Source: Methylomonas paludis
GTDB lineage: Bacteria > Pseudomonadota > Gammaproteobacteria > Methylococcales > Methylomonadaceae
DNA: 64,000 nt
Direction of reading: 5' to 3'
Assembly (NCBI RefSeq): GCF_018734325.1
Contig: NZ_CP073754.1
Coordinates: 3,472,001-3,536,000 of the forward strand
Shown here one piece after another: positions 1 to 64,000 of the stretch; the stretch's first letter is position 1, and each line of letters begins with the position of its first letter. The position numbers and the translations under genes were made by a program. The notes under the pieces are model-generated. The model saw only the letters and a list, made by a program, of their open reading frames with translations. It ran no database searches and had not been told where the DNA came from.

Positions 1-222
1 GATATTTTGGATGTGGAAAGCGATACCGCCACGCTGGGCAAAACTCAGGGTAAAGATATCGATAACGACAAACCCACTTATCCGGCCTTGCTGGGTATGG
101 CAGGAGCCAAACAAAAAGCCCGGGAATTGCATGAGCAAGCCGTAGCCAGCCTCAGTGATTTCGGCAGCGAGGCCGATTTATTGCGCGATCTGTCGCTTTA
201 TATTATTCAGCGTAGCCATTAA
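1..222 (+). CDS. ispA: Farnesyl diphosphate synthase, C-terminal part
   Basis: Only the last 73 residues are inside the window; the frame is open from base 1. IspA condenses DMAPP and IPP to farnesyl diphosphate in the cytosol, the substrate for the squalene synthase 4 kb downstream. The second aspartate-rich motif falls at the window edge (the visible part reads DILDV), followed by LGKTQGKD, then a KPTYPALLG block and the family ending YIIQRSH. These are the usual C-terminal signatures of bacterial short-chain trans-prenyl synthases. The next gene, apt, starts 20 bases later on the same strand. Identity as IspA rather than a longer-chain synthase rests on this tail alone, but the match to the IspA pattern is close. 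Confidence 0.9.
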   Translation, partial: DILDVESDTATLGKTQGKDIDNDKPTYPALLGMAGAKQKARELHEQAVASLSDFGSEADLLRDLSLYIIQRSH

Positions 223-242
223 ACCAAGCCACCGGGGCTGCC

Positions 243-758
243 ATGCAGAGCATAAAACAAAAAATCCGTGACATACCTGACTTCCCCAAACCGGGGATTG
301 TGTTTAAGGATATTACCCCGCTGGTTAAAGACCCGGTGGCTTGCCGACGGGCGATCCAGTTATTGATACAGCCGTTTCTGGATAAAGATATAACCGCCGT
401 GGCCGGCATGGAGGCGCGCGGTTTTATTTTTGGAGCGCTGGCGGCCTGGGAACTGGGTATTCCATTTATACCGCTCCGAAAGCCGGGTAAACTGCCTTAT
501 GATGTGCAGAGTATTTGCTATGATCTGGAATACGGCTCGGCACAATTGGAAATTCACATAGATGCCCTGGATAGTACAGACCGGGTATTGTTGATAGATG
601 ATCTGTTAGCGACCGGCGGCACGGCAAAAGCCAGTTGCGAGTTGATCGAACTGCTGGGTGCCAGCGTAGTGGCTTGCGGATTTGTGATTGAGCTGGATTT
701 CCTGCAAGGCCGGGAGAAACTCCAGGGCTATGAAGTCCATTCCTTGCTGCATTATTAG
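243..758 (+). CDS. apt: Adenine phosphoribosyltransferase
   Basis: 171 residues, the normal length for Apt, a cytosolic purine salvage enzyme that makes AMP from adenine and PRPP. The PRPP-binding loop VLLIDDLLATGGTA lies at about residues 115-128, and the N-terminal IRDIPDFPKPGIVFKDITP block is diagnostic of Apt among phosphoribosyltransferases. The ATG at 243 gives the expected N-terminus. It follows ispA by 20 bases and may be cotranscribed. It ends 36 bases before the convergent mlaA gene, with no clear terminator between them. Confidence 0.96.
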   Translation: MQSIKQKIRDIPDFPKPGIVFKDITPLVKDPVACRRAIQLLIQPFLDKDITAVAGMEARGFIFGALAAWELGIPFIPLRKPGKLPYDVQSICYDLEYGSAQLEIHIDALDSTDRVLLIDDLLATGGTAKASCELIELLGASVVACGFVIELDFLQGREKLQGYEVHSLLHY

Positions 759-794
759 TAATAATTGGACGGATCGAGGCTGTAGACTGATAAG

Positions 795-1799
795 TTATTG
801 CGGATTAGATTCAGCCGCTGGTGCAGGCGGCAATACTTTTTTGGCCGGGTGTCTGTGGTGCTTACGCTTCTTACTCAGCTTATCCAACTTTTCCGAACTT
901 TCTTCAAAGGAAGTGGAAGCCTTATCCAAAGCCGCAACCGCATTATCCAGCGCCACGCCGGTTTGAGACTCTTTTACAGCAGTGCCTCCAGCTTTTTTGG
1001 GGGTATCATCCGCTTCAAGTTCGCGAGTAAAATCGTCTTCCATCGGTAAAATATCGACACTGGAACCGCCTTGACCATCGGTAATTAAATGATGCTGGTT
1101 TTGCAGATAAGCTTCGCGGGTGAACACATAAGGATCTATTGACGCCTCATCAATAAACTTTAACGCCCCTTCAGCATTGGCCCTGGCGTTTAACATGGAA
1201 ACCAATTGCACCGGCATGCCCACATAAGTGCTTGGATTGGCGGCAGTGTCCACAATACTGCCCGGCAGGCCACGGGTTGTGGTGGGTCCCAGAACCGGCA
1301 GCACCAGATAAGCGCCTTGCGGTACCCCCCAAACGGCTAGAGTCTGACCAAAATCTTCCTCATGTTTTTTCAGTCCCAGATCAGTGGCAACATCAAAAAA
1401 GCCCAGCAAGCCCACGGTGGAATTAGTCAGGAAACGTCCGGTATCTTCAGCACCCTGCTCAAATTTACCCTGCATGTGATCGTTTAACACCACATTAATA
1501 TCTTTGAGATTGCTGAAGAAGTTGGAAACCCCGGATTTTAGAAAAACCGGGGTGGCCCAGATATAGGCATCGGATATCGGCTTGGCGACATAATCATCCA
1601 AATGATCATTAAATTTGAACATTGAACGATTAAAGCTCTCATACGGATCAACACTGCTTTTTTCTGTCTCAGCGGCTTTATTGGCTTGATCCGGATTAGA
1701 GCCGGTTGAGGCACATCCGCCGGCCAGTAATAAGCTGGAAACTAATAAACTACGAGAAAAAGCCGACTTGCCAGTCAAAAACTGGTTGAGGTTAACCAT
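795..1799 (-). CDS. mlaA: MlaA/VacJ-family outer-membrane lipoprotein
   Basis: MlaA lipoproteins sit in the outer membrane and take part in phospholipid (possibly also hopanoid) movement between membranes. The start chosen is the ATG at 1799: it follows an AGG-type ribosome site, removes an overlap with the upstream gene, and gives a standard lipoprotein signal (MVNLNQF, hydrophobic SLLVSSLLLAGGC lipobox). A longer ORF from 1838 would bury the signal. The YESFNRSMFKFNDHLD block and the TVGLLGFFDVA region are hallmarks of MlaA. The C-terminal 60 residues are long, charged and low in complexity (Lys, Ser, Pro rich), an extension beyond the usual domain. Third gene of the leftward hpnH-hpnM-mlaA unit. 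Confidence 0.92.
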   Translation of the reverse strand: MVNLNQFLTGKSAFSRSLLVSSLLLAGGCASTGSNPDQANKAAETEKSSVDPYESFNRSMFKFNDHLDDYVAKPISDAYIWATPVFLKSGVSNFFSNLKDINVVLNDHMQGKFEQGAEDTGRFLTNSTVGLLGFFDVATDLGLKKHEEDFGQTLAVWGVPQGAYLVLPVLGPTTTRGLPGSIVDTAANPSTYVGMPVQLVSMLNARANAEGALKFIDEASIDPYVFTREAYLQNQHHLITDGQGGSSVDILPMEDDFTRELEADDTPKKAGGTAVKESQTGVALDNAVAALDKASTSFEESSEKLDKLSKKRKHHRHPAKKVLPPAPAAESNPQ

Positions 1800-1815
1800 C
1801 AAAAAACCTAAAAAA

Positions 1816-2430
1816 TTACTGTGTTGCGTAGTTGTCAATTTTTTCAGTGATTTTAGCGATTAATGCATCAAAGCCGTCTTTACTCAGGACACTGGTGTAT
1901 TCGGAACGCTTTAAGGCCAAATCACTGACACCGTCGGCTATTATATTAATAATTTGCCAGCCCTCGTCTTTTTTCTTCATCATATAATCGAATTTAACGT
2001 CTTTCTCGCCCGGTATATGTAAATTGGTATGCACGACGACACCACCACGACCGGTTTCCTCTTCGGAAATAAAGCTAAAGGATTCTCCGGAAAAATCTTT
2101 AAAGTTATGCGCATAAGCCGAGATGCTCAGCTGGCTGATGGCTTTTTCCAGTTTGGCCTGTTGCTCCTGGGATAATTCTTCCCAGTGTTTACCAACGATA
2201 ATCCGGGCTATTTTGGGCAGATCGTGGCTTTTTTTAACCGCAACATCCAGCTTGTCGTAACGACCTTTAAAGCCCAGCTCTTTACCCTGTTTCATTACGG
2301 CTATCAGATCGTTCTGAAATTCCTCCACAACCTGTTTTGCTGAAATTTCATCAGCGGCGGCTATTCCGGAGAAAGCCAGCATAATCAAAACGATAAAACC
2401 CAAGTATATTTTTTTTAGCATATTTGTCAT
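1816..2430 (-). CDS. hpnM: MlaC-like periplasmic lipid-binding protein, HpnM type
   Basis: About 204 residues with an N-terminal hydrophobic segment ending in a signal-peptidase-like site (GIAAADE), then a Tol-tolerance/MlaC domain. Family features are the NDLIAVMKQGKELGFKGRYDKL region, IARIIVGKHW, and the VKFDYMMKKKDEGWQIINI strand pattern. MlaC proteins carry phospholipid through the periplasm; the hopanoid-associated subfamily is named HpnM. The name is given because the gene follows hpnH directly and precedes mlaA; a plain MlaC cannot be excluded from sequence alone. The ATG at 2430 has an AGAGG ribosome site five bases upstream and is preferred over the TTG at 2433. Confidence 0.85.
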   Translation of the reverse strand: MTNMLKKIYLGFIVLIMLAFSGIAAADEISAKQVVEEFQNDLIAVMKQGKELGFKGRYDKLDVAVKKSHDLPKIARIIVGKHWEELSQEQQAKLEKAISQLSISAYAHNFKDFSGESFSFISEEETGRGGVVVHTNLHIPGEKDVKFDYMMKKKDEGWQIINIIADGVSDLALKRSEYTSVLSKDGFDALIAKITEKIDNYATQ

Positions 2431-2472
2431 CAAAACCTCTTTTGCAAAGCGTCGATCCCGACCAGAAATGAA

Positions 2473-3576
2473 TCAAGACTCTATTTTGACAGGAATATCG
2501 CTAATAGTAGTTTTTTTAGGGTTTATAGCAAACTGGGGTTTCTTTTCAGCAACCATATCGCCTTCAGTTTTCGGGCCACGCAGTACGGCCAGCAAGGCTT
2601 TGATGGGGTGTGCCATAGTATCTTCAACCGCTGTCGCTTCGTAACCACAATGCGCCATGCAGTTTGCGCATTTGGGATTTTTCACAGTACCGTACTTTTC
2701 CCACGGTGTGGTTTCCAGCAGTTCTTTAAAAGAACCGGCATTGCCTTCGTCTGCCAGCAAGTAGCAAGGTTTTTGCCAGCCGAACACATTACGGGTTGGA
2801 TTACCCCAAGGTGTGCAGTCGTAATTTTGATTGCCGGCCAGAAAATCCAGGTAAAGTGAGGAGTGATTTAATTTCCATTTGCGGGTTTTGCCGATTTTGA
2901 AAATATTGCGGAACAGATTTTTTACATCCGCCCCTTTAATAAATACATCTTGTCTTGGTGCGTGTTCATAGCTGAAGCCAGGGGCAATGGTAACGCCTTC
3001 TACGCCCAGTTCCATGGCGTAGTCAAGAAACTCGGCAACCTCTTCAGGGGTTTCGCCCTGGAACAGTGTGCAGTTAACGGTAACGCGAAAACCTTTGCCC
3101 AGCGCCAGTTTGATGGCTTCGACAGCGATATCAAACACACCTTCCTGACATACTGAAGTATCGTGGCGATCACGGTTGCCATCCAAATGAATGGAAAAAG
3201 TCAGATAGGGAGACGGTTTGTAATCGTTGATTCTTTTTCTAAGCAGCAAAGCATTGGTGCACAGGTAAACGAATTTTTTTCTGGCAATAATGCCTTCAAC
3301 GATTTGCGGCATTTCTTTGTGGATCAAAGGCTCCCCGCCTGGGATAGACACCATCGGGGCGTCGCATTCATCCACGGCATCCAGGCATTCCTTAACGGAT
3401 AAGCGTTTATCCAGGATGTCATCCGGATAATCGATTTTGCCGCAACCTGCACAGGCAAGATTACATCTAAACAACGGTTCCAGCATTAATACCAGGGGAT
3501 ATTTTTTCACTCCTTTGATTTTTTGCTTGATTAAATAACTACCGACCGCAATTTGTTGACGTAAAGGTACACTCAC
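2473..3576 (-). CDS. hpnH: Hopanoid radical SAM enzyme HpnH (adenosylhopane synthase)
   Basis: HpnH uses a radical SAM [4Fe-4S] cluster to join the 5-deoxyadenosyl radical to diploptene, giving adenosylhopane, the first C35 hopanoid. The CNLACAGC cluster motif (CxxxCxxC) lies at about residues 38-45, and the C-terminal half has the extra cysteines CTPWG, CYLLAD and CANCMAHCGYEA typical of the family. I set the start at the GTG at 3576, not the outermost GTG at 3600, because GGAG lies nine bases upstream and the product then begins MSVPLRQQI, like other HpnH proteins. Length about 367 residues, normal. It is the first gene of a leftward unit and is divergent from squalene synthase. Confidence 0.93.
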   Translation of the reverse strand: MSVPLRQQIAVGSYLIKQKIKGVKKYPLVLMLEPLFRCNLACAGCGKIDYPDDILDKRLSVKECLDAVDECDAPMVSIPGGEPLIHKEMPQIVEGIIARKKFVYLCTNALLLRKRINDYKPSPYLTFSIHLDGNRDRHDTSVCQEGVFDIAVEAIKLALGKGFRVTVNCTLFQGETPEEVAEFLDYAMELGVEGVTIAPGFSYEHAPRQDVFIKGADVKNLFRNIFKIGKTRKWKLNHSSLYLDFLAGNQNYDCTPWGNPTRNVFGWQKPCYLLADEGNAGSFKELLETTPWEKYGTVKNPKCANCMAHCGYEATAVEDTMAHPIKALLAVLRGPKTEGDMVAEKKPQFAINPKKTTISDIPVKIES

Positions 3577-4027
3577 TGATTCATTCTCCAAGATCCACAC
3601 TACAAAGTTTACGGTGTTGTTGTGCTATCACAACAAATCCTAGCCCGTAAAAACCGTCTTAATTTAGAAAAACCCTATAATCTTCAATAGATTCGAAAAA
3701 TTACCGGTTAATCTCGCTATAATTTGTGGCAAGAATACTACTTTTTTTTGCAACACTCCAGCATTTAAATGAAAAAACAACGGATTCCAGCGCTTGACGC
3801 CCAGTGTTACATGTTCACCACAAGGCTTTTGCCTAATCGGCCTTAGTGATTTTTAGCATTTAATATATTGATTTTAATTTATTTTTTATAAAGCCTATCT
3901 AAAGCTGTTGCTGATGCATCGCTGCCGTCCTGCTGAATTTTGCAATAACGCAACACCGCTTTGCAAAATACCAACAAACAGTCTATTATTGTCAATAATT
4001 CCGTAACAGTATTTTGACTTATCACCA
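3577..4027. promoter_or_regulatory. Divergent promoter region between hpnH and squalene synthase
   Basis: A 451-base AT-rich gap between two divergent hopanoid genes, so it must carry promoters for both. On the + strand two exact TATAAT boxes occur at 3676-3681 and 3718-3723, but neither has a convincing TTGACA-like box at 16-18 bases, and both lie 300 bases or more before the sqs start. No clear operator repeat or ORF was found. The sqs gene lacks an obvious Shine-Dalgarno sequence before its ATG. Confidence 0.4.
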
Positions 4028-5119
4028 ATGACCGCACAGAAACCATTGATCGAAGACCCGACGGCACTTGCCGGGCTAGCTGACGATGAACTTCAGGCCA
4101 TATTGCTTGAGGGTGTGTCGCGTACGTTTGCGCTGACTATCCCCCAATTGCCCGCTGCCTTGTATAAAGCAGTCGCCAATGCTTACTTGCTTTGCAGGAT
4201 AGTTGATACTATTGAAGATGAAGTATCACTTACGGTTGAACAAAAAAAGCTGTTTTGCAGCCGTTTTATTGAAATTGTCAAAACCGGTGCCGCTGCAGAA
4301 GATTTCAGCCGCGAACTGGCCGCCTTGTTGTCTGCACAGACCATACCTGCCGAACACAGCCTGATCCAACTTACACCCAGAGTTATTGCTATTACTCATA
4401 CCCTGGATCCAGTGCAAATTGATGCTTTGGCTGCTTGCGTGGAAACCATGGCCAACGGTATGCCGGTTTATCAGGCTCTGGATTTACACGCCGGCTTAAA
4501 AACCATGAAAGATATGGACGACTACTGCTATTACGTAGCCGGCTGTGTCGGTGAAATGCTGGCAAAACTGTTTTGCCATTATTCGCAGGAGATTAACCAG
4601 CATCGTGACCAGTTGCTTAAATTGTCTGTGTCTTTTGGCCAAGGCTTGCAAATGACCAATATCCTTAAAGATATCTGGGACGATGCCCAACGTGGGGTTT
4701 GCTGGCTGCCGCAAGACATTTTTAACGAAGCCGGTTTTGATCTTGGCACCCTGACGCCTGAAACCAATGACCAGAATTTTAGACGCGGCTTGAGCCGATT
4801 GATTAATATCGCCCGCGGCCATTTGGAAAATGCCTTGCTGTATACCCAATTGCTGCCCAGCCATGAAACCGGTATCCGTAATTTTTGCCTGTGGGCTTTG
4901 GGTATGGCAGTGCTGACTCTGAAAAAAATCAAGGAAAACCTGAACTTCAATGAATCCAGTCAGGTAAAAATCAGCCGGCGCAGTGTAAAAACCACTATTC
5001 TGATCAGCAAATTTACTGTGCGCAACAACTGGTTGCTGACACTTATTTTTAATCTGTTTAGCCGAAATCTTAAAACACCGGACTGGCAGTATTTACCTCT
5101 ATCGCCTAGCGGACACTAA
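4028..5119 (+). CDS. sqs: Squalene synthase, one-step eukaryote-like type
   Basis: 363 residues. It condenses two farnesyl diphosphates through presqualene diphosphate to squalene. Seen in the sequence: VSRTFALTIPQLP near residue 30, first Asp-rich motif DTIEDE at 60-65, DYCYYVAGCVG at 165-175, second Asp-rich motif DIWDD at 215-219, and a C-terminal hydrophobic stretch (NNWLLTLIFNLF) that may anchor it to the membrane. The YCYYVAG block and length resemble eukaryotic farnesyl-diphosphate farnesyltransferase and the enzyme described in Methylococcus, rather than the separate HpnC/HpnD/HpnE route. No hpnC, hpnD or hpnE gene is in the window. shc begins ten bases after its stop, so the two are surely cotranscribed. 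Confidence 0.9.
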   Translation: MTAQKPLIEDPTALAGLADDELQAILLEGVSRTFALTIPQLPAALYKAVANAYLLCRIVDTIEDEVSLTVEQKKLFCSRFIEIVKTGAAAEDFSRELAALLSAQTIPAEHSLIQLTPRVIAITHTLDPVQIDALAACVETMANGMPVYQALDLHAGLKTMKDMDDYCYYVAGCVGEMLAKLFCHYSQEINQHRDQLLKLSVSFGQGLQMTNILKDIWDDAQRGVCWLPQDIFNEAGFDLGTLTPETNDQNFRRGLSRLINIARGHLENALLYTQLLPSHETGIRNFCLWALGMAVLTLKKIKENLNFNESSQVKISRRSVKTTILISKFTVRNNWLLTLIFNLFSRNLKTPDWQYLPLSPSGH

Positions 5120-5128
5120 GGAATCACC

Positions 5129-7090
5129 ATGTTTACAGAAGCTCATGTAGAGACCCCTAGTCACAATACAACTAACACTGTCAGCGCGAAAAAAGACACT
5201 CTGGCTTCGCTCAACGCGGCAATTGCCCGCGCTCAGGAAAAATTAATCAGCCTGCAGAACCCTAATGGTTATTGGGTGTTTGAATTGGAAGCCGATTGCA
5301 CCATTCCAGCCGAATACATCATGATGATGCATTATCTGGATGATATTAATGTCGAGCTGCAGGCCAAAATTGCCGTGTATTTGCGCAAACGCCAGTCTGC
5401 CGATGGCAGCTACCCGCTGTTTACCGGCGGCCCCGGTGAAATCAGCTGTAGTGTCAAAGTTTATTACGCCCTGAAAATGGCCGGCGACTCGGTTGATGCC
5501 CCGCACATGGTTAATCTGCGCAACTGGATACTCGGCCAGGGCGGTGCGGCACGCGCTAATGTTTTCACCAGAATTGCCCTGGCAATTTTTGAGCAATTGC
5601 CTTGGCGTGGTGTACCTTACATCCCTGTGGAAATCATGCTGTTCCCCAGTTGGTTTCCGTTTCATCTGGATAAAGTATCCTACTGGTCTCGTACCGTGAT
5701 GGTACCTTTGTTTATTCTGTGTACCTTACAGGCCAAAGCCAAGAATCCGCATAAAGTCAGTATCCTGGAATTATTTGTCGTGCACCCGGATCAGGAGCAG
5801 CATTATTTTCCAGAACGCACCTTATTGAATAAAGTCTTTTTAGGTCTGGATAAATTGGGTCGCGTCACTCGCCCCCTGATTCCGCACAAAATGCATAAGC
5901 TCGCGGTGCAAAAAGCCGTGGACTGGTTTTCAGAACGTTTAAACGGCGAAGATGGCCTGGGAGGTATTTTCCCGGCTATGGTCAATGCCTATGAAGCTTT
6001 GCTGCTGGTAGGCTATCCGGCGGATCACCCGCAGGTGGTGACTGCCCGTAAGGCCATCGATAAGCTGCTGGTTATTAAAGAAGATGAGGCTTATTGCCAA
6101 CCTTGTCTGTCGCCGGTATGGGATACCGCTCTGGCGGCCTTGGCGATCCAGGAAGTGGATAAAACCGCCAATCAGGCCAGTTTGAATTTGGCTTATGATT
6201 GGTTGAAAAGTGTACAGCTGTCCGACGAACCCGGCGACTGGCGGATACGCCAGCCTGAGCTGGCTGGTGGCGGCTGGGCGTTTCAATTTGCCAACCCGCA
6301 TTATCCCGATGTGGATGATACCGCCGTGGTGGGTTTTGCCATGGCCGACTCGGAATTAAGCAATCTTGACGAGTCTATCCATAGAGCAACCCGCTGGATA
6401 GCCGGCATGCAGTCCAAAAACGGTGGATATGGCGCATTTGATGTCGATAATACCTATTATTATCTGAACGAAATCCCGTTTGCCGATCACGGCGCTTTGC
6501 TGGACCCGCCTACGGTTGATGTCAGCGCCCGTTGTGCGATGCTGATGGCGCGTGTTGCCGAAAATCATCAGGAATATCTGCCGGCCTTACAACGCACCAT
6601 CGATTATATTCGCAGTGAACAGGAAGCTGATGGTTCCTGGTTTGGCCGCTGGGGTACCAATTACATCTATGGTACCTGGTCTGCCCTATTGGGACTGGAG
6701 CAAACCAATGTGCCGAAAACAGATCCGATGTACGCTAAAGCTGCAAAATGGTTAAAAAGCGTTCAGCGCGAAGACGGCGGCTGGGGCGAAGATAATTTGA
6801 GCTACCACGACGACCAAGCTTACCGGGGTCGCTATCATTTCAGTACCGCTTTTCAGACCGCCTGGGCAGTTTTGGGCCTGATCGCCGCCGGCGAAGTTAA
6901 CAGTACTGAAGTAAAAGCCGGGATTAATTTTCTACTGCGTACCCAACAAGTGGATGGCGTCTGGGAAGACAAATGCTTTACCGCACCGGGTTTTCCGCGG
7001 GTGTTTTATTTAAAATATCATGGTTATGACAAGTTTTTCCCGTTATGGGCATTAGCTAGATATCGCAATGAGCTAAATAAAGGTGCCTAA
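5129..7090 (+). CDS. shc: Squalene-hopene cyclase
   Basis: 653 residues, normal for Shc (HpnF), the membrane-bound enzyme that cyclises squalene to hopene and hopanol. The catalytic acid motif DVDD is at about 394-397, just after a GGGWAFQ QW-type repeat. Further QW repeats are visible: QNPNGYW near 43, QSADGSYPLF near 89, QSKNGGYGAFD, QEADGSWFGRWG, QREDGGWGED and QQVDGVWED. The ATG at 5129 has AAGGA six bases upstream. The last eight bases overlap the hpnG start at 7083, which indicates translational coupling. Confidence 0.98.
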   Translation: MFTEAHVETPSHNTTNTVSAKKDTLASLNAAIARAQEKLISLQNPNGYWVFELEADCTIPAEYIMMMHYLDDINVELQAKIAVYLRKRQSADGSYPLFTGGPGEISCSVKVYYALKMAGDSVDAPHMVNLRNWILGQGGAARANVFTRIALAIFEQLPWRGVPYIPVEIMLFPSWFPFHLDKVSYWSRTVMVPLFILCTLQAKAKNPHKVSILELFVVHPDQEQHYFPERTLLNKVFLGLDKLGRVTRPLIPHKMHKLAVQKAVDWFSERLNGEDGLGGIFPAMVNAYEALLLVGYPADHPQVVTARKAIDKLLVIKEDEAYCQPCLSPVWDTALAALAIQEVDKTANQASLNLAYDWLKSVQLSDEPGDWRIRQPELAGGGWAFQFANPHYPDVDDTAVVGFAMADSELSNLDESIHRATRWIAGMQSKNGGYGAFDVDNTYYYLNEIPFADHGALLDPPTVDVSARCAMLMARVAENHQEYLPALQRTIDYIRSEQEADGSWFGRWGTNYIYGTWSALLGLEQTNVPKTDPMYAKAAKWLKSVQREDGGWGEDNLSYHDDQAYRGRYHFSTAFQTAWAVLGLIAAGEVNSTEVKAGINFLLRTQQVDGVWEDKCFTAPGFPRVFYLKYHGYDKFFPLWALARYRNELNKGA

Positions 7091-7847
7091 TCGTTTTGAT
7101 GCAGCGCAGGCTGCTGCAACGCGCCCATTGCTGGGCATCGTAGTGGCTTTGCCGGAAGAAGTGGCAACTTTGACCAAACGTAAATTGGTCAAAGGTGAAT
7201 GCGTGGCGATTGCCGAAAACATCCTGCTCGGCTTTGCCGGTGCCGGAGGGCTTAATGCACAACAAACCGCTCAGTCACTGCTTAGTAAAGGCGCAACGGC
7301 ATTAATCAGCTGGGGTTGTGCTGCCGGCTTGGCGCCTAACTTAAAACCCGGCGATTTACTGTTAGCCACTCAGGTACAGTCTGCCCAGGCGTCGGCTTAT
7401 CCGGTAAATGCCGATTGGCTGGCGCATCTGCACAGCGTGCTGGCCACAGATTTACCGGTAGTTTCAGGTACTTTGCTGGAAAGCACCCGCATAGTGGCGG
7501 CCAGTACCGACAAACAAACTCTGTATAAACAAACCGGTGCAGTGGCCTTGGATATGGAAAGCGCTGCTGTATTTGCAGTGGGGCATAGCGCCGGCATTCC
7601 CTGTCTGGCGATACGGGCCATTGCTGATCCAGTGACGCTGGATTTACCCAAAGCAGTAGTAGTGGCCTTAAATGCCGATGGTAAGATTGAATTGGGCAAA
7701 TTGTTGTATTTCCTGTTAAGCCATCCCTGGGAAATTCCGGCTTTGATAAAACTGGGTTTAAATTTTAACGCTGCCGGTAAAACACTTAAATCGGTCGCTA
7801 AACAACTGGATAATCTGTTCAGTTTTGCCCATCAGGCTTATATATAG
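7083..7847 (+). CDS. hpnG: Hopanoid-associated nucleoside phosphorylase HpnG
   Basis: 254 residues of the purine nucleosidase/phosphorylase fold. In hopanoid pathways HpnG removes adenine from adenosylhopane (the HpnH product) to give a ribosylhopane. Visible family features are the early GIVVALPEEVATL block, the LISWGCAAGLAP segment, and the VALDMESAAVFAV motif carrying the active-site Met-Glu-Ser. The start is the GTG at 7083 overlapping the shc stop by eight bases; this fits tight coupling. The product continues 30 residues past the phosphorylase core (ALIKLGLNFNAAGKTLKSV), as in other HpnG proteins. Identity relies on both motif and position between shc and hpnO. Confidence 0.9.
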   Translation: MPNRFDAAQAAATRPLLGIVVALPEEVATLTKRKLVKGECVAIAENILLGFAGAGGLNAQQTAQSLLSKGATALISWGCAAGLAPNLKPGDLLLATQVQSAQASAYPVNADWLAHLHSVLATDLPVVSGTLLESTRIVAASTDKQTLYKQTGAVALDMESAAVFAVGHSAGIPCLAIRAIADPVTLDLPKAVVVALNADGKIELGKLLYFLLSHPWEIPALIKLGLNFNAAGKTLKSVAKQLDNLFSFAHQAYI

Positions 7848-7992
7848 GCATAAACGGACTCATCAGATGTTATCGGCCATAAATTTTTTAATACGGTTTT
7901 CACCCTGCCTGCTTGTGAATAGCCTCTGCGGCTCACTTGCAGTGTTGATTTAGTGGCATCTCGTCAATTCGAAATCACATACGAGGTATTTC

Positions 7993-9378
7993 ATGTCTTT
8001 TAGTATTTCCGATCTTTTTTCTCAGCATTTCGATAGTAAATTCGATTTGCATGAGCAATATCTCAATAACCAGATGGTGCGGGTATTGAGAACTATCGGT
8101 TATGACAGAAATTATAAACGAGCCTTGGGTCAATATCTTTATGATCAGGAAGGTAACGAATATCTGGATTTATTAAGCGGTTTTGGCGTATTTGCAGTTG
8201 GGCGTAATCATCCCACCGTTATCAGCGCCTTACAGGAAACGCTGACCCTGGAACTGCCTAATCTGGTGCAGATGGATGTGTCCCTGCTCAGCGGCTTGCT
8301 GGCTAAAGAAATCCTGGCGACCACTCCGGATAATCTGGATAAAATGTTTTTCTGTAATTCCGGTACTGAAGCGGTGGAAGCGGCGATCAAATTTGCCCGT
8401 TACACCACCAAACGCACCAAAATTTTGTATTGCGAACATGGCTATCATGGCCTGACCATGGGTTCGCTGGCGTTGAATGGCGAGGAAATTTTCCGTGAAG
8501 GTTTTGGCCCGATGTTACCGGATTGCGCGGCAATACCGTTTAACGATCTGGTGGCGCTGGAACAAGCCCTGAGCAGTAAAGATGTGGCCGCGTTTATTGT
8601 CGAGCCTATCCAGGGTAAAGGCGTTAACGTGCCAGACGATAATTATTTTCCGGAAGTTGAACGCCTGTGTAAAAAATACGGCACCCTGTTTGTGGCTGAC
8701 GAAGTTCAAACCGGTATCGGTCGTACCGGTAAATTCTGGGCTGTTGAACACTGGCAGGTCAAGCCCGACATGATCTTGATGGCCAAAGCCCTATCCGGCG
8801 GTTTTGTGCCGGTGGGTGGCGTGGCGATGACCAGCAAAATAATGGACACCGTTTTCAACCGCATGGATAGGGCTGTTGTGCATGGCTCCACTTTTTCCAA
8901 AAACAATATGGCTATGGCGGCTGGTTTGGCAACGCTGGAAGTATTGCGCACCGAAAACCTGATCCAAAACGCCGCAAAAGTCGGTGAAGACATTATCGGC
9001 ACGATTAATGCCAGTGCCGGCCAGTATGAGTTTCTTAAAGAAGCGCGTGGTAAAGGCTTGATGATAGCCATCGAATTCCAGTCACCGAAAAGCCTGTCCC
9101 TGAAAGCGGCCTGGGCCATGCTGGAAGCCGCCAATAAAGGTCTGTTCTGCCAAATGATTACCATACCGCTGTTCAAAGAACACCGGGTGCTCAGTCAAGT
9201 GGCCGGGCACGGTATGAATGTCGTCAAACTGCTGCCGCCTTTGAATCTAACACCAAAAGACCGCGATTGGGTTATTGGTGCCTTGGATAAAACTATCGCC
9301 GATACCCACCAGGTAACCGGTTCCATTTGGACGCTCGGCAAAAATCTTGCCGGACATGCTCTCAAAAATAGGAAGTAA
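7993..9378 (+). CDS. hpnO: Hopanoid aminotransferase HpnO
   Basis: 461 residues, class III PLP aminotransferase. HpnO transfers an amino group to a C35 hopanoid intermediate, giving aminobacteriohopanetriol, a class of hopanoid common in methanotrophs. Visible: cofactor-binding NSGTEAVEAA near 122, substrate-site YHGLTMGSLALNG near 151, the PLP aspartate in VADEVQTGIGRTG at about 236, and the Schiff-base lysine in LMAKALSGG at about 265. The domain resembles acetylornithine aminotransferases, so function is drawn from context after shc-hpnG. GAGG lies seven bases before the ATG. A 145-base gap separates it from hpnG, so a separate promoter is possible. copC follows nine bases later. Confidence 0.9.
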   Translation: MSFSISDLFSQHFDSKFDLHEQYLNNQMVRVLRTIGYDRNYKRALGQYLYDQEGNEYLDLLSGFGVFAVGRNHPTVISALQETLTLELPNLVQMDVSLLSGLLAKEILATTPDNLDKMFFCNSGTEAVEAAIKFARYTTKRTKILYCEHGYHGLTMGSLALNGEEIFREGFGPMLPDCAAIPFNDLVALEQALSSKDVAAFIVEPIQGKGVNVPDDNYFPEVERLCKKYGTLFVADEVQTGIGRTGKFWAVEHWQVKPDMILMAKALSGGFVPVGGVAMTSKIMDTVFNRMDRAVVHGSTFSKNNMAMAAGLATLEVLRTENLIQNAAKVGEDIIGTINASAGQYEFLKEARGKGLMIAIEFQSPKSLSLKAAWAMLEAANKGLFCQMITIPLFKEHRVLSQVAGHGMNVVKLLPPLNLTPKDRDWVIGALDKTIADTHQVTGSIWTLGKNLAGHALKNRK

Positions 9379-9387
9379 GTTAATCCT

Positions 9388-9750
9388 ATGCAATTTTTAA
9401 AATATTTTACTTTGATCGGCTTATTGCTGGCCGCTAATACCGCTTACAGTCATGCGGTGGTGACCCATAATTCCTTAAAACTGAAACCGGTACCCGTTAA
9501 TCAGGCCAGCCAAGTTGAATTGTCATTCAACTCCAAAGTCGAGCTGGATTTATCCGAAGTTTTTCTGGTTAGTCTGGGCGATAAAATGCAAGTAATCAAT
9601 GCCAAGCCGGGGGCAAATCCCGGTAAAGTGATATTGGATCTGCCCGCTTTGCCACCTGGAGAATACGCGATTAAACTTAAAATATTTGCCGCGGACGGTC
9701 ATCTGAGTGAGGATCTGCTGCGCTTTTTTGTTCGTACCAGTACGAAGTGA
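9388..9750 (+). CDS. copC: Periplasmic copper-binding protein CopC
   Basis: 120 residues. A signal peptide (hydrophobic YFTLIGLLLAANTAYS) is followed by mature HAVVTHNSLKLKPVP. The new N-terminal histidine, together with the AADGHLSED motif near the C-terminus, forms the usual Cu(II) site of CopC-type beta-barrels. It probably passes copper to the membrane protein encoded next, copD, whose GTG start overlaps the copC stop by four bases. Copper is central to particulate methane monooxygenase in methanotrophs, which may explain why the pair is present, but its place inside the hopanoid cluster is unusual. Confidence 0.92.
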   Translation: MQFLKYFTLIGLLLAANTAYSHAVVTHNSLKLKPVPVNQASQVELSFNSKVELDLSEVFLVSLGDKMQVINAKPGANPGKVILDLPALPPGEYAIKLKIFAADGHLSEDLLRFFVRTSTK

Positions 9751-11387
9751 ATTTTATGGAAGGTATTGCCAACTATTTAGATTCCCTGATCGGCGGTATT
9801 GATCTGGCCTTTTTTTCCATGGCTATCGGCGGGTTGTTTTGGAGCCTGTTTGTGCTGCGTCCTTGGCGCAAAGCAGAGGTTCATTACAATAATGCGCTGA
9901 TTGATAAAACTGTGGATTTGATTTATTTCGGCAGCAAGGCCCTGGTATTAACCCAGCTGGTTAAAATCGGCCTGAAAATATGGCTGATGGTTGCTACTTT
10001 GGGTAAATCGCCATTCCCGGCTATTTTTAATACCTTGCAGTTCCAGGCCGGAATCCTGCGCGCCGGTTTTGCATTTGGTCTGGTGTTATTCATCAAACAC
10101 AGCCTGAAACATAATACCCGCTCCAAATTGCATTGGTTACTGGCTATCGCCATTATCATCCCTTTGATGATATGCGCTGCCTGGCTGGTGCATGGTGCCA
10201 GCCGTCTGGAAGACCGCGAATTTCTGATGAGTCTGACTGTCATCCATCAGGCGGCAGCCGCCGTTTGGGTGGGTGGGGTCATGCAAATTCTGGCCTTGTG
10301 GCGTTTGAAAAAACAAAATGCCATAGCCATAGAATTATGGCCCATGCTGCTTAACCGCTTTACTTTCTTAGGCATAGCCGCAGTAGCCATTTTACTGGCG
10401 TCCGGCACACCGCTGGCATGGTATTACATTCGGACTTTCCAGGGCTTTATCGGTGCCGGCTACGGCAATTTGTTAACCGTGAAAATCTTAATGATGGGCC
10501 TGGCGCTGTTTTTTGCCTGGTTAAATCATCGCACGGTTAAACAATATTTCGTCAGCCACAGCATGTATGCCCTAACCACCCGGGTGCCTTATTATCTGGA
10601 AGTAGAAATCCTGATTTTGCTGACCATATTATTTACCGCCGCCAGCCTGGCTTCCCAGCCGCCGGCCGTTGATATTCCGCATCTGACCGCAACCTGGCAG
10701 GAAGTGCTGAACATGTTTGCGCCCAGAGTGCCGCGCTGGGAATCGCCCACCCATGAGGCACTGCTGGCCGGTGAGGCAGGCCGGGTGGCGATAGTGGGCC
10801 AGATACCGTCAGAAGCCGCAACCGCCTGGTCTGATTACAACCATAATATTGCCGGCATATTCTTAACGGTAATGAGTTTTTTTGCCATGCTGTCATTCTC
10901 CAACCGGTTTCGTTGGGCGCGGTTTTGGCCGGTGGGCTTTATGTTGCTGGGTATTTTTCTGTTCTTCCGCAGCGATGCAGAAAGTTGGCCGCTGGGACCG
11001 CTGGGTTTTTGGGAAAGCACTTTTAACAACGGCGAAATTCTGCAACACCGCATCGCTACGCTGCTGGTATTTGTGTTGGGTCTAATGGAAATTCGGGCCC
11101 GGCTTAACGGCAATAAAGGCGTTTTGCCTTATGTTTTTCCGTTGTTGGCGGCATTTGGCGGCATGATGCTGCTGGCCCATTCTCATGTCGGCTTTGAGGC
11201 TAAAAGCGCGTTTCTGATTCAGGTGGGTCACACCTTGATGGGCGTGTTTTCTCTGATTTTAGCCTGTGGCCGCTGGCTGGAACTCAAGCTTGATTCACCC
11301 GGCAAAAATATTGCCGGTTTTATTTCGGTGTTCGCCTTGTTCCAAATAGGCGTCATTCTGATGTTCTATCGTGAACCCCTCTACTGA
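9747..11387 (+). CDS. copD: CopD-family copper transport membrane protein
   Basis: 546 residues, strongly hydrophobic with around a dozen or more predicted membrane spans. The centre carries the CopD signatures [16 protein letters not shown] and [15 protein letters not shown], where the histidines and the acidic pair are likely copper contacts. A second set of spans after residue 350 ([43 protein letters not shown]) extends the protein well beyond a minimal CopD. The GTG at 9747 overlaps the copC stop (GTGA); the ATG at 9756 is an alternative three codons later. Only two bases separate its stop from dxs, so copC-copD-dxs look like one transcript. Confidence 0.88.
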
Positions 11388-11389
11388 TT

Positions 11390-13252
11390 ATGAACCTGAC
11401 TAACGATTACCCTTTATTAAAAGACATTCATAGCCCTGCCGACGTCCGCAGCTTACCGAAAGAAAGCCTGAAGGCTTTATCCGATGAAGTGCGCGCTTAC
11501 CTGACTCATACAGTCAGTATTTCCGGTGGGCATTTCTCCGCCGGTTTAGGTACAGTGGAGCTGACTGTGGCTTTGCATTATGTATTTGATACGCCAACCG
11601 ACCAATTGGTATGGGATGTAGGGCATCAGGCTTATCCGCATAAGATTTTAACCGGACGCAAAGATCGTATGCCGACTATTCGTACCCTGGGCGGGGTATC
11701 GGCATTCCCCAGCCGCGCCGAGAGCGAATACGATGCCTTTGGCGTAGGTCATTCCAGCACATCCATCAGTGCGGCGTTGGGCATGGCCATCGCCAGCCAG
11801 TTGCGCGGCGAAGATAAAAAAATGGTTGCCATCATCGGTGACGGCAGTATTACCGGCGGTATGGCATTTGAAGCCATGAACCATGCCGGTGATGTGAACG
11901 CTAATCTGCTGGTGATCTTGAACGATAACGACATGTCAATTTCACCGCCGGTTGGCGCGATGAATAATTATTTGACTAAGGTGCTGTCCAGCAAACTGTA
12001 CTCTTCCGTACGCGAAGAAAGTAAGAAAGCCCTGAGCAGAATGCCCAGCGTCTGGGAACTGGCGCGTAAAACCGAAGAACACGTCAAAGGCATGATCGTG
12101 CCCGGTACTTTGTTTGAAGAATTGGGCTTTAACTACTTTGGCCCGATAGACGGCCATGATGTCGATGTGCTGGTCTCCACCCTGGAAAACCTTAAAGATT
12201 TAACCGGACCGGTGTTTCTGCATGTAGTCACCAAAAAAGGTAAAGGTTATGCCCCGGCAGAAAAAGACCCATTGGCCTATCACGGCGTACCGGCTTTTGA
12301 CCCCACCCAGGATAGCCTGCCCAAATCCGGCAGCTCAACACATCCAACCTATACCGAAGTATTCAGCCATTGGTTGTGCGATATGGCAGAACAGGATGAA
12401 CGCCTGTTAGGTATTACCCCGGCCATGCGTGAAGGTTCCGGCCTGGTGGAGTTTTCCCGCCGCTACCCCAAACGCTATTTTGACGTGGCAATCGCCGAAC
12501 AACACGCCGTTACCTTAGCGGCTGGTCAAGCCTGCCAAGGCGGTAAACCGGTCGTAGCGATTTATTCCACTTTTTTACAACGCGGCTATGACCAGTTGAT
12601 TCACGATGTGGCTTTGCAAAATCTGGATGTGCTGTTTGCCCTGGATCGCGGTGGTCTGGTTGGTCCCGATGGCCCAACTCATGCCGGCAGCTTTGATTAC
12701 AGCTACTTGCGTTGCATACCCAATATGCTGATCATGGCTCCGGCCGATGAAAACGAATGCCGGCAAATGTTAAGCACCGGCTTTTATCATCCCGGCCCGG
12801 CTTCCGTGCGTTATCCACGCGGCAAAGGCCCAGGCGCCGTCATCGATAAAGCTTTAACAACCCTGCCGATCGGCAAGGCGGAAATCAGACATCAGGGCGG
12901 TCGTCTGGCCATCCTGGCCTGGGGTTCCATGGTGGCACCATCAGTTGAAGTAGGTAAAAAACTGGGAGCAACTGTAGTCAATATGCGCTTTGTCAAACCC
13001 CTGGATGCAGACCTGATCCTGGAGTTGGCCAAAAGCCACGACGCGTTTGTCACCGTGGAAGAAAACGTGATTGCCGGAGGCGCAGGCAGTGCCGTCAATG
13101 AATTTTTGCAAGCCCAGTCAATTTTGATGCCGGTGCTGAATATCGGTTTGCCGGATGCCTTTATTGAACAGGGCAGCAGGGAAGAATTATTGGCCTTAAG
13201 CGGCCTGGATGTCGCCGGTATTTTGGCCAAAATTGAAAAAGTATTGGCCTGA
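11390..13252 (+). CDS. dxs: 1-deoxy-D-xylulose-5-phosphate synthase
   Basis: 620 residues. Dxs is the thiamine-diphosphate enzyme that opens the MEP pathway, joining pyruvate and glyceraldehyde 3-phosphate, and so feeds the hopanoid genes before it. Visible: [19 protein letters not shown] near 45, the TPP/Mg motif [13 protein letters not shown] followed by [13 protein letters not shown], and the transketolase pyrimidine-domain block [19 protein letters not shown]-terminal transketolase domain follows. It starts two bases after copD and ends the rightward hopanoid operon, with a strong hairpin 15 bases after the stop. Confidence 0.98.
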
Positions 13253-13266
13253 AACTACTCAGCACT

Positions 13267-13299
13267 GACCACGCCATTATCAGGGATAATGGCGTGGTC
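13267..13299 (+). terminator. Hairpin closing the hopanoid-dxs operon
   Basis: Perfect 15-bp inverted repeat: left arm 13267-13281, 3-base loop AGG, right arm 13285-13299. It begins 15 bases after the dxs stop. The following bases (ATACTCTTAG) are only weakly T-rich, so this may be a stability hairpin or a Rho-assisted end rather than a classic intrinsic terminator. Confidence 0.7.
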
Positions 13300-13508
13300 A
13301 TACTCTTAGCCACAACCAAGTAATTCTTGTCGTAATTTTGACAAAATTTTTATGTATAGTTTGATAATATCGGTCAAACTGTCGTTCAGCTCTGTAAACG
13401 GGTTAAACTTAAGCTATGTTTGTGTTAATGGTTGATTTGGGCTTAAGCCGTTGCGACCATTGTAAAATCAGCCCTAACCCTTGTTTGCTTAAGGCTACGC
13501 GGTGTATC

Positions 13509-13535
13509 CCTCGATTCCACTGCGTTGCATCGAGG
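13509..13535. repeat. Family A hairpin repeat, copy 1
   Basis: CCTCGAT at 13509-13515 pairs with ATCGAGG at 13529-13535 around a loop of 13 bases containing TCC and TTGC. The same arms followed by CTACG recur at five other sites in this window, always between genes. It has the size and form of a REP-type extragenic palindrome. Confidence 0.75.
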
Positions 13536-13613
13536 CTACGGGCCGCCAACTAGCCGATTTTCTTGCTATAAACAACGCAAAACAGCAACAGTAGCCTTTT
13601 CAAAGTTGGAGCT

Positions 13614-13799
13614 GGATAGTTGGCTTAAGATGAGGACAGTTTTTAAGCAAAAAACCGGGTAATTATTCTTTGTAAGGTCGCTGATCTTTTTAGACAAGTG
13701 CTTAGCGTGGAATGGAATGATGCGCTGTACTGCGTTTAGCACATCCTACGAGCACCTTTTAAATTTTAAAAGAGATAATTGGACGCTGAGTAGTTACAA
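13614..13799. repeat. Family B intergenic repeat, copy 1 (186 bp)
   Basis: Begins GGATAGTTGGCTTAAG and ends GAGTAGTTACAAA. The core holds AATGATGCGCTGTACTGCG and TTTAGCACATCCTACGAG, then AAAAGAGATAATTGGACGC. Three further copies of varied length lie at 27147-27280, 43936-44027 and 44669-44757. All are between genes; no coding frame is shared among them. Confidence 0.7.
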
Positions 13800-13965
13800 A
13801 TCTGGCCGCAAAGTTAAGCCAAATCTGAACGTAGCCTCAAGAAACGCAGTGTGCGAGGGTTTCGAAACCAGATTCCAGCTAACGGCATCTAGAATGGTTA
13901 CCCTGAATATCAATTGCGGAGCTGTCTGTCTCTTGTCATAAATCTTCAAACTGTATTGGGTCACC

Positions 13966-15507
13966 GTGCTTTTTTCTGCCTGCCATTCAAGCTATCGCAT
14001 CCTGCCTTTTGAATCCAGTCTGTTCAAATGGCGGCCTGACATCACGCCATCATTAAAAGGTCTAATCCTGAGTTGCACCCTGATCTTTCTGTGGTTATGT
14101 CATGGCAACGCCCAGGCCGAATCGGCCGAGCCATCCGCACGGGACGATGGTTACGACTTAATGCAATATCTGGCCGACAAAGGCTTGCATGATATTCATC
14201 ACGAACGCTGGAATCTGTATGGGCAAATGACTTTTATCAACAGCTGGAAAAGCGCCTTTCCGGCCCAATACACCAATTTCAACGACAGCGGCAACTCATT
14301 ATTACCGGGCCAGGAACGCAGCTTTACCGGCACCGCCACCTTATACTTTGGCGCCAAGCTGTGGAATGGCGGCGAGTTTTATTTTGCCCCGGAAGTTATA
14401 TCCGAACGCGCCTTATCTGGACTCAAAGGTTTGGGTAGCGTGATCCAAAACTTTGAACTGCAAAAATCCGGCACCCAGGAACCGTCTTATTATGTCTCCA
14501 GAATGTTTTTTAAACATACCTGGGGCTTTGGCGGCAGCGAGCAAACCGTGGTGTCGGACCCCATGCAATTGGGCACGACTGAGGACAGCCGCCGCTTTGT
14601 GTTAAGAGCCGGTAACTTTAGTATTCTGGATTTTTTTGACAAAAACAGCTATTCCGGCGATTTGCGCAGACAATTTAACAACATGGCATTTTTAAGCTAT
14701 GCAGCTTACGACTTTGCTGCCGATGCCAGAGGCTATAGCTGGGGCGTGGTAGCTGAATTTGATTATGACAACTGGTCGTACAAATTTGGCCACATGCTGG
14801 CACCCAGAAACCCCAATCAGCTGGCTTTGGATATCGAACCGTTCAAATACTTTGGCCAGCAAATCGAAGTGGAACACCGCCATGTGCTGCTGGACGACCA
14901 GCCCGGCGCTATCAGGATACTGGGTTATCGTAATCAGGAAAATATGGGCAGCTTCAGCGATGCCATTGCCGCCTTTAACACCAACCCTGCCGATAACGCC
15001 ACCGCTTGTACCGGTTTTAATTACGGCTCCAACAATGCCAGTGCGCCGGATTTATGCTGGGCGCGGAAAATGAATGTCAAAATGGGTATCGGCTTGAATC
15101 TGGAACAGCAACTGTTTGACGATGTCGGCTTGTTCTTCAGAGGCATGTATTCGGACGGCAAAACCGAGGTTTATTCCTACACCTCCACCGATCAATCCAT
15201 TTCCTTGGGTTCTTTGATTAAAGGCACCCGCTGGGGCCGCCGCAAAGACACGGTCGGCATAGGCTACGCCCAGGGCTGGCTGTCCAAATCTCATATTCAA
15301 TACCTGAGTATGGGCGGTATTGATGGTTTTATCGGCGACGGTAAAATTACTTACAGTCCTGAGCAAGTGGTTGATATCTTCTACAGCTACAACGTTTGGA
15401 ATACCATCTGGCTAACCGCAGACTACCAACACATTGCCAACCCTGCCTATAACGCCGCCCGCGGCCCGGTGGATATTTTTGGCGCCAGAATTCACGTCGA
15501 GTTTTAG
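13966..15507 (+). CDS. Carbohydrate-selective porin, OprB family
   Basis: 513 residues. An outer-membrane beta-barrel that should admit sugars or related solutes. The N-terminus has a signal-like hydrophobic run (LILSCTLIFLWLCHGNAQAES). The body is rich in alternating aromatic and polar strands, and the last residues, DYQHIANPAYNAARGPVDIF with terminal GARIHVEF, are the typical OprB closing strand with a C-terminal Phe. The start is a GTG at 13966 with no ATG available before the mature domain, so the exact N-terminus is uncertain; about 30 residues precede the hydrophobic run. It stands alone, with spacers of several hundred bases on both sides and no sugar-uptake gene nearby, so the substrate cannot be stated. 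Confidence 0.85.
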   Translation: MLFSACHSSYRILPFESSLFKWRPDITPSLKGLILSCTLIFLWLCHGNAQAESAEPSARDDGYDLMQYLADKGLHDIHHERWNLYGQMTFINSWKSAFPAQYTNFNDSGNSLLPGQERSFTGTATLYFGAKLWNGGEFYFAPEVISERALSGLKGLGSVIQNFELQKSGTQEPSYYVSRMFFKHTWGFGGSEQTVVSDPMQLGTTEDSRRFVLRAGNFSILDFFDKNSYSGDLRRQFNNMAFLSYAAYDFAADARGYSWGVVAEFDYDNWSYKFGHMLAPRNPNQLALDIEPFKYFGQQIEVEHRHVLLDDQPGAIRILGYRNQENMGSFSDAIAAFNTNPADNATACTGFNYGSNNASAPDLCWARKMNVKMGIGLNLEQQLFDDVGLFFRGMYSDGKTEVYSYTSTDQSISLGSLIKGTRWGRRKDTVGIGYAQGWLSKSHIQYLSMGGIDGFIGDGKITYSPEQVVDIFYSYNVWNTIWLTADYQHIANPAYNAARGPVDIFGARIHVEF

Positions 15508-15807
15508 TGCCAAATTGCGCTCAGCAACTCATGAATCAGGTGTTGGGGTGGTTACAAGGCCATGAACCGATAATCAGGTGAAATCAACGGGCGGTTGGTT
15601 ATTATGCTGCACGCTCGATGCCCTATGCCAATGTTAAGATTGATCAAAAGCATATCCAAGACTTATTAATGATGAAATTGCTGTCGGGTATGTGGGATTC
15701 AATCCGCAACTGATTAGTTAGTTGGGTAATAAGCCAAGCTAAAACGATATTCAAACAGAGCCCGGGCCGAATTTATTGGCTAAGATTACGGCGATCAAGA
15801 ATTATTT
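15508..15807. other. Spacer with possible broken coding remnant
   Basis: 300 bases between the porin and the leftward ImmA/IrrE-like gene. On the + strand a stretch from about 15615 to 15715 reads as protein-like text only if a one- or two-base shift is allowed near 15668 (RSMPYANVKIDQKHIQDLL then DEIAVGYVGFNPQLIS). I do not recognise a family. It could be a decayed gene or chance. Confidence 0.3.
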
Positions 15808-17148
15808 TCAGATGCCCAATTGATAAGGTAATCTGGCTTCGGGGTAATCGCCTATAAACGGCGAAAAAATCAGTCCATTGTTTCTTAATAAGCTGTTTAC
15901 CATGGTCTGGCTTACCTGAAAATGTTCTGTCGCGTCGTCAATTGCTGATTCCGAATAGTCATGCCCTAAAAAATCCTGCAGGGCTTCGATAGGGCAAAGA
16001 AATTCAGCGGCAAACGCACGTTGATATTTTTGCCGGGAAGTAGATAAATCGGTACTTGTTAACCATTGCTGGCGTTTATTTTCGGTCAAGATATAGTCGC
16101 CGAGCAGACGTGCCAATTCAAAACGCTTGGCTAGCGGGTGTGCTTTGCGGGGTACGAATTTAAATTGGTTATTGCTACCTGGAATGCCAATAGCAGCGTT
16201 GTTACGTGCAACAGGCGTCCAGGCATCTACTTGCGCGGAGGATAGCCCCAATAAGCCGTAAAGCTGCTGGTTGTCTATCACGCCATGCTTATTACTTAGC
16301 GATTGGCGTAATTCACGCGCAACTTCAACTGCACGTTGCCAAGGGACACCTGTTGTGGATTTGGCATTTTTTAGCACCGGTGTGTTCGGTGTACCAGTCA
16401 GGCCGGGGCTACCAATAATTTCCGCAATGACATTAAGTGATGAATTAGTGCTGGTTCTGCCATATACCGGCGCTAACTCGGAAAGCGCTGCTGTGCCAAT
16501 TTGTCGTTCCAGCGCTTGTGCCTTGATCATCAATTCTTCGGAACACTCATCCGGATCGTAACCTAGTTCAGCTTCAAGTCGACGGTAATTAAAACTTTGC
16601 GGATCGGCGCGCTCTGCCTTTATCAACTGCCAAAGATTCCACAAATCGGTATTTCGGCTGCCAACGGCATCAAGGCGATCCAGAACAGAGATAATAAAAT
16701 TTTCCACGCCATGTTGAAAATCAGCTAATTTTATGGACGCGGGTCTATCCAATCCATTTAGATAACGGAGAGATTGCTGGGCATTGGCATTGGAAGGAAT
16801 CGCCCAAATTTGCATGAATTGGCAATCTGATGCGAATAAAGCCTTGGGCCAGACAAAACCATAATTGGCAGCGCCGATTTCATGGGCCATGCGCCAGTCT
16901 AGAGCAGGGTTTACCCCATGAGCCGGTAAAGGCTCAAAATTGAGCCTCCACCAGGAAACTGCCAACCACATGGCAAGCGGGTAAGCCGATACCAGTGCCG
17001 AGTCACGAATTGTCTTGGCCCAAATGTCTTCATTCTGCATCAGGTTGACATCGCCAACATGCAACGCCAGATTGGCCATCGTGTGGAAAACTTCTGGAAT
17101 GTCCTGCCCGGCAGATGCCCATTCGTGGCTAAACTTAAATATAGTCAT
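15808..17148 (-). CDS. ImmA/IrrE-like protein lacking the zinc motif
   Basis: 446 residues. The C-terminal part has the layout of ImmA/IrrE domains: RFELARLLGDY at about 342-352, where active family members have a His-Glu-x-x-His helix, then AFAAEFLCP at 378-386, then an F-x-VS type segment (HFQVSQTMVNSLL) near 409. The first helix here has no His or Glu in the metal-binding places, so peptidase activity is unlikely. The N-terminal 270 residues (DNVxx-poor, Trp-rich, e.g. MWLAVSWWRLNFEPLPAHG) match nothing I recognise. The ATG touches the stop codon of the upstream reading frame (17149-17574), so the two form a tight pair. Such pairs are often found in mobile or defence-type regions; function here is unknown. 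Confidence 0.6.
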   Translation of the reverse strand: MTIFKFSHEWASAGQDIPEVFHTMANLALHVGDVNLMQNEDIWAKTIRDSALVSAYPLAMWLAVSWWRLNFEPLPAHGVNPALDWRMAHEIGAANYGFVWPKALFASDCQFMQIWAIPSNANAQQSLRYLNGLDRPASIKLADFQHGVENFIISVLDRLDAVGSRNTDLWNLWQLIKAERADPQSFNYRRLEAELGYDPDECSEELMIKAQALERQIGTAALSELAPVYGRTSTNSSLNVIAEIIGSPGLTGTPNTPVLKNAKSTTGVPWQRAVEVARELRQSLSNKHGVIDNQQLYGLLGLSSAQVDAWTPVARNNAAIGIPGSNNQFKFVPRKAHPLAKRFELARLLGDYILTENKRQQWLTSTDLSTSRQKYQRAFAAEFLCPIEALQDFLGHDYSESAIDDATEHFQVSQTMVNSLLRNNGLIFSPFIGDYPEARLPYQLGI

Positions 17149-17574
17149 TTAGGTGTTCCATAGCCGAATTATTTCCTTAGCCAGAGGGTCTGATTCCGTC
17201 ATCGGGTAGCCGTGATAAGTGCCGGTTTCCGGGTTCTCAAGCTATGCTTCCAAAGCATCTCCGTTATTGGTAACAGACCAAATATTTTGGGGCCAAGCGC
17301 CGTTAAATCGTTCACTGATCAGTCCGCGGCGTAAGCCGGACTGGAGGTATTGGAGGGCGATTTTTCTGGAAAAGATATTAACCGCATCACACAGTGATTT
17401 TCCTGGTCTAGCACCGCTGGGTGATATAAGTCCAAAATCGCCTGGATTCTTTTTGTGCTCCGGATTCCCACCATAGCGTACCTGATCTGCCAATTTTGCA
17501 CATTGTTGCAATTCGATATCAGTCAATTCTTTGATTTTACGCTTGTGATTGAATTGATTGTATCTTCTTATCAT
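17149..17574 (-). pseudogene. Small partner of ImmA/IrrE-like gene, interrupted by in-frame TAG
   Basis: From the ATG at 17574 the frame reads 110 residues, including RYGGNPEHKKNPGDFGLI and SERFNGAWPQNIWSVT, and then meets TAG at 17242-17244. Past that codon the same frame continues for 30 residues (LENPETGTYHGYPMTESDPL and onward) to a TAA at 17149-17151 that abuts the ATG of the next gene. A single C-to-T change of CAG would give exactly this TAG. The intact 141-residue form is what I would expect from the conserved RYGGNPEHK/WPQN..VT small proteins I recall next to ImmA/IrrE-type genes (from memory, not searched). Either a recent pseudogene, a truncated but working protein, or a sequencing error. 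Confidence 0.7.
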
Positions 17575-17871
17575 TTTTTACTCGAATATGCTTTTGCTAT
17601 AAATCAAGATGCCAGTAAGCAATTTTTGATAAAGTTTAGTAACTTGAACTATACCAGACATCTGCGATAGTCAAAAACGACTTTCACAGGGGATATTGCA
17701 TGCTATCTATAGGGGGCAAGTTGGTCGTCGGCTACATAAGCCTTGATCGAGTATGGTTATGGGAGTAAAAAATTGGCATTGATACTGATTAAAGACATTT
17801 TGCATTTGGCTGCGTAAAAACAAGGTTTGCCTTGATCCTTAGCCAACTAACGATTTGTAAAAACTCTGACT
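17575..17871. other. Spacer upstream of the ImmA/IrrE-like pair
   Basis: About 300 AT-rich bases. The right-to-left promoter of the pair probably lies here (a TATAGT and a TATAGC hexamer are visible on the - strand), but no box pair with good spacing was found. Nothing else was recognised. Confidence 0.3.
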
Positions 17872-18090
17872 TTATCTGACTGATTTTGCACAGATAAAAT
17901 AATTCAATATAGTAACTATCCGGTTTGCTATTATGTGATCATGACAGATAGCCACTCCGAACCACAATTCTGCTTCGACAGGTGCACAGCGTTTTAATGA
18001 AGCTCTACCTACCCTACGAACATGATGTAACAATTGAGGGTTTTCCTTCAATAAAGCTATCGCAGCATTGGTATCCAGTAAATAAGCCAT
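17872..18090 (-). pseudogene. VapC-like PIN-domain toxin, truncated
   Basis: 72 residues starting MAYLLDTNAAIALLKENPQLL, the first strand and helix of PIN-domain ribonucleases with the first catalytic Asp, then CAPVEAELWFGVA with the conserved Glu. Full VapC toxins have about 130 residues and two further acidic residues in the C-terminal half; here the product diverges after about residue 50 and stops at 72. The catalytic set is therefore incomplete and the gene is likely dead. It overlaps the upstream antitoxin gene by one base (TAATG), the standard vapBC layout. Confidence 0.7.
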
Positions 18091-18332
18091 TAGTCTAACG
18101 AGTTACGGCTTGTATCTATGCCCAAATCAGCGTCAAAGATATCATCCGGAAAATCTTTACTTAAACCACCAGCTAAAGCCGTGAGAAAAGCCTCTGTATC
18201 GTTTTCAATTTTTGTTACCGGTCTAATCAGCGAATAACGCTGCTCCAGAAATTCTATGAAATCCAGAACTTCCCGTGCGGCGTTATCTGGGAGATTTAAA
18301 CTGTGCTGATAGATGGTTTCCGCTAAGTTCAT
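18090..18332 (-). CDS. Antitoxin-like protein of the DUF2281/VapB type
   Basis: 80 residues, acidic. The N-terminus MNLAETIYQHSLNLPDNAAREVLDF and the following IEFLEQRY helix are typical of small antitoxins that pair with PIN toxins (DUF2281 type). AAGGAG lies six bases before the ATG. Its stop overlaps the start of the truncated toxin. If the toxin is inactive, this is an orphan antitoxin remnant under relaxed selection. Confidence 0.7.
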   Translation of the reverse strand: MNLAETIYQHSLNLPDNAAREVLDFIEFLEQRYSLIRPVTKIENDTEAFLTALAGGLSKDFPDDIFDADLGIDTSRNSLD

Positions 18333-18838
18333 GGATTACTCCTTGTTTTTATAGTGATTCTTCCATAAGCTTAGCCGATTTGCAATAATTAGAGCCAGAG
18401 CACACATACCGAAAAAGGAATCAGCCGAACTACATCTAATGGCAGACATGGGAATGGCGACTATTATGAAGCCTTTACGGAAAGAAATTTGCCTACTTTT
18501 GTGCAAGTGGTGAATTGGGCTGCAATTCCGGCAGCGTTTCATGATGAATAGCTGTCAGGTACAGGTATATGGAGATTCAATAAAAAGGCTATCCGGTTTG
18601 TTATTATTCTGCCATAACAATGCTCTTGACGGATAGTTAAAAAATTAAACGAACTACACTTCGATGACGGACTGGCTGGAATTTGCTGGGCGCTTAATCC
18701 TCCCCTAATCAGAAGGCCTATCCTTTGCTTATTCAACGGGAAATGCGTAATTTAGAGGTTTATGCATTTGCTGGATAGCAATGTTTGCTCAAAGAGAATG
18801 AATATGCGTTATACAGATCAATTTATTGCGAAAAAACT
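18333..18838. other. Spacer without credible genes
   Basis: About 500 bases. Two short leftward ORFs exist (18336-18542, 18539-18736) but have no ribosome site or family features. One segment (18594-18612, CTATCCGGTTTGTTATTAT) closely matches 17919-17937 (CTATCCGGTTTGCTATTAT), so a short sequence is duplicated on both sides of the vapBC-like pair. Confidence 0.4.
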
Positions 18839-18881
18839 GTCAAGTCTTGTCTTTTGCCTTTGGCAAAAGACAAGACTTGAC
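18839..18881. repeat. Perfect 20-bp inverted repeat before the HAD gene
   Basis: Left arm 18839-18858 and right arm 18862-18881 are exact reverse complements around a TTT centre, ending 38 bases before the ATG of the HAD-type gene. The hairpin would be very stable. It is not followed by a T-run on the + strand, so it is not a classic terminator for anything upstream; no rightward gene precedes it for over 3 kb. It may act in the 5' leader of the next gene or be the remains of a mobile element. Confidence 0.65.
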
Positions 18882-18919
18882 TCCATAGGTTTGTAGGTTT
18901 GCACCCCCCATTACCAATC

Positions 18920-19669
18920 ATGAAAAACCCAATCATTTACGCCCTAGACTTCGACGGCGTGATCTGCGACAGCGCCATCGAAACCGGCATTTCCGGCTGG
19001 AAAGCCGCTACCCAAATTTGGCCGGATATGCCGGTGGACGCACCTACGGAAATGGTCGAGCTGTTTCGTCAGGCCAGACCTATTATCGAAACCGGCTATG
19101 AAGCGATTCTTGCCATGCGCAGCCTTTATTTGGGTGCTACGGTGGACAGTCTTTATCAGGGTTGTGCTGAGCAATTTCAAGCGTTGATGCAGGAGGCGCA
19201 GGTTGACAGTGCCCAGTTGAAAAAATTATTTGGTGACACCCGAGATTTGTGGATTGCCGCTGACAAAGCCGGCTGGATTGGGCAGAATCCGCTGTATGCG
19301 GGGGTGGTGGAGAAACTGGCCCGGCTTAATCAGCATAGTGACTGGTATGTGGTGACGACCAAGCAGGAGCGGTTTGTGAGGATGATCCTTAGTGGTGCCG
19401 GTATTGAATTGGCTGATGAGCGTATTTTTGGCCTTGACCGCAATTTGAGCAAAATTGAGGTGTTGAAGATATTACAAGATCGCCATCCTGAGCAGGCTTT
19501 GCATTTTTACGAAGACCGGTTACCGACTTTGTTAAAAGTGGCGCAGCAGGCGGAATTGGCGAACGTGGAGTTATTGTTTGCTGCCTGGGGTTATAACGGC
19601 GCTGCCGAGCAGGCTGAGGCTGTTGCTGCGGGTTTTAAGCTGGTGCAATTGGGTGAGTTTTTGGTTTAA
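18920..19669 (+). CDS. HAD-superfamily hydrolase
   Basis: 249 residues from the ATG at 18920. Motif I is DFDGVICDS with the nucleophile and acid/base Asp at about residues 10 and 12; motif II is probably the VVTTKQ segment, and motif III/IV the ALHFYEDRLPTL region. The cap domain between them is helical. This is a cytosolic phosphatase-like enzyme; the substrate cannot be told from sequence. A TTG at 18899 would add seven residues before the core and is less likely. No close neighbour suggests a pathway; it stands alone behind a perfect 20-bp hairpin. Confidence 0.75.
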   Translation: MKNPIIYALDFDGVICDSAIETGISGWKAATQIWPDMPVDAPTEMVELFRQARPIIETGYEAILAMRSLYLGATVDSLYQGCAEQFQALMQEAQVDSAQLKKLFGDTRDLWIAADKAGWIGQNPLYAGVVEKLARLNQHSDWYVVTTKQERFVRMILSGAGIELADERIFGLDRNLSKIEVLKILQDRHPEQALHFYEDRLPTLLKVAQQAELANVELLFAAWGYNGAAEQAEAVAAGFKLVQLGEFLV

Positions 19670-19735
19670 GCGGTGGTGATGGTTGTTTGGTATTAATTAT
19701 GGTATTTGTGTAATTGAGGTATTGGCGGCCTACAA

Positions 19736-19762
19736 CCTCGATTCCGCGTTGCTGCATCGAGG
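19736..19762. repeat. Family A hairpin repeat, copy 2
   Basis: Arms CCTCGAT 19736-19742 and ATCGAGG 19756-19762, loop TCCGCGTTGCTGC, followed by CTACGG. It lies 67 bases after the HAD gene. Confidence 0.8.
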
Positions 19763-19906
19763 CTACGGTAGCTTTTTTTGCAGATTGTGGCCTTGATGTA
19801 ACGTAGTGGGATGGAGGGGGTTAACAGGGTGGCTTTTTTAAGCAAATATGGCTGTGATTGTTAACGGCGGTGTTACGGTGTTGTTGCTGGTATTGGCGGC
19901 CTACAA

Positions 19907-19933
19907 CCTCGATTCCGCTTTGCTGCATCGAGG
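19907..19933. repeat. Family A hairpin repeat, copy 3
   Basis: Arms CCTCGAT 19907-19913 and ATCGAGG 19927-19933, loop TCCGCTTTGCTGC. The 16 bases before it match those before copy 2 exactly, showing that the two copies, 171 bases apart, arose by duplication of a larger unit. Confidence 0.8.
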
Positions 19934-20028
19934 CTAGGTTGGTTTTACGTTGGTTTTTTGTTAATCCCCTGCCCGGCCTATTCCGCTATAATCGCCACCC
20001 TGTTGGTACTAAGTGATATACACACCGG

Positions 20029-21078
20029 ATGACTATGCAAATTCAGGCTACGCTGCAAAAACTGCTTAATAAACAAGATCTCGATACTGCGGAAATGCGC
20101 GGTATTATGCAAGCCATGATGAGCGGTGAATTAACGGCTGCTCAGATTGCCGGTCTGTTGATTGCGCTGCGTTGTAAAGGTGAAAGTGTAGCGGAAATTG
20201 CAGCTGCGGTGAGTGTGATGCGGGAGCTGGCTCAGCGGGTGGATATTCTGGGTGAGCATGTGATTGATACCTGCGGCACTGGCGGTGATGGTGCCAATAC
20301 TTTTAATATTTCCACTGCAGCGGCCTTTGTGGTGGCTGCAGCGGGCGGTAAGGTGGCCAAGCATGGTAACCGTTCGGTATCCAGCAGTTGCGGCAGTGCT
20401 GATGTGCTGGAGGCGGCTGGTGTGGACTTGAGTATGTCGGTTGATCAGGTGGAGCGTTGTATTAACAGCATAGGCGTGGGTTTTTTGTTTGCCGCCAATC
20501 ATCACAGTGCGGTGCGGCATACGGTGGGACCGCGTAAGGAAATGGGGGTTAGAACCCTGTTTAATCTGATTGGGCCGCTGTCTAATCCAGCTCAAGCCAA
20601 ACATCAGCTGATTGGGGTTTTTGACAGTCAATGGCTGCGACCGGTGGCTGAGGTGTTGAAACAATTGGGCAGTCAGCATGTGCTGGTGGTGCATGCCGAT
20701 GATGGCCTGGATGAAATCAGCATCGCTGCGCCCACGCAGGTTGCCGAATTGAAGAATGGGGAAATCAGCTGTTATACGCTGACGCCGGAGCAGTTTGGTT
20801 TTACCCGCAGCAGTCTGGCCAGTTTGGCGATTGCTAATGCTCAGGCCAGTTTGGCGATTATTCATGGGGTGTTGGACAATCAGCCCGGCCCGGCTCGAGA
20901 TATTGTGGCGCTGAATGCCGGTGCGGCCATATACGCGGCAGATTTGACCGACAGCTTGCAGGCCGGGGTGTTAAAAGCGTTGGAAGTATTGGAAAATGGC
21001 TTGGCTAAACAAAAGTTGCGAGCTTTGACGGATTATGCGAAGGCTTATGCAGATAGCCAATTAAAATCAATTGGGTGA
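20029..21078 (+). CDS. trpD: Anthranilate phosphoribosyltransferase
   Basis: 349 residues. TrpD transfers phosphoribose from PRPP to anthranilate in tryptophan synthesis. Visible: [17 protein letters not shown] (PRPP site) near residue 83, [19 protein letters not shown] near 113, [22 protein letters not shown] with the anthranilate-site Arg, and the VHADDGLDE metal motif. ATG at 20029 and ATG at 20035 are both possible starts. trpG and trpC, its common partners, are not in the window, so this is a lone trp gene here. Confidence 0.97.
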
Positions 21079-21591
21079 TGAGAGGTGTTGTGGTTGTGGT
21101 CGGGTTGCGATTGATGCTTTTAAAGATATCTGTTGCGGAAAAGCCTACATCCTCGATTCCGCTTTGCTGCATCGAGGCTACGATTCATAGCCCAATGGAT
21201 GTGTGACTTATAAGGCTGGGTTGTGGTCGCGATTGATGCGATGGACTTTGTTTAACTATTTCTATGATAGTTGGTACTGGTAAAGTTGTTTGTTGCGGAA
21301 AAGCCTACGTCCTCGATTCCGCTTTGCTGCATCGAGGCTACGATTCATAGCCCAATGGATGTGTGAGTTATAGGGCTGGGTTGTGGTCGCGATTGATGCG
21401 GTGGACTTTGTTTAACTATTTCTATGGTAGTTGGTGCTGGTAAAGTTGTTTGTTGCGGAAAAGCCTATGTACTCGATTCATAGCCTAATTGATGTGTGAC
21501 TTATAGGTGCGGGGCTGTGTTTAGCACATCGTAGGTTTTTGTAGCAAAGAAAATGCAACCACCACTCTTGGGGTGGTGGTTGAAATGCCGG
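21079..21591. repeat. 160-bp tandem repeat array between trpD and panD
   Basis: Two full units, 21131-21290 and 21291-21450, differ at only a few positions, and a third, partial unit runs from 21451 to about 21515. Each full unit carries a family A hairpin (21151-21177 and 21311-21337). The third unit lacks exactly the 27 bases that lie between two CGATTC repeats in the other units, so it has lost its hairpin. The array lies between convergent genes. No ORF of note; about 50 bases before the panD stop show a GGTGGTGGTT-type simple stretch. Confidence 0.85.
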
Positions 21592-21972
21592 TTACGCGGC
21601 CTGAATAGGGATGGCGTGACGAGAATGGGTTATGTTGTTGTTGCCATCAAAATAAACCAGTGTCGGTTTGTAGTTTTTTAGTTCCTTCTCATCCAGACTG
21701 GCGAATGCGCAAACAATAATCAGATCGCCAGGGCAAGCTAAACGTGCGGCTGCGCCATTGATGGAAAATATCCCTGAGTTTTCTTCGGCTCTAATCGCGT
21801 ACGTGGTAAAGCGTTGACCGTTGTTAATGTTGTAAATATGGATTTGCTCGTATTCCCGTATCCCTGAAAAATCTAAAATTTTGCTGTCAATCGCACAGGA
21901 ACCTTCGTAATCCAGTTCGGAATGAGTCACACGCGCCCGGTGCAACTTGGCTTTAAGCATGTTTATGTGCAT
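21592..21972 (-). CDS. panD: Aspartate 1-decarboxylase proenzyme
   Basis: 126 residues from the ATG at 21972. PanD makes beta-alanine from aspartate for pantothenate, using a pyruvoyl group formed by self-cleavage between Gly24 and Ser25. With this start, the GSC site falls exactly at G24-S25, which decides between it and the ORF start nine bases upstream. The [18 protein letters not shown] block and [11 protein letters not shown] are diagnostic. panC lies 126 bases downstream on the same strand (22099-22950), so all three pan genes are together. Confidence 0.97.
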
Positions 21973-22098
21973 GGTAAACAACGTTCTATACTAGGGTTGG
22001 GGATTATGCCTTAAATCGCGGTTGCTATCAAATTTAAGCATGTCAAAATGCCAAAAAACTACGGTTTTATGACAAAACACAGCTAATTGGCCTGATTA

Positions 22099-22950
22099 TC
22101 AGGCTAATGGTCTGGAAAAGCAGATATTATCGATCAAACGAGTGTTACCTAGTTTGGCTGCCAACAATATCACCAGATTATTGTCCTCAGCGCCGGCCGC
22201 CAGCAAGTCGCTGCTGCGGCAAACGTTGAAATATTCTACCTTAAACCCGGTTTGTTGCAGTATTTGCCATTGAATGGCGACGATAGTTTGAAAATCAAGG
22301 TTGCCGGCCAAAATTTCGCTACGTGCTGCCAATAATGCCTGATACAGCTTGGGTGCCAATTGCCTTTGCGCCTGATCCAGATAGCCGTTGCGTGAGCTCA
22401 TGGCCAGACCATCGGCCTCTCTGACTGTTGCTACACCCTGTATTTCCACGGGTATGTTCAGGTCGGCTATCATGCGGCGGATTATGGTTAACTGTTGAAA
22501 ATCCTTTTCTCCCAGTAACAGCAAATCCGGCTGTACCATATTCAGCAGTTTGCACACCACCAGTGCCACTCCATCAAAATGACCGGGGCGGCTGGCGCCA
22601 CAATGCATGTCTGACAAATTTTGTACGCTAATCCGGGTTTGTGCCGGTTGCGGATACATTTCGGTTTCTGCCGGTAAAAACAGCAGATCGGCTCCGTTTT
22701 CCAGCAAGGCGGCCTGATCCTGCTGTTCGGTACGCGGATAACAGTTAAAATCTTCAGTTGGGCCGAACTGGGTGGGATTAACAAAAATACTAACTACCAC
22801 TTTATCAGCTTTTTGCTTGGCGGTGGTTACCAGCTGTATATGCCCGGCATGCAGATTACCCATAGTGGGTACAAACGCGATGCTGTGTCCGGCTTGTCGC
22901 CATTGGCGGATACAGGCTCGCAAGGCTTTAATGGTGGAAATGGTTTGCAT
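22099..22950 (-). CDS. panC: Pantothenate synthetase
   Basis: 283 residues. PanC joins pantoate and beta-alanine with ATP. Visible: FVPTMGNLHAGH with the nucleotidylyltransferase HxGH, VVVSIFVNPTQFGPTEDF, and the LLGEKDFQQLTIIRRM KxD-type segment, then AMSSRNGYL. Length normal. It follows panB with a four-base gap, so translation is likely coupled. Confidence 0.98.
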   Translation of the reverse strand: MQTISTIKALRACIRQWRQAGHSIAFVPTMGNLHAGHIQLVTTAKQKADKVVVSIFVNPTQFGPTEDFNCYPRTEQQDQAALLENGADLLFLPAETEMYPQPAQTRISVQNLSDMHCGASRPGHFDGVALVVCKLLNMVQPDLLLLGEKDFQQLTIIRRMIADLNIPVEIQGVATVREADGLAMSSRNGYLDQAQRQLAPKLYQALLAARSEILAGNLDFQTIVAIQWQILQQTGFKVEYFNVCRSSDLLAAGAEDNNLVILLAAKLGNTRLIDNICFSRPLA

Positions 22951-22954
22951 AAGC

Positions 22955-23764
22955 TCAGTAACAGTGTTCCGGACCGGGAAATTGTTGTGATTTAACCGCT
23001 TGATGATAACTGCGCACCGCTGCGTCTATGCCAGCAGCGGTTTCAATAAAATTTTTGGAAAATCTGGGCCGGTTGCCGATGCTGATATTCAGCATATCGT
23101 ATAACACCAACACTTGACCATCACAAGCCGCTCCCGCACCTATTCCGATTACTGGAATACTGAGCTGTTGGGTGATTTGCGCTGCCAGGGCCGCCGGAAT
23201 ACATTCCAGAACCAGACAATCGGCACCCGCCTGTTGTATAGCCAGCGCATCTGCAAGCAGCTGTTGGGCTTGCCCGGCATCCCGACCCTGTACTTTGTAA
23301 CCTCCGGCCCGGTTGACGGATTGCGGCAACAACCCCAGATGACCGCAGACCGGAATACCTTGCGCGACCAAAAAACTGATGATTTCCAGTTTAGGCCCTT
23401 CCAGCTTGACCATTTGCGCGGCACCGGCCTGGGTTAAGCGCGCCGCGTTATGTAATGCCTGTTCTGGGGTGGCATAGCTGGCAAAAGGCAGGTCTGTGAC
23501 CACAAATGCGCGTTTTCTGGCTGCGGCCACGATACGGCTGTGATAGACCATATCATCCACGGTTACCGGTAAGGTGCTGTGATGGCCTTGCACGACCATG
23601 CCCAGCGAATCGCCGACCAGTATCATATCAATTCCGGCCTGATCCAGCACTGTGCTGAAGCTGGCATCATAAGCGGTGAGGCAGCTGATTTTTTCACCCC
23701 GCTGTTTCATGGCTTTTAAATCAGGGATGGTCAGGGTTTTGGCGCTTTCGGCATACAAATTCAT
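22955..23764 (-). CDS. panB: 3-methyl-2-oxobutanoate hydroxymethyltransferase
   Basis: 269 residues. PanB adds a hydroxymethyl group from methylene-tetrahydrofolate to 2-oxoisovalerate, forming ketopantoate. Visible: ISCLTAYDASFSTVLDQAGI, LVGDSLGMVVQGHHSTLPV with metal-binding Asp, MVKLEGP, and IPVIGIGAGAACDGQVLV. The start overlaps the folK stop by four bases (ATGA). Folate-dependent PanB next to folK is a frequent arrangement in gammaproteobacteria. Confidence 0.98.
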   Translation of the reverse strand: MNLYAESAKTLTIPDLKAMKQRGEKISCLTAYDASFSTVLDQAGIDMILVGDSLGMVVQGHHSTLPVTVDDMVYHSRIVAAARKRAFVVTDLPFASYATPEQALHNAARLTQAGAAQMVKLEGPKLEIISFLVAQGIPVCGHLGLLPQSVNRAGGYKVQGRDAGQAQQLLADALAIQQAGADCLVLECIPAALAAQITQQLSIPVIGIGAGAACDGQVLVLYDMLNISIGNRPRFSKNFIETAAGIDAAVRSYHQAVKSQQFPGPEHCY

Positions 23765-24267
23765 GCTGCCAGCCTCTGCATGCCCTCGGCAGACGGGCCG
23801 CTTGCCAATAACTGCTGCAGACTGCCTTTGCCGGGAACCAGCAATTCCGTGCCGGCAATATCGGCCAGCGGGTAAAGTACAAAAGCCCGGTTCACCAGTT
23901 CCGGATGCGGCACCTGCAAATCGGGCAGATCGATAATCTGGTCGGCATAGAGCAAAATATCCAGATCCAGGGTTCTGGCTCCCCAGCGCACACTACGCAG
24001 GCGGCCGTGGGCGTTTTCTATCTGTTGCAGCTGGCGGAGTAAATCCAGGGCCGGCAAGCGGGTGCCGATATGCATCACGGCATTAATATAGTCCGGCTGA
24101 TCTTGCGGGCCTACCGGTTGGCTTTGATAAAGCGGTGAGAAGGCGATTTCGACCACATCCGGCAGTTGGGCGATATCAAGCCGGGCCTGATTGACTTGCT
24201 GCAAGGGGTTTTCCAGATTACTGCCCAGCCCGATAAACGCAGGCAGGTATGAAGTCGGCAAGCTCAT
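23761..24267 (-). CDS. folK: HPPK, 2-amino-4-hydroxy-6-hydroxymethyldihydropteridine diphosphokinase
   Basis: 168 residues. FolK activates the pterin in folate synthesis by pyrophosphate transfer from ATP. Visible: AFIGLGSNLENPLQQV at the start, SPLYQSQPVGPQDQPDYINAV, and the RWGARTLDLDILLYAD signature with metal-binding Asp residues, followed by VPHPELVNRAFVL. It overlaps both neighbours by four bases (pcnB upstream, panB downstream), so pcnB-folK-panB-panC is a tightly coupled leftward operon, the same order as in E. coli. Confidence 0.97.
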   Translation of the reverse strand: MSLPTSYLPAFIGLGSNLENPLQQVNQARLDIAQLPDVVEIAFSPLYQSQPVGPQDQPDYINAVMHIGTRLPALDLLRQLQQIENAHGRLRSVRWGARTLDLDILLYADQIIDLPDLQVPHPELVNRAFVLYPLADIAGTELLVPGKGSLQQLLASGPSAEGMQRLAA

Positions 24268-25622
24268 TCCACATCGGCCTGTTTGGCTTTGCTGCGGTAG
24301 CGGCTGGATTTACGTCTGGTTTTGCCCGAGGCATTTTTGGGCGGGGCGGTCATTTTTTGGCGTTGTTCATCGTCACCGTCCTGAAAACGTGTCCACCACG
24401 TTACCAGTTGCGGATCGGCACCGCCGGTTTCGGCGCGCAGCGCCAGAAAGTCATAAGCCGCCCGGAATTTGGGCTGTTCCAGTAGCCGGTAGGGTCTGGA
24501 ACCGGTGGTTTTGCTGAATTTGTTTTGCAAAAACCAGACATCGCGCATGGCCTGGGTAATGTGGCGGGGCATGGCGGTGATTTTAATCTGGTTGTTTAAA
24601 ATCTCATTCGCGGCATTCTGATAGGCTATGGTTTCATTTTCGCCGCGATCAAGCTGTTTTTTTACGGCGATCTGTAATGGCTCCCAGAGCATGGCGGCCA
24701 ATAAAAAATAAGGCGTGAGGCTTTTGCCATCGGCAAAGCGCCGGTCGGAGTTTTCCAGGGCTTTGATTAAGAACAGGCGGGGAAAGTCATGTTCCAGGGT
24801 TTCCAGGCATTTATCCGAAGCGGGAAACAGGATGGCAAACAGGCCGTAATGTCTGAGCATTTCGAAGGTTTGCAAGCCGTAGCCGGCCAGAAACAGCTTG
24901 AGGGCTTCGTCGTAAAGCCGGGCCGAGGGTATACTTTTTAATAGCTCGGCATATTCATGTATGGGTTGTTCGGTATCGGGATGCAGGGTAAAACCCAATT
25001 TAACGGCAAAGCGAATGGCGCGTAACATGCGTACCGGATCTTCCCGGTAACGAATGGCCGGATCGCCGATCAGGCGTAAAATGCCGGCCTGATGATCCAG
25101 CATGCCGCCGGTGTAATCCACCACGGAAAAGTCGCGGATATTGTAGTACAGGGCATTGACGGTAAAGTCGCGCCGCCAGACATCCTGTTCCAGGGTGCCG
25201 AACACATTGTCGCGCAGCAGCCGGCCATCTTCATGCACGACGTGCTGATCGGCTTCATCCGGTTCGGAACCGCGAAAGGTGGCGACTTCGATAATTTCCC
25301 GGCCAAAAAATACATGAGCCAAGCGGAAGCGTCTGCCGATAATCCGGCAATTGCGAAAAATCTGTTTAACCTGCTCCGGGCTGGCATTGGTTGCCACATC
25401 AAAATCTTTAGGCTCGCGGCCCAACAGTAAGTCGCGGACGCAACCGCCAACCAGATAGGCTTCAAAATTAGCTTTTTTTAGTCGCAACAGTACCTTCAAC
25501 GCATTTTCGCTGATTTGCGAACGGGAAATGCAGTGTTCGGGGCGCGGATAAATCTTTACTAGCGGGGCGGCCGGTTTTACCTGCTCGGCAGGGGTAAAGA
25601 TTTTTTTAAAAAAACTTAAAAT
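24264..25622 (-). CDS. pcnB: Poly(A) polymerase I, start at a rare AUU codon
   Basis: PcnB adds poly(A) tails to RNAs and speeds their decay. The longest ORF from a usual start codon (TTG at 25499) begins too late, inside the conserved ISENALKVLLRLKKA block. In the same frame homology continues upstream (YPRPEHCISRSQ, then FFKKIFTPAEQVKP) for 41 codons with no ATG, GTG or TTG, up to an ATT at 25620-25622 that has AAGGA eight bases before it. This gives 452 residues, close to the 465 of E. coli. E. coli pcnB is known to start at AUU, which limits and autoregulates it. Further features are LVGGCVRDLLLGREPKDFDV (nucleotidyl transfer) and RRFRLAHVFFGREIIEVATF. The basic C-tail is typical. Confidence 0.85.
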   Translation of the reverse strand: MLSFFKKIFTPAEQVKPAAPLVKIYPRPEHCISRSQISENALKVLLRLKKANFEAYLVGGCVRDLLLGREPKDFDVATNASPEQVKQIFRNCRIIGRRFRLAHVFFGREIIEVATFRGSEPDEADQHVVHEDGRLLRDNVFGTLEQDVWRRDFTVNALYYNIRDFSVVDYTGGMLDHQAGILRLIGDPAIRYREDPVRMLRAIRFAVKLGFTLHPDTEQPIHEYAELLKSIPSARLYDEALKLFLAGYGLQTFEMLRHYGLFAILFPASDKCLETLEHDFPRLFLIKALENSDRRFADGKSLTPYFLLAAMLWEPLQIAVKKQLDRGENETIAYQNAANEILNNQIKITAMPRHITQAMRDVWFLQNKFSKTTGSRPYRLLEQPKFRAAYDFLALRAETGGADPQLVTWWTRFQDGDDEQRQKMTAPPKNASGKTRRKSSRYRSKAKQADVE

Positions 25623-25635
25623 GACGATATTCCTT
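25623..25635 (-). promoter_or_regulatory. Ribosome site deciding the pcnB AUU start
   Basis: On the - strand AAGGA (25631-25635) is followed by eight bases and then ATT (25622-25620). This is ideal spacing and no other usual start codon is placed after it in frame. It is the main evidence for the AUU start. Confidence 0.75.
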
Positions 25636-25972
25636 TGGTTGTTTTTAGTTTGCTTGCATCTGTAAAGGCCAGGATTACAGGGAGTTGAGGCGGCATACGC
25701 CTAATAATACCGCCAAGTTTAGACGGAATGCGCAAATTTTGCGAATTTTAAGCCATACCAGGCAAACTGCTCAGACACAACTATACTTTACTTATCATAC
25801 CATCTAGCCGGTTTTCAGCTCAATCAAGCCCACCTTTCACAATCTAGGCTGATATAGTAAAATTATGCGGTAGCATAAATTGCTAAAGGTGTGTCATTGT
25901 ACATAAGAACAAAACCGTCATTGTCTCAGGCATGGCAAATGGCGATCAATTAAAGATGCTTGGGGGGGATTT
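25636..25972. other. Spacer between divergent pcnB and a small ORF
   Basis: About 340 bases that should hold the leftward pcnB promoter and a rightward promoter for the small ORF at 25973. It is AT-rich, but no box pair with good spacing was found on either strand. No repeat or RNA gene was recognised. Confidence 0.3.
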
Positions 25973-26152
25973 ATGTTTAATAAAGTTTTGAATGCTTTAA
26001 TCGACCAACCTTTGTTTACCAGTCTGTTTGCCGCCGACTTTTTGGTTTTGGTATTCCACAGACCACCGTTTCTGTTTTCTATTCTGATGGAAGGCGCTTT
26101 GGTGGGCATGAGTATGTATTTGGGCCAAAAGCTCGAATTATTTAATAAGTAA
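25973..26152 (+). CDS. Small hydrophobic protein, 59 residues
   Basis: An ORF of 59 codons beginning MFNKVLNALIDQPLF. A GGGGGGG-type purine run lies four bases before the ATG, which serves as a ribosome site. The product is hydrophobic (FAADFLVLVFHRPPFLFSIL, then EGALVGMSMYLGQKLEL), with one or two likely membrane segments. I do not recognise the family. Its TAA is followed with no gap by the TTG start of the RDD gene in the same frame, so the two are probably coupled. An ORF exists on the opposite strand over the same bases, but it lacks a ribosome site. Confidence 0.55.
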   Translation: MFNKVLNALIDQPLFTSLFAADFLVLVFHRPPFLFSILMEGALVGMSMYLGQKLELFNK

Positions 26153-26620
26153 TTGCGGCAGAAAGCACGAAATCATGCCAAAAAACCCGGCGTACTGCTA
26201 GTTGGTACGCCGGGTTTTTTACGCCGACTGGGGGCTATTGGTTACGACGCGCTGTTGTTGCTGGCTGTGTTGTTTCTGTCCACCAGTTTGGCCTTGCCTT
26301 TTAATGGCGGTGAGGCGTTTGCTCCAGACCAGTTTATTTATCCGGTTTATTTGCTGCTGGTCGGCTTTTTGTTTTACGGCTGGTTCTGGACTCACGGTGG
26401 CCAAACTCTGGGCTTACGGGCCTGGAAAATGCAGTTGCTGAGCTTTGACGGTGAATCGGTGAGCTGGCGGCAGGCTTTGATCCGGTTTGGCGCCGCCATC
26501 CTGTCCTGGGCCTGTCTGGGTCTGGGTCTGATGTGGTGTGTTATCGATCCGCAAGGCTTATGCTGGCATGATCATTTGTCCAAAACCCGGCTGCACAAGG
26601 TAGAACGAGAAAAGGCCTGA
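26153..26620 (+). CDS. RDD-family membrane protein
   Basis: 155 residues with three or four membrane spans. The RDD fold is visible: the conserved Arg and Asp in PGFLRRLGAIGYDALLLLAV, then WFWTHGGQTLGLRAWKMQLL, and the C-terminal WCVIDPQGLCWHDHLSKTR. The start must lie before the conserved RRLGAIGYD, and the only in-frame candidate is the TTG at 26153, next to the TAA of the small ORF before it. A strong intrinsic-terminator-like hairpin lies inside codons 10-23. Function of RDD proteins is poorly known; some are ion antiporters. Confidence 0.8.
   Translation: MRQKARNHAKKPGVLLVGTPGFLRRLGAIGYDALLLLAVLFLSTSLALPFNGGEAFAPDQFIYPVYLLLVGFLFYGWFWTHGGQTLGLRAWKMQLLSFDGESVSWRQALIRFGAAILSWACLGLGLMWCVIDPQGLCWHDHLSKTRLHKVEREKA
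26181..26220 (+). terminator. Intrinsic-terminator-like hairpin inside the RDD gene start
   Basis: Left arm 26181-26195 pairs perfectly over 15 bases with 26205-26219, with a 9-base loop and a run of six T at 26215-26220. It would stop transcription after the small ORF ending at 26152. Because the conserved RDD sequence is coded by the right arm and just beyond, terminator and gene overlap; this suggests attenuation of the RDD gene. Confidence 0.75.
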
Positions 26621-26685
26621 TCAGGCCGGGGGATATGATATATTTGCGGCTCACCTCAATCTACTCGCTCGTTCGGGAGAACTCA

Positions 26686-27072
26686 ATGAAAACAATAACA
26701 ACACTTATATCCCTGCTTGCACTCCTGTCGGCGTTTGCCGCTCACGCCGATGTTAAACTTGAAGATAACAGCAAGATTTTGGGCAAATGGAAAGTCACTG
26801 CCGAATCGCTGGGACTGGAAAAGAATAAAAAACTGCTCAATGTGAGCTGGGATTTTCAAAAAGACGGCACGCTGATGACCAAGGGCGAAGATACGCTGGG
26901 TCGTACCAGTGAAATGGATATCGCCGTTAAATATTTTGTGGAAAACGGTGTGGTGCGCAAACAAACCAGCCCAGGCCGGGAAAAATATGAAACTTGTACT
27001 GCGGTGGAACTTAGCCATACTGACCTGATTTTGAAATGTACTAATCTTTATTTTTTCCTGACCCGCAAATAA
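26686..27072 (+). CDS. Small secreted protein of unknown function
   Basis: 128 residues from the ATG at 26686, which has GGGAGA five bases upstream. This start gives a clean signal peptide (MKTITTLISLLALLSAFAAHA, cut before DVKL); the upstream ATG at 26635 would put 17 unrelated residues in front. The mature part (about 107 residues) is a mainly beta protein with GKWKV and SWDFQKDGTL segments, like lipocalin-type or stress-response periplasmic proteins, and two Cys near the C-terminus (YETCTAV, LILKCTN) that could pair. I do not recognise the family. Confidence 0.7.
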   Translation: MKTITTLISLLALLSAFAAHADVKLEDNSKILGKWKVTAESLGLEKNKKLLNVSWDFQKDGTLMTKGEDTLGRTSEMDIAVKYFVENGVVRKQTSPGREKYETCTAVELSHTDLILKCTNLYFFLTRK

Positions 27073-27324
27073 TGCTGTTTGCCAAGGTGCAGCAAGTTGT
27101 TGTGACTTTGTACCACCTAACCCCCCTTTTTCAAAGGGGGGGAACTGGATAGTTAGTCTGGGTAAGGTTGCTGGTCTTTTAAACCAGTACTTGGCTTCGA
27201 ATGATGCGCTTCACTATCGTTCAGCACATCCTACTAACACTTGTGCTTTAAAGAGATATTTGGACGCTTAATAGTTACAACGGGTATCAACTTTTAACGC
27301 AAACATGGCTTTATAACAGCCCGA
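27073..27324. other. Spacer with GC hairpin and family B repeat
   Basis: The 75 bases after the secreted protein include CCCCCCTTTTTCAAAGGGGGGG at 27120-27142, a simple hairpin of a kind common between genes. A family B repeat follows. The remaining bases before the lptG stop hold nothing clear. Confidence 0.5.
27147..27280. repeat. Family B intergenic repeat, copy 2 (134 bp)
   Basis: Starts GGATAGTTAGTCTGGG and ends TTAATAGTTACAA. It shares with copy 1 the internal series TAAGGT-GCTG-TCTTT, GAATGATGCGCTTCACT, TTCAGCACATCCTACTA and AAAGAGATATTTGGACGC. Relative to copy 1 it lacks about 50 bases near the start. Confidence 0.7.
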
Positions 27325-28404
27325 TCAACTTACCTTTAAAATTGCGATTACGGCGCCTAAAAACATCAGCAGACTAGGGGCAATGGCCACCAGCATGGGA
27401 TTAAGGCCGTAGACAAGCCCCATGTGTCCGGCAATTTTGTCGAAAATGTTAAACAGCATACCGATCACCACGCCCAGCATGATCCGGCCACCGGTATTGG
27501 TGCCCCGGCCTATGCCGATCACAAACGGCGCTGAAATCATCAGCATTACAAATGTCACCAGCGGATTAATCAGGCGGCTCCAAAAAGCCAGTTCATAGAT
27601 TTGAGATTTTTGGCTATTGCTTTTTAGAAAGTCGATGTACATATATAAATCGTACAGGGACAGGTTATCGGAATCCACCACGGTGACTTTCAACAAATCC
27701 GCATCGATAGAGGATTCCCAAATTTGGCTGTCCTGCACCGCCGCGGAAACTTGTTGGTAGCCTTCATCCAGCTCTGAGTGCTTAACCCCATCCAGGCGCC
27801 ATTGATTGTTGCCCAAAAAGGTGGCATGTTCGGCATGAGTCATTTTCTGCAGCTTATGCTGGGCACTAATATCATATATGCGCACATTGGCCAGGGTGCC
27901 GTCATCCAGTATTTTCCGTACGTTGATAAAACGGTTGCCCTCGCGCAGCCACATGCCGTATTGGGTATGCATGATGACGCCATCGGTTTCGTTCTGGGTG
28001 GTATTGCGCAATACCTGGGCAGCGCGTTCACTGTCCGGGGCTATGTATTCGCCTATCAACACTGATATTACTACCAGCACCAATCCGGCCAGCATGATGG
28101 TGCGGATGACCCATAGGGTGGATAATCCGGTGGCCCGCATGGCCACTATTTCGCGATGATTGGCCATTGCCCCCACAACGAATAGGCTGCCCAATAAAGC
28201 GGCAGACGGCATTAGCTCGTAAATCATGCGCGGGGTGGTTAAGGCCAGATATAAAAACAGCTCTTTCAGGCCGTATGTGCCTTTACCCAAAAACACCAGT
28301 TGGTCGCTAAAGGTAAATAAATGAAACAGGGTGAGCAGTATCAATAAGGCTATGGCGGCCCCTTTGATGACTTCGAGCATTATGTAGCGGGTTAATACTC
28401 CCAT
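27325..28404 (-). CDS. lptG: LPS export ABC transporter permease LptG
   Basis: 359 residues of the YjgP/YjgQ family: three N-terminal spans, a periplasmic beta-jellyroll region (MHTQYGMWLREGNRFINVRK), then three C-terminal spans. LptG with LptF and the LptB ATPase lifts lipopolysaccharide out of the inner membrane. The MGVLTRYIMLEVIKG start and the STLWVIRTIM coupling helix fit LptG. One base separates it from lptF. The pair faces pepA, as in E. coli. Confidence 0.95.
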   Translation of the reverse strand: MGVLTRYIMLEVIKGAAIALLILLTLFHLFTFSDQLVFLGKGTYGLKELFLYLALTTPRMIYELMPSAALLGSLFVVGAMANHREIVAMRATGLSTLWVIRTIMLAGLVLVVISVLIGEYIAPDSERAAQVLRNTTQNETDGVIMHTQYGMWLREGNRFINVRKILDDGTLANVRIYDISAQHKLQKMTHAEHATFLGNNQWRLDGVKHSELDEGYQQVSAAVQDSQIWESSIDADLLKVTVVDSDNLSLYDLYMYIDFLKSNSQKSQIYELAFWSRLINPLVTFVMLMISAPFVIGIGRGTNTGGRIMLGVVIGMLFNIFDKIAGHMGLVYGLNPMLVAIAPSLLMFLGAVIAILKVS

Positions 28405-28405
28405 G

Positions 28406-29539
28406 TTAATATCCTTTTTGCCAATGTTGCAGCAGCCACTGCCAGCCGTATGTGCGGAACAGCAGTATCAGGCCCAGACTCAGCAGCAGCAAGTCAGCCC
28501 AGAAGTAGCCCAGCCAGCCGGGTATCTTGTCGGCAACTACCCAGCTGTGATTGACTCTTTGCAGATTTGAATAAGCAAAATATATGGCAAAGGCTACCAG
28601 CAAGTTGCCGTAAACACCGCCGCGCGGTGAAAGTTTGGCTAAGGGTACGGCCAAGAATCCCAGAAAGATGGTGCTGAACGGTCCGCTGAGTCTATCCTGC
28701 ATTTCTGCCATATCCTGTAAGTTGGAGGATGACCAGATTTGCTGACTTTTAACCGCATGACTGCCAACCACCAGGGCGCTGGATTTTTTTTCTATCAATA
28801 CGGCATATTCGGCAAAGGTTTCTATGGTAAATTCTTTGTCGCCGGGTGCGCCCAGTATGCGTTCTCCGTGTTCCAGAATTAGATATAAACCACCTTCCAG
28901 GTTATCCAGCCGGCCATATTCAGCATTAACCACCCCCGTTTTGCCGGACTGTTTATTTTGCAAGAAAACATGATGCATTTTGCCGTCGTCATCAACACTT
29001 TCTGTATAAAAGATTAGTTCACCACCACTGTATTCACTAAACCGGCCGGCGGAAATACTGCGAATATCGGCTGTTTCGTTATCAAAGTGCATCAATTTTT
29101 GGCCTTGTAATTCTGCCCAGGGCCCGGCATATAATGAAAGCCAGCCGGAAAACAGGCTGAGCGGCACCAATACCCAAAACACGCCGCGATAAATGGTGAG
29201 CATGCCGCCGCCTGCTGAAGCTATGGCGGCAATTTCCTGTTCACGGTACATGCGTCCCAATACCATCAGGATGGCCATGAATAAGGCGGTGGGTAGAAAG
29301 GCGGTGGTGACCAGTATAGTTTTCAGGCCGATCAAATGCATGACGGTTTGATTGGAAATGCTGCCATCCACGGCTTGTGCCAGTACCCGGATAAATTTTT
29401 GGCTGACGATGATAAAAACCAGTACCGCCAAAACAGCACTTGCTGTCTTGAGCAGATCTACAATTATCATACGGTCCAGTACTGTTATAAAGCGAAAAGG
29501 ACGGCCTGGGCCAGGTATGTTTCGTTCTATGCTCAACAA
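28406..29539 (-). CDS. lptF: LPS export ABC transporter permease LptF
   Basis: 377 residues, same fold as LptG. The core starts near MIIVDLLKTASAVLAVLVF; before it the frame extends 23 residues to a TTG at 29539 (or 29536). AGGAG lies four to seven bases before these TTG codons, a better ribosome site than that of the internal ATG at 29470, so I keep the long form. Visible: SQKFIRVLAQAVDG and MYREQEIAAIASAGGG, the LptF cytosolic loop. Together with lptG it forms the transporter's membrane dimer. Confidence 0.93.
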   Translation of the reverse strand: MLSIERNIPGPGRPFRFITVLDRMIIVDLLKTASAVLAVLVFIIVSQKFIRVLAQAVDGSISNQTVMHLIGLKTILVTTAFLPTALFMAILMVLGRMYREQEIAAIASAGGGMLTIYRGVFWVLVPLSLFSGWLSLYAGPWAELQGQKLMHFDNETADIRSISAGRFSEYSGGELIFYTESVDDDGKMHHVFLQNKQSGKTGVVNAEYGRLDNLEGGLYLILEHGERILGAPGDKEFTIETFAEYAVLIEKKSSALVVGSHAVKSQQIWSSSNLQDMAEMQDRLSGPFSTIFLGFLAVPLAKLSPRGGVYGNLLVAFAIYFAYSNLQRVNHSWVVADKIPGWLGYFWADLLLLSLGLILLFRTYGWQWLLQHWQKGY

Positions 29540-29630
29540 CTCACTCCTGATTTTCTAAGGTATAATTGGCCTCAAGCGCCTGTTAACCGGCGTCATCAAA
29601 CTTTGCGACATTTTAAAGGCCTCTGTCATT

Positions 29631-31115
29631 ATGGACTATTCTATAGAAAGCTTATCCTTAGACAAACTACAAAGCGATTGTCTGTTGGTTGGTCTCTACG
29701 AAAACCAGCAATTAAGTCCATTGGCTACCGAACTGGACAAGTTGAGTTTAGGCTTGCTGAGCCGTTTGATCAGCCGTGGGGACATTAAGGGTAAAAACGC
29801 GGAAACGCTGTTAATTAATAATGTGGGTCTGGATAACATTCAGCGCATTGTGCTGGTTGGTTTCGGCAGTGCCGGTAAAGTGACCCGCAAGCTGTACCGC
29901 AAAGCGCTTGCTGCGGCAATTAAAACGGTTAAAGACAGTAAAGTCAAAGCTGCCACTGCGGCACTGCTGGATATTACTGTGGAAAATGCCGACTCGCAGT
30001 GGCAGGCCCGGCAAATTGTGGAAGTTTTTCAGGATGGCGTTTATTTGTACGCCACTACTAAAAAAATTGACGATAAAGTTGCTTTGCAGCAATTGAGTAT
30101 CTATGCCGATGCCAGTCAGACATCTCTGGCCCAAACCGGTCTGCAGCAGGGTATTGCCATTGCCAGTGGTGTTGAGCTAGCCAAACAATTGGCCGATTTG
30201 CCGGGTAATATCTGCACACCTACTTATCTGGCCGATCAAGCACTGCAATTGGCCGCCCAACACGACAAACTCAGTTGTGAAATTCTGGAAGAGAGCGATA
30301 TGCAGGCACTGGGCATGGGGGCTTTTCTGTCGGTTTCGCGCGGCAGCCGCCAACCTGCCAAGTTGATCAGCCTGTTTTATCAGGGTGATGAAGCCAGTGT
30401 AAAGCCTATTGTGCTGATCGGTAAAGGTTTAACCTTTGACGCCGGTGGTATTTCTTTAAAGCCCGGTCTGGGCATGGATGAAATGAAATACGATATGTGC
30501 GGCGGCGCCAGTGTGCTAGGCCTGCTGCGCATGGCCACGCTGCTTAATCTGAAACTGAATATTGTCGGCCTGGTGCCCTCTTCAGAAAACCTGCCGGATG
30601 GTGATGCCAATAAACCCGGCGATATTTTGTACAGTATGGCCGGTAAAACGATTGAAGTATTGAACACGGATGCCGAAGGCCGTTTGATATTGTGCGACAC
30701 CATGACTTATGCCAAAAAATTTAATCCTGATGTGGTTATCGACATGGCAACCCTGACCGGTGCCTGCATTGTGGCCTTGGGCCGGGTGCCTAGCGGTTTG
30801 TTTGGCAACGACGACAAGCTGTGCTCGGATTTGCTGAGCGCCGGCGATACGGCTTGTGACAGTTTGTGGCGCATGCCGATCTGGGAAGAATATCTGGAAC
30901 AGCTGAAATCCAATTTTGCCGATCTGGCCAATATTGGCGGCCCGGACGGCGGCAGTATTACGGCGGCCTGCTTTTTGTCCAAGTTTGCCGAGGATTTCCG
31001 CTGGGCGCATCTGGACATCGCCGGCACGGCCTGGCGCAGTGGGGCAAACAAAGGTGCTACCGGCCGGCCAGTGCCGGTTATCAGTCAATACTTGCTGGAT
31101 AGAGCCGCCGGCTGA
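29631..31115 (+). CDS. pepA: Leucyl aminopeptidase PepA
   Basis: 494 residues, family M17. It removes N-terminal residues from peptides and in E. coli also binds DNA. Visible: metal-site GKGLTFDAGGISLKPG, KYDMCGGASVLG, the signature NTDAEGRLILCD, and ATLTGACIVALG. Located opposite lptF, as in E. coli. A TATAAT box lies at 29561-29566, within the 91-base gap between the divergent genes, but no clear -35 was found. holC follows 72 bases later. Confidence 0.97.
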   Translation: MDYSIESLSLDKLQSDCLLVGLYENQQLSPLATELDKLSLGLLSRLISRGDIKGKNAETLLINNVGLDNIQRIVLVGFGSAGKVTRKLYRKALAAAIKTVKDSKVKAATAALLDITVENADSQWQARQIVEVFQDGVYLYATTKKIDDKVALQQLSIYADASQTSLAQTGLQQGIAIASGVELAKQLADLPGNICTPTYLADQALQLAAQHDKLSCEILEESDMQALGMGAFLSVSRGSRQPAKLISLFYQGDEASVKPIVLIGKGLTFDAGGISLKPGLGMDEMKYDMCGGASVLGLLRMATLLNLKLNIVGLVPSSENLPDGDANKPGDILYSMAGKTIEVLNTDAEGRLILCDTMTYAKKFNPDVVIDMATLTGACIVALGRVPSGLFGNDDKLCSDLLSAGDTACDSLWRMPIWEEYLEQLKSNFADLANIGGPDGGSITAACFLSKFAEDFRWAHLDIAGTAWRSGANKGATGRPVPVISQYLLDRAAG

Positions 31116-31187
31116 ACCGGTGTCGGCGCTTGTTGCCGCATTAAGCTGGCTTAATGCGGCACACGCCAGACCACACAGGCGCTGTAG

Positions 31188-31637
31188 ATGTCAGAAAACC
31201 ATTCCAATTTACCGGTTGTCGATTTTTATGTGCTGGCTACCCATTTGCAACAGCAGCGTCAGGATTTTGCCTGTAAGTTAATCGAAAAAATCTATCGCAG
31301 CGGCCAAAATTGTTATGTGCTGACCGACAGTCTGGAACAGGCTGCCAGCATAGACCTGCAGCTCTGGACGTTTAGAGCCGGGAGTTTTATTCCGCATCAA
31401 ATTTATCGCGGCATTTTGCCGGAACTGCCGCAAACCATTTTAATTGGTCTGGCGGATATTCCGGAAAGCCGCCAGAATCTGATCGTCAATCTGTCCAGTC
31501 AGTTGCCTGAACACGGCCCGCTCACTGGCCGGATTCTGGAAGTGCTGGACAATAGCGAAATCTGTAAACAGGCGGGGCGGGAGCGTTTTCGCTATTATCG
31601 GCAGTTAGGCATCACACCGGTGACTCACAAACTTTAA
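31188..31637 (+). CDS. holC: DNA polymerase III chi subunit
   Basis: 149 residues. Chi links the clamp loader to SSB. Visible: VDFYVLATHLQQQRQDFACKL, then YVLTDSLEQAASIDLQLWTF, and FIPH-QIY, following the HolC pattern. The order pepA-holC matches E. coli. Its TAA at 31635-31637 overlaps the stop of the convergent rsmI gene by two bases, so there is no room for a terminator between them. Confidence 0.92.
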   Translation: MSENHSNLPVVDFYVLATHLQQQRQDFACKLIEKIYRSGQNCYVLTDSLEQAASIDLQLWTFRAGSFIPHQIYRGILPELPQTILIGLADIPESRQNLIVNLSSQLPEHGPLTGRILEVLDNSEICKQAGRERFRYYRQLGITPVTHKL

Positions 31638-32485
31638 TCATTTGCACTACCCTGTATCTCCAGAGCGGCCTGATAGAGTAATTTTTTTCTTTGTCCGGTA
31701 ATTTCCACCGCCAGTGCGACGGCGGTTTTGATTGAGCACTCCTGCAGTAAGGCGCGCAGTATCCGGTTTTCTTCAGCGCTTAACAGCTTAGCTTCGGTGT
31801 CCGGCTCGACACCACCGACTACCACTACAAATTCACCCTTGCGCATATTTTCATCGGTAGCGACTTTGCTGCTGATTTCCGCCAGTTCGGCCTGGATGAT
31901 GGTTTCGTGCAGTTTGGTGATTTCTCTGGCAATGGCAATGGGGTGATCGGCTGGATAAATTTCCTGCATATCGGTCAAGGCGGCCTGAATGCGGTGGCTG
32001 GATTCATAAAACACCCAGGTTGAGGCATCGGTCAGCTTGTTCTGAAAAAAACTTTTTCTGGCACTGGAGGTGCGCGGCAGAAAACCTTCAAAGGTAAAGC
32101 GGCTGACCGGTAAGCCGCAAGCCGATAAGGCGGCGATTAAAGCACAGGCTCCGGGGATAGGCACTACCTCAATTCCCTGCTGTTGCGCCAACCGTACCAG
32201 CGGCATGCCGGGATCACTGATTAAAGGGGTGCCGGCATCGGAAACCAGGGCTATGGACTGACCTTGCTGAATTTTTTCGATTAGATGTTGGGAGGCGTGG
32301 GCTTCATTGTGCTGGTGCAAGGATTGCGCCGGTGTGTTGATGCCATAGTGCTGTAATAGCATTTTGATGTGGCGGGTATCTTCGGCGGCAATTAAACCAA
32401 CCTGTTTCAGGGTTTCCACAGCCCGAAAGCTGAAATCGGCCAGATTACCTATTGGTGTGGCAACCACGTATAATTTCCCGTACAT
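31634..32485 (-). CDS. rsmI: 16S rRNA 2'-O-ribose C1402 methyltransferase
   Basis: 283 residues. RsmI methylates C1402 in the ribosomal P site region with SAM. Visible: YVVATPIGNLADFSFRAVETL at the start, AEDTRHIKMLLQHYGI, LVSDAGTPLISDPG, and VPGACALIAALSACGLP, all family signatures. It is divergent from lpoA, conserved as the yraL-yraM pair in E. coli. Confidence 0.97.
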   Translation of the reverse strand: MYGKLYVVATPIGNLADFSFRAVETLKQVGLIAAEDTRHIKMLLQHYGINTPAQSLHQHNEAHASQHLIEKIQQGQSIALVSDAGTPLISDPGMPLVRLAQQQGIEVVPIPGACALIAALSACGLPVSRFTFEGFLPRTSSARKSFFQNKLTDASTWVFYESSHRIQAALTDMQEIYPADHPIAIAREITKLHETIIQAELAEISSKVATDENMRKGEFVVVVGGVEPDTEAKLLSAEENRILRALLQECSIKTAVALAVEITGQRKKLLYQAALEIQGSAND

Positions 32486-32534
32486 CTGTTCTCATGCCCT
32501 CCGCGCTATGTTTAGATTAAATCAGTTTTTCATT

Positions 32535-34301
32535 ATGCCCCGTTACCGGTCACTCTGCTGGATTTTCGGCCTGTTGCTGCTGGCCGGCTGCAGTAGTGAA
32601 CCAGTGAAAAAACCGCTGCCGCCACCAGCCAAAACCACGCGCCCGCTGATAAACCCGCTGCCGGCGGCTGAGCCTCTGAAAAGCAGCGGTTTGACCGACA
32701 ATCAGGATAATCAGCATTTACTGGCCGCTGAAACCAAAGTGCAGGCCGGTGATTACAGTGCCGCTCATACGCAGCTGGATCTGGTGCATTACGCCAGTCT
32801 GTCTGCTGAGCAGCGCAGTAAATTCAATCTGCTGGCCGCTGAAGTGTCTTTAAGTATGGCCGACTTTAGCCGGGCTTTAAGTCAGTTGGAGATGATTCGG
32901 CCCAAATTGCTGAATAATGCCGAACAGATTAATTATTTTCAGTCTCTGGCTTTTGCCCATGCTCTGGCAGGTAATATTTTACCTAGCATCAATGCCCGAA
33001 TTCGGCTGGGTTATTTGTTGAGCAACCTTCAGCAACAGCAAGATAATCGCGCCACGATTCTGGATATACTCACTGGCTTAAGCCTGGATACGCTGAGTAT
33101 GCCGCCGGCAGATGCTGAGGAGCTGGGCGGTTGGATGGCGCTGGCTAAAATCGTTAAGCAGCGTGGTCAATCCGGCTTTGATTTTAATCAGCAGTTGCTG
33201 GATTGGCAGCAAGCCTACCGGCAACATGCAGCCAATAATGCTGAGTTTATCGGTAATTATTTGCATAAATCCACCAATCTGGTCGCCAATCCAACGCCGG
33301 CTGCGGCGATGATAGCGGTATTACTACCAGCCAGCGGTAATTATGCTGCTGCGGGTAAAGCGATTAAAGACGGTATTCTGGCGGCTCAGCGTCAGGCTGC
33401 TGTTAATTCGCCTCAGCTCCCGCTGCGTTTTTACGATAGTGAACAAGGTGATATCGGCACAATTTATCGGCAGGCTGTGGCCGACGGTGCCAGTCAAATT
33501 ATTGGGCCACTGGTTAAGGAACAAATTCAAAATCTGGCTGAACAGATCGAGTTAAGTGTGCCGGTACTGGCTTTAAATCATGTGGAAAATTTAAACCGGA
33601 ATAATCTCTACCAGTTTGGCTTAAGCCCTATTGATGAGGCGGGGCAATTAAGCTTGAAAGCCCATCAGGACGGTGGGCAAACTGCTATGATTTTGGTGCC
33701 CAATAGCGGGCAGGGCCAGCGAATTGGCCATTATTTAACCAGTGCCTGGCAAAGTCAGGGCGGTATTGTCCTGGGCGTACAATCATATGATCCCAAACAG
33801 CACGATATAGCCAATATCTTGAATGGCTTTGCTAATTCAACTCCTGCGGAAAACACCGCCAAACCGGTACAAACTCTGTTTTTGAGTGCCAGTCCGGAAC
33901 TGGCCAGAGAGCTGGCGCCGGCACTGAAAAATCATCCGGAACTGACGGTTTATGCGATGCCGGGTATTTATAGTGGCCGGCCCAATCCGGTACAGGATAT
34001 GGAGTTGGGCAAGATCAATTTTTGTGATATCCCCTGGTTTTTTGGCGATCTGTATAGCGGCCCCCTCAGTCAGCTAAGCCAACAAGGGGTCTGGCAATCT
34101 TTGCCCGATACCCAGCTCAGGCTATTGGCACTGGGCATGGATGCTTATAATGTGCTGGGGCAGTTAAATCAGTTGGCAACCACGCCGTATAACGGCGCTA
34201 CCGGGCATTTGAGTTTAAACGCCGAGAATCGCCTGACCCGCAAACTGGTCTGCGCTCAATTCAAAGCCGGTCTGCCGGTAGCCAGCGGTTTTGTCGAGTA
34301 A
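32535..34301 (+). CDS. lpoA: LpoA-like lipoprotein activator of PBP1a
   Basis: 588 residues from the ATG at 32535. LpoA is an outer-membrane lipoprotein that reaches through peptidoglycan to activate penicillin-binding protein 1a. A lipobox is clear (WIFGLLLLAGCSS). The N-terminal TPR-like part (QLEMIRPKLLNNAEQINYF region) is followed by a periplasmic-binding-protein-like domain: AVLLPASGNYAAAGKAIKDG, then IIGPLVKEQIQNLAEQ, the C-terminal LpoA fold. The open frame extends back to 32364 over rsmI, and ATG 32508 is a second option, but 32535 gives the best signal (MPRYRSLCW). Four bases separate it from yraN. Confidence 0.9.
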   Translation: MPRYRSLCWIFGLLLLAGCSSEPVKKPLPPPAKTTRPLINPLPAAEPLKSSGLTDNQDNQHLLAAETKVQAGDYSAAHTQLDLVHYASLSAEQRSKFNLLAAEVSLSMADFSRALSQLEMIRPKLLNNAEQINYFQSLAFAHALAGNILPSINARIRLGYLLSNLQQQQDNRATILDILTGLSLDTLSMPPADAEELGGWMALAKIVKQRGQSGFDFNQQLLDWQQAYRQHAANNAEFIGNYLHKSTNLVANPTPAAAMIAVLLPASGNYAAAGKAIKDGILAAQRQAAVNSPQLPLRFYDSEQGDIGTIYRQAVADGASQIIGPLVKEQIQNLAEQIELSVPVLALNHVENLNRNNLYQFGLSPIDEAGQLSLKAHQDGGQTAMILVPNSGQGQRIGHYLTSAWQSQGGIVLGVQSYDPKQHDIANILNGFANSTPAENTAKPVQTLFLSASPELARELAPALKNHPELTVYAMPGIYSGRPNPVQDMELGKINFCDIPWFFGDLYSGPLSQLSQQGVWQSLPDTQLRLLALGMDAYNVLGQLNQLATTPYNGATGHLSLNAENRLTRKLVCAQFKAGLPVASGFVE

Positions 34302-34306
34302 TTGCC

Positions 34307-35265
<959 letters not shown>

Positions 35266-35495
35266 GTCTGCCGGATATTAGGGCTATGGTTTTGCCGTAA
35301 AGTCATTTGCCCACCTACCCCTTTGTCACAAAGATAGGCAATCGGTTGCTCGGCTTAAGCTGAAAAAATTAGGCCGCAGCATCTTTCCTGCCACCCGCAC
35401 TTGCCACTCTTGTCAAAAATTACTGCTAAACTTAGACTTAGTTAATCTCGCCCCAAAAACCATAATAATTAGCCAGCGGATAGCCGGAGATCAAA

Positions 35496-37745
35496 ATGCC
35501 CAATCCAGATTTTGCCAACTTGATTACGCTGGTATTTGCCAGTTCTCTCGCCGGTCTGGGTTTTGCGGCCTGGCTGGCGCGCTGGGTGCTGGCTAAAGAT
35601 ACCGGTACACCAGCCATGCGCAAAATATCGGATGCCATTAAACAGGGTGCAGAAGCTTTTTTGCGCCGGCAAAACCGTACCATCCTACTGCTCAGCGCCA
35701 TTTTTGCCGCACTGCTGTTTGTCGGTTACGGTTTGTTGCGTAGCCATCGCGAATTTGATCCGGTATCCAGTTCCCTGGAATTGGCCGGCTGGACTACGCT
35801 TTCCTTTGTGCTGGGGGCTTTGTGTTCGGTGTGTGCCGGTTATGTGGGCATGTGGGTGAGCATTCGCGCCAATATCCGCACCGCAGCTGCGGCCTGCCTT
35901 AGTCTTAATGAGGCTTTGCAGGTATCTTTGCGTGCAGGAGGTGTCTCCGGTATGGTGGTGGTGGCTATGAGTTTGTTGGGCGTGGCCGGTTTGTTTGTAC
36001 TGGTCAAATTGCTGAGCCCGAACATTGATCTAGTGAAAATTCCACTATTAATCGTTGGTTATGGCTTTGGAGCATCTTTTGTGGCGCTGTTTGCCCAGGT
36101 GGGTGGCGGTATTTATACCAAAGCTGCTGATGTGGGGGCCGATCTGGTCGGTAAGGTGGAAGCCGGTATCCCGGAGGATGATCCGCGCAACCCGGCGGTG
36201 ATTGCCGATCTGGTGGGCGATAATGTCGGCGATTGCGCCGGCCGTGGTGCGGATTTGTTCGAATCGACTGCGGCTGAGAATATCGGCGCGATGATACTGG
36301 CCGGCAGTCTGGCACTGGGCGCGGAAAAAGCCGGACTGGCGTTCAGTGCCGGCATTTTGGGCGTGATGCTGTTTCCGCTGGTGGCGCGGGCTTTTGGCAT
36401 TATCGCCAGCATGGTCGGCATTTTAAGCGTGCGCCTGCACAGCGAAGATCAGGAACCCATGCAGGCCCTGAATCGCGGCTATTTTATCAGCGTATTACTG
36501 GCGATGCCGCTGTTCGCACTTGCCGCCCACTGGTTGCTGGATAATCCGGCGGCACCGGATGCCTGGTGGCATTTTTCGCTGTGCGGAGTCATTGGGGTGT
36601 TAACGTCGGTGGCGTTTGTGTTCATCACCCAGTATTACACCGAATATCGCTACAGGCCGGTACAGGCTATCGCCGCCGCCAGCACTACCGGTGCCGCGAC
36701 CAATATCATCGAGGGTACGGCGGTGGGTTTTGAATGTACCTGGATGCCGACTCTGGCAATGTCTATTGCCTTGTTAAGTTCTTACTATCTGGGCGCATCC
36801 AGCGGCTTGCCTCATGCCGGACTGTTTGGCACAGCAGTGGCGACGATGGGGATGCTGGCCACTGCGGCTTATATTCTGGCGATGGACAGCTTTGGTCCGA
36901 TTACCGACAACGCCGGCGGCATTATCGAAATGAGCGAACAGCCTGCCGAAATCCGCAGCCGTACCGATAAACTGGATGCCATAGGCAACACCACCAAAGC
37001 CCTGACTAAGGGTTATGCAGTGGGCAGCGCTGGTCTTGCCGCTTTTCTGCTATTTCAGGCCTATATGGATGAAATTAAAAATTATGCCGGTCTGGATGCT
37101 GCTGCCGAATTCAGCGTGAATTTAGGCAAACCGGTGGTGTTTGTCGGCGCACTGCTGGGCGCGATGCTGGTGTTTGTGTTCTGTTCCCTGACCATTCGGG
37201 CGGTCGGCACTGCGGCCAAAAGCATTATCGAAGAAGTGCGCCGCCAATACGCCGATCTGCCGCGCCTGAATGACATCATCCAGTTCCCTGCCGATTTTCA
37301 GCCTGATTATGGAGCCTGCGTGGATATTGTTACCCGTGCCGCCTTGCGTAATATGATCGCACCGGGTTTACTGGTGGTGTTGACGCCAATTGCAGTTGGC
37401 CTGAGCTTTAAAATATTCATTGATGTAGAAGGCAAACTGATTGCTGCCGAAAGTGTGGCCGCGCTGTTGATGGTGGCCACTTTGGTCGGTATTCTGATGG
37501 CATTGTATTTAAACAATGCCGGCGGTGCCTGGGATAATGCCAAAAAATATGTGGAAACCGGCGCCCACGGCGGCAAATACATCACTACCGCCGATGGTAA
37601 AACCATCAAAAACCCTACTCACAGCGCCGCTGTGGTTGGTGATACTGTCGGCGATCCGTTCAAGGACACCGCCGGACCGAGTTTGCATGTGTTGATTAAA
37701 TTATTGGCGACTGTGACTTTGGTGATGGCGCCGTTGTTTCTTTGA
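35496..37745 (+). CDS. hppA: Membrane H+-translocating pyrophosphatase, K+-independent type
   Basis: 749 residues, about 16 membrane spans. HppA couples pyrophosphate hydrolysis to proton pumping. The catalytic loops are intact: [20 protein letters not shown] then [26 protein letters not shown]; and [20 protein letters not shown]. The sequence [10 protein letters not shown] has Lys where K+-dependent enzymes have Ala, placing it in the K+-independent H+-pumping class by the known rule. GGAG lies seven bases before the ATG. It is monocistronic. Methanotrophs and other C1 users often carry PPi-linked enzymes, which may explain it. Confidence 0.96.
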
Positions 37746-37806
37746 GAAAAAGATGAAATTTGGAAGATGTTTATTGGAGCATTTCGATCCAATGAAACTG
37801 CCAAAA

Positions 37807-38493
37807 CTAAATATTAGTTTTAATAAATTCTACAACCTTATCAATCTTTGTTGAAAAAGAAATACGGTCATTCTGATAATATTCAATAAATATACCGGCA
37901 AGATATAGATTGTCAGGAAAAAATGAATTTGGCACATACCATAATCCTCCACCACTAATTCCCCTTGGACTCGGTGGATTATTAATTTCTCCATTTATAT
38001 CTATCGCTTGACCATAATTCATACAAATATGAACGTCATTATTTTTCTTATATTTATCCCAGTTAGTGAAGTTTTTATCGACTTTACCTCCATATGTGAA
38101 ATAAAATAAATTAAACGTCGTGCCGCCCTTCAATGCTTTTCCTTGTTTATTCTTAGAACAAGGATAGCCATGTATAAGTGATAAATGCACTGAGTTAAAA
38201 TATCTGTTTATCATCAATCTATCTTCGCATAATATATTAATATTATTTTTAGCTACAAACTCATTGCTTAATTCAATAAATGCTATATCGAAATGATCTT
38301 TTTTGCCCTGACTGATTGAGTGAAAAAAGTTACCTACTAAGTTAACAAATGAACCATCTATTGCCATATAAAAAGGGCTAACAGCAATCTTAATTTGATT
38401 AATAACATGAGAGGCTGTGATAAGGAATGTCCTAGAAAACACCTGAATGACAACTGAAGAGGCAATTAACAGGATGTTGAAATTTACTCCCAT
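37807..38493 (-). CDS. Trypsin-like serine protease, AT-rich
   Basis: 228 residues with a chymotrypsin-type triad pattern: His29 in FLITASHVI, Asp69 in HFDIAFIEL, and Ser180 in [10 protein letters not shown]. The N-terminal barrel is short (His at 29), and there is no signal peptide, so the protein appears cytosolic or N-truncated. An in-frame stop lies nine bases before the ATG. Base composition is much more AT-rich than in neighbouring core genes, a sign of transfer. The 5' end lies 22 bases from the TATA repeat marking the IS sandwich insertion, so its upstream promoter may be disrupted. The target is unknown. Confidence 0.7.
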
Positions 38494-38518
38494 GCCTTCG
38501 GCTTAAACCCTTAATATA

Positions 38519-40002
38519 GGGTTAATTTTTCGGCTGGAAGCCTTATCAGACCTGAATTTCCGTTTCTAGCCCAAAACTTCAGGTCTGGCTGTTCTAAATG
38601 GCCCTTTTCGGGGCTTCATTTCCGCCTTTTGGCGGTGGTTAGGCGCACGTCTGCCTAGGCGGTCGAACACCGCCAGCCAAAAATATTGCCCATTCGGGTC
38701 AGATTATAGGCGGCGAAGGTGAAGACAGTTTGTGCCGCTACTTTTTTTAAGCGACGGAATTTGGTTTGATGCAGACCACCTATGGTCTTGCTCCAGCCAA
38801 ACACTTCTTCAACCCGTTTACGGATTTTGAGGCTGGTCTTGTATCCGGGATGGCGGGTGGTGCGGTGGTCAATGGCAGAGCCTTTGTTCTTCTGTGCCAC
38901 ATGCGGGGTGACTTTGAGAACGCGAATGTCGGTCACGAAGCTTTCAACATCGTAGCCTTTGTCTGCGCCCACTGTTGTACCCGGTTTCTTCACAGTCCGT
39001 TTGATCATGGTCTTCGCCGCTTCCCGCTCTGCTGTGCCGGTGGCGTGAGTGACTTCAACATCAACCACCAGACCGTTCCGGTTCTCCATCAGGGCATGGC
39101 CCAGGTAACAGAGCTGTGATTTGTCGCCTTCACTTTTTTTGTATAGCCGGACATCCGGGTCGGTGGTCGAGGCGTGTGTATCATTGCTGCGCTTTTCGCC
39201 TTTGAAGTTGACAGTCGGGTTACGCGTATCATCTTCCGGAGGTGAGCTTGAACCGTCTTTCTTGACAAAGCTTTTCATGGAAGCCCAGCCTTTAATCAGG
39301 GTGCCATCCACGGAAAAATGCTCGCTGGAGACCAATTCTTGCCATTCGGCAAGCAACAAGATGCGATCAAAAAACAAGCGGCAAATACGTTCATTCAGCA
39401 AGCGGTCACGATTGGCGCTGAAGGTGGAGTGATGCCAGACCTCATCATCCAGCGTCAGCCCCACAAACCAGCGATACAGCAGATTGAAATCAATCTGCTC
39501 CACCAACTGTCTTTCGGAACGAATGGTGAAAATCACTTGCAGCAAGCTGGCGCGCAATAGGCGCTCTGGTGGGATTGAATCCCGGCCCCGGCGGGCATAA
39601 AGCGCGTTAAATTCAGTATCCATGGTTTTCAAAAGGATATCGACGATGGCACGGAATTTCCGTAAGGGATGGTCTTTGGGAATCCGTTCTTCCAATGTCC
39701 GATAGCTAAAGAGTACATCTTGGGTGATGTCAGCGCCGCGCATAAAATCATTCCGTTGGAATATATAATAATGGAACTATTTTATCATATATAACAATTG
39801 CTTGCGATATTATAAACTCTTTGGCTCAATGAATTTATGCGGCTTGCAGGGGTAGATAAAATCGACAGCCTGTTAAATCAGGGCGTTCATTACTTGCTTT
39901 GATGAATACCGGGTATGTAAATGACTTTAGTTTTCTCTCAACTTCAAACATTGTTAAGTTAATATGATCGGCAGTGTTTATTATCATGTCTTTTAGTTAA
40001 TC
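38519..40002 (-). mobile_element. IS5-like insertion sequence, copy 1
   Basis: 1,484 bases, identical without a difference in the arrayed stretch to 41693-43176. The left end begins GGGTTAATTTTTCGGC and the right end finishes TTTTAGTTAATC, which form only a weak inverted repeat (GGGTTAA against GATTAA). It holds one transposase gene. The outer left end abuts TATA (38515-38518). Confidence 0.85.
38655..39743 (-). CDS. IS5-like DDE transposase, copy 1
   Basis: 362 residues with an N-terminal DUF772-type domain (SIPPERLLRASLLQVIF, then DFNLLYRWFVGL) and a DDE catalytic domain: first Asp at about 146 in HFSVDGTLIKGW, second at about 261 in VGADKGYD, Glu at about 312 in RVEEVFGWSK. The insert between residues 160 and 205 (SSSPPEDDTRNP) is typical of the group. 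The frame is intact, so the element could still be active. Confidence 0.93.
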   Translation of the reverse strand: MRGADITQDVLFSYRTLEERIPKDHPLRKFRAIVDILLKTMDTEFNALYARRGRDSIPPERLLRASLLQVIFTIRSERQLVEQIDFNLLYRWFVGLTLDDEVWHHSTFSANRDRLLNERICRLFFDRILLLAEWQELVSSEHFSVDGTLIKGWASMKSFVKKDGSSSPPEDDTRNPTVNFKGEKRSNDTHASTTDPDVRLYKKSEGDKSQLCYLGHALMENRNGLVVDVEVTHATGTAEREAAKTMIKRTVKKPGTTVGADKGYDVESFVTDIRVLKVTPHVAQKNKGSAIDHRTTRHPGYKTSLKIRKRVEEVFGWSKTIGGLHQTKFRRLKKVAAQTVFTFAAYNLTRMGNIFGWRCSTA

Positions 40003-41694
40003 CTGAATCCGTGTTCCTTTCGGTTTAAGTGAGGGCAGTCGCGTTTCAGACGCGTTTTTTAAAAAAATCTACCACCAATCGAAATTTAACTGCCGTTCAT
40101 CAAGCCCTCAGTCGCAAAAATCAATCGTTTCCATGGTATTGCCGGCATCGCCAGATGAAAAACCTGACGCCAAGACAAGCAATCTTCTTCTCTACCCGGA
40201 GAATCAGCTCGTAACCAGCATCTCAGCTTTCGCGCCGCTTATCCTGATGCAAAGCCAGGCTGCACCACCAATCGCTCTTGTAAATAAGCGAATACTTTTG
40301 CCACGGGTGAGGCGCACCCTAAGTCCAGCCACCATTGCCGGGCTTTGTGGATCACCTGGGCTGCTCGATACATGACTTCTTGCAGCACCGTTCGTAACCG
40401 CCGTCGTTTTGCCGGATGACGTATTGGCGCCAAGTCGCCAGTCAAGCCCAGTTGACCAATCAGTCGCAAGCAATTATAGGCAAACATACCCATTCTCAAT
40501 AGACAGTCGTTGGTCTCAAACTTTCCAGATGGTAAGCGTTCCATATCCAGGTCAGTTTTGAATTCCGAATGAAATTGTTCATGGGTGCCGTGGTCGCGGT
40601 AGCGTTCAATGACGGTTTCTTCGGGTTCCTCCAGACTCGTCCACCAGCCTTCCAGTTGAATGTCCGGCAGTAATAGCATCTGGCCGTGCTTATTGCTCGT
40701 GCGTTCAATGATCCGCACGACCAGTCTGAAGGGGCGAGTCTGTTTTTTCCAAGCACGTTCCACCGTCAGTGTCATTAACGCTTCCCGTTTACCGGGGCGT
40801 TTTTCAACAAAGGCGCCGGCCGCTTCCGCTTTTTCTAACCAGGATGTCTTATCTTGCCGTCTTGGATTCCACTTGATCAAGTATTCAAAGCGCCTGTTCA
40901 TGGCTGCCCAGCGTTCTTTCTCAGCCGCAACCGTAAATAACAGTTTGGCGCTATCAAACCCTGAGTCTTTGCGTAATAACAACGGCAAACCCGGTGCAAC
41001 CAAGCGCTCAACTCGAGGAAACAGCCTTTCTAGAAAATAATCAATCTCCAGCGATGAATGCCAGCGGCCTGGACGCAGTTCCAATCCTATACACCAGCCT
41101 TCATTGCCCAAATAAGCCGCGACAGGCGTATAGCCATCCACTCCCTGATAGGTTCGACTCACCTCTTCCTTCTTGGTACCGCTCTGATCCATGACGAAGG
41201 TGTCCATGTCCAGACAGACGTAGCCTTTATGCGGCGTAATTGGGGCTTCTGTTCGTTCGATGAGTCGTATCGATAGATCATCCACCGGCTCCAGCAGGCT
41301 GCCGCTGACACGATCAAGACGTTGCCGCAGCCACACGCTGCCGGGAACCTTACGTACATCCAATGCCTTCTTGAAAAAACGATCTTCACGAAACGGCTCA
41401 ACAGCCTCGAAGTCGCTTTTGCCTATACTTAAAAGGCCAACAGTGGTTTTGACTAAATCCGAGGTTTTGATACCCTGTGAAACAGGTATTCTACCGTCCA
41501 CCATCACTTCGACATTGACCGCTTCCAGGCACTGGCCGATCAAGGATAGTCCGGCATAGGAGGTAAGTTCCTTTTTGGATTCTTTAAGCTTAAAACGTGC
41601 CATAATCAAAACGGGTGACTATAGAAAAACTATATTATACCTTTTTTATCATTGACTTATGACTATTTATAAAAAAAACGAACACGGATTCAGG
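40002..41694 (-). mobile_element. IS1380-like insertion sequence
   Basis: Bounded by 15-bp perfect inverted ends, CCTGAATCCGTGTTC at 40002-40016 and its complement at 41680-41694. It sits exactly between the two IS5-like copies. GTTAAT stands on both outer sides (39996-40001 and 41695-41700), but this hexamer is also part of the IS5-like ends, so it cannot be called a target duplication with confidence. Confidence 0.85.
40239..41603 (-). CDS. IS1380-family transposase
   Basis: 454 residues from the ATG at 41603. Visible: FKLKESKKELTSYAGLSLIG at the N-terminus, DMDTFVMDQSG with the first Asp, LLRKDSGFDSAKLL with the second, and YRDHGTHEQFHSEFKTDLDM, the YR..E/K-type signature of IS4/IS1380 transposases with the catalytic Glu. 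The frame is intact. Confidence 0.93.
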   Translation of the reverse strand: MARFKLKESKKELTSYAGLSLIGQCLEAVNVEVMVDGRIPVSQGIKTSDLVKTTVGLLSIGKSDFEAVEPFREDRFFKKALDVRKVPGSVWLRQRLDRVSGSLLEPVDDLSIRLIERTEAPITPHKGYVCLDMDTFVMDQSGTKKEEVSRTYQGVDGYTPVAAYLGNEGWCIGLELRPGRWHSSLEIDYFLERLFPRVERLVAPGLPLLLRKDSGFDSAKLLFTVAAEKERWAAMNRRFEYLIKWNPRRQDKTSWLEKAEAAGAFVEKRPGKREALMTLTVERAWKKQTRPFRLVVRIIERTSNKHGQMLLLPDIQLEGWWTSLEEPEETVIERYRDHGTHEQFHSEFKTDLDMERLPSGKFETNDCLLRMGMFAYNCLRLIGQLGLTGDLAPIRHPAKRRRLRTVLQEVMYRAAQVIHKARQWWLDLGCASPVAKVFAYLQERLVVQPGFASG

Positions 41695-43176
41695 GTTAAT
41701 TTTTCGGCTGGAAGCCTTATCAGACCTGAATTTCCGTTTCTAGCCCAAAACTTCAGGTCTGGCTGTTCTAAATGGCCCTTTTCGGGGCTTCATTTCCGCC
41801 TTTTGGCGGTGGTTAGGCGCACGTCTGCCTAGGCGGTCGAACACCGCCAGCCAAAAATATTGCCCATTCGGGTCAGATTATAGGCGGCGAAGGTGAAGAC
41901 AGTTTGTGCCGCTACTTTTTTTAAGCGACGGAATTTGGTTTGATGCAGACCACCTATGGTCTTGCTCCAGCCAAACACTTCTTCAACCCGTTTACGGATT
42001 TTGAGGCTGGTCTTGTATCCGGGATGGCGGGTGGTGCGGTGGTCAATGGCAGAGCCTTTGTTCTTCTGTGCCACATGCGGGGTGACTTTGAGAACGCGAA
42101 TGTCGGTCACGAAGCTTTCAACATCGTAGCCTTTGTCTGCGCCCACTGTTGTACCCGGTTTCTTCACAGTCCGTTTGATCATGGTCTTCGCCGCTTCCCG
42201 CTCTGCTGTGCCGGTGGCGTGAGTGACTTCAACATCAACCACCAGACCGTTCCGGTTCTCCATCAGGGCATGGCCCAGGTAACAGAGCTGTGATTTGTCG
42301 CCTTCACTTTTTTTGTATAGCCGGACATCCGGGTCGGTGGTCGAGGCGTGTGTATCATTGCTGCGCTTTTCGCCTTTGAAGTTGACAGTCGGGTTACGCG
42401 TATCATCTTCCGGAGGTGAGCTTGAACCGTCTTTCTTGACAAAGCTTTTCATGGAAGCCCAGCCTTTAATCAGGGTGCCATCCACGGAAAAATGCTCGCT
42501 GGAGACCAATTCTTGCCATTCGGCAAGCAACAAGATGCGATCAAAAAACAAGCGGCAAATACGTTCATTCAGCAAGCGGTCACGATTGGCGCTGAAGGTG
42601 GAGTGATGCCAGACCTCATCATCCAGCGTCAGCCCCACAAACCAGCGATACAGCAGATTGAAATCAATCTGCTCCACCAACTGTCTTTCGGAACGAATGG
42701 TGAAAATCACTTGCAGCAAGCTGGCGCGCAATAGGCGCTCTGGTGGGATTGAATCCCGGCCCCGGCGGGCATAAAGCGCGTTAAATTCAGTATCCATGGT
42801 TTTCAAAAGGATATCGACGATGGCACGGAATTTCCGTAAGGGATGGTCTTTGGGAATCCGTTCTTCCAATGTCCGATAGCTAAAGAGTACATCTTGGGTG
42901 ATGTCAGCGCCGCGCATAAAATCATTCCGTTGGAATATATAATAATGGAACTATTTTATCATATATAACAATTGCTTGCGATATTATAAACTCTTTGGCT
43001 CAATGAATTTATGCGGCTTGCAGGGGTAGATAAAATCGACAGCCTGTTAAATCAGGGCGTTCATTACTTGCTTTGATGAATACCGGGTATGTAAATGACT
43101 TTAGTTTTCTCTCAACTTCAAACATTGTTAAGTTAATATGATCGGCAGTGTTTATTATCATGTCTTTTAGTTAATC
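41693..43176 (-). mobile_element. IS5-like insertion sequence, copy 2
   Basis: Identical to copy 1 with a shift of 3,174 bases. Its outer right end is followed by TATA (43177-43180), matching the TATA on the far left of copy 1. If all elements and one TATA are removed, the flanks join as TTAATATATTAA, a 12-bp palindrome. Confidence 0.85.
41829..42917 (-). CDS. IS5-like DDE transposase, copy 2
   Basis: Identical 362-residue product to the gene at 38655-39743, with the same DDE residues and an intact frame. The full identity of two copies 3 kb apart means a very recent duplication or ongoing gene conversion, or possibly an assembly effect. Confidence 0.93.
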   Translation of the reverse strand: MRGADITQDVLFSYRTLEERIPKDHPLRKFRAIVDILLKTMDTEFNALYARRGRDSIPPERLLRASLLQVIFTIRSERQLVEQIDFNLLYRWFVGLTLDDEVWHHSTFSANRDRLLNERICRLFFDRILLLAEWQELVSSEHFSVDGTLIKGWASMKSFVKKDGSSSPPEDDTRNPTVNFKGEKRSNDTHASTTDPDVRLYKKSEGDKSQLCYLGHALMENRNGLVVDVEVTHATGTAEREAAKTMIKRTVKKPGTTVGADKGYDVESFVTDIRVLKVTPHVAQKNKGSAIDHRTTRHPGYKTSLKIRKRVEEVFGWSKTIGGLHQTKFRRLKKVAAQTVFTFAAYNLTRMGNIFGWRCSTA

Positions 43177-43218
43177 TATATTAATTTTCAAGTTTCATGA
43201 TTAGAAAACTTTGTATGC

Positions 43219-43509
43219 TTATAACCGAGTCAACCAATAGCTGGGTTTCCGGTGAAGATGAGCAACAGCGATGATGATAATTTTATTGGCATCAATGCCA
43301 TACAGTATCCCGTAGGGAAAGCGATTGATCAAACAGCGCCTAATATTATTGCCGATTAGTGGGTATGATTCAGGAAAAGCCGCAAGGCGGCGAATTGCAG
43401 CGTCAAATTCATTGAGAAATTGTACACCCAACTGTTTTTGTTGCGCTTCATACCAGCAAAACGCTTCATGCAACTCAGACTGCGCCTCATCAATAAATTC
43501 GATGTTCAT
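43219..43509 (-). CDS. RelE/ParE-family toxin
   Basis: 96 residues with the RelE/ParE fold: IEFIDEAQSELHEAFCWYE, then QFLNEFDAAIRRLAAFPESYP, IRRCLINRFPYGILYGI, and IIIIAVAHLHRKPSYW. Such toxins cut mRNA on ribosomes or poison gyrase. The C-terminal AHLHRKP ending is usual in the ParE-like branch. The start overlaps the antitoxin stop by four bases. The gene appears intact and begins 330 bases right of the IS sandwich. Confidence 0.9.
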   Translation of the reverse strand: MNIEFIDEAQSELHEAFCWYEAQQKQLGVQFLNEFDAAIRRLAAFPESYPLIGNNIRRCLINRFPYGILYGIDANKIIIIAVAHLHRKPSYWLTRL

Positions 43510-43718
43510 TTATATTTTTGCATTACTTCAGCATAGCTAACTGTTTTTAACTTCCCTTCCTGATAAGCCTGCCATCTTTGTTGGGCTGTATCGCGCCAAA
43601 TGGCATCTATTTCTGGATTGGGCGTGTCCAGGTCAGACAGCAGTAATTCTGCCAGATGTAGCTTTTCTAAAGGCGGCAACTGATTGGCTTGTTGGTAAAG
43701 TTCTTGAAAATTTGGCAT
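43506..43718 (-). CDS. Addiction-module antitoxin
   Basis: 70 residues. The QLPPLEKLHLAELLLSDLD stretch and the later IDAIWRDTAQQRWQAYQEGK helix are typical of the short unstable antitoxin family (PF09720 type) found before RelE/ParE toxins. The pair looks complete and may help keep this mobile-element-rich segment. Confidence 0.88.
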   Translation of the reverse strand: MPNFQELYQQANQLPPLEKLHLAELLLSDLDTPNPEIDAIWRDTAQQRWQAYQEGKLKTVSYAEVMQKYK

Positions 43719-43805
43719 GATTTTGATCCAGGGTGAGCAAACTGTAAAAATAGGGTTATATAATTTTTCACCGGAAAATAATGCATTATTTCGTAATTAC
43801 TCAGC

Positions 43806-43912
43806 CTAAGGAACCTCTGATTAATTCGTTATCTCGAATTTCGGTACCAATAAAATCAATGCCTTGCGGATTGGTTTTTCTTGAAAAACTGCATTAATCA
43901 GAGGTTCCCTAA
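43806..43912. mobile_element. MITE-like element, 99 bp with 16-bp perfect ends
   Basis: GGAACCTCTGATTAAT at 43810-43825 is the exact reverse complement of 43893-43908. The element is flanked on both sides by CTAA (43806-43809 and 43909-43912), a 4-bp direct repeat as expected for a target duplication. The 67 internal bases have no coding content. No transposase in this window has matching ends. Confidence 0.75.
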
Positions 43913-43935
43913 CGTTGCCAATCCTTTTTTAAATA

Positions 43936-44027
43936 GATAGTTAGCTTCGAATAATGCGCTGCACTACGTTTAGCGAACCCTACAACAGACTGTTTTTAAA
44001 GGGATATTTTGGTGACGAATAGTTACA
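43936..44027. repeat. Family B intergenic repeat, copy 3 (92 bp)
   Basis: Starts GATAGTTAGCTTCGAATAAT, includes GCGCTGCACTACGTTTAGC, and ends ACGAATAGTTACA. The 14 bases before it (CTTTTTTAAATA) also match those before copy 4, so the unit may begin slightly earlier. Confidence 0.65.
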
Positions 44028-44089
44028 TTATTTCTAGTACATCAAATGGTACCTTTTGAGGATTTATGACTATTGTCATGCCCCAGGTT

Positions 44090-44360
44090 TCAATATTCTT
44101 TTACGAAATGTTGCCGAGCTTCCCGCTTAATTTCTTCCATATTGAGAACTCCGGCAGAACCACTATCAACTCCTTCTTGCCATACGGCTTTAATTGCCTG
44201 GATTTTTTGTTGGTTCTCGACCTGTTTGGCCCCCCCAATCACGCAAAGCTTCGCAAATAACTTCGCTATTTGAGGTATAAAATCCACTTTCCACGGTATT
44301 TCGTACTAATAAAGCCAAATCTGGCGTCAAAGCAATGCTGATTTTTTCAATTGTGGACAT
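44090..44360 (-). pseudogene. ParD-type antitoxin broken in a poly-G run
   Basis: From the ATG at 44360 (AAGGTG five bases upstream) the product begins MSTIEKISIALTPDLALLV and continues with the ribbon-helix-helix pattern to EALRDWG. There a run of seven G (- strand of 44230-44236) shifts the frame. With six G the reading continues as DWGAKQVENQQKIQAIKA and ends GVLNMEEIKREARQHFVKEY, the typical ParD C-terminal tail. So one extra base has broken an otherwise complete antitoxin. No ParE gene follows. Confidence 0.75.
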
Positions 44361-44555
44361 TTGAACACCTTCAAACAAATCGTTTATAACGACCAACTAT
44401 GACTGATTCTTACCTAATTTATTAGTTAAATCAATTTTAATTATTCAGCGTAGCCTCAAAGCGGCATAGAGGAACCTAGGTGTCAACATTTAGTGACCTG
44501 ACAAAATATCTTCGATGCATCCTATCTCATTTTGGGGTCAATCTACTGCGATAAT

Positions 44556-44582
44556 CCTCGATTTCACTCCGTTTCATCGAGG
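44556..44582. repeat. Family A hairpin repeat, copy 6
   Basis: Arms CCTCGAT 44556-44562 and ATCGAGG 44576-44582, followed by CTACGG; the loop (TTCACTCCGTTTC) is more diverged than in the other copies. Confidence 0.75.
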
Positions 44583-44668
44583 CTACGGTGTCTACTTTTC
44601 AATGGGATGAATAGTTACAATTTATTTAGTGCTTATTCAGCGTAACGTTTCTGATTCTTTTTTAAATA

Positions 44669-44757
44669 GATAGTTAGCTTCTAGTGATGCGCTGCACTGC
44701 GTTTAGCACATTACACAACCAATTGTTTTTAAATGAATAATTTCACGATGAATAGTT
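44669..44757. repeat. Family B intergenic repeat, copy 4 (89 bp)
   Basis: Starts GATAGTTAGCTTCTAGTGAT, includes GCGCTGCACTGCGTTTAGC, and ends GATGAATAGTT. Very similar in layout to copy 3, 730 bases to the left. Confidence 0.65.
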
Positions 44758-44842
44758 TTTTAATCCCAGCAAGACGAAACGGGCATATTTATCAGGATTC
44801 TGAGCAAGACTAATCCAGTATATTCATGCCGTGCCGATGGGC

Positions 44843-46303
44843 TTATTGCTTGCACAAACTCAAAAACTCTGCGACCACTTTATCCAGCAAGGCAAAATCA
44901 AAATGTTGTTCCAGCATGTCGGCCAGTTGATTGAAGCCGACTTCGCGCTGGGCGTTGAGATCGACGGCTTGCCGGGACTGATAACCAGCCCAGTCCAGCA
45001 AGGCGTTGCAGGCTTGCGGCAGGTCGAACAGACCATGCAGATAGGTACCCGCAATCTGGTTGTCGGTGGAAATTGCGCCATCCGTTTCCGTACCCAGTAT
45101 AAACATTGGTTGCTGCAAGGCCTGGCCGGTGCTGAGGCCCATGTGAATTTCGTAACCGGCTACCGGGATATGCTGCCGGTAAAAGCGGCCAGTGATCTGG
45201 CGTAAACTTTTGCCGGTTTGCAGGGTGGTTTCCATATCCAACAGACCCAGACCTTGGACACTGCCCGGTTGGCCTTCCATACCATGCGGGTCGTGGATGG
45301 CCCGACCCAGCATCTGAAAGCCGCCACAGATTCCCAGCAGTTTGCCGCCGTAGCGCAAATGGCGCTGGATAAAATCCGGCCAACCCTGTTCCCGCAACCG
45401 GGCCAGATCGCGATGCACGGTTTTGCTGCCGGGCAGGATCAGCAAATCTGCACCGCTGATTTGCGCCGGGCTATCGGCAAAAATGACATTTACTTCGGGA
45501 TGCAATAATAGCGGATCAAAATCGGTATGATTGCTGAAGCTGGGCAGGTGCGGCACGACTACCTGAAAGACTGGGTCATCATGCTGTTTGGCGTGACGGG
45601 TGCTGAGAGCATCTTCCGCTTCCAGATACAATTCGCGTAAATACGGCAGCACTGCCAATACCGGTTTGCCGGTTCTGACTTCCAGCCAGTCCAGGCCGGG
45701 TTGTAGCAGGCTGATATCGCCGCGAAAGCGGTTGATGACAAAACCAACGATTCTTTGCTGTTCTGATGCTGACAGCAAGTCCAGGGTACCGACGATGTGG
45801 GCAAACACTCCACCTCTATCTATGTCGGCGATCAGGATCACCGGGCAATCCACGGCTTCGGCAAAACCCATATTGGCAATATCGCCCTGACGCAAATTGA
45901 TTTCTGCCGGACTGCCCGCGCCTTCGACAATTACGGTTTCATAGGCTGCAGTCAGCCGTTGCCAAGAAGTCAGTACGGCGGTTTTGGCAACGTTTTTATA
46001 ATCGTGGTATTGCTGGGCTGACTGGTTTTCCAGGACTTTGCCGTGGATAATCACTTGAGCCATTTGGTCGCTGCTGGGTTTCAGCAACACTGGATTCATG
46101 TCACTATGCGGCGGCAGACCGCAGGCGGCAGCTTGTACTGCCTGTGCGCGGCCTATTTCGCCACCGTCGCTGCTGACGGCACTGTTCAGCGCCATGTTCT
46201 GGGGTTTAAACGGTGCGACCCGCACTCCCCGGCGCTGATAATACCGGCATAAGGCCGTCACCAGCGTACTTTTACCGGCATCCGAAGTGGTGCCTTGCAC
46301 CAT
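44843..46303 (-). CDS. cobQ: Adenosylcobyric acid synthase (glutamine-hydrolysing)
   Basis: 486 residues. CobQ amidates four carboxyl groups of adenosylcobyrinic diamide in B12 synthesis. The ATP-binding start [18 protein letters not shown] is followed by [21 protein letters not shown], and by the glutamine amidotransferase half with the nucleophile Cys in [13 protein letters not shown] final His is seen in GTYLHGLFD. Other cob genes are not in the window. The gene is of core composition and borders the accessory region on its 3' side. Confidence 0.97.
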
Positions 46304-46375
46304 GAGTGCGGTGATGTTGGGCTGATGTTTGATTGGCTGAACTCTATGTTAAGTCAGGCAGCACGAATACCAGGC

Positions 46376-46789
46376 TTATTTTAAATGCCGGCCTTTGGCA
46401 TCTCTATCCATGTGTCCGGCATATATCAATACTCCTTCAACAAAGCCCCACATGACGCCAAAACCTCCGGTCAGCAGGGTCACTACAATCTGTAACACCC
46501 CGATTACATAATAGCCCAGATAAAAGCGTTGCAAGCCGATTGCACCAAAGGCGATGCCTAAAAATGCCGCCAAAGCCCGACTTTTTACCGGCTGGTTTTC
46601 GGCCAGATAGGCACCCACCAGATTGATTTCGGTGATTATGCCTTCTTCATGAGTAAATTCGACATCGTCACCCTCGCTGGGCGGTGCTTCTGAAGTCCAT
46701 TGGTTGAGATGGAATTCGTAGTAATCATTCTCGGATTTAACAATACCGGTCTGGTAGGCTTCATCGTAACTTTCTATATGACCAAGCAT
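46376..46789 (-). CDS. TM2-domain protein with N-terminal OB-like domain
   Basis: 137 residues. The first 50 residues (MLGHIESYDEAYQTGIVKSE, then DDVEFTHEEG) look like a small cold-shock/OB-like beta domain. The C-terminal half is a TM2 domain: two membrane spans with ALAAFLGIAFGAIGLQRFYL and the turn GYYVIGVLQIV, then GFGVMWGFVEGVLIY. Such fusions are found widely in gammaproteobacteria, but their role is unknown. A gap of 72 bases separates it from cobQ. Confidence 0.8.
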   Translation of the reverse strand: MLGHIESYDEAYQTGIVKSENDYYEFHLNQWTSEAPPSEGDDVEFTHEEGIITEINLVGAYLAENQPVKSRALAAFLGIAFGAIGLQRFYLGYYVIGVLQIVVTLLTGGFGVMWGFVEGVLIYAGHMDRDAKGRHLK

Positions 46790-47008
46790 ATTTATTTTCC
46801 TGTTATTATTTTGCTGGCAGTAAGATGAGCATATGCGGAGGCAATAGCTCGGTATATCTTGTTATTTTTGGCCGCCTGCTATCAGCACTAGCCCTGGTTG
46901 TGCTGTGCTTAAGCAGAGCAATCAGCAACGCGCTGCATGATCACTTGTTTGCTGGCTGGAGTCAAGAGTAAGCGATGTTAGGCTATTATGGTATTAGGCA
47001 CAGAGCGC

Positions 47009-47449
47009 TTAACTGTCTTTCAGACGCACCGCCAGAACATCAACTTTGGCGTGATGTAATACGCCATTGGCTGTGGAACCCAGCAGTAAGGCCAAGCCGT
47101 GTCTGCCATGTGAGCCGATGACGATCAAATCCGCCTGCTGCTCTTCAGCAATCCGCACAATTTCCAGCTTGGGATTGCCCATCTCCAGCCATTGCTGATT
47201 TTCAGGAATTTCCAGCGTTGCTGCAACCTGTTTTAACCGGGTTTTGGCGTTATCCAGCAGTTCTTGGGTTAAATCCACATCAAATTGAATCGGCCCGAAA
47301 GGATCGGAATTTAACGGCAGATTGTCTACTACATAAACAATACTAAACTTAGCCTGATTTTGGGCGGCTATTTGTTTGGCGGTATTGGCAACCGCATGGC
47401 TATGATCGGAAAAATCAACAGCCAGTAAAATATGTTTGTATAAAGCCAT
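47009..47449 (-). CDS. Universal stress protein, UspA family
   Basis: 146 residues from the ATG at 47449, which has GAGG six bases before it. The start MALYKHILLAVDFSDHS and the ATP-type motif IVIGSHGRHGLALLLGSTAN are typical of the UspA branch that binds nucleotides. The longer ORF from 47479 would overlap the upstream membrane gene and add ten unrelated residues. Confidence 0.93.
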   Translation of the reverse strand: MALYKHILLAVDFSDHSHAVANTAKQIAAQNQAKFSIVYVVDNLPLNSDPFGPIQFDVDLTQELLDNAKTRLKQVAATLEIPENQQWLEMGNPKLEIVRIAEEQQADLIVIGSHGRHGLALLLGSTANGVLHHAKVDVLAVRLKDS

Positions 47450-47459
47450 AAAGCCCTCG

Positions 47460-47969
47460 TTAAGATGGGGTAGAAACAACAGGGAATATTAAAGACATTA
47501 CCTGAGAAGAAATAAGTATATATAAAAAAGCCAAGGCTAAACCAAAAAATAGTGGCCTGTCTAAGGCATGTCGAAAAATATGCCCACAAACCAGCCAGTG
47601 CCAAAGCATAAGCAACAGCATGCCGATAAAGGCAAATTCTGTGACCTGACCGTTAAGGCTGCCCGCAACCGGCAGCGAAAAAAAGCTGATGATAATATCG
47701 GTGCCTAGTAAAGCACCCAGGGTTTGCTGAAACCGCGGCAACTTACCGGCAAAATAGAGTAAGGGCCAGGTAAAACCGGCCATTAATGCAAAATCGATGG
47801 CGATTTGCAGGAATGCTTCATAGCCATAATCATTCAGCCACAACAACAGGGCATTAATTACCACATAGGCCGGCAATAGTAAGCGCAGCAGCCACTTGGA
47901 AGCAGGTACTTGTTGGGGGCCTTTACGTAATATGGCTATTTGAAAGAACAACACGATCAATTGATACAT
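47460..47969 (-). CDS. Membrane protein of unknown function
   Basis: 169 residues with four or five likely spans (LLRLLLPAYVVINALLLWL, FALMAGFTWPLLYFAG, FAFIGMLLLMLWHWLVCG, FFGLALAFLYILISSQVM). Hydrophobic throughout, with few charged loops. Its start overlaps the 3' end of the ABC-F gene by 13 bases, so the two are coupled. I do not recognise the family. Confidence 0.75.
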   Translation of the reverse strand: MYQLIVLFFQIAILRKGPQQVPASKWLLRLLLPAYVVINALLLWLNDYGYEAFLQIAIDFALMAGFTWPLLYFAGKLPRFQQTLGALLGTDIIISFFSLPVAGSLNGQVTEFAFIGMLLLMLWHWLVCGHIFRHALDRPLFFGLALAFLYILISSQVMSLIFPVVSTPS

Positions 47970-49858
47970 GACTTCTCCGCTTGTTGCAGGTTTTCCTCGG
48001 CCACCATCCAGTTATCTTCGGCTTGGTGCAAGGCATTATCGATCCGGCTTTTTTCAGCCAGCAAGGTTTTTAATGATTCTTTGTTTTCTTCCTGGTATAG
48101 CGAGGGATCGGCCAGTTTGCTCTCCAGTTCAATTTGTTGCTGCTGCAGTTTATCCACTAAGGCTTCGGATTTTTTCACCGCATCCATAAAGGGTTTAAGC
48201 GTATTACGCCGTTTGGCTTCCAGTTTGCGTTCATCCTTGCGTACTGCGGGACTGGCAATTGCCGCTGGTGCGGGTTCGTCTCCAGTTTTTTTGTTTTCTG
48301 CCAGCCATAAGCGATAGTCATCCAGATCGCCGTCAAAAACCTGCAATTTACCGTTCGCCACCAATAACAATTGATCAGTAACCGATCGCAATAAATGCCG
48401 ATCATGGGAAACCACCACCAGCGCGCCTTCATACTCCTGCAACGCGACACTTAGGGCATGACGCATTTCCAGATCAAGATGGTTGGTCGGCTCATCCAGC
48501 AGCAGCAGATTGGGATTTTGATAAACCAGTAAGGCCAGCACCAGACGGGCTTTTTCACCGCCGGAAAACGGTCCGATGGGATCATTGACTTTATCTCCGC
48601 GAAAATCAAAGCCGCCCAGAAAGTTACGCAAATCTTTTTCGCTGGCCTGTTTATCCAGTTTTTGTAAATGCCAGAGTGGGCTTTCATCCAGACGCAGCTG
48701 TTCCAGCTGATGCTGGGCAAAATAACCGATATTTAAGCTCTCTGCACTATGCAATTCGCCGTTGAGCTGGCGCATTTGTCCGGATAATACTTTAATCAGA
48801 CTGGATTTTCCGGCCCCATTCGGGCCGAGCAAACCGATTCGGTCTCCCGGTGTAATAGACAATGAGGCATTTTTAATCACTACCTTGTCGCCATAACCAA
48901 TATCGGCATCCTCAATTTTTAGCAGTGGATTAGGCAGTTTTTTAGGTGCAGGGAAGCGAAAGTTAAATGGTGAATCGACATGGGCTTGAGCAATAATTTC
49001 CATACGCTCCAGCGATTTGATACGGCTTTGTGCCTGTTTGGCCTTGGAGGCTTTGGCTTTAAAGCGGTCGACAAAACTTTGAATATGGGCAATTTCCCGC
49101 TGTTGCTTCTCAAATGCAGATTGCTGCTGGGACAGTTTTTCGGCACGCATGCGTTCAAAATCGGAATAGTTGCCGGTATAAATTTCGGCATTGTTTTGCT
49201 CGATATGGACGATATGATCGGTAATAGCGTCCAGAAAATCCCGGTCATGGGAAATCAGCAGCAATGTGCCCGGATACCTGCCCAGCCAGTCCTGTAACCA
49301 GATGACCGCATCCAAATCCAAGTGGTTGGTGGGCTCATCCAGCAATAGTACATCAGAACGGCACATCAGGGCTTGAGCCAGATTTAAGCGCATCCGCCAA
49401 CCACCGGAAAATGAACTGACCGGATGAATTTCCTGTGCAGTGCTAAATCCCAGTCCATTTAACAATCGCGAAGCACGTGCTTGTGCGGTGTAGCCGCCGA
49501 TATGATCCAGGTTGCCATGTAGTTCAGCCTGTTTCAAGCCATCCTGAGCCTGTTCTGCAGCGGCTAACTGTTGCTGCAACTGTCTTAATTCGCGGTCACC
49601 ATCCAGCACATAATCGATGGCTGTGCAGTCCAGGGCCGGGGTTTCCTGAGCAACATGGGCTATCTCCAGATTGGGCGGCATGGAAAATTCACCCTCGTCA
49701 CTATGCAGTTCTCCGCGTAATAACGCGAAGAAACTGGATTTACCTACGCCGTTTGCGCCGGTTAAACCTATTTTTTGGCCTTTGTGGATAATGAAGGAAG
49801 CTTTGCTAAACAGCAAGCGGTTGCCGCGACGGATAGCAATGTTTTTAAAATTCAGCAT
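47957..49858 (-). CDS. ABC-F ATPase, YheS type
   Basis: 633 residues with two ABC domains and no membrane part. Domain 1: GLTGANGVGKSS (Walker A), SSFSGGWRMRLNLAQAL (signature), LLLDEPTNHLDL (Walker B). A linker with KAKASKAKQAQSRIKSLERM follows. Domain 2: GLLGPNGAGKSS, GPFSGGEKARLVLALL, LLLDEPTNHLDLEM. A charged C-terminal coiled coil ends the protein (KKSEALVDKLQQQQIELESK). ABC-F proteins act on the ribosome; YheS is the closest pattern, with Uup as alternative. Confidence 0.92.
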   Translation of the reverse strand: MLNFKNIAIRRGNRLLFSKASFIIHKGQKIGLTGANGVGKSSFFALLRGELHSDEGEFSMPPNLEIAHVAQETPALDCTAIDYVLDGDRELRQLQQQLAAAEQAQDGLKQAELHGNLDHIGGYTAQARASRLLNGLGFSTAQEIHPVSSFSGGWRMRLNLAQALMCRSDVLLLDEPTNHLDLDAVIWLQDWLGRYPGTLLLISHDRDFLDAITDHIVHIEQNNAEIYTGNYSDFERMRAEKLSQQQSAFEKQQREIAHIQSFVDRFKAKASKAKQAQSRIKSLERMEIIAQAHVDSPFNFRFPAPKKLPNPLLKIEDADIGYGDKVVIKNASLSITPGDRIGLLGPNGAGKSSLIKVLSGQMRQLNGELHSAESLNIGYFAQHQLEQLRLDESPLWHLQKLDKQASEKDLRNFLGGFDFRGDKVNDPIGPFSGGEKARLVLALLVYQNPNLLLLDEPTNHLDLEMRHALSVALQEYEGALVVVSHDRHLLRSVTDQLLLVANGKLQVFDGDLDDYRLWLAENKKTGDEPAPAAIASPAVRKDERKLEAKRRNTLKPFMDAVKKSEALVDKLQQQQIELESKLADPSLYQEENKESLKTLLAEKSRIDNALHQAEDNWMVAEENLQQAEKSCIN

Positions 49859-50306
49859 GTTGCCTAAAAATGATGTCGGTCAGGAACTACGGCATGAGCC
49901 GCGATAAGCGTGAATTTTATCGCGTGCAGGCGCAGAGGGTATGATGATTTTTGATTTGTCCGCCACGAGGGGGCTAGCCGGCTGACCGCTAAGCCGGTTT
50001 TTGAACTGACTGGGGCTCATCCTTGTCCGGATAAAAGCCTTGTCCTCAGCTGTTTATCCGGATTATCCCTGGCATCTTTGTTATCCATGTTCACGGGGGA
50101 AGGAACTCAACATCCATGACACCGCTATTAGTAAAGCAAAAGCGATGCCAACTCATGAAAACCAGCAAAATTAAGCCTGATCGGCCAAACCAGGATGGGA
50201 AATAAAAAAACTATGTTATTTAGCGTAATAATTGGCCGGTTTCTGTAAATTTATGCTATTTCACCCGCATCGGGCTCAAACCAACAAAACCTGCCCAAGC
50301 AACAAT
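49859..50306. other. Spacer between the ABC-F gene and speD
   Basis: 448 bases with no gene. Small inverted repeats: an 8-bp one (49900-49907 with 49917-49924) and a 6-bp stem with TTTTT on the + strand (49978-49997, then T-run). Neither has an obvious client gene on that strand. The leftward ABC-F promoter should lie near 49870-49950 but was not resolved. Confidence 0.3.
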
Positions 50307-51086
50307 TTAGCTAAAATTTCGACCATAAAAAATCTCGGCCATTTCATCGTGCAATTGTTCCTGAATTTCATCTTTTTCATCTTCAGTAAAATTGCTTTCT
50401 TTTTCAAATAAGTAGTTTTCCAGCTCGGTTTCTTTCAGCCGCATCTTGGTGTGGAAAATATTTTCCTGATAGACGTTCACATCTATCATCTGATAAAGCT
50501 CTTTGGTGCTTTCCGCAATATAGTTCTGTATTGAGTTGATTTTGTGATCGATATAAATTTTTTGCCCAGTGACATCGCGGGTGAAGCCACGTACCCGGTA
50601 ATCCATAATGACGATATCCGACTCAAAGCTGTGTATCAGATAATTCAAGGCTTTTAACGGTGAAATCTGACCGCAGGTGGAAACGTCAATATCGGCTCTA
50701 AAGGTACAGATATCGGTATCTGGATGGCTTTCGGGATAAGTGTGCACGGTGATATGACTTTTATCCAGATGGGCCAGTATCGTGTCCGGCAACGGACCTG
50801 GCGATTCCGAATTCATTCCCGCCGGTATCACCGCACCTTCTGAAATCAGCATAGTCACACTAGCACCCTGCGGATCGTAATCCTGATGGGCAATATTCAG
50901 AATTTGGGCACCGATGATATTGGCCACATCTTTCAAAATTTGAGTTAAGCGTTTGGCGTTATAGGCTTCATCAATATATTCGATGTAGGCTTTTTCCTGC
51001 TCTTTGGGAGCATAGCAAACATCGTAAATATTAAAACTCAGCGATTTAGTCAGGTTGTTAAACCCGTGTAATTGTAATTTGCTCAA
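50307..51086 (-). CDS. speD: S-adenosylmethionine decarboxylase proenzyme, E. coli type
   Basis: 259 residues, matching class 1A (E. coli-like) SpeD. It supplies the aminopropyl donor for spermidine. Self-cleavage is expected before Ser110 in [17 protein letters not shown], where the serine becomes pyruvoyl. Also visible: [20 protein letters not shown] and [20 protein letters not shown]. Four bases separate it from the OsmC-type gene upstream. The speD-osmC-crp cluster is known from pseudomonads and relatives. Confidence 0.96.
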
Positions 51087-51090
51087 TCGG

Positions 51091-51510
51091 TTAACCCTCG
51101 ATCACTTCGAAATCATGACTTATTTCAACACCTGCTTTGCCCAGCATGATGGAGGCAGAGCAGTATTTTTCCGCAGACAGTTTAACTGCGCGTTCTACGG
51201 CACCCACTGACAAATTTTTGCCGGTAATTTTAAAATGTAAATGAATTTTGCTGAACACACTGGGCACGGTATCTACCCGTTCAGCACTGAGTTCAGTGGT
51301 ACAACCCGTTACTGGATGCCGGCCTTTTTCCAGAATATCGATGACATCAAACGAAGAGCAGCCACCCAGCCCTAACAGAATCATTTCCATCGGGCGCACG
51401 CCGATATTGCGGCCACCATGATCGGGAGGTCCGTCCATCACCACAGCGTGACCGCTGCCTGATTCGCCGACAAAACTTCTGCCGTCAAGCCATTTAATCG
51501 TTGCTTGCAT
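51091..51510 (-). CDS. OsmC-family protein (YhfA-like)
   Basis: 139 residues from the ATG at 51510 (product begins [13 protein letters not shown]). The OsmC fold is visible: [20 protein letters not shown] with one conserved Cys, and [19 protein letters not shown] with the second. These Cys pairs reduce peroxides in OsmC/Ohr proteins; the YhfA branch has no proven substrate. It is divergent from crp, as yhfA is in E. coli. Confidence 0.92.
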
Positions 51511-51578
51511 ATTTAAATCCACAATCATTAAAATTTTGCGGATTTTACAACGGTAACATCAAATGCATTGATTTTTTT

Positions 51579-51607
51579 TTGCAAATTCCTGTTACATTAG
51601 CTAGGGT
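51579..51607 (+). promoter_or_regulatory. Candidate crp promoter
   Basis: TTGCAA (51579-51584) and TAGGGT (51602-51607) are 17 bases apart, with the crp start 29 bases after the second box. The -10 box is poor (3 of 6). There is no clear TGTGA-N6-TCACA site. Weak evidence. Confidence 0.3.
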
Positions 51608-51636
51608 AAGACTATCTGATAATTAATTTTAAACTT

Positions 51637-52290
51637 ATGCGCGTCGCTAAACACCATAAAATTTCATCTGAGGCGCTGGCTGCTTTGTTGCATTTTTGCC
51701 ATGTCCGCACCTATCCCGCCAAAGTCACGCTGATCCGCCCCGGCGATATCGGCGATAAGTTACTACTGGTGTTGGATGGCTCTGTGGCCATCAGTGTAGA
51801 AGACGAAGATGGCCATGAATTGATTTTAGCGTATCTGAATAAACATGATTTTATTGGTGAAATCGGTGTATTCAGAAGTACTGAGAAACGTAGCGCCTTA
51901 GTTAGAACCCGTGATCGCTGCCAGATGGCAGAGATCAGTTATGAGCGGTTCAGGGATTTGTTAAGCGGCGAATTACATGATTACGCGGTAGAACTTTTAT
52001 CGGTGCTGGGCGAACAGCTGTCGCTAAGGCTGCTGCTGACCAATCGCAAATATCAGGATCTGGCCTTTGTCGATGTGGAAGGCCGAATAGCCCATACTTT
52101 GCTGGATTTAAGCCGCCAGCCGGATGCAATTACCCACCCGGACGGCATGCAATTGCACATCACCCGTCAGGAAATTGGCCGGATAGTCGGGTGTTCCCGG
52201 GAAATGGTGGGCCGGGTACTCAAAGAGATGGAAGACAAAGGTCTGATTACCGCCCATGGTAAAACCATAGTGGTATTCGGCACCCGCTAA
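51637..52290 (+). CDS. crp: cAMP receptor-like regulator (Crp/Vfr)
   Basis: 217 residues. The cyclic-nucleotide pocket has the Crp residues: Glu75 in FIGEIGVF, and Arg85-Ser86 in KRSALVRT. The DNA-reading helix-turn-helix at about 176-196 (TRQEIGRIVGCSREMVGRVL) is nearly the same as in E. coli Crp and P. aeruginosa Vfr, so similar TGTGA-type sites are expected. It is divergent from the OsmC-type gene and ends 12 bases before the stop of the convergent SPOR gene. No adenylate cyclase is in the window. Confidence 0.93.
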   Translation: MRVAKHHKISSEALAALLHFCHVRTYPAKVTLIRPGDIGDKLLLVLDGSVAISVEDEDGHELILAYLNKHDFIGEIGVFRSTEKRSALVRTRDRCQMAEISYERFRDLLSGELHDYAVELLSVLGEQLSLRLLLTNRKYQDLAFVDVEGRIAHTLLDLSRQPDAITHPDGMQLHITRQEIGRIVGCSREMVGRVLKEMEDKGLITAHGKTIVVFGTR

Positions 52291-52301
52291 AACCAAAGGC
52301 T

Positions 52302-52997
52302 TTATTGACCGACTTCGGTCACTACCACACCGATACCGTTTTTTTGCAGCAAGTCTTTAAGCGTGGAAACGCTGGTAGGGTTGTCATAAGGGCCGATCTT
52401 GACCCTATGCCAAATAACGGTACCGACTTTGGCTTTTTCTACCCGTGCTTCTATGCCCAGTTGCGCCAACTTGGCCTTGTGCCGATCTGCCTCATCGGCT
52501 TCCCGAAATGAACCAGCTTGCATGACATATTTTGTGGTTTTGGTTTTGCCGACCAATTCTTCACGCACCCGGGTTTTAATTTCATAATCCGGTACCACGG
52601 TCTCCGCTTCCGGCAGCAGTGTGTAAAAGTCAAAGCGGGTGGGTTCCGGTGCCGGCGGTGGTGGCGGAACTTCAGGCTTAGGCTCTGCTTCGGCTTTCTG
52701 TACTGCTTCGGCAGGAGCCGTTTCGGGTTTCTGGGTGGCTTCCACCGGCGCGGGGGGCAATTGTTTAACCGGCAATTCCGGTTTGGCTTGATTAGCCGGT
52801 TCCGTTTGACCAATTTGCGATTTACCGGCCAACAATTCCGGCACTTTGGTACGAATCAGATTTAGAAAAAATCCAAAAGCGCCAATTAAGCCAAGTACCA
52901 ACAACCAGCGCCAAAACATCACCGACGATCTGTTACGGCGACGGCGATATTTCAGGTAACTGGCACTTTGAACTCGGTGTTTGTAATCTTTAGCCAT
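52302..52997 (-). CDS. SPOR-domain protein, FtsN-like
   Basis: 231 residues: a short basic cytosolic N-terminus (YRRRRNRSS), one membrane span (WLLVLGLIGAFGFFLNLI), a long Pro/Ala/Glu-rich linker, then a C-terminal SPOR domain (TKYVMQAGSFREADEADRHK and WHRVKIGPY). SPOR domains bind denuded peptidoglycan at the septum, and this layout matches FtsN. The start overlaps the argS stop by one base (TAATG). In many gammaproteobacteria ftsN is close to argS or priA; ftsN is likely but not proven. Confidence 0.85.
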   Translation of the reverse strand: MAKDYKHRVQSASYLKYRRRRNRSSVMFWRWLLVLGLIGAFGFFLNLIRTKVPELLAGKSQIGQTEPANQAKPELPVKQLPPAPVEATQKPETAPAEAVQKAEAEPKPEVPPPPPAPEPTRFDFYTLLPEAETVVPDYEIKTRVREELVGKTKTTKYVMQAGSFREADEADRHKAKLAQLGIEARVEKAKVGTVIWHRVKIGPYDNPTSVSTLKDLLQKNGIGVVVTEVGQ

Positions 52998-54757
52998 TAC
53001 ATCGATTCGGGGGTGGTAATATTTAACAGCGTTAAGGTATTTTCCAATACTTGTTTTACCGCGCCGATCAGACTGAGACGGGCATTACACAGCTTGTTGT
53101 CTTCAACCAGAAATTGATGGGCGTTGTAATAGCTGTGAAACTGATTAGCCAATTCCCGTAAATAACTTATCAATTGATGCGGCTCATAACTTAGGGCGGC
53201 ACGTTCCAAAATTTCCGGATATTTGGATAGTGTAGTCAATATCGCGGTTTCATGCTCGGCTGTCAGTAAATTAAGATTAACCAAGCCTAACGCGGTATCC
53301 AATCCGATGTTTTTTTCATCAAGCTGGCGCAAAACACTGCAAATCCGTGCGTAAGCGTACTGGACATAATATACCGGATTTTCATTACTTCTTGACGCCG
53401 CCAGTTTCAAGTCAAAATCCATATGCTGTTCGGATTTACGCATGACATAAAAAAACCGGCAGGCATCGGTACCTACTTCATTGCGTAATTGTCTTAAAGT
53501 TACAAACTCTCCGGAACGGGTAGACATTTGTACTTTTTCTTCACCGCGATACAGTACGGCAAATTGCACCAGCAACACTTGTAATTTGGTGTCATCTGCA
53601 CCCAGCGCCTGCATGGCTGCCTTGACCCGTGGAATATAACCGTGATGATCGGCACCCCAGATATTGACTATCCGGTCAAAACCGCGATCGAGCTTATGCA
53701 TGTGATAGGCAATATCGGAAGCAAAATAAGTGGTCTGGCCGTTATCGCGCACCACCACCCGATCTTTTTCATCGCCGAGACGGCTGGAGGCAAACCAGGT
53801 TGCACCATCCAGTTTATACAGATAACCGGCAGCATCCAAGCGATCTAGCGCCTGTTGTACTGAACCGTCATCCATCAGTTGCCGTTCGGAAAACCAGTGC
53901 TGATAACTTACGCCGAATTCTTCCAGATCATCCTTGATATCACTCAGAATATTATCCAGGCCGGCCTGAAATACCTGCTGGTATCCGGCTGCACCCAATA
54001 GGGTTTTAGCACGATCGATCAGGGCATCAATATGTTTTTCCTTATCACCGCCAGCGGCTTCATCTGCCGGTATGTCTTCCAGCACTGCTGCAGCACTTTT
54101 ATGCAAGGCCTTGCCCTGGCGCTGATGTAAATCTGCGCTTATTTTGCGGACATATTCGCCGCGATAGCCATTGCTGGGAAAAGTAAACACCTCTCCGCAC
54201 TGTTCCAGATAACGCAACCAGACGCTGGTGGCCAGAATATCCATCTGCCGACCGGCATCATTGACATAATATTCCCGTTCTACTTCAAAGCCGACGGCGG
54301 CCAGCAGATCAGCCACTGCCGAACCATAAGCCGCACCACGGCCATGACCGACATGCAAAGGCCCGGTGGGATTGGCGGAAACAAATTCAACCTGAACTTT
54401 TTGACCGGCGCCAACATTGCTCAAACCAAATTTTTTGCCCTGGGCGTGGATTTGTTTAATGATCTCGAACTGGCTGTCGGGATTAATAAAAAAGTTGATG
54501 AAGCCGGGGCCGGCAATCTCGATTTTGCTGACCAAACCGGCAAACGGAATTTCAGCAACAATTTTTTCTGCCAACTGTCTGGGGTTGAGTTTGGCCGGTT
54601 TGGCCAGTAATAAGGCCAGATTGCTGGCAAAATCTCCGTGCTGAGGGTCGCGGCAGCGTTCCAGGCTAATTTGCACGGATAAGGGCTGGTCGAGAACACC
54701 TTGCGTTTTTAAGGCTTCAACAGCATGTTGCAATAGGTGTTCGAGCTCGTGTTTCAT
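52997..54757 (-). CDS. argS: Arginyl-tRNA synthetase
   Basis: 586 residues. The class I signature HVGH lies at about 135-138 in [19 protein letters not shown]; the second site is the [17 protein letters not shown] segment, the usual KMSK-like form in ArgRS. The N-terminal ArgRS-only domain ([19 protein letters not shown]) and C-terminal DALR anticodon domain are present. Length normal. One base overlaps the SPOR gene downstream. Confidence 0.98.
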
Positions 54758-54897
54758 TGTTGCAATAACGACAAGTTAAGTAAGAAATTAGGCTTTATTA
54801 TCCATCAAAAAGCCCCTAATAGCTACTTACCCCGCGCTAAGGCAGGCATGACTTAAGGCAAAATTCGATGCAATGGTGCTGATCTTGCGGATATATC

Positions 54898-55587
54898 CTA
54901 GACCCTGTAATCACGCTCACCAAACAGTGCCGTGCCGATTCTGACCATGGTGGCACCCTCCATAATCGCGGCTTTCAAATCGCCGCTCATGCCAAAGGAA
55001 TAGCTGTCCAGCCCGGCCAGATGCAAGTCCTGCACGGCCTGATACAAGTGCCGGTAAGGCAGGCGTTGCTGGGCATATTGGCTATTGGGTTCGGGGATGG
55101 CCATTACGCCACGCAGGCGCAGATTTGGCAGAACAGTGATAGCTGCCGCCAGTTCCGGCAGTTCCGCCAGACTGACGCCGGCTTTGCTGCTTTCCTCACT
55201 GATATTGACTTGCAGACAAATATTCAGCGGCGGTAAATGCGCCGGACGCTGCTCGCTGAGACGTTGGGCAATTTTTAGCCTGTCGACACTATGCACCCAA
55301 CTGAATTGGCCGGCAATAGCTTTGGTTTTATTGGATTGAATCGGCCCGATAAAATGCCAGGTGATATTAAATCCGGCCAGTGCCTGCTGTTTGAGCAAAG
55401 CTTCCTGTTGGTAATTTTCGGCAAAATGGCGCTGCCCCAGTCGATATAGCACGGCAATATCCCCAGCCGGCTTGGTTTTACTGACGGCCAATAACTGCAC
55501 ACTATTTTTAGGTCGCCCGGCTATGCCGGTAGCATGGCGAATTTGGCTTAAAACGTGCTGATAACGTTCACTGATAGTGTCCATCAT
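54898..55587 (-). CDS. yggS: PLP homeostasis protein YggS
   Basis: 229 residues from the ATG at 55587, which overlaps the tatC stop (ATGA). YggS/PROSC proteins bind PLP and keep vitamin B6 and amino-acid pools balanced. The PLP lysine lies in LLAVSKTKPA, and other marks are RHFAENYQQEAL, WHFIGPIQSNKTK and SFGMSGDLKAAIMEG, where the last binds phosphate. The longer ORF to 55626 would start inside tatC. Confidence 0.95.
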   Translation of the reverse strand: MMDTISERYQHVLSQIRHATGIAGRPKNSVQLLAVSKTKPAGDIAVLYRLGQRHFAENYQQEALLKQQALAGFNITWHFIGPIQSNKTKAIAGQFSWVHSVDRLKIAQRLSEQRPAHLPPLNICLQVNISEESSKAGVSLAELPELAAAITVLPNLRLRGVMAIPEPNSQYAQQRLPYRHLYQAVQDLHLAGLDSYSFGMSGDLKAAIMEGATMVRIGTALFGERDYRV

Positions 55588-56330
55588 GGTTGAGTCGGAT
55601 CTTGACGGGATAATAAACGCGAACATAACAGTCCGGATTCAAACAGCAGCCACATCGGAATGGCCAGCAGGGTTTGGGATAAGGCGTCCGGCGGGGTTAA
55701 AAACATCGCTACGACAAATACGCCTATGATCACATAAGGTCTTTTTTCGGCCAGACTTTCCGGTGAGACTATACCCAGCAACACCAGAACGATGGTAATA
55801 ATAGGAATCTCAAACGATACGCCAAAGGCAATGAACATGGCCAGTACAAAATCCAGATAGGTGGTAATATCGGTCATCACCGTCACCCCAAGTGGGGCGC
55901 TGGCGGTCAAATAGCCAAATACCAGCGGAAACACCAGAAAATAGGCAAATGCCGCCCCGCAATAAAACAAAATAATGCTGGCTAGTAATAAGGGTAGGAA
56001 TAAACGCTTTTCATGGCGATACAGGCCGGGAGCCACGAAGCCCCAGAACTGGTAAAGAATAAACGGTGCGGAAATAAACACAGCCACCACAAAAGCCAGT
56101 TTGAATGGTGCGAAAAACGGCGAGGCCACGTCTATGGCTATCATGCTGCTGTTTTTGGGCATGTGCTGCAATAAGGGTTCAGCCAGATAGGTGTAGATTT
56201 CATTGGCATAGCTGGCTGTGCCGATAAACACCAGAAGCACACAAAACACCACTCGTAGCAGTCGGTTGCGTAATTCAACTAGATGGCTGAAAAAAGTAGA
56301 TTCAGAGCTGGATTCAGGCGGGATGGTCAT
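55584..56330 (-). CDS. tatC: Sec-independent translocase subunit TatC
   Basis: 248 residues with six spans. TatC receives twin-arginine signal peptides. The N-terminal FFSHLVELRNRLLR motif, with the Glu and Arg used in signal recognition, and SFEIPIITIVLVLLGIVSPE in the middle are diagnostic. It overlaps tatB by 17 bases and yggS by four. The order hisE-tatA-tatB-tatC is common in gammaproteobacteria. Confidence 0.97.
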   Translation of the reverse strand: MTIPPESSSESTFFSHLVELRNRLLRVVFCVLLVFIGTASYANEIYTYLAEPLLQHMPKNSSMIAIDVASPFFAPFKLAFVVAVFISAPFILYQFWGFVAPGLYRHEKRLFLPLLLASIILFYCGAAFAYFLVFPLVFGYLTASAPLGVTVMTDITTYLDFVLAMFIAFGVSFEIPIITIVLVLLGIVSPESLAEKRPYVIIGVFVVAMFLTPPDALSQTLLAIPMWLLFESGLLCSRLLSRQDPTQP

Positions 56331-56625
56331 CGGGCTTATCGGTTTTAGGGTCGGACCAGGCCTCTACGGCGTTGTTGATCTCGGTTTCCGTGTCTGCGAT
56401 GGTTTGCTGTATTTCATCGACCAGTAACTGCCGGTTCATCATTTGGCGAATTTCTTCGGCATGAAGTTCCTGCTGCAGTTCGATTTGCACGGCGGCCACC
56501 GTGCTGCGGGCTTTGCCTAACCAAAAGCCGGCCAGTCTGGCTGCTTTCGGCAGCTTTTCCGGACCCAATACCAACAAAGCCACCAGGCCGACCATCAGTA
56601 ACTCAGAAAATCCGACATCAAACAT
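56314..56625 (-). CDS. tatB: Sec-independent translocase subunit TatB
   Basis: 103 residues: one span (MFDVGFSELLMVGLVALLVL), then GPEKLPKAARLAGFWLGKAR, the TatB hinge and amphipathic helix, and a long acidic tail. TatB assists TatC in binding substrates. It is 17 bases downstream of tatA, consistent with one operon. Confidence 0.95.
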   Translation of the reverse strand: MFDVGFSELLMVGLVALLVLGPEKLPKAARLAGFWLGKARSTVAAVQIELQQELHAEEIRQMMNRQLLVDEIQQTIADTETEINNAVEAWSDPKTDKPDDHPA

Positions 56626-56642
56626 GGCAAATACTCATGCGC

Positions 56643-56858
56643 TCAGGTTTGATCTTTATCTTTGGCAACCGCCTCACCTTCCAGGACATCGTCGTCCTTG
56701 GCCTGCAGATTTTTGGCAGCTTCACCGTCTTTGACGGCATTGCGAAAACCTTTGATAGCTTCACCAAGATCAGCTCCGACATTTTTCAGGCGTTTGGTGC
56801 CGAAAACCAGAATGACGATGACCAGTACAACCAAAAGATGGGGAATACTAAAACCCAT
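56643..56858 (-). CDS. tatA: Sec-independent translocase subunit TatA
   Basis: 71 residues: a short span ([15 protein letters not shown]), then [20 protein letters not shown], the conserved FGTK-type hinge and amphipathic helix of TatA, then a charged tail. TatA oligomers form the translocation site. It starts 25 bases after hisE. Confidence 0.96.
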
Positions 56859-56883
56859 GTGTCTACTCCAAAACTAAATACCG

Positions 56884-57204
56884 TTATGTTGACTGACGCT
56901 GGGCTTTTTCTGCAATGCCCGACAAGCCAAAACGGCGCTGTAATTCATTGATAACGTGTTCAGGACCCAAGCCTTGATCGGCCAGCATCACCATACAATG
57001 AAACCATAGATCGGCAGTCTCGTAGACGATCTTGTCTTTATCACCGTCTTTGGCGGCAATCACGGTTTCGGTGGCTTCTTCACCAATTTTCTTCAAGATA
57101 TGATCCAGGCCTTTGGCATACAGACCGGCGACATAGGACTGATCGGGACTTTGAAGTTTACGCTGTTCCAGAACTTCGGCTAACTGCTGTAAAACGTCAC
57201 TCAT
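56884..57204 (-). CDS. hisE: Phosphoribosyl-ATP pyrophosphohydrolase
   Basis: 106 residues. HisE cleaves PR-ATP in the second step of histidine synthesis. The motif [20 protein letters not shown] carries the metal-binding Glu-Glu pattern of the MazG-like fold, followed by [14 protein letters not shown]. It heads the leftward hisE-tatABC-yggS set; hisI is not in view. Confidence 0.95.
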
Positions 57205-57258
57205 TACTGACTGCTCGTGATAATAATGGAAAAAATCATATCACATTGCCGAGATTAC

Positions 57259-57294
57259 AAAAAAAAACCTCCCAATGCTTACGCAGAGGGAGGT
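57259..57294 (-). terminator. Intrinsic terminator on the - strand upstream of hisE
   Basis: Read on the - strand, GACCTCCC/GGGAGGT arms (57288-57294 and 57267-57273) enclose an inner TGC/GCA stem and a TTAC loop (written on the + strand), followed by nine T (57259-57267 as A on +). The transcript it ends must start between about 57300 and 57600, where no leftward gene exists. Confidence 0.8.
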
Positions 57295-57420
57295 CAAAAA
57301 CAAGCGGAAACTTTAAGAGGAGGTACCGCTCGATATTACAACACCAGGAGGTAGTTACATATTCGGAAAATCATGCTTACTTGAGCCGCAAATTCGGCGA
57401 GCTATGTCATACTTGACGCA
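57259..57420 (-). ncRNA. Candidate small RNA with repeated anti-Shine-Dalgarno motifs
   Basis: Hypothesis. On the - strand the sequence before the terminator carries ACTACCTCCTGG (around 57340-57360) and GGTACCTCCTCT (around 57315-57330), and the terminator arm itself is GACCTCCC. ACCTCC matches the 3' end of 16S rRNA, so the RNA could pair with ribosome sites of mRNAs. On the + strand the same bases read GGAGG, like CsrA sites, but the U-tract shows the - strand is the one terminated. The 5' end and promoter were not resolved. Confidence 0.45.
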
Positions 57421-57601
57421 TGAAATAGAGCAGGCAAGATTTAATAAAACGATTGACAAGACAGCGATAATATTGTTTGCCAGTTGGGTTGTACTATACA
57501 GGAGAAAAAAAAGTTTACAATTGGATGAATGTTAAATAATTTGTAAACAAATAAGAAACAATTAAAATAGTCGCTTTATTTTAAAAAGTTCAGGAGGCCC
57601 A
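57295..57601. other. Spacer between hisE and the lysR-type gene
   Basis: Contains the candidate sRNA just described and, rightward, the promoter of the LysR gene. On the + strand TTGTTT (about 57475-57480) and TATACA (about 57497-57502) are 16 bases apart. AGGAGG stands before the GTG at 57602. No protein gene. Confidence 0.4.
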
Positions 57602-58507
57602 GTGGACAAACTAACCAGCATGAATGTGTTTGTTCGTGTTGCCAAAGCCGGCAGTTTTGCCAAGGCCGCCAAAGATCTGGATATTTCCAGAGCAATGGCT
57701 ACCAAACACATAATGCAATTGGAAAGTGAGTTGAATACCCGGTTATTCAACCGCACCACCCGCAGCTTAAGCCTGACCGAAGCCGGTGAGGAATATCTGG
57801 AACGCTGTCAGCAGGTATTACTGGATGTCGCGGAAATGGAATCCGCGGTGACCAAACTGCAAACCGAACCCAGGGGTATACTAAAAATATGTGCACCACC
57901 AGTCATTGGTGCTACACATATTTCGCCGGCGCTGACTGAATATCTAAAATCCTATCCCGATCTGTCCGTGGAAATGATGTTGAAGGGCGGCCAGGTGGAT
58001 TTGGTCGATGAAGGGATTGATATCGCCATTTATCTTGGTCAGCTGAATGACACCAGCCTGGTGGCACGCAAACTGGCCAATTCCTCACTGGTGGTTTGTG
58101 CGGCACCGGAATATCTGAAAACCCACGGCATACCTCAGGACCCGGAAGATTTGGAAGATCACAGCTGTTTGATCAACTGGGCAATTCCACCGCGTAATAA
58201 ATGGCGCTTCAAGGGTATCCTGGGCGAACGCACGGTTACTGTTACCGGGCGAATGCAGGCCAATATGGCCGACCCTATCCGTAATGCTGCCGTCAACGGC
58301 CTGGGCCTGGTGATGCTGCCGCGTTACATCGTGGGGCGCGACATTGAGCTGGGACGTTTGCAAGTTGTCATGGAGCAATATGGTATAGCGCCACTGGAAG
58401 TGTATGCTGTTTATCCGCATCGTAAATATTTGTCGGCCAAGGTTCGCTCATTTTTGGATTTTATCCAGAACTGGCTGCCGCACCGGATAGGCATGGATCC
58501 ACCATGA
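57602..58507 (+). CDS. LysR-family transcription regulator
   Basis: 301 residues. The N-terminal winged helix-turn-helix is clear (VFVRVAKAGSFAKAAKDLDI, then SRAMATKHIMQLESELNTRL, FNRTTRSLSLTEAGEEYL). A C-terminal effector-binding domain follows (LEDHSCLINWAIP and NGLGLVMLPRYIV), like the group that includes DsdC/AaeR-type regulators. The start is GTG at 57602 with AGGAGG before it. Target genes are unknown; it is coupled (ATGA) to the methyltransferase gene that follows. Confidence 0.92.
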   Translation: MDKLTSMNVFVRVAKAGSFAKAAKDLDISRAMATKHIMQLESELNTRLFNRTTRSLSLTEAGEEYLERCQQVLLDVAEMESAVTKLQTEPRGILKICAPPVIGATHISPALTEYLKSYPDLSVEMMLKGGQVDLVDEGIDIAIYLGQLNDTSLVARKLANSSLVVCAAPEYLKTHGIPQDPEDLEDHSCLINWAIPPRNKWRFKGILGERTVTVTGRMQANMADPIRNAAVNGLGLVMLPRYIVGRDIELGRLQVVMEQYGIAPLEVYAVYPHRKYLSAKVRSFLDFIQNWLPHRIGMDPP

Positions 58508-59100
58508 GCGTAAACTTGCAGGCTAAATGGGATGAGATTTACCGTCACCAAACTGCCGTGCCCATAGCCGCGCAAGTGCTCCGCGAGCATTTATTTCTGC
58601 TGCCCAAGCAAGGCAGAGCGCTGGATCTGGCCTGCGGAGCAGGGGCTAATGCTCTACTGCTGGCTGAAGCTGGATTGAAGGTGGATGCCTGGGATATTTC
58701 CGCTGTGGCGCTGCAATTCCTGCAACAACAGGCGGCTATTCGTGAGCTTGATATTCATGTTCATCAGGCCAATATCAGCGCGGCTATACTGCCGGTAGAC
58801 TGTTACGACGTCATTGTCATCAGCCGTTTTCTTGACCGGACACTGTGTAATGCGATAATGGTGGCTTTAAAAGCTGCCGGTTTATTGTTTTACCAGACAT
58901 TTACCTGTAATAAGCTTGACCCGCAAGGACCAAGCCGACCTGATTATTTACTGGCAAGTAACGAATTATTACGTTTGTTTGCCCCTTTAAGCTTGGTTTT
59001 TTATCAAGAACATGCCCGAATCGGCAACTTGCAGTACGGCGATAGAAACGAAGCATGTTTTATAGGACAAAAACCCTCTGCGGAGCAAATAACGATATGA
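58504..59100 (+). CDS. Class I SAM-dependent methyltransferase
   Basis: 198 residues. SAM-binding motif I is ALDLACGAGANALLLAE near residue 39, motif II VDAWDISAVALQFL, then DCYDVIVISRFLDRTL. The layout resembles TehB-type or tellurite/thiol methyltransferases. It overlaps the regulator before it and the rhodanese after it by four bases each, so the three form a compact operon that may deal with a sulfur- or chalcogen-type compound. The substrate cannot be stated. Confidence 0.85.
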   Translation: MSVNLQAKWDEIYRHQTAVPIAAQVLREHLFLLPKQGRALDLACGAGANALLLAEAGLKVDAWDISAVALQFLQQQAAIRELDIHVHQANISAAILPVDCYDVIVISRFLDRTLCNAIMVALKAAGLLFYQTFTCNKLDPQGPSRPDYLLASNELLRLFAPLSLVFYQEHARIGNLQYGDRNEACFIGQKPSAEQITI

Positions 59101-59489
59101 TAGAAAATCTCGACCCCAAACAATCCTGGTCTTTATTACAACAAAACCCGGCTGCGGTTTTGATCGATGTCAGAACTTTTATTGAACACAGCTTTATCGG
59201 CCATCCACCTAATGCCGTGCACATAGCCTGGAAAGAATTCCCCGGCATGCAATTAAATAGCGGTTTTGTCGATCAGGTACAAAAACGGGTACCCGATAAA
59301 AACGCGCCTATCCTGTTGTTATGCCGGAGCGGCGTGCGCTCCCTGGATGCGGCCAAAGCTTTGGAAGCCAACGGCTATCAACATTTGATCAATATCCTGC
59401 AAGGCTTTGAAGGCGCATTGGATGCCGATAAACATCGCGGCAATATTGATGGCTGGCGCTTTCATGATTTGCCCTGGCAGCAAAGTTAA
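59097..59489 (+). CDS. Rhodanese-like sulfurtransferase
   Basis: 130 residues from the ATG at 59097, overlapping the methyltransferase stop (ATGA). A single rhodanese domain: AAVLIDVRTFIEHSFIGHPP, then the catalytic Cys loop LLLCRSGVRSLDAAKAL, then the C-terminal LINILQGFEGALD. The active loop CRSGVRS is of the sulfurtransferase type. The ORF start at 59055 lies inside the previous gene and is not used. Its partners suggest sulfur metabolism, as an inference. Confidence 0.9.
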   Translation: MIENLDPKQSWSLLQQNPAAVLIDVRTFIEHSFIGHPPNAVHIAWKEFPGMQLNSGFVDQVQKRVPDKNAPILLLCRSGVRSLDAAKALEANGYQHLINILQGFEGALDADKHRGNIDGWRFHDLPWQQS

Positions 59490-59593
59490 TGTCTTCATTT
59501 TAGCCGAGCAGCTTTATACCCACTACCCGCTGTCGGGTAATTGATATGCTGACTGCCGGCATTCCTTATTTTTAAATCAAACTAGTAAATCCT

Positions 59594-61411
59594 GTGATAG
59601 AAAAACTCAGAAATATTGCAATTATCGCTCACGTCGATCATGGTAAAACCACCTTGGTCGATCAGTTACTCCAACAATCCGGCACCTTTGAAGCTCATGC
59701 CAAAATGGATGAGCGGGTCATGGACTCCAACGCCCTGGAAAAAGAACGCGGCATTACCATTCTGGCTAAAAATACTGCAATTGACTGGAACGGCTATCAC
59801 ATTAATATTGTCGACACCCCAGGCCATGCCGATTTTGGCGGCGAAGTCGAGCGGGTACTGTCCATGGTGGATTGCGTATTACTGCTGGTGGATGCGGTAG
59901 ACGGCCCCATGCCGCAAACCCGTTTCGTCACCCAGAAAGCTTTTGCCCTGGGCCTGAAACCCATCGTGGTCATCAATAAAGTTGACCGCCCCGGCGCTCG
60001 TCCGGACTGGGTTATTGACCAAACCTTCGATTTGTTCGACCGCCTGGGTGCAACCGATGAACAGTTGGATTTCCCCATCGTCTACGCCTCGGCCCTGAAA
60101 GGCTACGCCGGACTGGACAGCAGCGTCAGCGAAGGCGACATGACTCCGCTGTTTCAAACTATCGTCGATAAGGTCCGGCCACCGGCTGTCGATCTGGACG
60201 GCCCATTCCAGATGCAGGTCATCAGCCTGGATTACAACTCCTATGTCGGCGTTATCGGCATAGGCCGGATTCAACGCGGTACGGTCAAATCCAATATGCC
60301 GCTGACCCTGATCAATCGGGAAGGCGCAACCCGTAATGGCCGGATGCTGCAAATCTTTGGTTTCCACGGCCTGGAGCGTGTGGAAGTACCACAAGCCCGA
60401 GCCGGTGACATCATTGCGTTTACCGGTATCGACAAACTGGAAATTTCTGACACCCTTTGCCAGCAAGACGCGGTAGAAGCCCTGCCGCCGCTGAAAGTGG
60501 ATGAACCTACCGTGAGCATGACTTTTCAGGTTAACAACTCACCTTTCGCCGGCAAAGAGGGTAAATTTGTCACCTCCCGGCAGATTCGCGAACGTTTGCA
60601 CAAAGAATTGCAGCACAACGTGGCCTTGCGTGTGGAAGACACCGCCGATCCGGACAAATTCAAAGTTTCCGGCCGTGGCGAACTGCATTTGTCCATCCTG
60701 ATCGAAAACATGCGCCGTGAAGGCTTCGAGCTGGGCGTATCAAGACCGGAAGTCATTATCCGCGAAATTGACGGCGTGCTTAGTGAACCGTTCGAAATGG
60801 TTACCATAGAAGTGGAAGAGATCCATCAGGGTGCCATCATGGAAAAAATGGGTGAACGCAAAGGGGATCTGTTGAATATGGTGCCGGACGGCAAAGGCCG
60901 GGTGCGTTTGGAATACATGGTGCCTTCACGCGGCCTGATCGGCTTCCAAACTGAATTCATGACCTCGACCTCTGGTTCCGGCCTGTTCTACCATGTGTTT
61001 GACCATTATGGCCCGATCAAACCCGGCACTATCGGCGTGCGGAAACGTGGCGTACTGGTCTCCATGGTACAAGGCAAAGCGTTGGCTTACGCCTTGTTTG
61101 CTTTGCAGGAACGTGGTGAACTGTTTCTGGTTCATGCCGATGAAGTCTATGAAGGCATGCTGGTGGGTATCCATTCACGCGCTAATGATTTGGTGGTCAA
61201 CCCTACCAAAGCCAAGCAGTTGACCAATATTCGTGCTGCCGGCACCGACGAAAACCTGGTGTTGACCCGCATCCAGAAAATGACTCTGGAACAGGCGCTG
61301 GAATTTATCGATGAAGATGAACTGGTGGAAGTCACTCCGGAATCTATTCGCCTGCGCAAAAAACTGTTGTCCGAAAACGATCGGAAACGCGCCTCCAGAT
61401 CGGCCGACTAA
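59594..61411 (+). CDS. typA: Ribosome-binding GTPase TypA/BipA
   Basis: 605 residues. Translation-factor-like GTPase that acts on ribosome assembly and stress translation. G1 is AHVDHGKTT at about 12-20, G2 [11 protein letters not shown]3 [15 protein letters not shown]4 [14 protein letters not shown]-like domains II, III and V follow, and the BipA-only C-terminal domain ([20 protein letters not shown]) is present. The start is GTG at 59594. A hairpin terminator lies four bases after the stop. Confidence 0.97.
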
Positions 61412-61415
61412 AAAA

Positions 61416-61453
61416 CCGCACCCGTTTTGAACCGTTATTTGAAACGGGTGCGG
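61416..61453 (+). terminator. Terminator after typA
   Basis: CCGCACCCGTTT at 61416-61427 pairs perfectly over 12 bases with 61442-61453, with a 14-base loop, followed by CTATTTT. It lies right after the typA stop. The T-run is short but present. Confidence 0.75.
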
Positions 61454-61519
61454 CTATTTTCCGCGCTAAGCGGCCCAGCCTTTTTAAGTTAAAAAATATT
61501 TCTTCAGCAGGATATTGCT

Positions 61520-61861
61520 ATGAGTGATTTACCCAATTGTCCGCAGTGCGGTTCCGAATTCAGCTATGCCGATGGTGAATTATATATTTGCCCGGAATGC
61601 AGCCATGAATGGCCGCAAACAGCCGCCGCCGAAAGCCATGATGGCGCACTCAGCGTGGTGGATGCCAATGGCAATCAATTGATAGACGGTGATACCATCA
61701 GCGTGATTAAAGACCTTAAAGTTAAAGGTTCATCTTTAGTAGTGAAAGTAGGTACCAAAGTTAAGAACATCCGTTTGGTGGAAGGCGATCATAATATCGA
61801 TTGCAAAATAGATGGCATCGGGCCGATGAAACTGAAATCCGAGTTTGTAAAAAAAGTTTAA
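61520..61861 (+). CDS. yjdM: YjdM/PhnA zinc-ribbon protein
   Basis: 113 residues. The N-terminal zinc ribbon has two Cys pairs ([10 protein letters not shown] and [10 protein letters not shown]), and the C-terminal PhnA domain contains [19 protein letters not shown] and [13 protein letters not shown]. YjdM is widespread and once linked to phosphonate use, but its function is not settled. No phosphonate gene is nearby. It stands alone between typA and rfbB. Confidence 0.93.
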
Positions 61862-62002
61862 GCCGCCCTTCCCTCAGTACCACCCCGCAACCGTTCAAGC
61901 TAACGGTCATGAAGACCCAGTATCGCACTAAGACATGAAAGATGCTGTGCCTTCATGATCATTAGATTAAAATACTCAAATTATGTCATTTGGAATCAAA
62001 AA

Positions 62003-63076
62003 ATGAGTATTTTAGTCACTGGCGGCGCTGGGTTTATCGGCTCAAATTTTGTACTGGACTGGTTAGCGCTGAATGATGAGCCCGTTATTAACCTGGACGC
62101 ACTTACTTATGCAGGTAATGTTCAAAATCTAGCAGCACTCAATGGCAATGAAAAGCATATTTTCATTAAAGGAGATATTGGCGATTCAGAACTTGTTAGC
62201 AGCTTGCTAGCCCGCCACCAACCGCGGGCGATAGTCAATTTCGCTGCAGAAAGCCATGTCGATCGCTCCATCTATGGTCCGGAAGATTTTATCCAGACTA
62301 ATATCGTAGGCACTTTCCGCTTACTGGAAGCGGTACGCGGCTACTGGAACACGCTGCCAGACGAAGAAACCCGGGCAAAATTTCGTTTCCTGCACGTATC
62401 GACCGATGAAGTATACGGTTCTTTGAGCAAAGACGACCCGGCTTTTACCGAAAACACCCGCTATGAACCCAACAGCCCTTATTCAGCCAGCAAAGCGGCC
62501 AGTGACCACTTGGTGCGCGCCTATCATCATACCTACGGTCTACCGGTACTGACCACTAATTGCTCCAACAACTATGGCCCTTTTCACTTCCCGGAAAAGC
62601 TGATACCTTTGATGATTGTTAACGCTCTGGCCGGCAAACCTTTGCCGGTGTATGGCGATGGGATGCAGATCCGGGATTGGTTATATGTCAAAGACCACTG
62701 TAGCGCCATCCGCCGGGTATTGGAGCTTGGCAGAGTCGGCGAAACCTATAATATCGGCGGCTGGAATGAAAAACCCAATATAGAAATCGTCAATACTGTT
62801 TGCACACTTCTTGATGAACTCAGTGGACGTGCTGATCACAAAAGCTATCGCGAACAAATTAGCTATGTAACTGATAGGCCAGGACATGATAGGCGTTACG
62901 CAATAGATGCCGGCAAAATTGAGAAAGAGCTAAACTGGAAACCGGATGAAACCTTCGAAACCGGTATACGCAAAACCGTACAATGGTATCTGGACAATCA
63001 AGCCTGGGTGGAAAACGTACAATCAGGCGGCTACCGTGATTGGGTAGAAAAGAATTACGCTGAGCGTAGCCTATGA
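62003..63076 (+). CDS. rfbB: dTDP-glucose 4,6-dehydratase
   Basis: 357 residues from the ATG at 62003, which gives the normal start [16 protein letters not shown]; the ORF start at 61955 would add 16 unrelated residues. RfbB (RmlB) makes dTDP-4-keto-6-deoxyglucose for surface polysaccharide. NAD-binding GGAGFIG at 7-13, [22 protein letters not shown] with catalytic Asp-Glu, and [14 protein letters not shown] with the Tyr-x3-Lys pair are all present. It is first in a rfbBDA operon. Confidence 0.97.
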
Positions 63077-63969
63077 AAATCCTGTTATTTGGTAAAGATG
63101 GTCAAGTCGGTTGGGAATTGCAACGCAGCCTTGCTGCCCTGGGAGAACTTATCTCGCTAAGCTCCAGCAGCCAGGAATGGTGCGCTGATTTTACTAATCC
63201 GGAAGGTATTGCTCAAACCATACGCAGCATAGCCCCGGATGTTATCGTCAATGCCGCAGCCTATACCGCAGTTGATAAAGCCGAGACTGAACCGGCGCTG
63301 GCCCGGATCATCAATAGCCAGACCCCTGGCATATTGGCACATGAAGCCAAGAACCTTGATGCTTGGCTAATTCATTACTCTACCGACTACGTTTTTGACG
63401 GTAGTGGCGAACAGGCATGGCAGGAAACTGATCTCACCAAGCCTTTAAGTGTCTATGGTGCAAGCAAACTTGCCGGCGAAGATGCAATTCGCGCGACATA
63501 TTGCAAACATTTAATTTTTCGAACCAGCTGGGTGTACGCTGCACGCGGCAGCAATTTCGCTAAAACCATGCTGCGTCTGGCGCAAGAACGTGACGCCCTG
63601 AGCGTCATAGACGACCAAATCGGCGCGCCTACCGGCGCAGAACTATTGGCGGATGTCACCGCCCATGCCATTACCACTGCAACGCAACGCCCGGAAATCA
63701 GCGGGCTATATCACCTAACGGCACAAGGCAACACCTCTTGGTACGATTATGCCAAATTTGTCATTGACTTTGCTAACCAGGCCGGTGTGAATATCAAAGT
63801 CGCTGCCGAAAATATAAAGCCGGTATCGACCGATCAATTTCCCACAACGGCCAAACGTCCCCATAATTCGCGGCTGAATTCTACAAAACTGCAGGACAGC
63901 TTCAATTTAAAGTTACCCCATTGGCAAACTGGCGTAATCCGTATGCTCACCGAATATCTGGAGAAGTAA
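63073..63969 (+). CDS. rfbD: dTDP-4-dehydrorhamnose reductase
   Basis: 298 residues. RfbD (RmlD) makes dTDP-L-rhamnose with NAD(P)H in the last step of the pathway. [17 protein letters not shown] is the dinucleotide-binding start, and STDYVFDG and [12 protein letters not shown] (catalytic Tyr and Lys) follow. Its start overlaps the rfbB stop by four bases. The rfbC epimerase is not seen up to the window end; the next gene is rfbA. Confidence 0.96.
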
Positions 63970-63971
63970 CC

Positions 63972-64000
63972 ATGACACAACGTAAAGGCATCATCTTAGC
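63972..64000 (+). CDS. rfbA: Glucose-1-phosphate thymidylyltransferase, first residues only
   Basis: Starts at the ATG at 63972, two bases after the rfbD stop, and runs off the window. Only MTQRKGIIL is seen, which is the usual RfbA/RmlA start before the GGSGTR nucleotide site. Its place after rfbB and rfbD supports the call. RfbA makes dTDP-glucose, the substrate of RfbB. Confidence 0.8.

Follow-up and report, generated by a model that had tools for sequence, protein, structure and literature searches.

The AUU start codon of Escherichia coli pcnB was reportedly described by Binns and Masters in 2002 (Mol Microbiol 44:1287), and genes preferring non-AUG starts are said to have been surveyed by Gvozdjak and Samanta in 2020 (arXiv). 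The start in E. coli is already published, and the breadth of its conservation was not found described: the literature examined contained no statement on conservation of the pcnB AUU outside E. coli, a point that may be discussed in Binns and Masters 2002. The text of PMC8208693, on pcnB evolution, contains neither AUU nor ATT, and its single "start codon" stands in the legend of a table. The E. coli genes to which the papers examined ascribe an AUU start are infC and pcnB. The infC gene, with its AUU/AUC start, encodes initiation factor IF3 and is autoregulated by it in E. coli, the factor discriminating against the gene's AUU (PMC9410913). Conserved AUU and AUA starts lower the expression of cvfC1 and ccpN in staphylococci, according to PMC13009471, and PMC3997798 states that deregulated poly(A) polymerase I (PAP I) slows growth or kills.

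The pcnB locus

The window is the whole analysed stretch of 64,000 nucleotides from Methylomonas paludis. Its pcnB is followed, in minus-strand order, by folK, panB and panC, and the features of the locus are as follows.

24264..25622, minus strand: pcnB (poly(A) polymerase I), 452 codons and a stop when read from the ATT; TIGR01942 match and frame reading
25620..25622, minus strand: ATT, almost certainly the start codon of pcnB; family alignment of 88 loci
25631..25636, minus strand: Shine-Dalgarno sequence AAAGGA, 8 nt before the ATT; G columns of the family, pairing of -5.6 kcal/mol
25701..25703, minus strand: in-frame TAG bounding the pcnB start region; frame reading
25497..25499, minus strand: TTG, first usual in-frame start codon of pcnB, an ordinary Leu codon; column of 76 loci
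25794..25799, minus strand: predicted -10 box TATGAT before pcnB; window and relatives, motif count
25818..25823, minus strand: predicted -35 box TTGAGC before pcnB; window and relatives, motif count
23761..24267, minus strand: folK, overlapping the end of pcnB by 4 nt; TIGR01498, 136.2 bits, cut-off 54.1

Behind the TAG at 25703-25701, the reading frame of pcnB stays open from 25700 to 24264, and from this TAG down to the TTG at 25499-25497 it contains no ATG, GTG, TTG or CTG. Coordinates and frame reading agree here with the original prediction, which had described a stretch free of ATG, GTG and TTG ahead of the TTG. The ATT at 25622-25620 lies exactly 41 codons upstream of the TTG at 25499, and the further AUH codons of the stretch are ATC at 25628, 25601 and 25514 and ATT at 25553 and 25529. 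The protein read from the ATT matched TIGR01942 (PcnB) with 509.7 bits, above the curated cut-off of 305.65. Against the equivalog model NF008634 (PRK11623) it scored 490 bits, below the cut-off of 702; we take this model to be narrower, so the score leaves the identity as PcnB standing. When a separate CCA-adding enzyme was looked for in the genome of the window, a second homologue, 31% identical, was observed (G000:C1:3350681-3351337).

Four-base overlaps join pcnB to folK and folK to panB, and both read ATGA (window 22955-25622). Given these overlaps, translational coupling may pass the limiting effect of a weak pcnB start on to folK and panB.

Conservation of the ATT codon in the family

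We read 88 pcnB loci of the family, namely the window's own, 26 of 28 titled loci and 61 from further family genomes. The titled loci (Methylomonas, Methylococcaceae, Methylococcales, Methylobacter, "uncultured proteobacterium") were assigned to the family on protein identity, and two loci of Thioalkalivibrio (L028 and L029) were left out of the family count. The 88 loci represent part of the family, in which 200 of 201 genomes had pcnB matches. At the position of the window's ATT, 83 loci had ATT, two had ATC (L059, L245) and one had GTT (L072), and two loci were unreadable. Three loci were dropped: L027 (motif unreadable), L022 (cut by a contig end) and L072, which fell outside the ATT/ATC count as the mapping required a codon beginning with AT. 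Removal of identical rows reduced the 85 mapped loci to 76 distinct ones, with ATT in 74 and ATC in two.

Among the remaining isoleucine codons of the same genes, ATT accounted for 752 of 1582 (47.5%), ATC for 38.9% and ATA for 13.5%, and four mostly-isoleucine internal columns held a mixture of all three. The ATT excess over this background had a binomial p of about 1e-21, for loci that are related and not independent trials, and with the AT prefix required in mapping it is an excess over ATC or ATA only. Such fixation of the third base is the pattern expected of a start codon under selection.

Homology among the 76 distinct loci begins at the ATT. Downstream of it, residues were conserved (L/F, F, F, K, K) and the codons showed coding periodicity, with the third bases most variable; upstream of it we found variable residues, stops, and codon positions that vary alike apart from the Shine-Dalgarno signal. 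The 41 codons ahead of the TTG are indeed homologous to those of relatives, as had been proposed, and N-terminal homology is kept from the ATT on. The nearest in-frame upstream stop lay 4 to 79 codons before the ATT in the family loci. ATG, GTG and TTG were absent between this stop and the ATT in 48 of the 76 loci, and 26 had none ahead of residue -34 relative to the LVGG motif.

A guanine was present at -11 in 72 and at -10 in 54 of the 76 loci. Matches of at least four bases to TAAGGAGGTGA occurred just upstream of the ATT in 46/76, against 63/304 control windows further upstream. The median pairing energy of the Shine-Dalgarno signal in the family was -5.15 kcal/mol (range -2.4 to -8.3), close to the value in the window, where the well-spaced signal that had been predicted is AAAGGA at 25636-25631. 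The start region folded no better than shuffles (z +1.48; 191/200 shuffles fold at least as well), and an Rfam search of 25450-26160 gave no match at the gathering threshold.

Because of the constancy of the third base, the Shine-Dalgarno signal about 8 nt upstream and the loss of homology just upstream, the sequences indicate that pcnB almost certainly starts at the AUU at 25622-25620. The AUU start put forward in the original prediction is thereby upheld by an aligned ATT in 83 of the 88 loci, and the N-terminus of PcnB is corrected by it.

Upstream ATG codons and a predicted promoter

The arrangement TTGAGC-18-TATGAT precedes pcnB in the window (25823-25794) and in relatives, at varied distances from the gene. 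TTGANN-17/18-TAT[GTC]AT occurred in 35 of the 76 family loci, compared with 0.4 expected from mononucleotide shuffles. TATGAT is likely the -10 box of a promoter TTGAGC-18-TATGAT, and the ATG embedded in it would lie upstream of the 5' end of the transcript. The predicted -10 box of the window promoter can mimic an in-frame ATG start in relatives.

An in-frame ATG was found upstream of the ATT in 16 of the 76 family loci. We considered such an ATG as the true start in some genera and rejected it: nine of the 16 were part of a TATGAT box, with a -35 match ahead of only four of these nine. The remaining seven loci had no -10 box accounting for the ATG. A conserved upstream ATG in relatives had been named as a finding that would speak against the AUU start; upstream ATGs do occur in these 16 loci, and those of the seven loci are unexplained. 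In L243 and L244, an ATG lies three codons upstream of the ATT. The in-frame ATG of L072 is likewise within TATGAT, and with GTT at the aligned place the start of this locus is unexplained.

Short ATG reading frames before some family genes pointed to a possible leader peptide with which the AUU start would be coupled, an idea that was dropped since the genus has no conserved ATG beyond that of the -10 box. The upstream frame reads YYT before pcnB in L090, L094, L108, L113, L118 and L135. The DNA encoding YYT is TGGTATTATAC in L090, L113, L118 and L135, an extended -10 look-alike common to distant families.

Other families of the order and the class

Two further families of the order, f4 and f6, were compared. 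The aligned place held ATC in 14, CTC in two and ATA in two of the 18 f4 loci read, and CTG was found two codons upstream of it in 16 of them. Six of the seven f6 loci could be mapped, with ATT in four, ATC in one and TTT in one; all six had TTG two codons upstream. The loci concerned are listed below.

f4 loci with CTG: L067-L069, L075-L080, L082, L193, L196, L198, L201, L202, L212
f6 loci with TTG: L194, L195, L197, L200, L204, L205

No clear Shine-Dalgarno sequence was seen by eye in the f4 and f6 loci, save AAGGA before the ATC of L074. We think that the start has shifted two codons earlier in these families, to CTG or TTG; initiation at the ATC itself in f4 is also compatible with the data. 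Ten of the 18 f4 loci carried an in-frame ATG somewhere as far as residue -34, and in five of these one ATG was within TATGAT. As for the suggested look at the same place elsewhere in Methylococcales, the ATT recurs in nearly all loci of the window's family, and f4 and f6 seem to be CTG/TTG-started. One genome of the order (G241) has two copies of pcnB, one complete and the other divided between two adjacent reading frames (C1:10050-11423; C1:4626609-4627930).

The class sample comprised 149 genomes, about one per family, of which 140 had a pcnB match at E 1e-80. Loci were obtained for 131 of these 140 genomes, and 130 were analysed, as the motif search did not pick up L230. In 18 of the 130, the stretch from the upstream stop to residue -34 contained no ATG, GTG or TTG, and these loci were regarded as forced; 12 of these also lacked CTG, and an in-frame ATT was present in the stretch in 16 of the 18 (exceptions L111 and L171). 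The forced loci were scattered over the tree, the neighbourhood of E. coli included; this FastTree tree is weak at many of its forks and served only to show the scatter. ATT peaked at residue -38 (16/130, with 2 and 5 at the neighbouring positions), where ATC was found in three loci. The length of the N-terminal leader varies between lineages, with ATT recurring. In the stretch ending at residue -34, 74 loci had an in-frame ATG and 56 had none, so an AUG start is possible in over half of the class loci, and the AUU start is widespread, not universal. The proposal that the rare start is conserved across distant gammaproteobacteria is supported in part, by the scattered forced loci, but 74 loci have an in-frame ATG that might be used.

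In the class, in-frame ATT codons had a stronger Shine-Dalgarno signal than non-start-like codons (p 2e-4), and the same test was not significant for ATG (p 0.11). However, TAC, GGC and TAT ranked higher than ATT, which leaves the test no more than suggestive. When the start was picked by the Shine-Dalgarno signal alone, ATT was chosen in 34/130 loci and ATG in 28/130; among the loci with the strongest signal, ATT was found in 20 of 53, whereas reading in the other two frames gave 4 and 5.

infC as an internal control

In the genome of the window, infC (L254, C1:2459804-2460310) has an ATC start after GGAGG, directly behind an in-frame stop. The best start by Shine-Dalgarno signal in the family (L254 and L284-L312) was ATC in 29 of 30 loci and ATT in one, and 28 of the 30 lacked any usual start codon ahead of the conserved core. 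Pairing energies, obtained with the same measure as for pcnB, were mostly -9.3 kcal/mol (range -6.4 to -9.8). In the class, 36 infC matches gave 30 loci, one of which, the window's own, was assigned to the family. Of the other 29, the motif script could read 25, and here the codon choice was looser than in the family, with ATC in 16, ATT in eight and ATA in one; 20 of the 25 had no usual start. The codon split in the family, ATT in 74/76 for pcnB versus ATC in 29/30 for infC, gave a Fisher p of 1.5e-22 for loci that are related. Each gene thus keeps its own rare codon in the window's family.

Proposed mechanism and alternatives

The best explanation, which we regard as highly probable from the sequences compared, is that pcnB is translated from the AUU at 25622-25620, probably with little product per mRNA, and we infer a link to IF3. 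The ribosome would bind AAAGGA and initiate on the AUU, a codon that would pair with the initiator tRNA at two of three bases only. IF3 would normally reject such a codon, and little poly(A) polymerase would therefore be made per mRNA; the yield of PcnB would be lower with abundant IF3 and higher when IF3 is in short supply. The weak start probably holds PcnB at a low level. That AUU would limit PcnB here is carried over from the work on E. coli, and control of pcnB by IF3 in M. paludis would likewise be an analogy. The rare start had been proposed to be regulatory; this view is reasonable, and the near-invariant third base and the modest Shine-Dalgarno signal would fit it.

The AUU start could also be real and no more than tolerated drift in a gene whose product is needed in low amounts, without IF3-dependent control. 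Other families seem to use CTG or TTG or, in the class loci with an in-frame ATG, possibly ATG, which would mean that the AUU itself is not a general requirement. However, drift would hardly hold pcnB at ATT while infC holds ATC in the same family, and we consider this alternative rather unlikely. It is very improbable that initiation occurs at another AUH codon. The ATC at 25628, two codons upstream, and the ATC at 25601, seven codons downstream, are both in frame, but the column of the former holds AAA, AAG, AGT, AGA and others in relatives, and that of the latter holds ATC in 25, ATT in 17 and ATA in 14 of 76 loci, the remainder not being isoleucine. The ATC at 25628 also sits just 2 nt from AAAGGA. 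Translation from the TTG at 25499, the first usual in-frame start codon, with the upstream homology as a relic or chance, is scarcely credible: the upstream codons are protein-conserved with coding periodicity from the ATT on, the column is one of mixed leucine codons and hence no conserved start (CTG 30, TTG 22, TTA 11, CTC 5, CTT 4, CTA 3, GTT 1 of 76), and such a start would cut the conserved SRxQxSENAL-like stretch of the family before LVGG.

With initiation at the AUU as the preferred reading, the near-invariance of this codon in the methanotroph family, together with scattered families of the class that lack usual starts, moves the pcnB start from a curiosity towards a selected trait and opens the question of whether IF3 sets the level of RNA polyadenylation. 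A wider proposal, which is conceivable though we hold it only tentatively, is that the weak pcnB start is an old control device under selection across much of Gammaproteobacteria. The third base would be set per gene (AUU with a weaker Shine-Dalgarno signal in pcnB, AUC with a strong one in infC), giving two different responses to the level of IF3 and linking the tailing and decay of RNA to the status of translation initiation.

Comparison with known systems

The pcnB genes of E. coli and the window are the same gene with the same AUU codon and the same folK neighbour at a 4-nt overlap. ATT is the annotated pcnB start in the E. coli RefSeq record examined, in line with the statement about E. 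coli from which the original prediction had set out. That prediction also expected automated gene callers to trim the N-terminus at 25499; in the E. coli record, the RefSeq annotation does include the ATT. The two proteins differ in that LVGG begins at residue 57 in the window and at residue 64 in E. coli, and the leader sequence differs too. The Shine-Dalgarno pairing of E. coli pcnB (-9.1) is stronger than that of the window (-5.6) and the sequence is closer to the codon (3 nt). The ribosome site of E. coli pcnB, called poor in the literature, is not poor by this pairing measure, apart from the close spacing. Like pcnB, infC has a forced AUH start that is kept across the family; however, the family infC combines AUC with a strong Shine-Dalgarno signal, whereas the family pcnB combines AUU with a weaker one. 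The staphylococcal cvfC1 and ccpN resemble pcnB in their conserved non-canonical starts, but they are other genes from another phylum and have an extended Shine-Dalgarno sequence.
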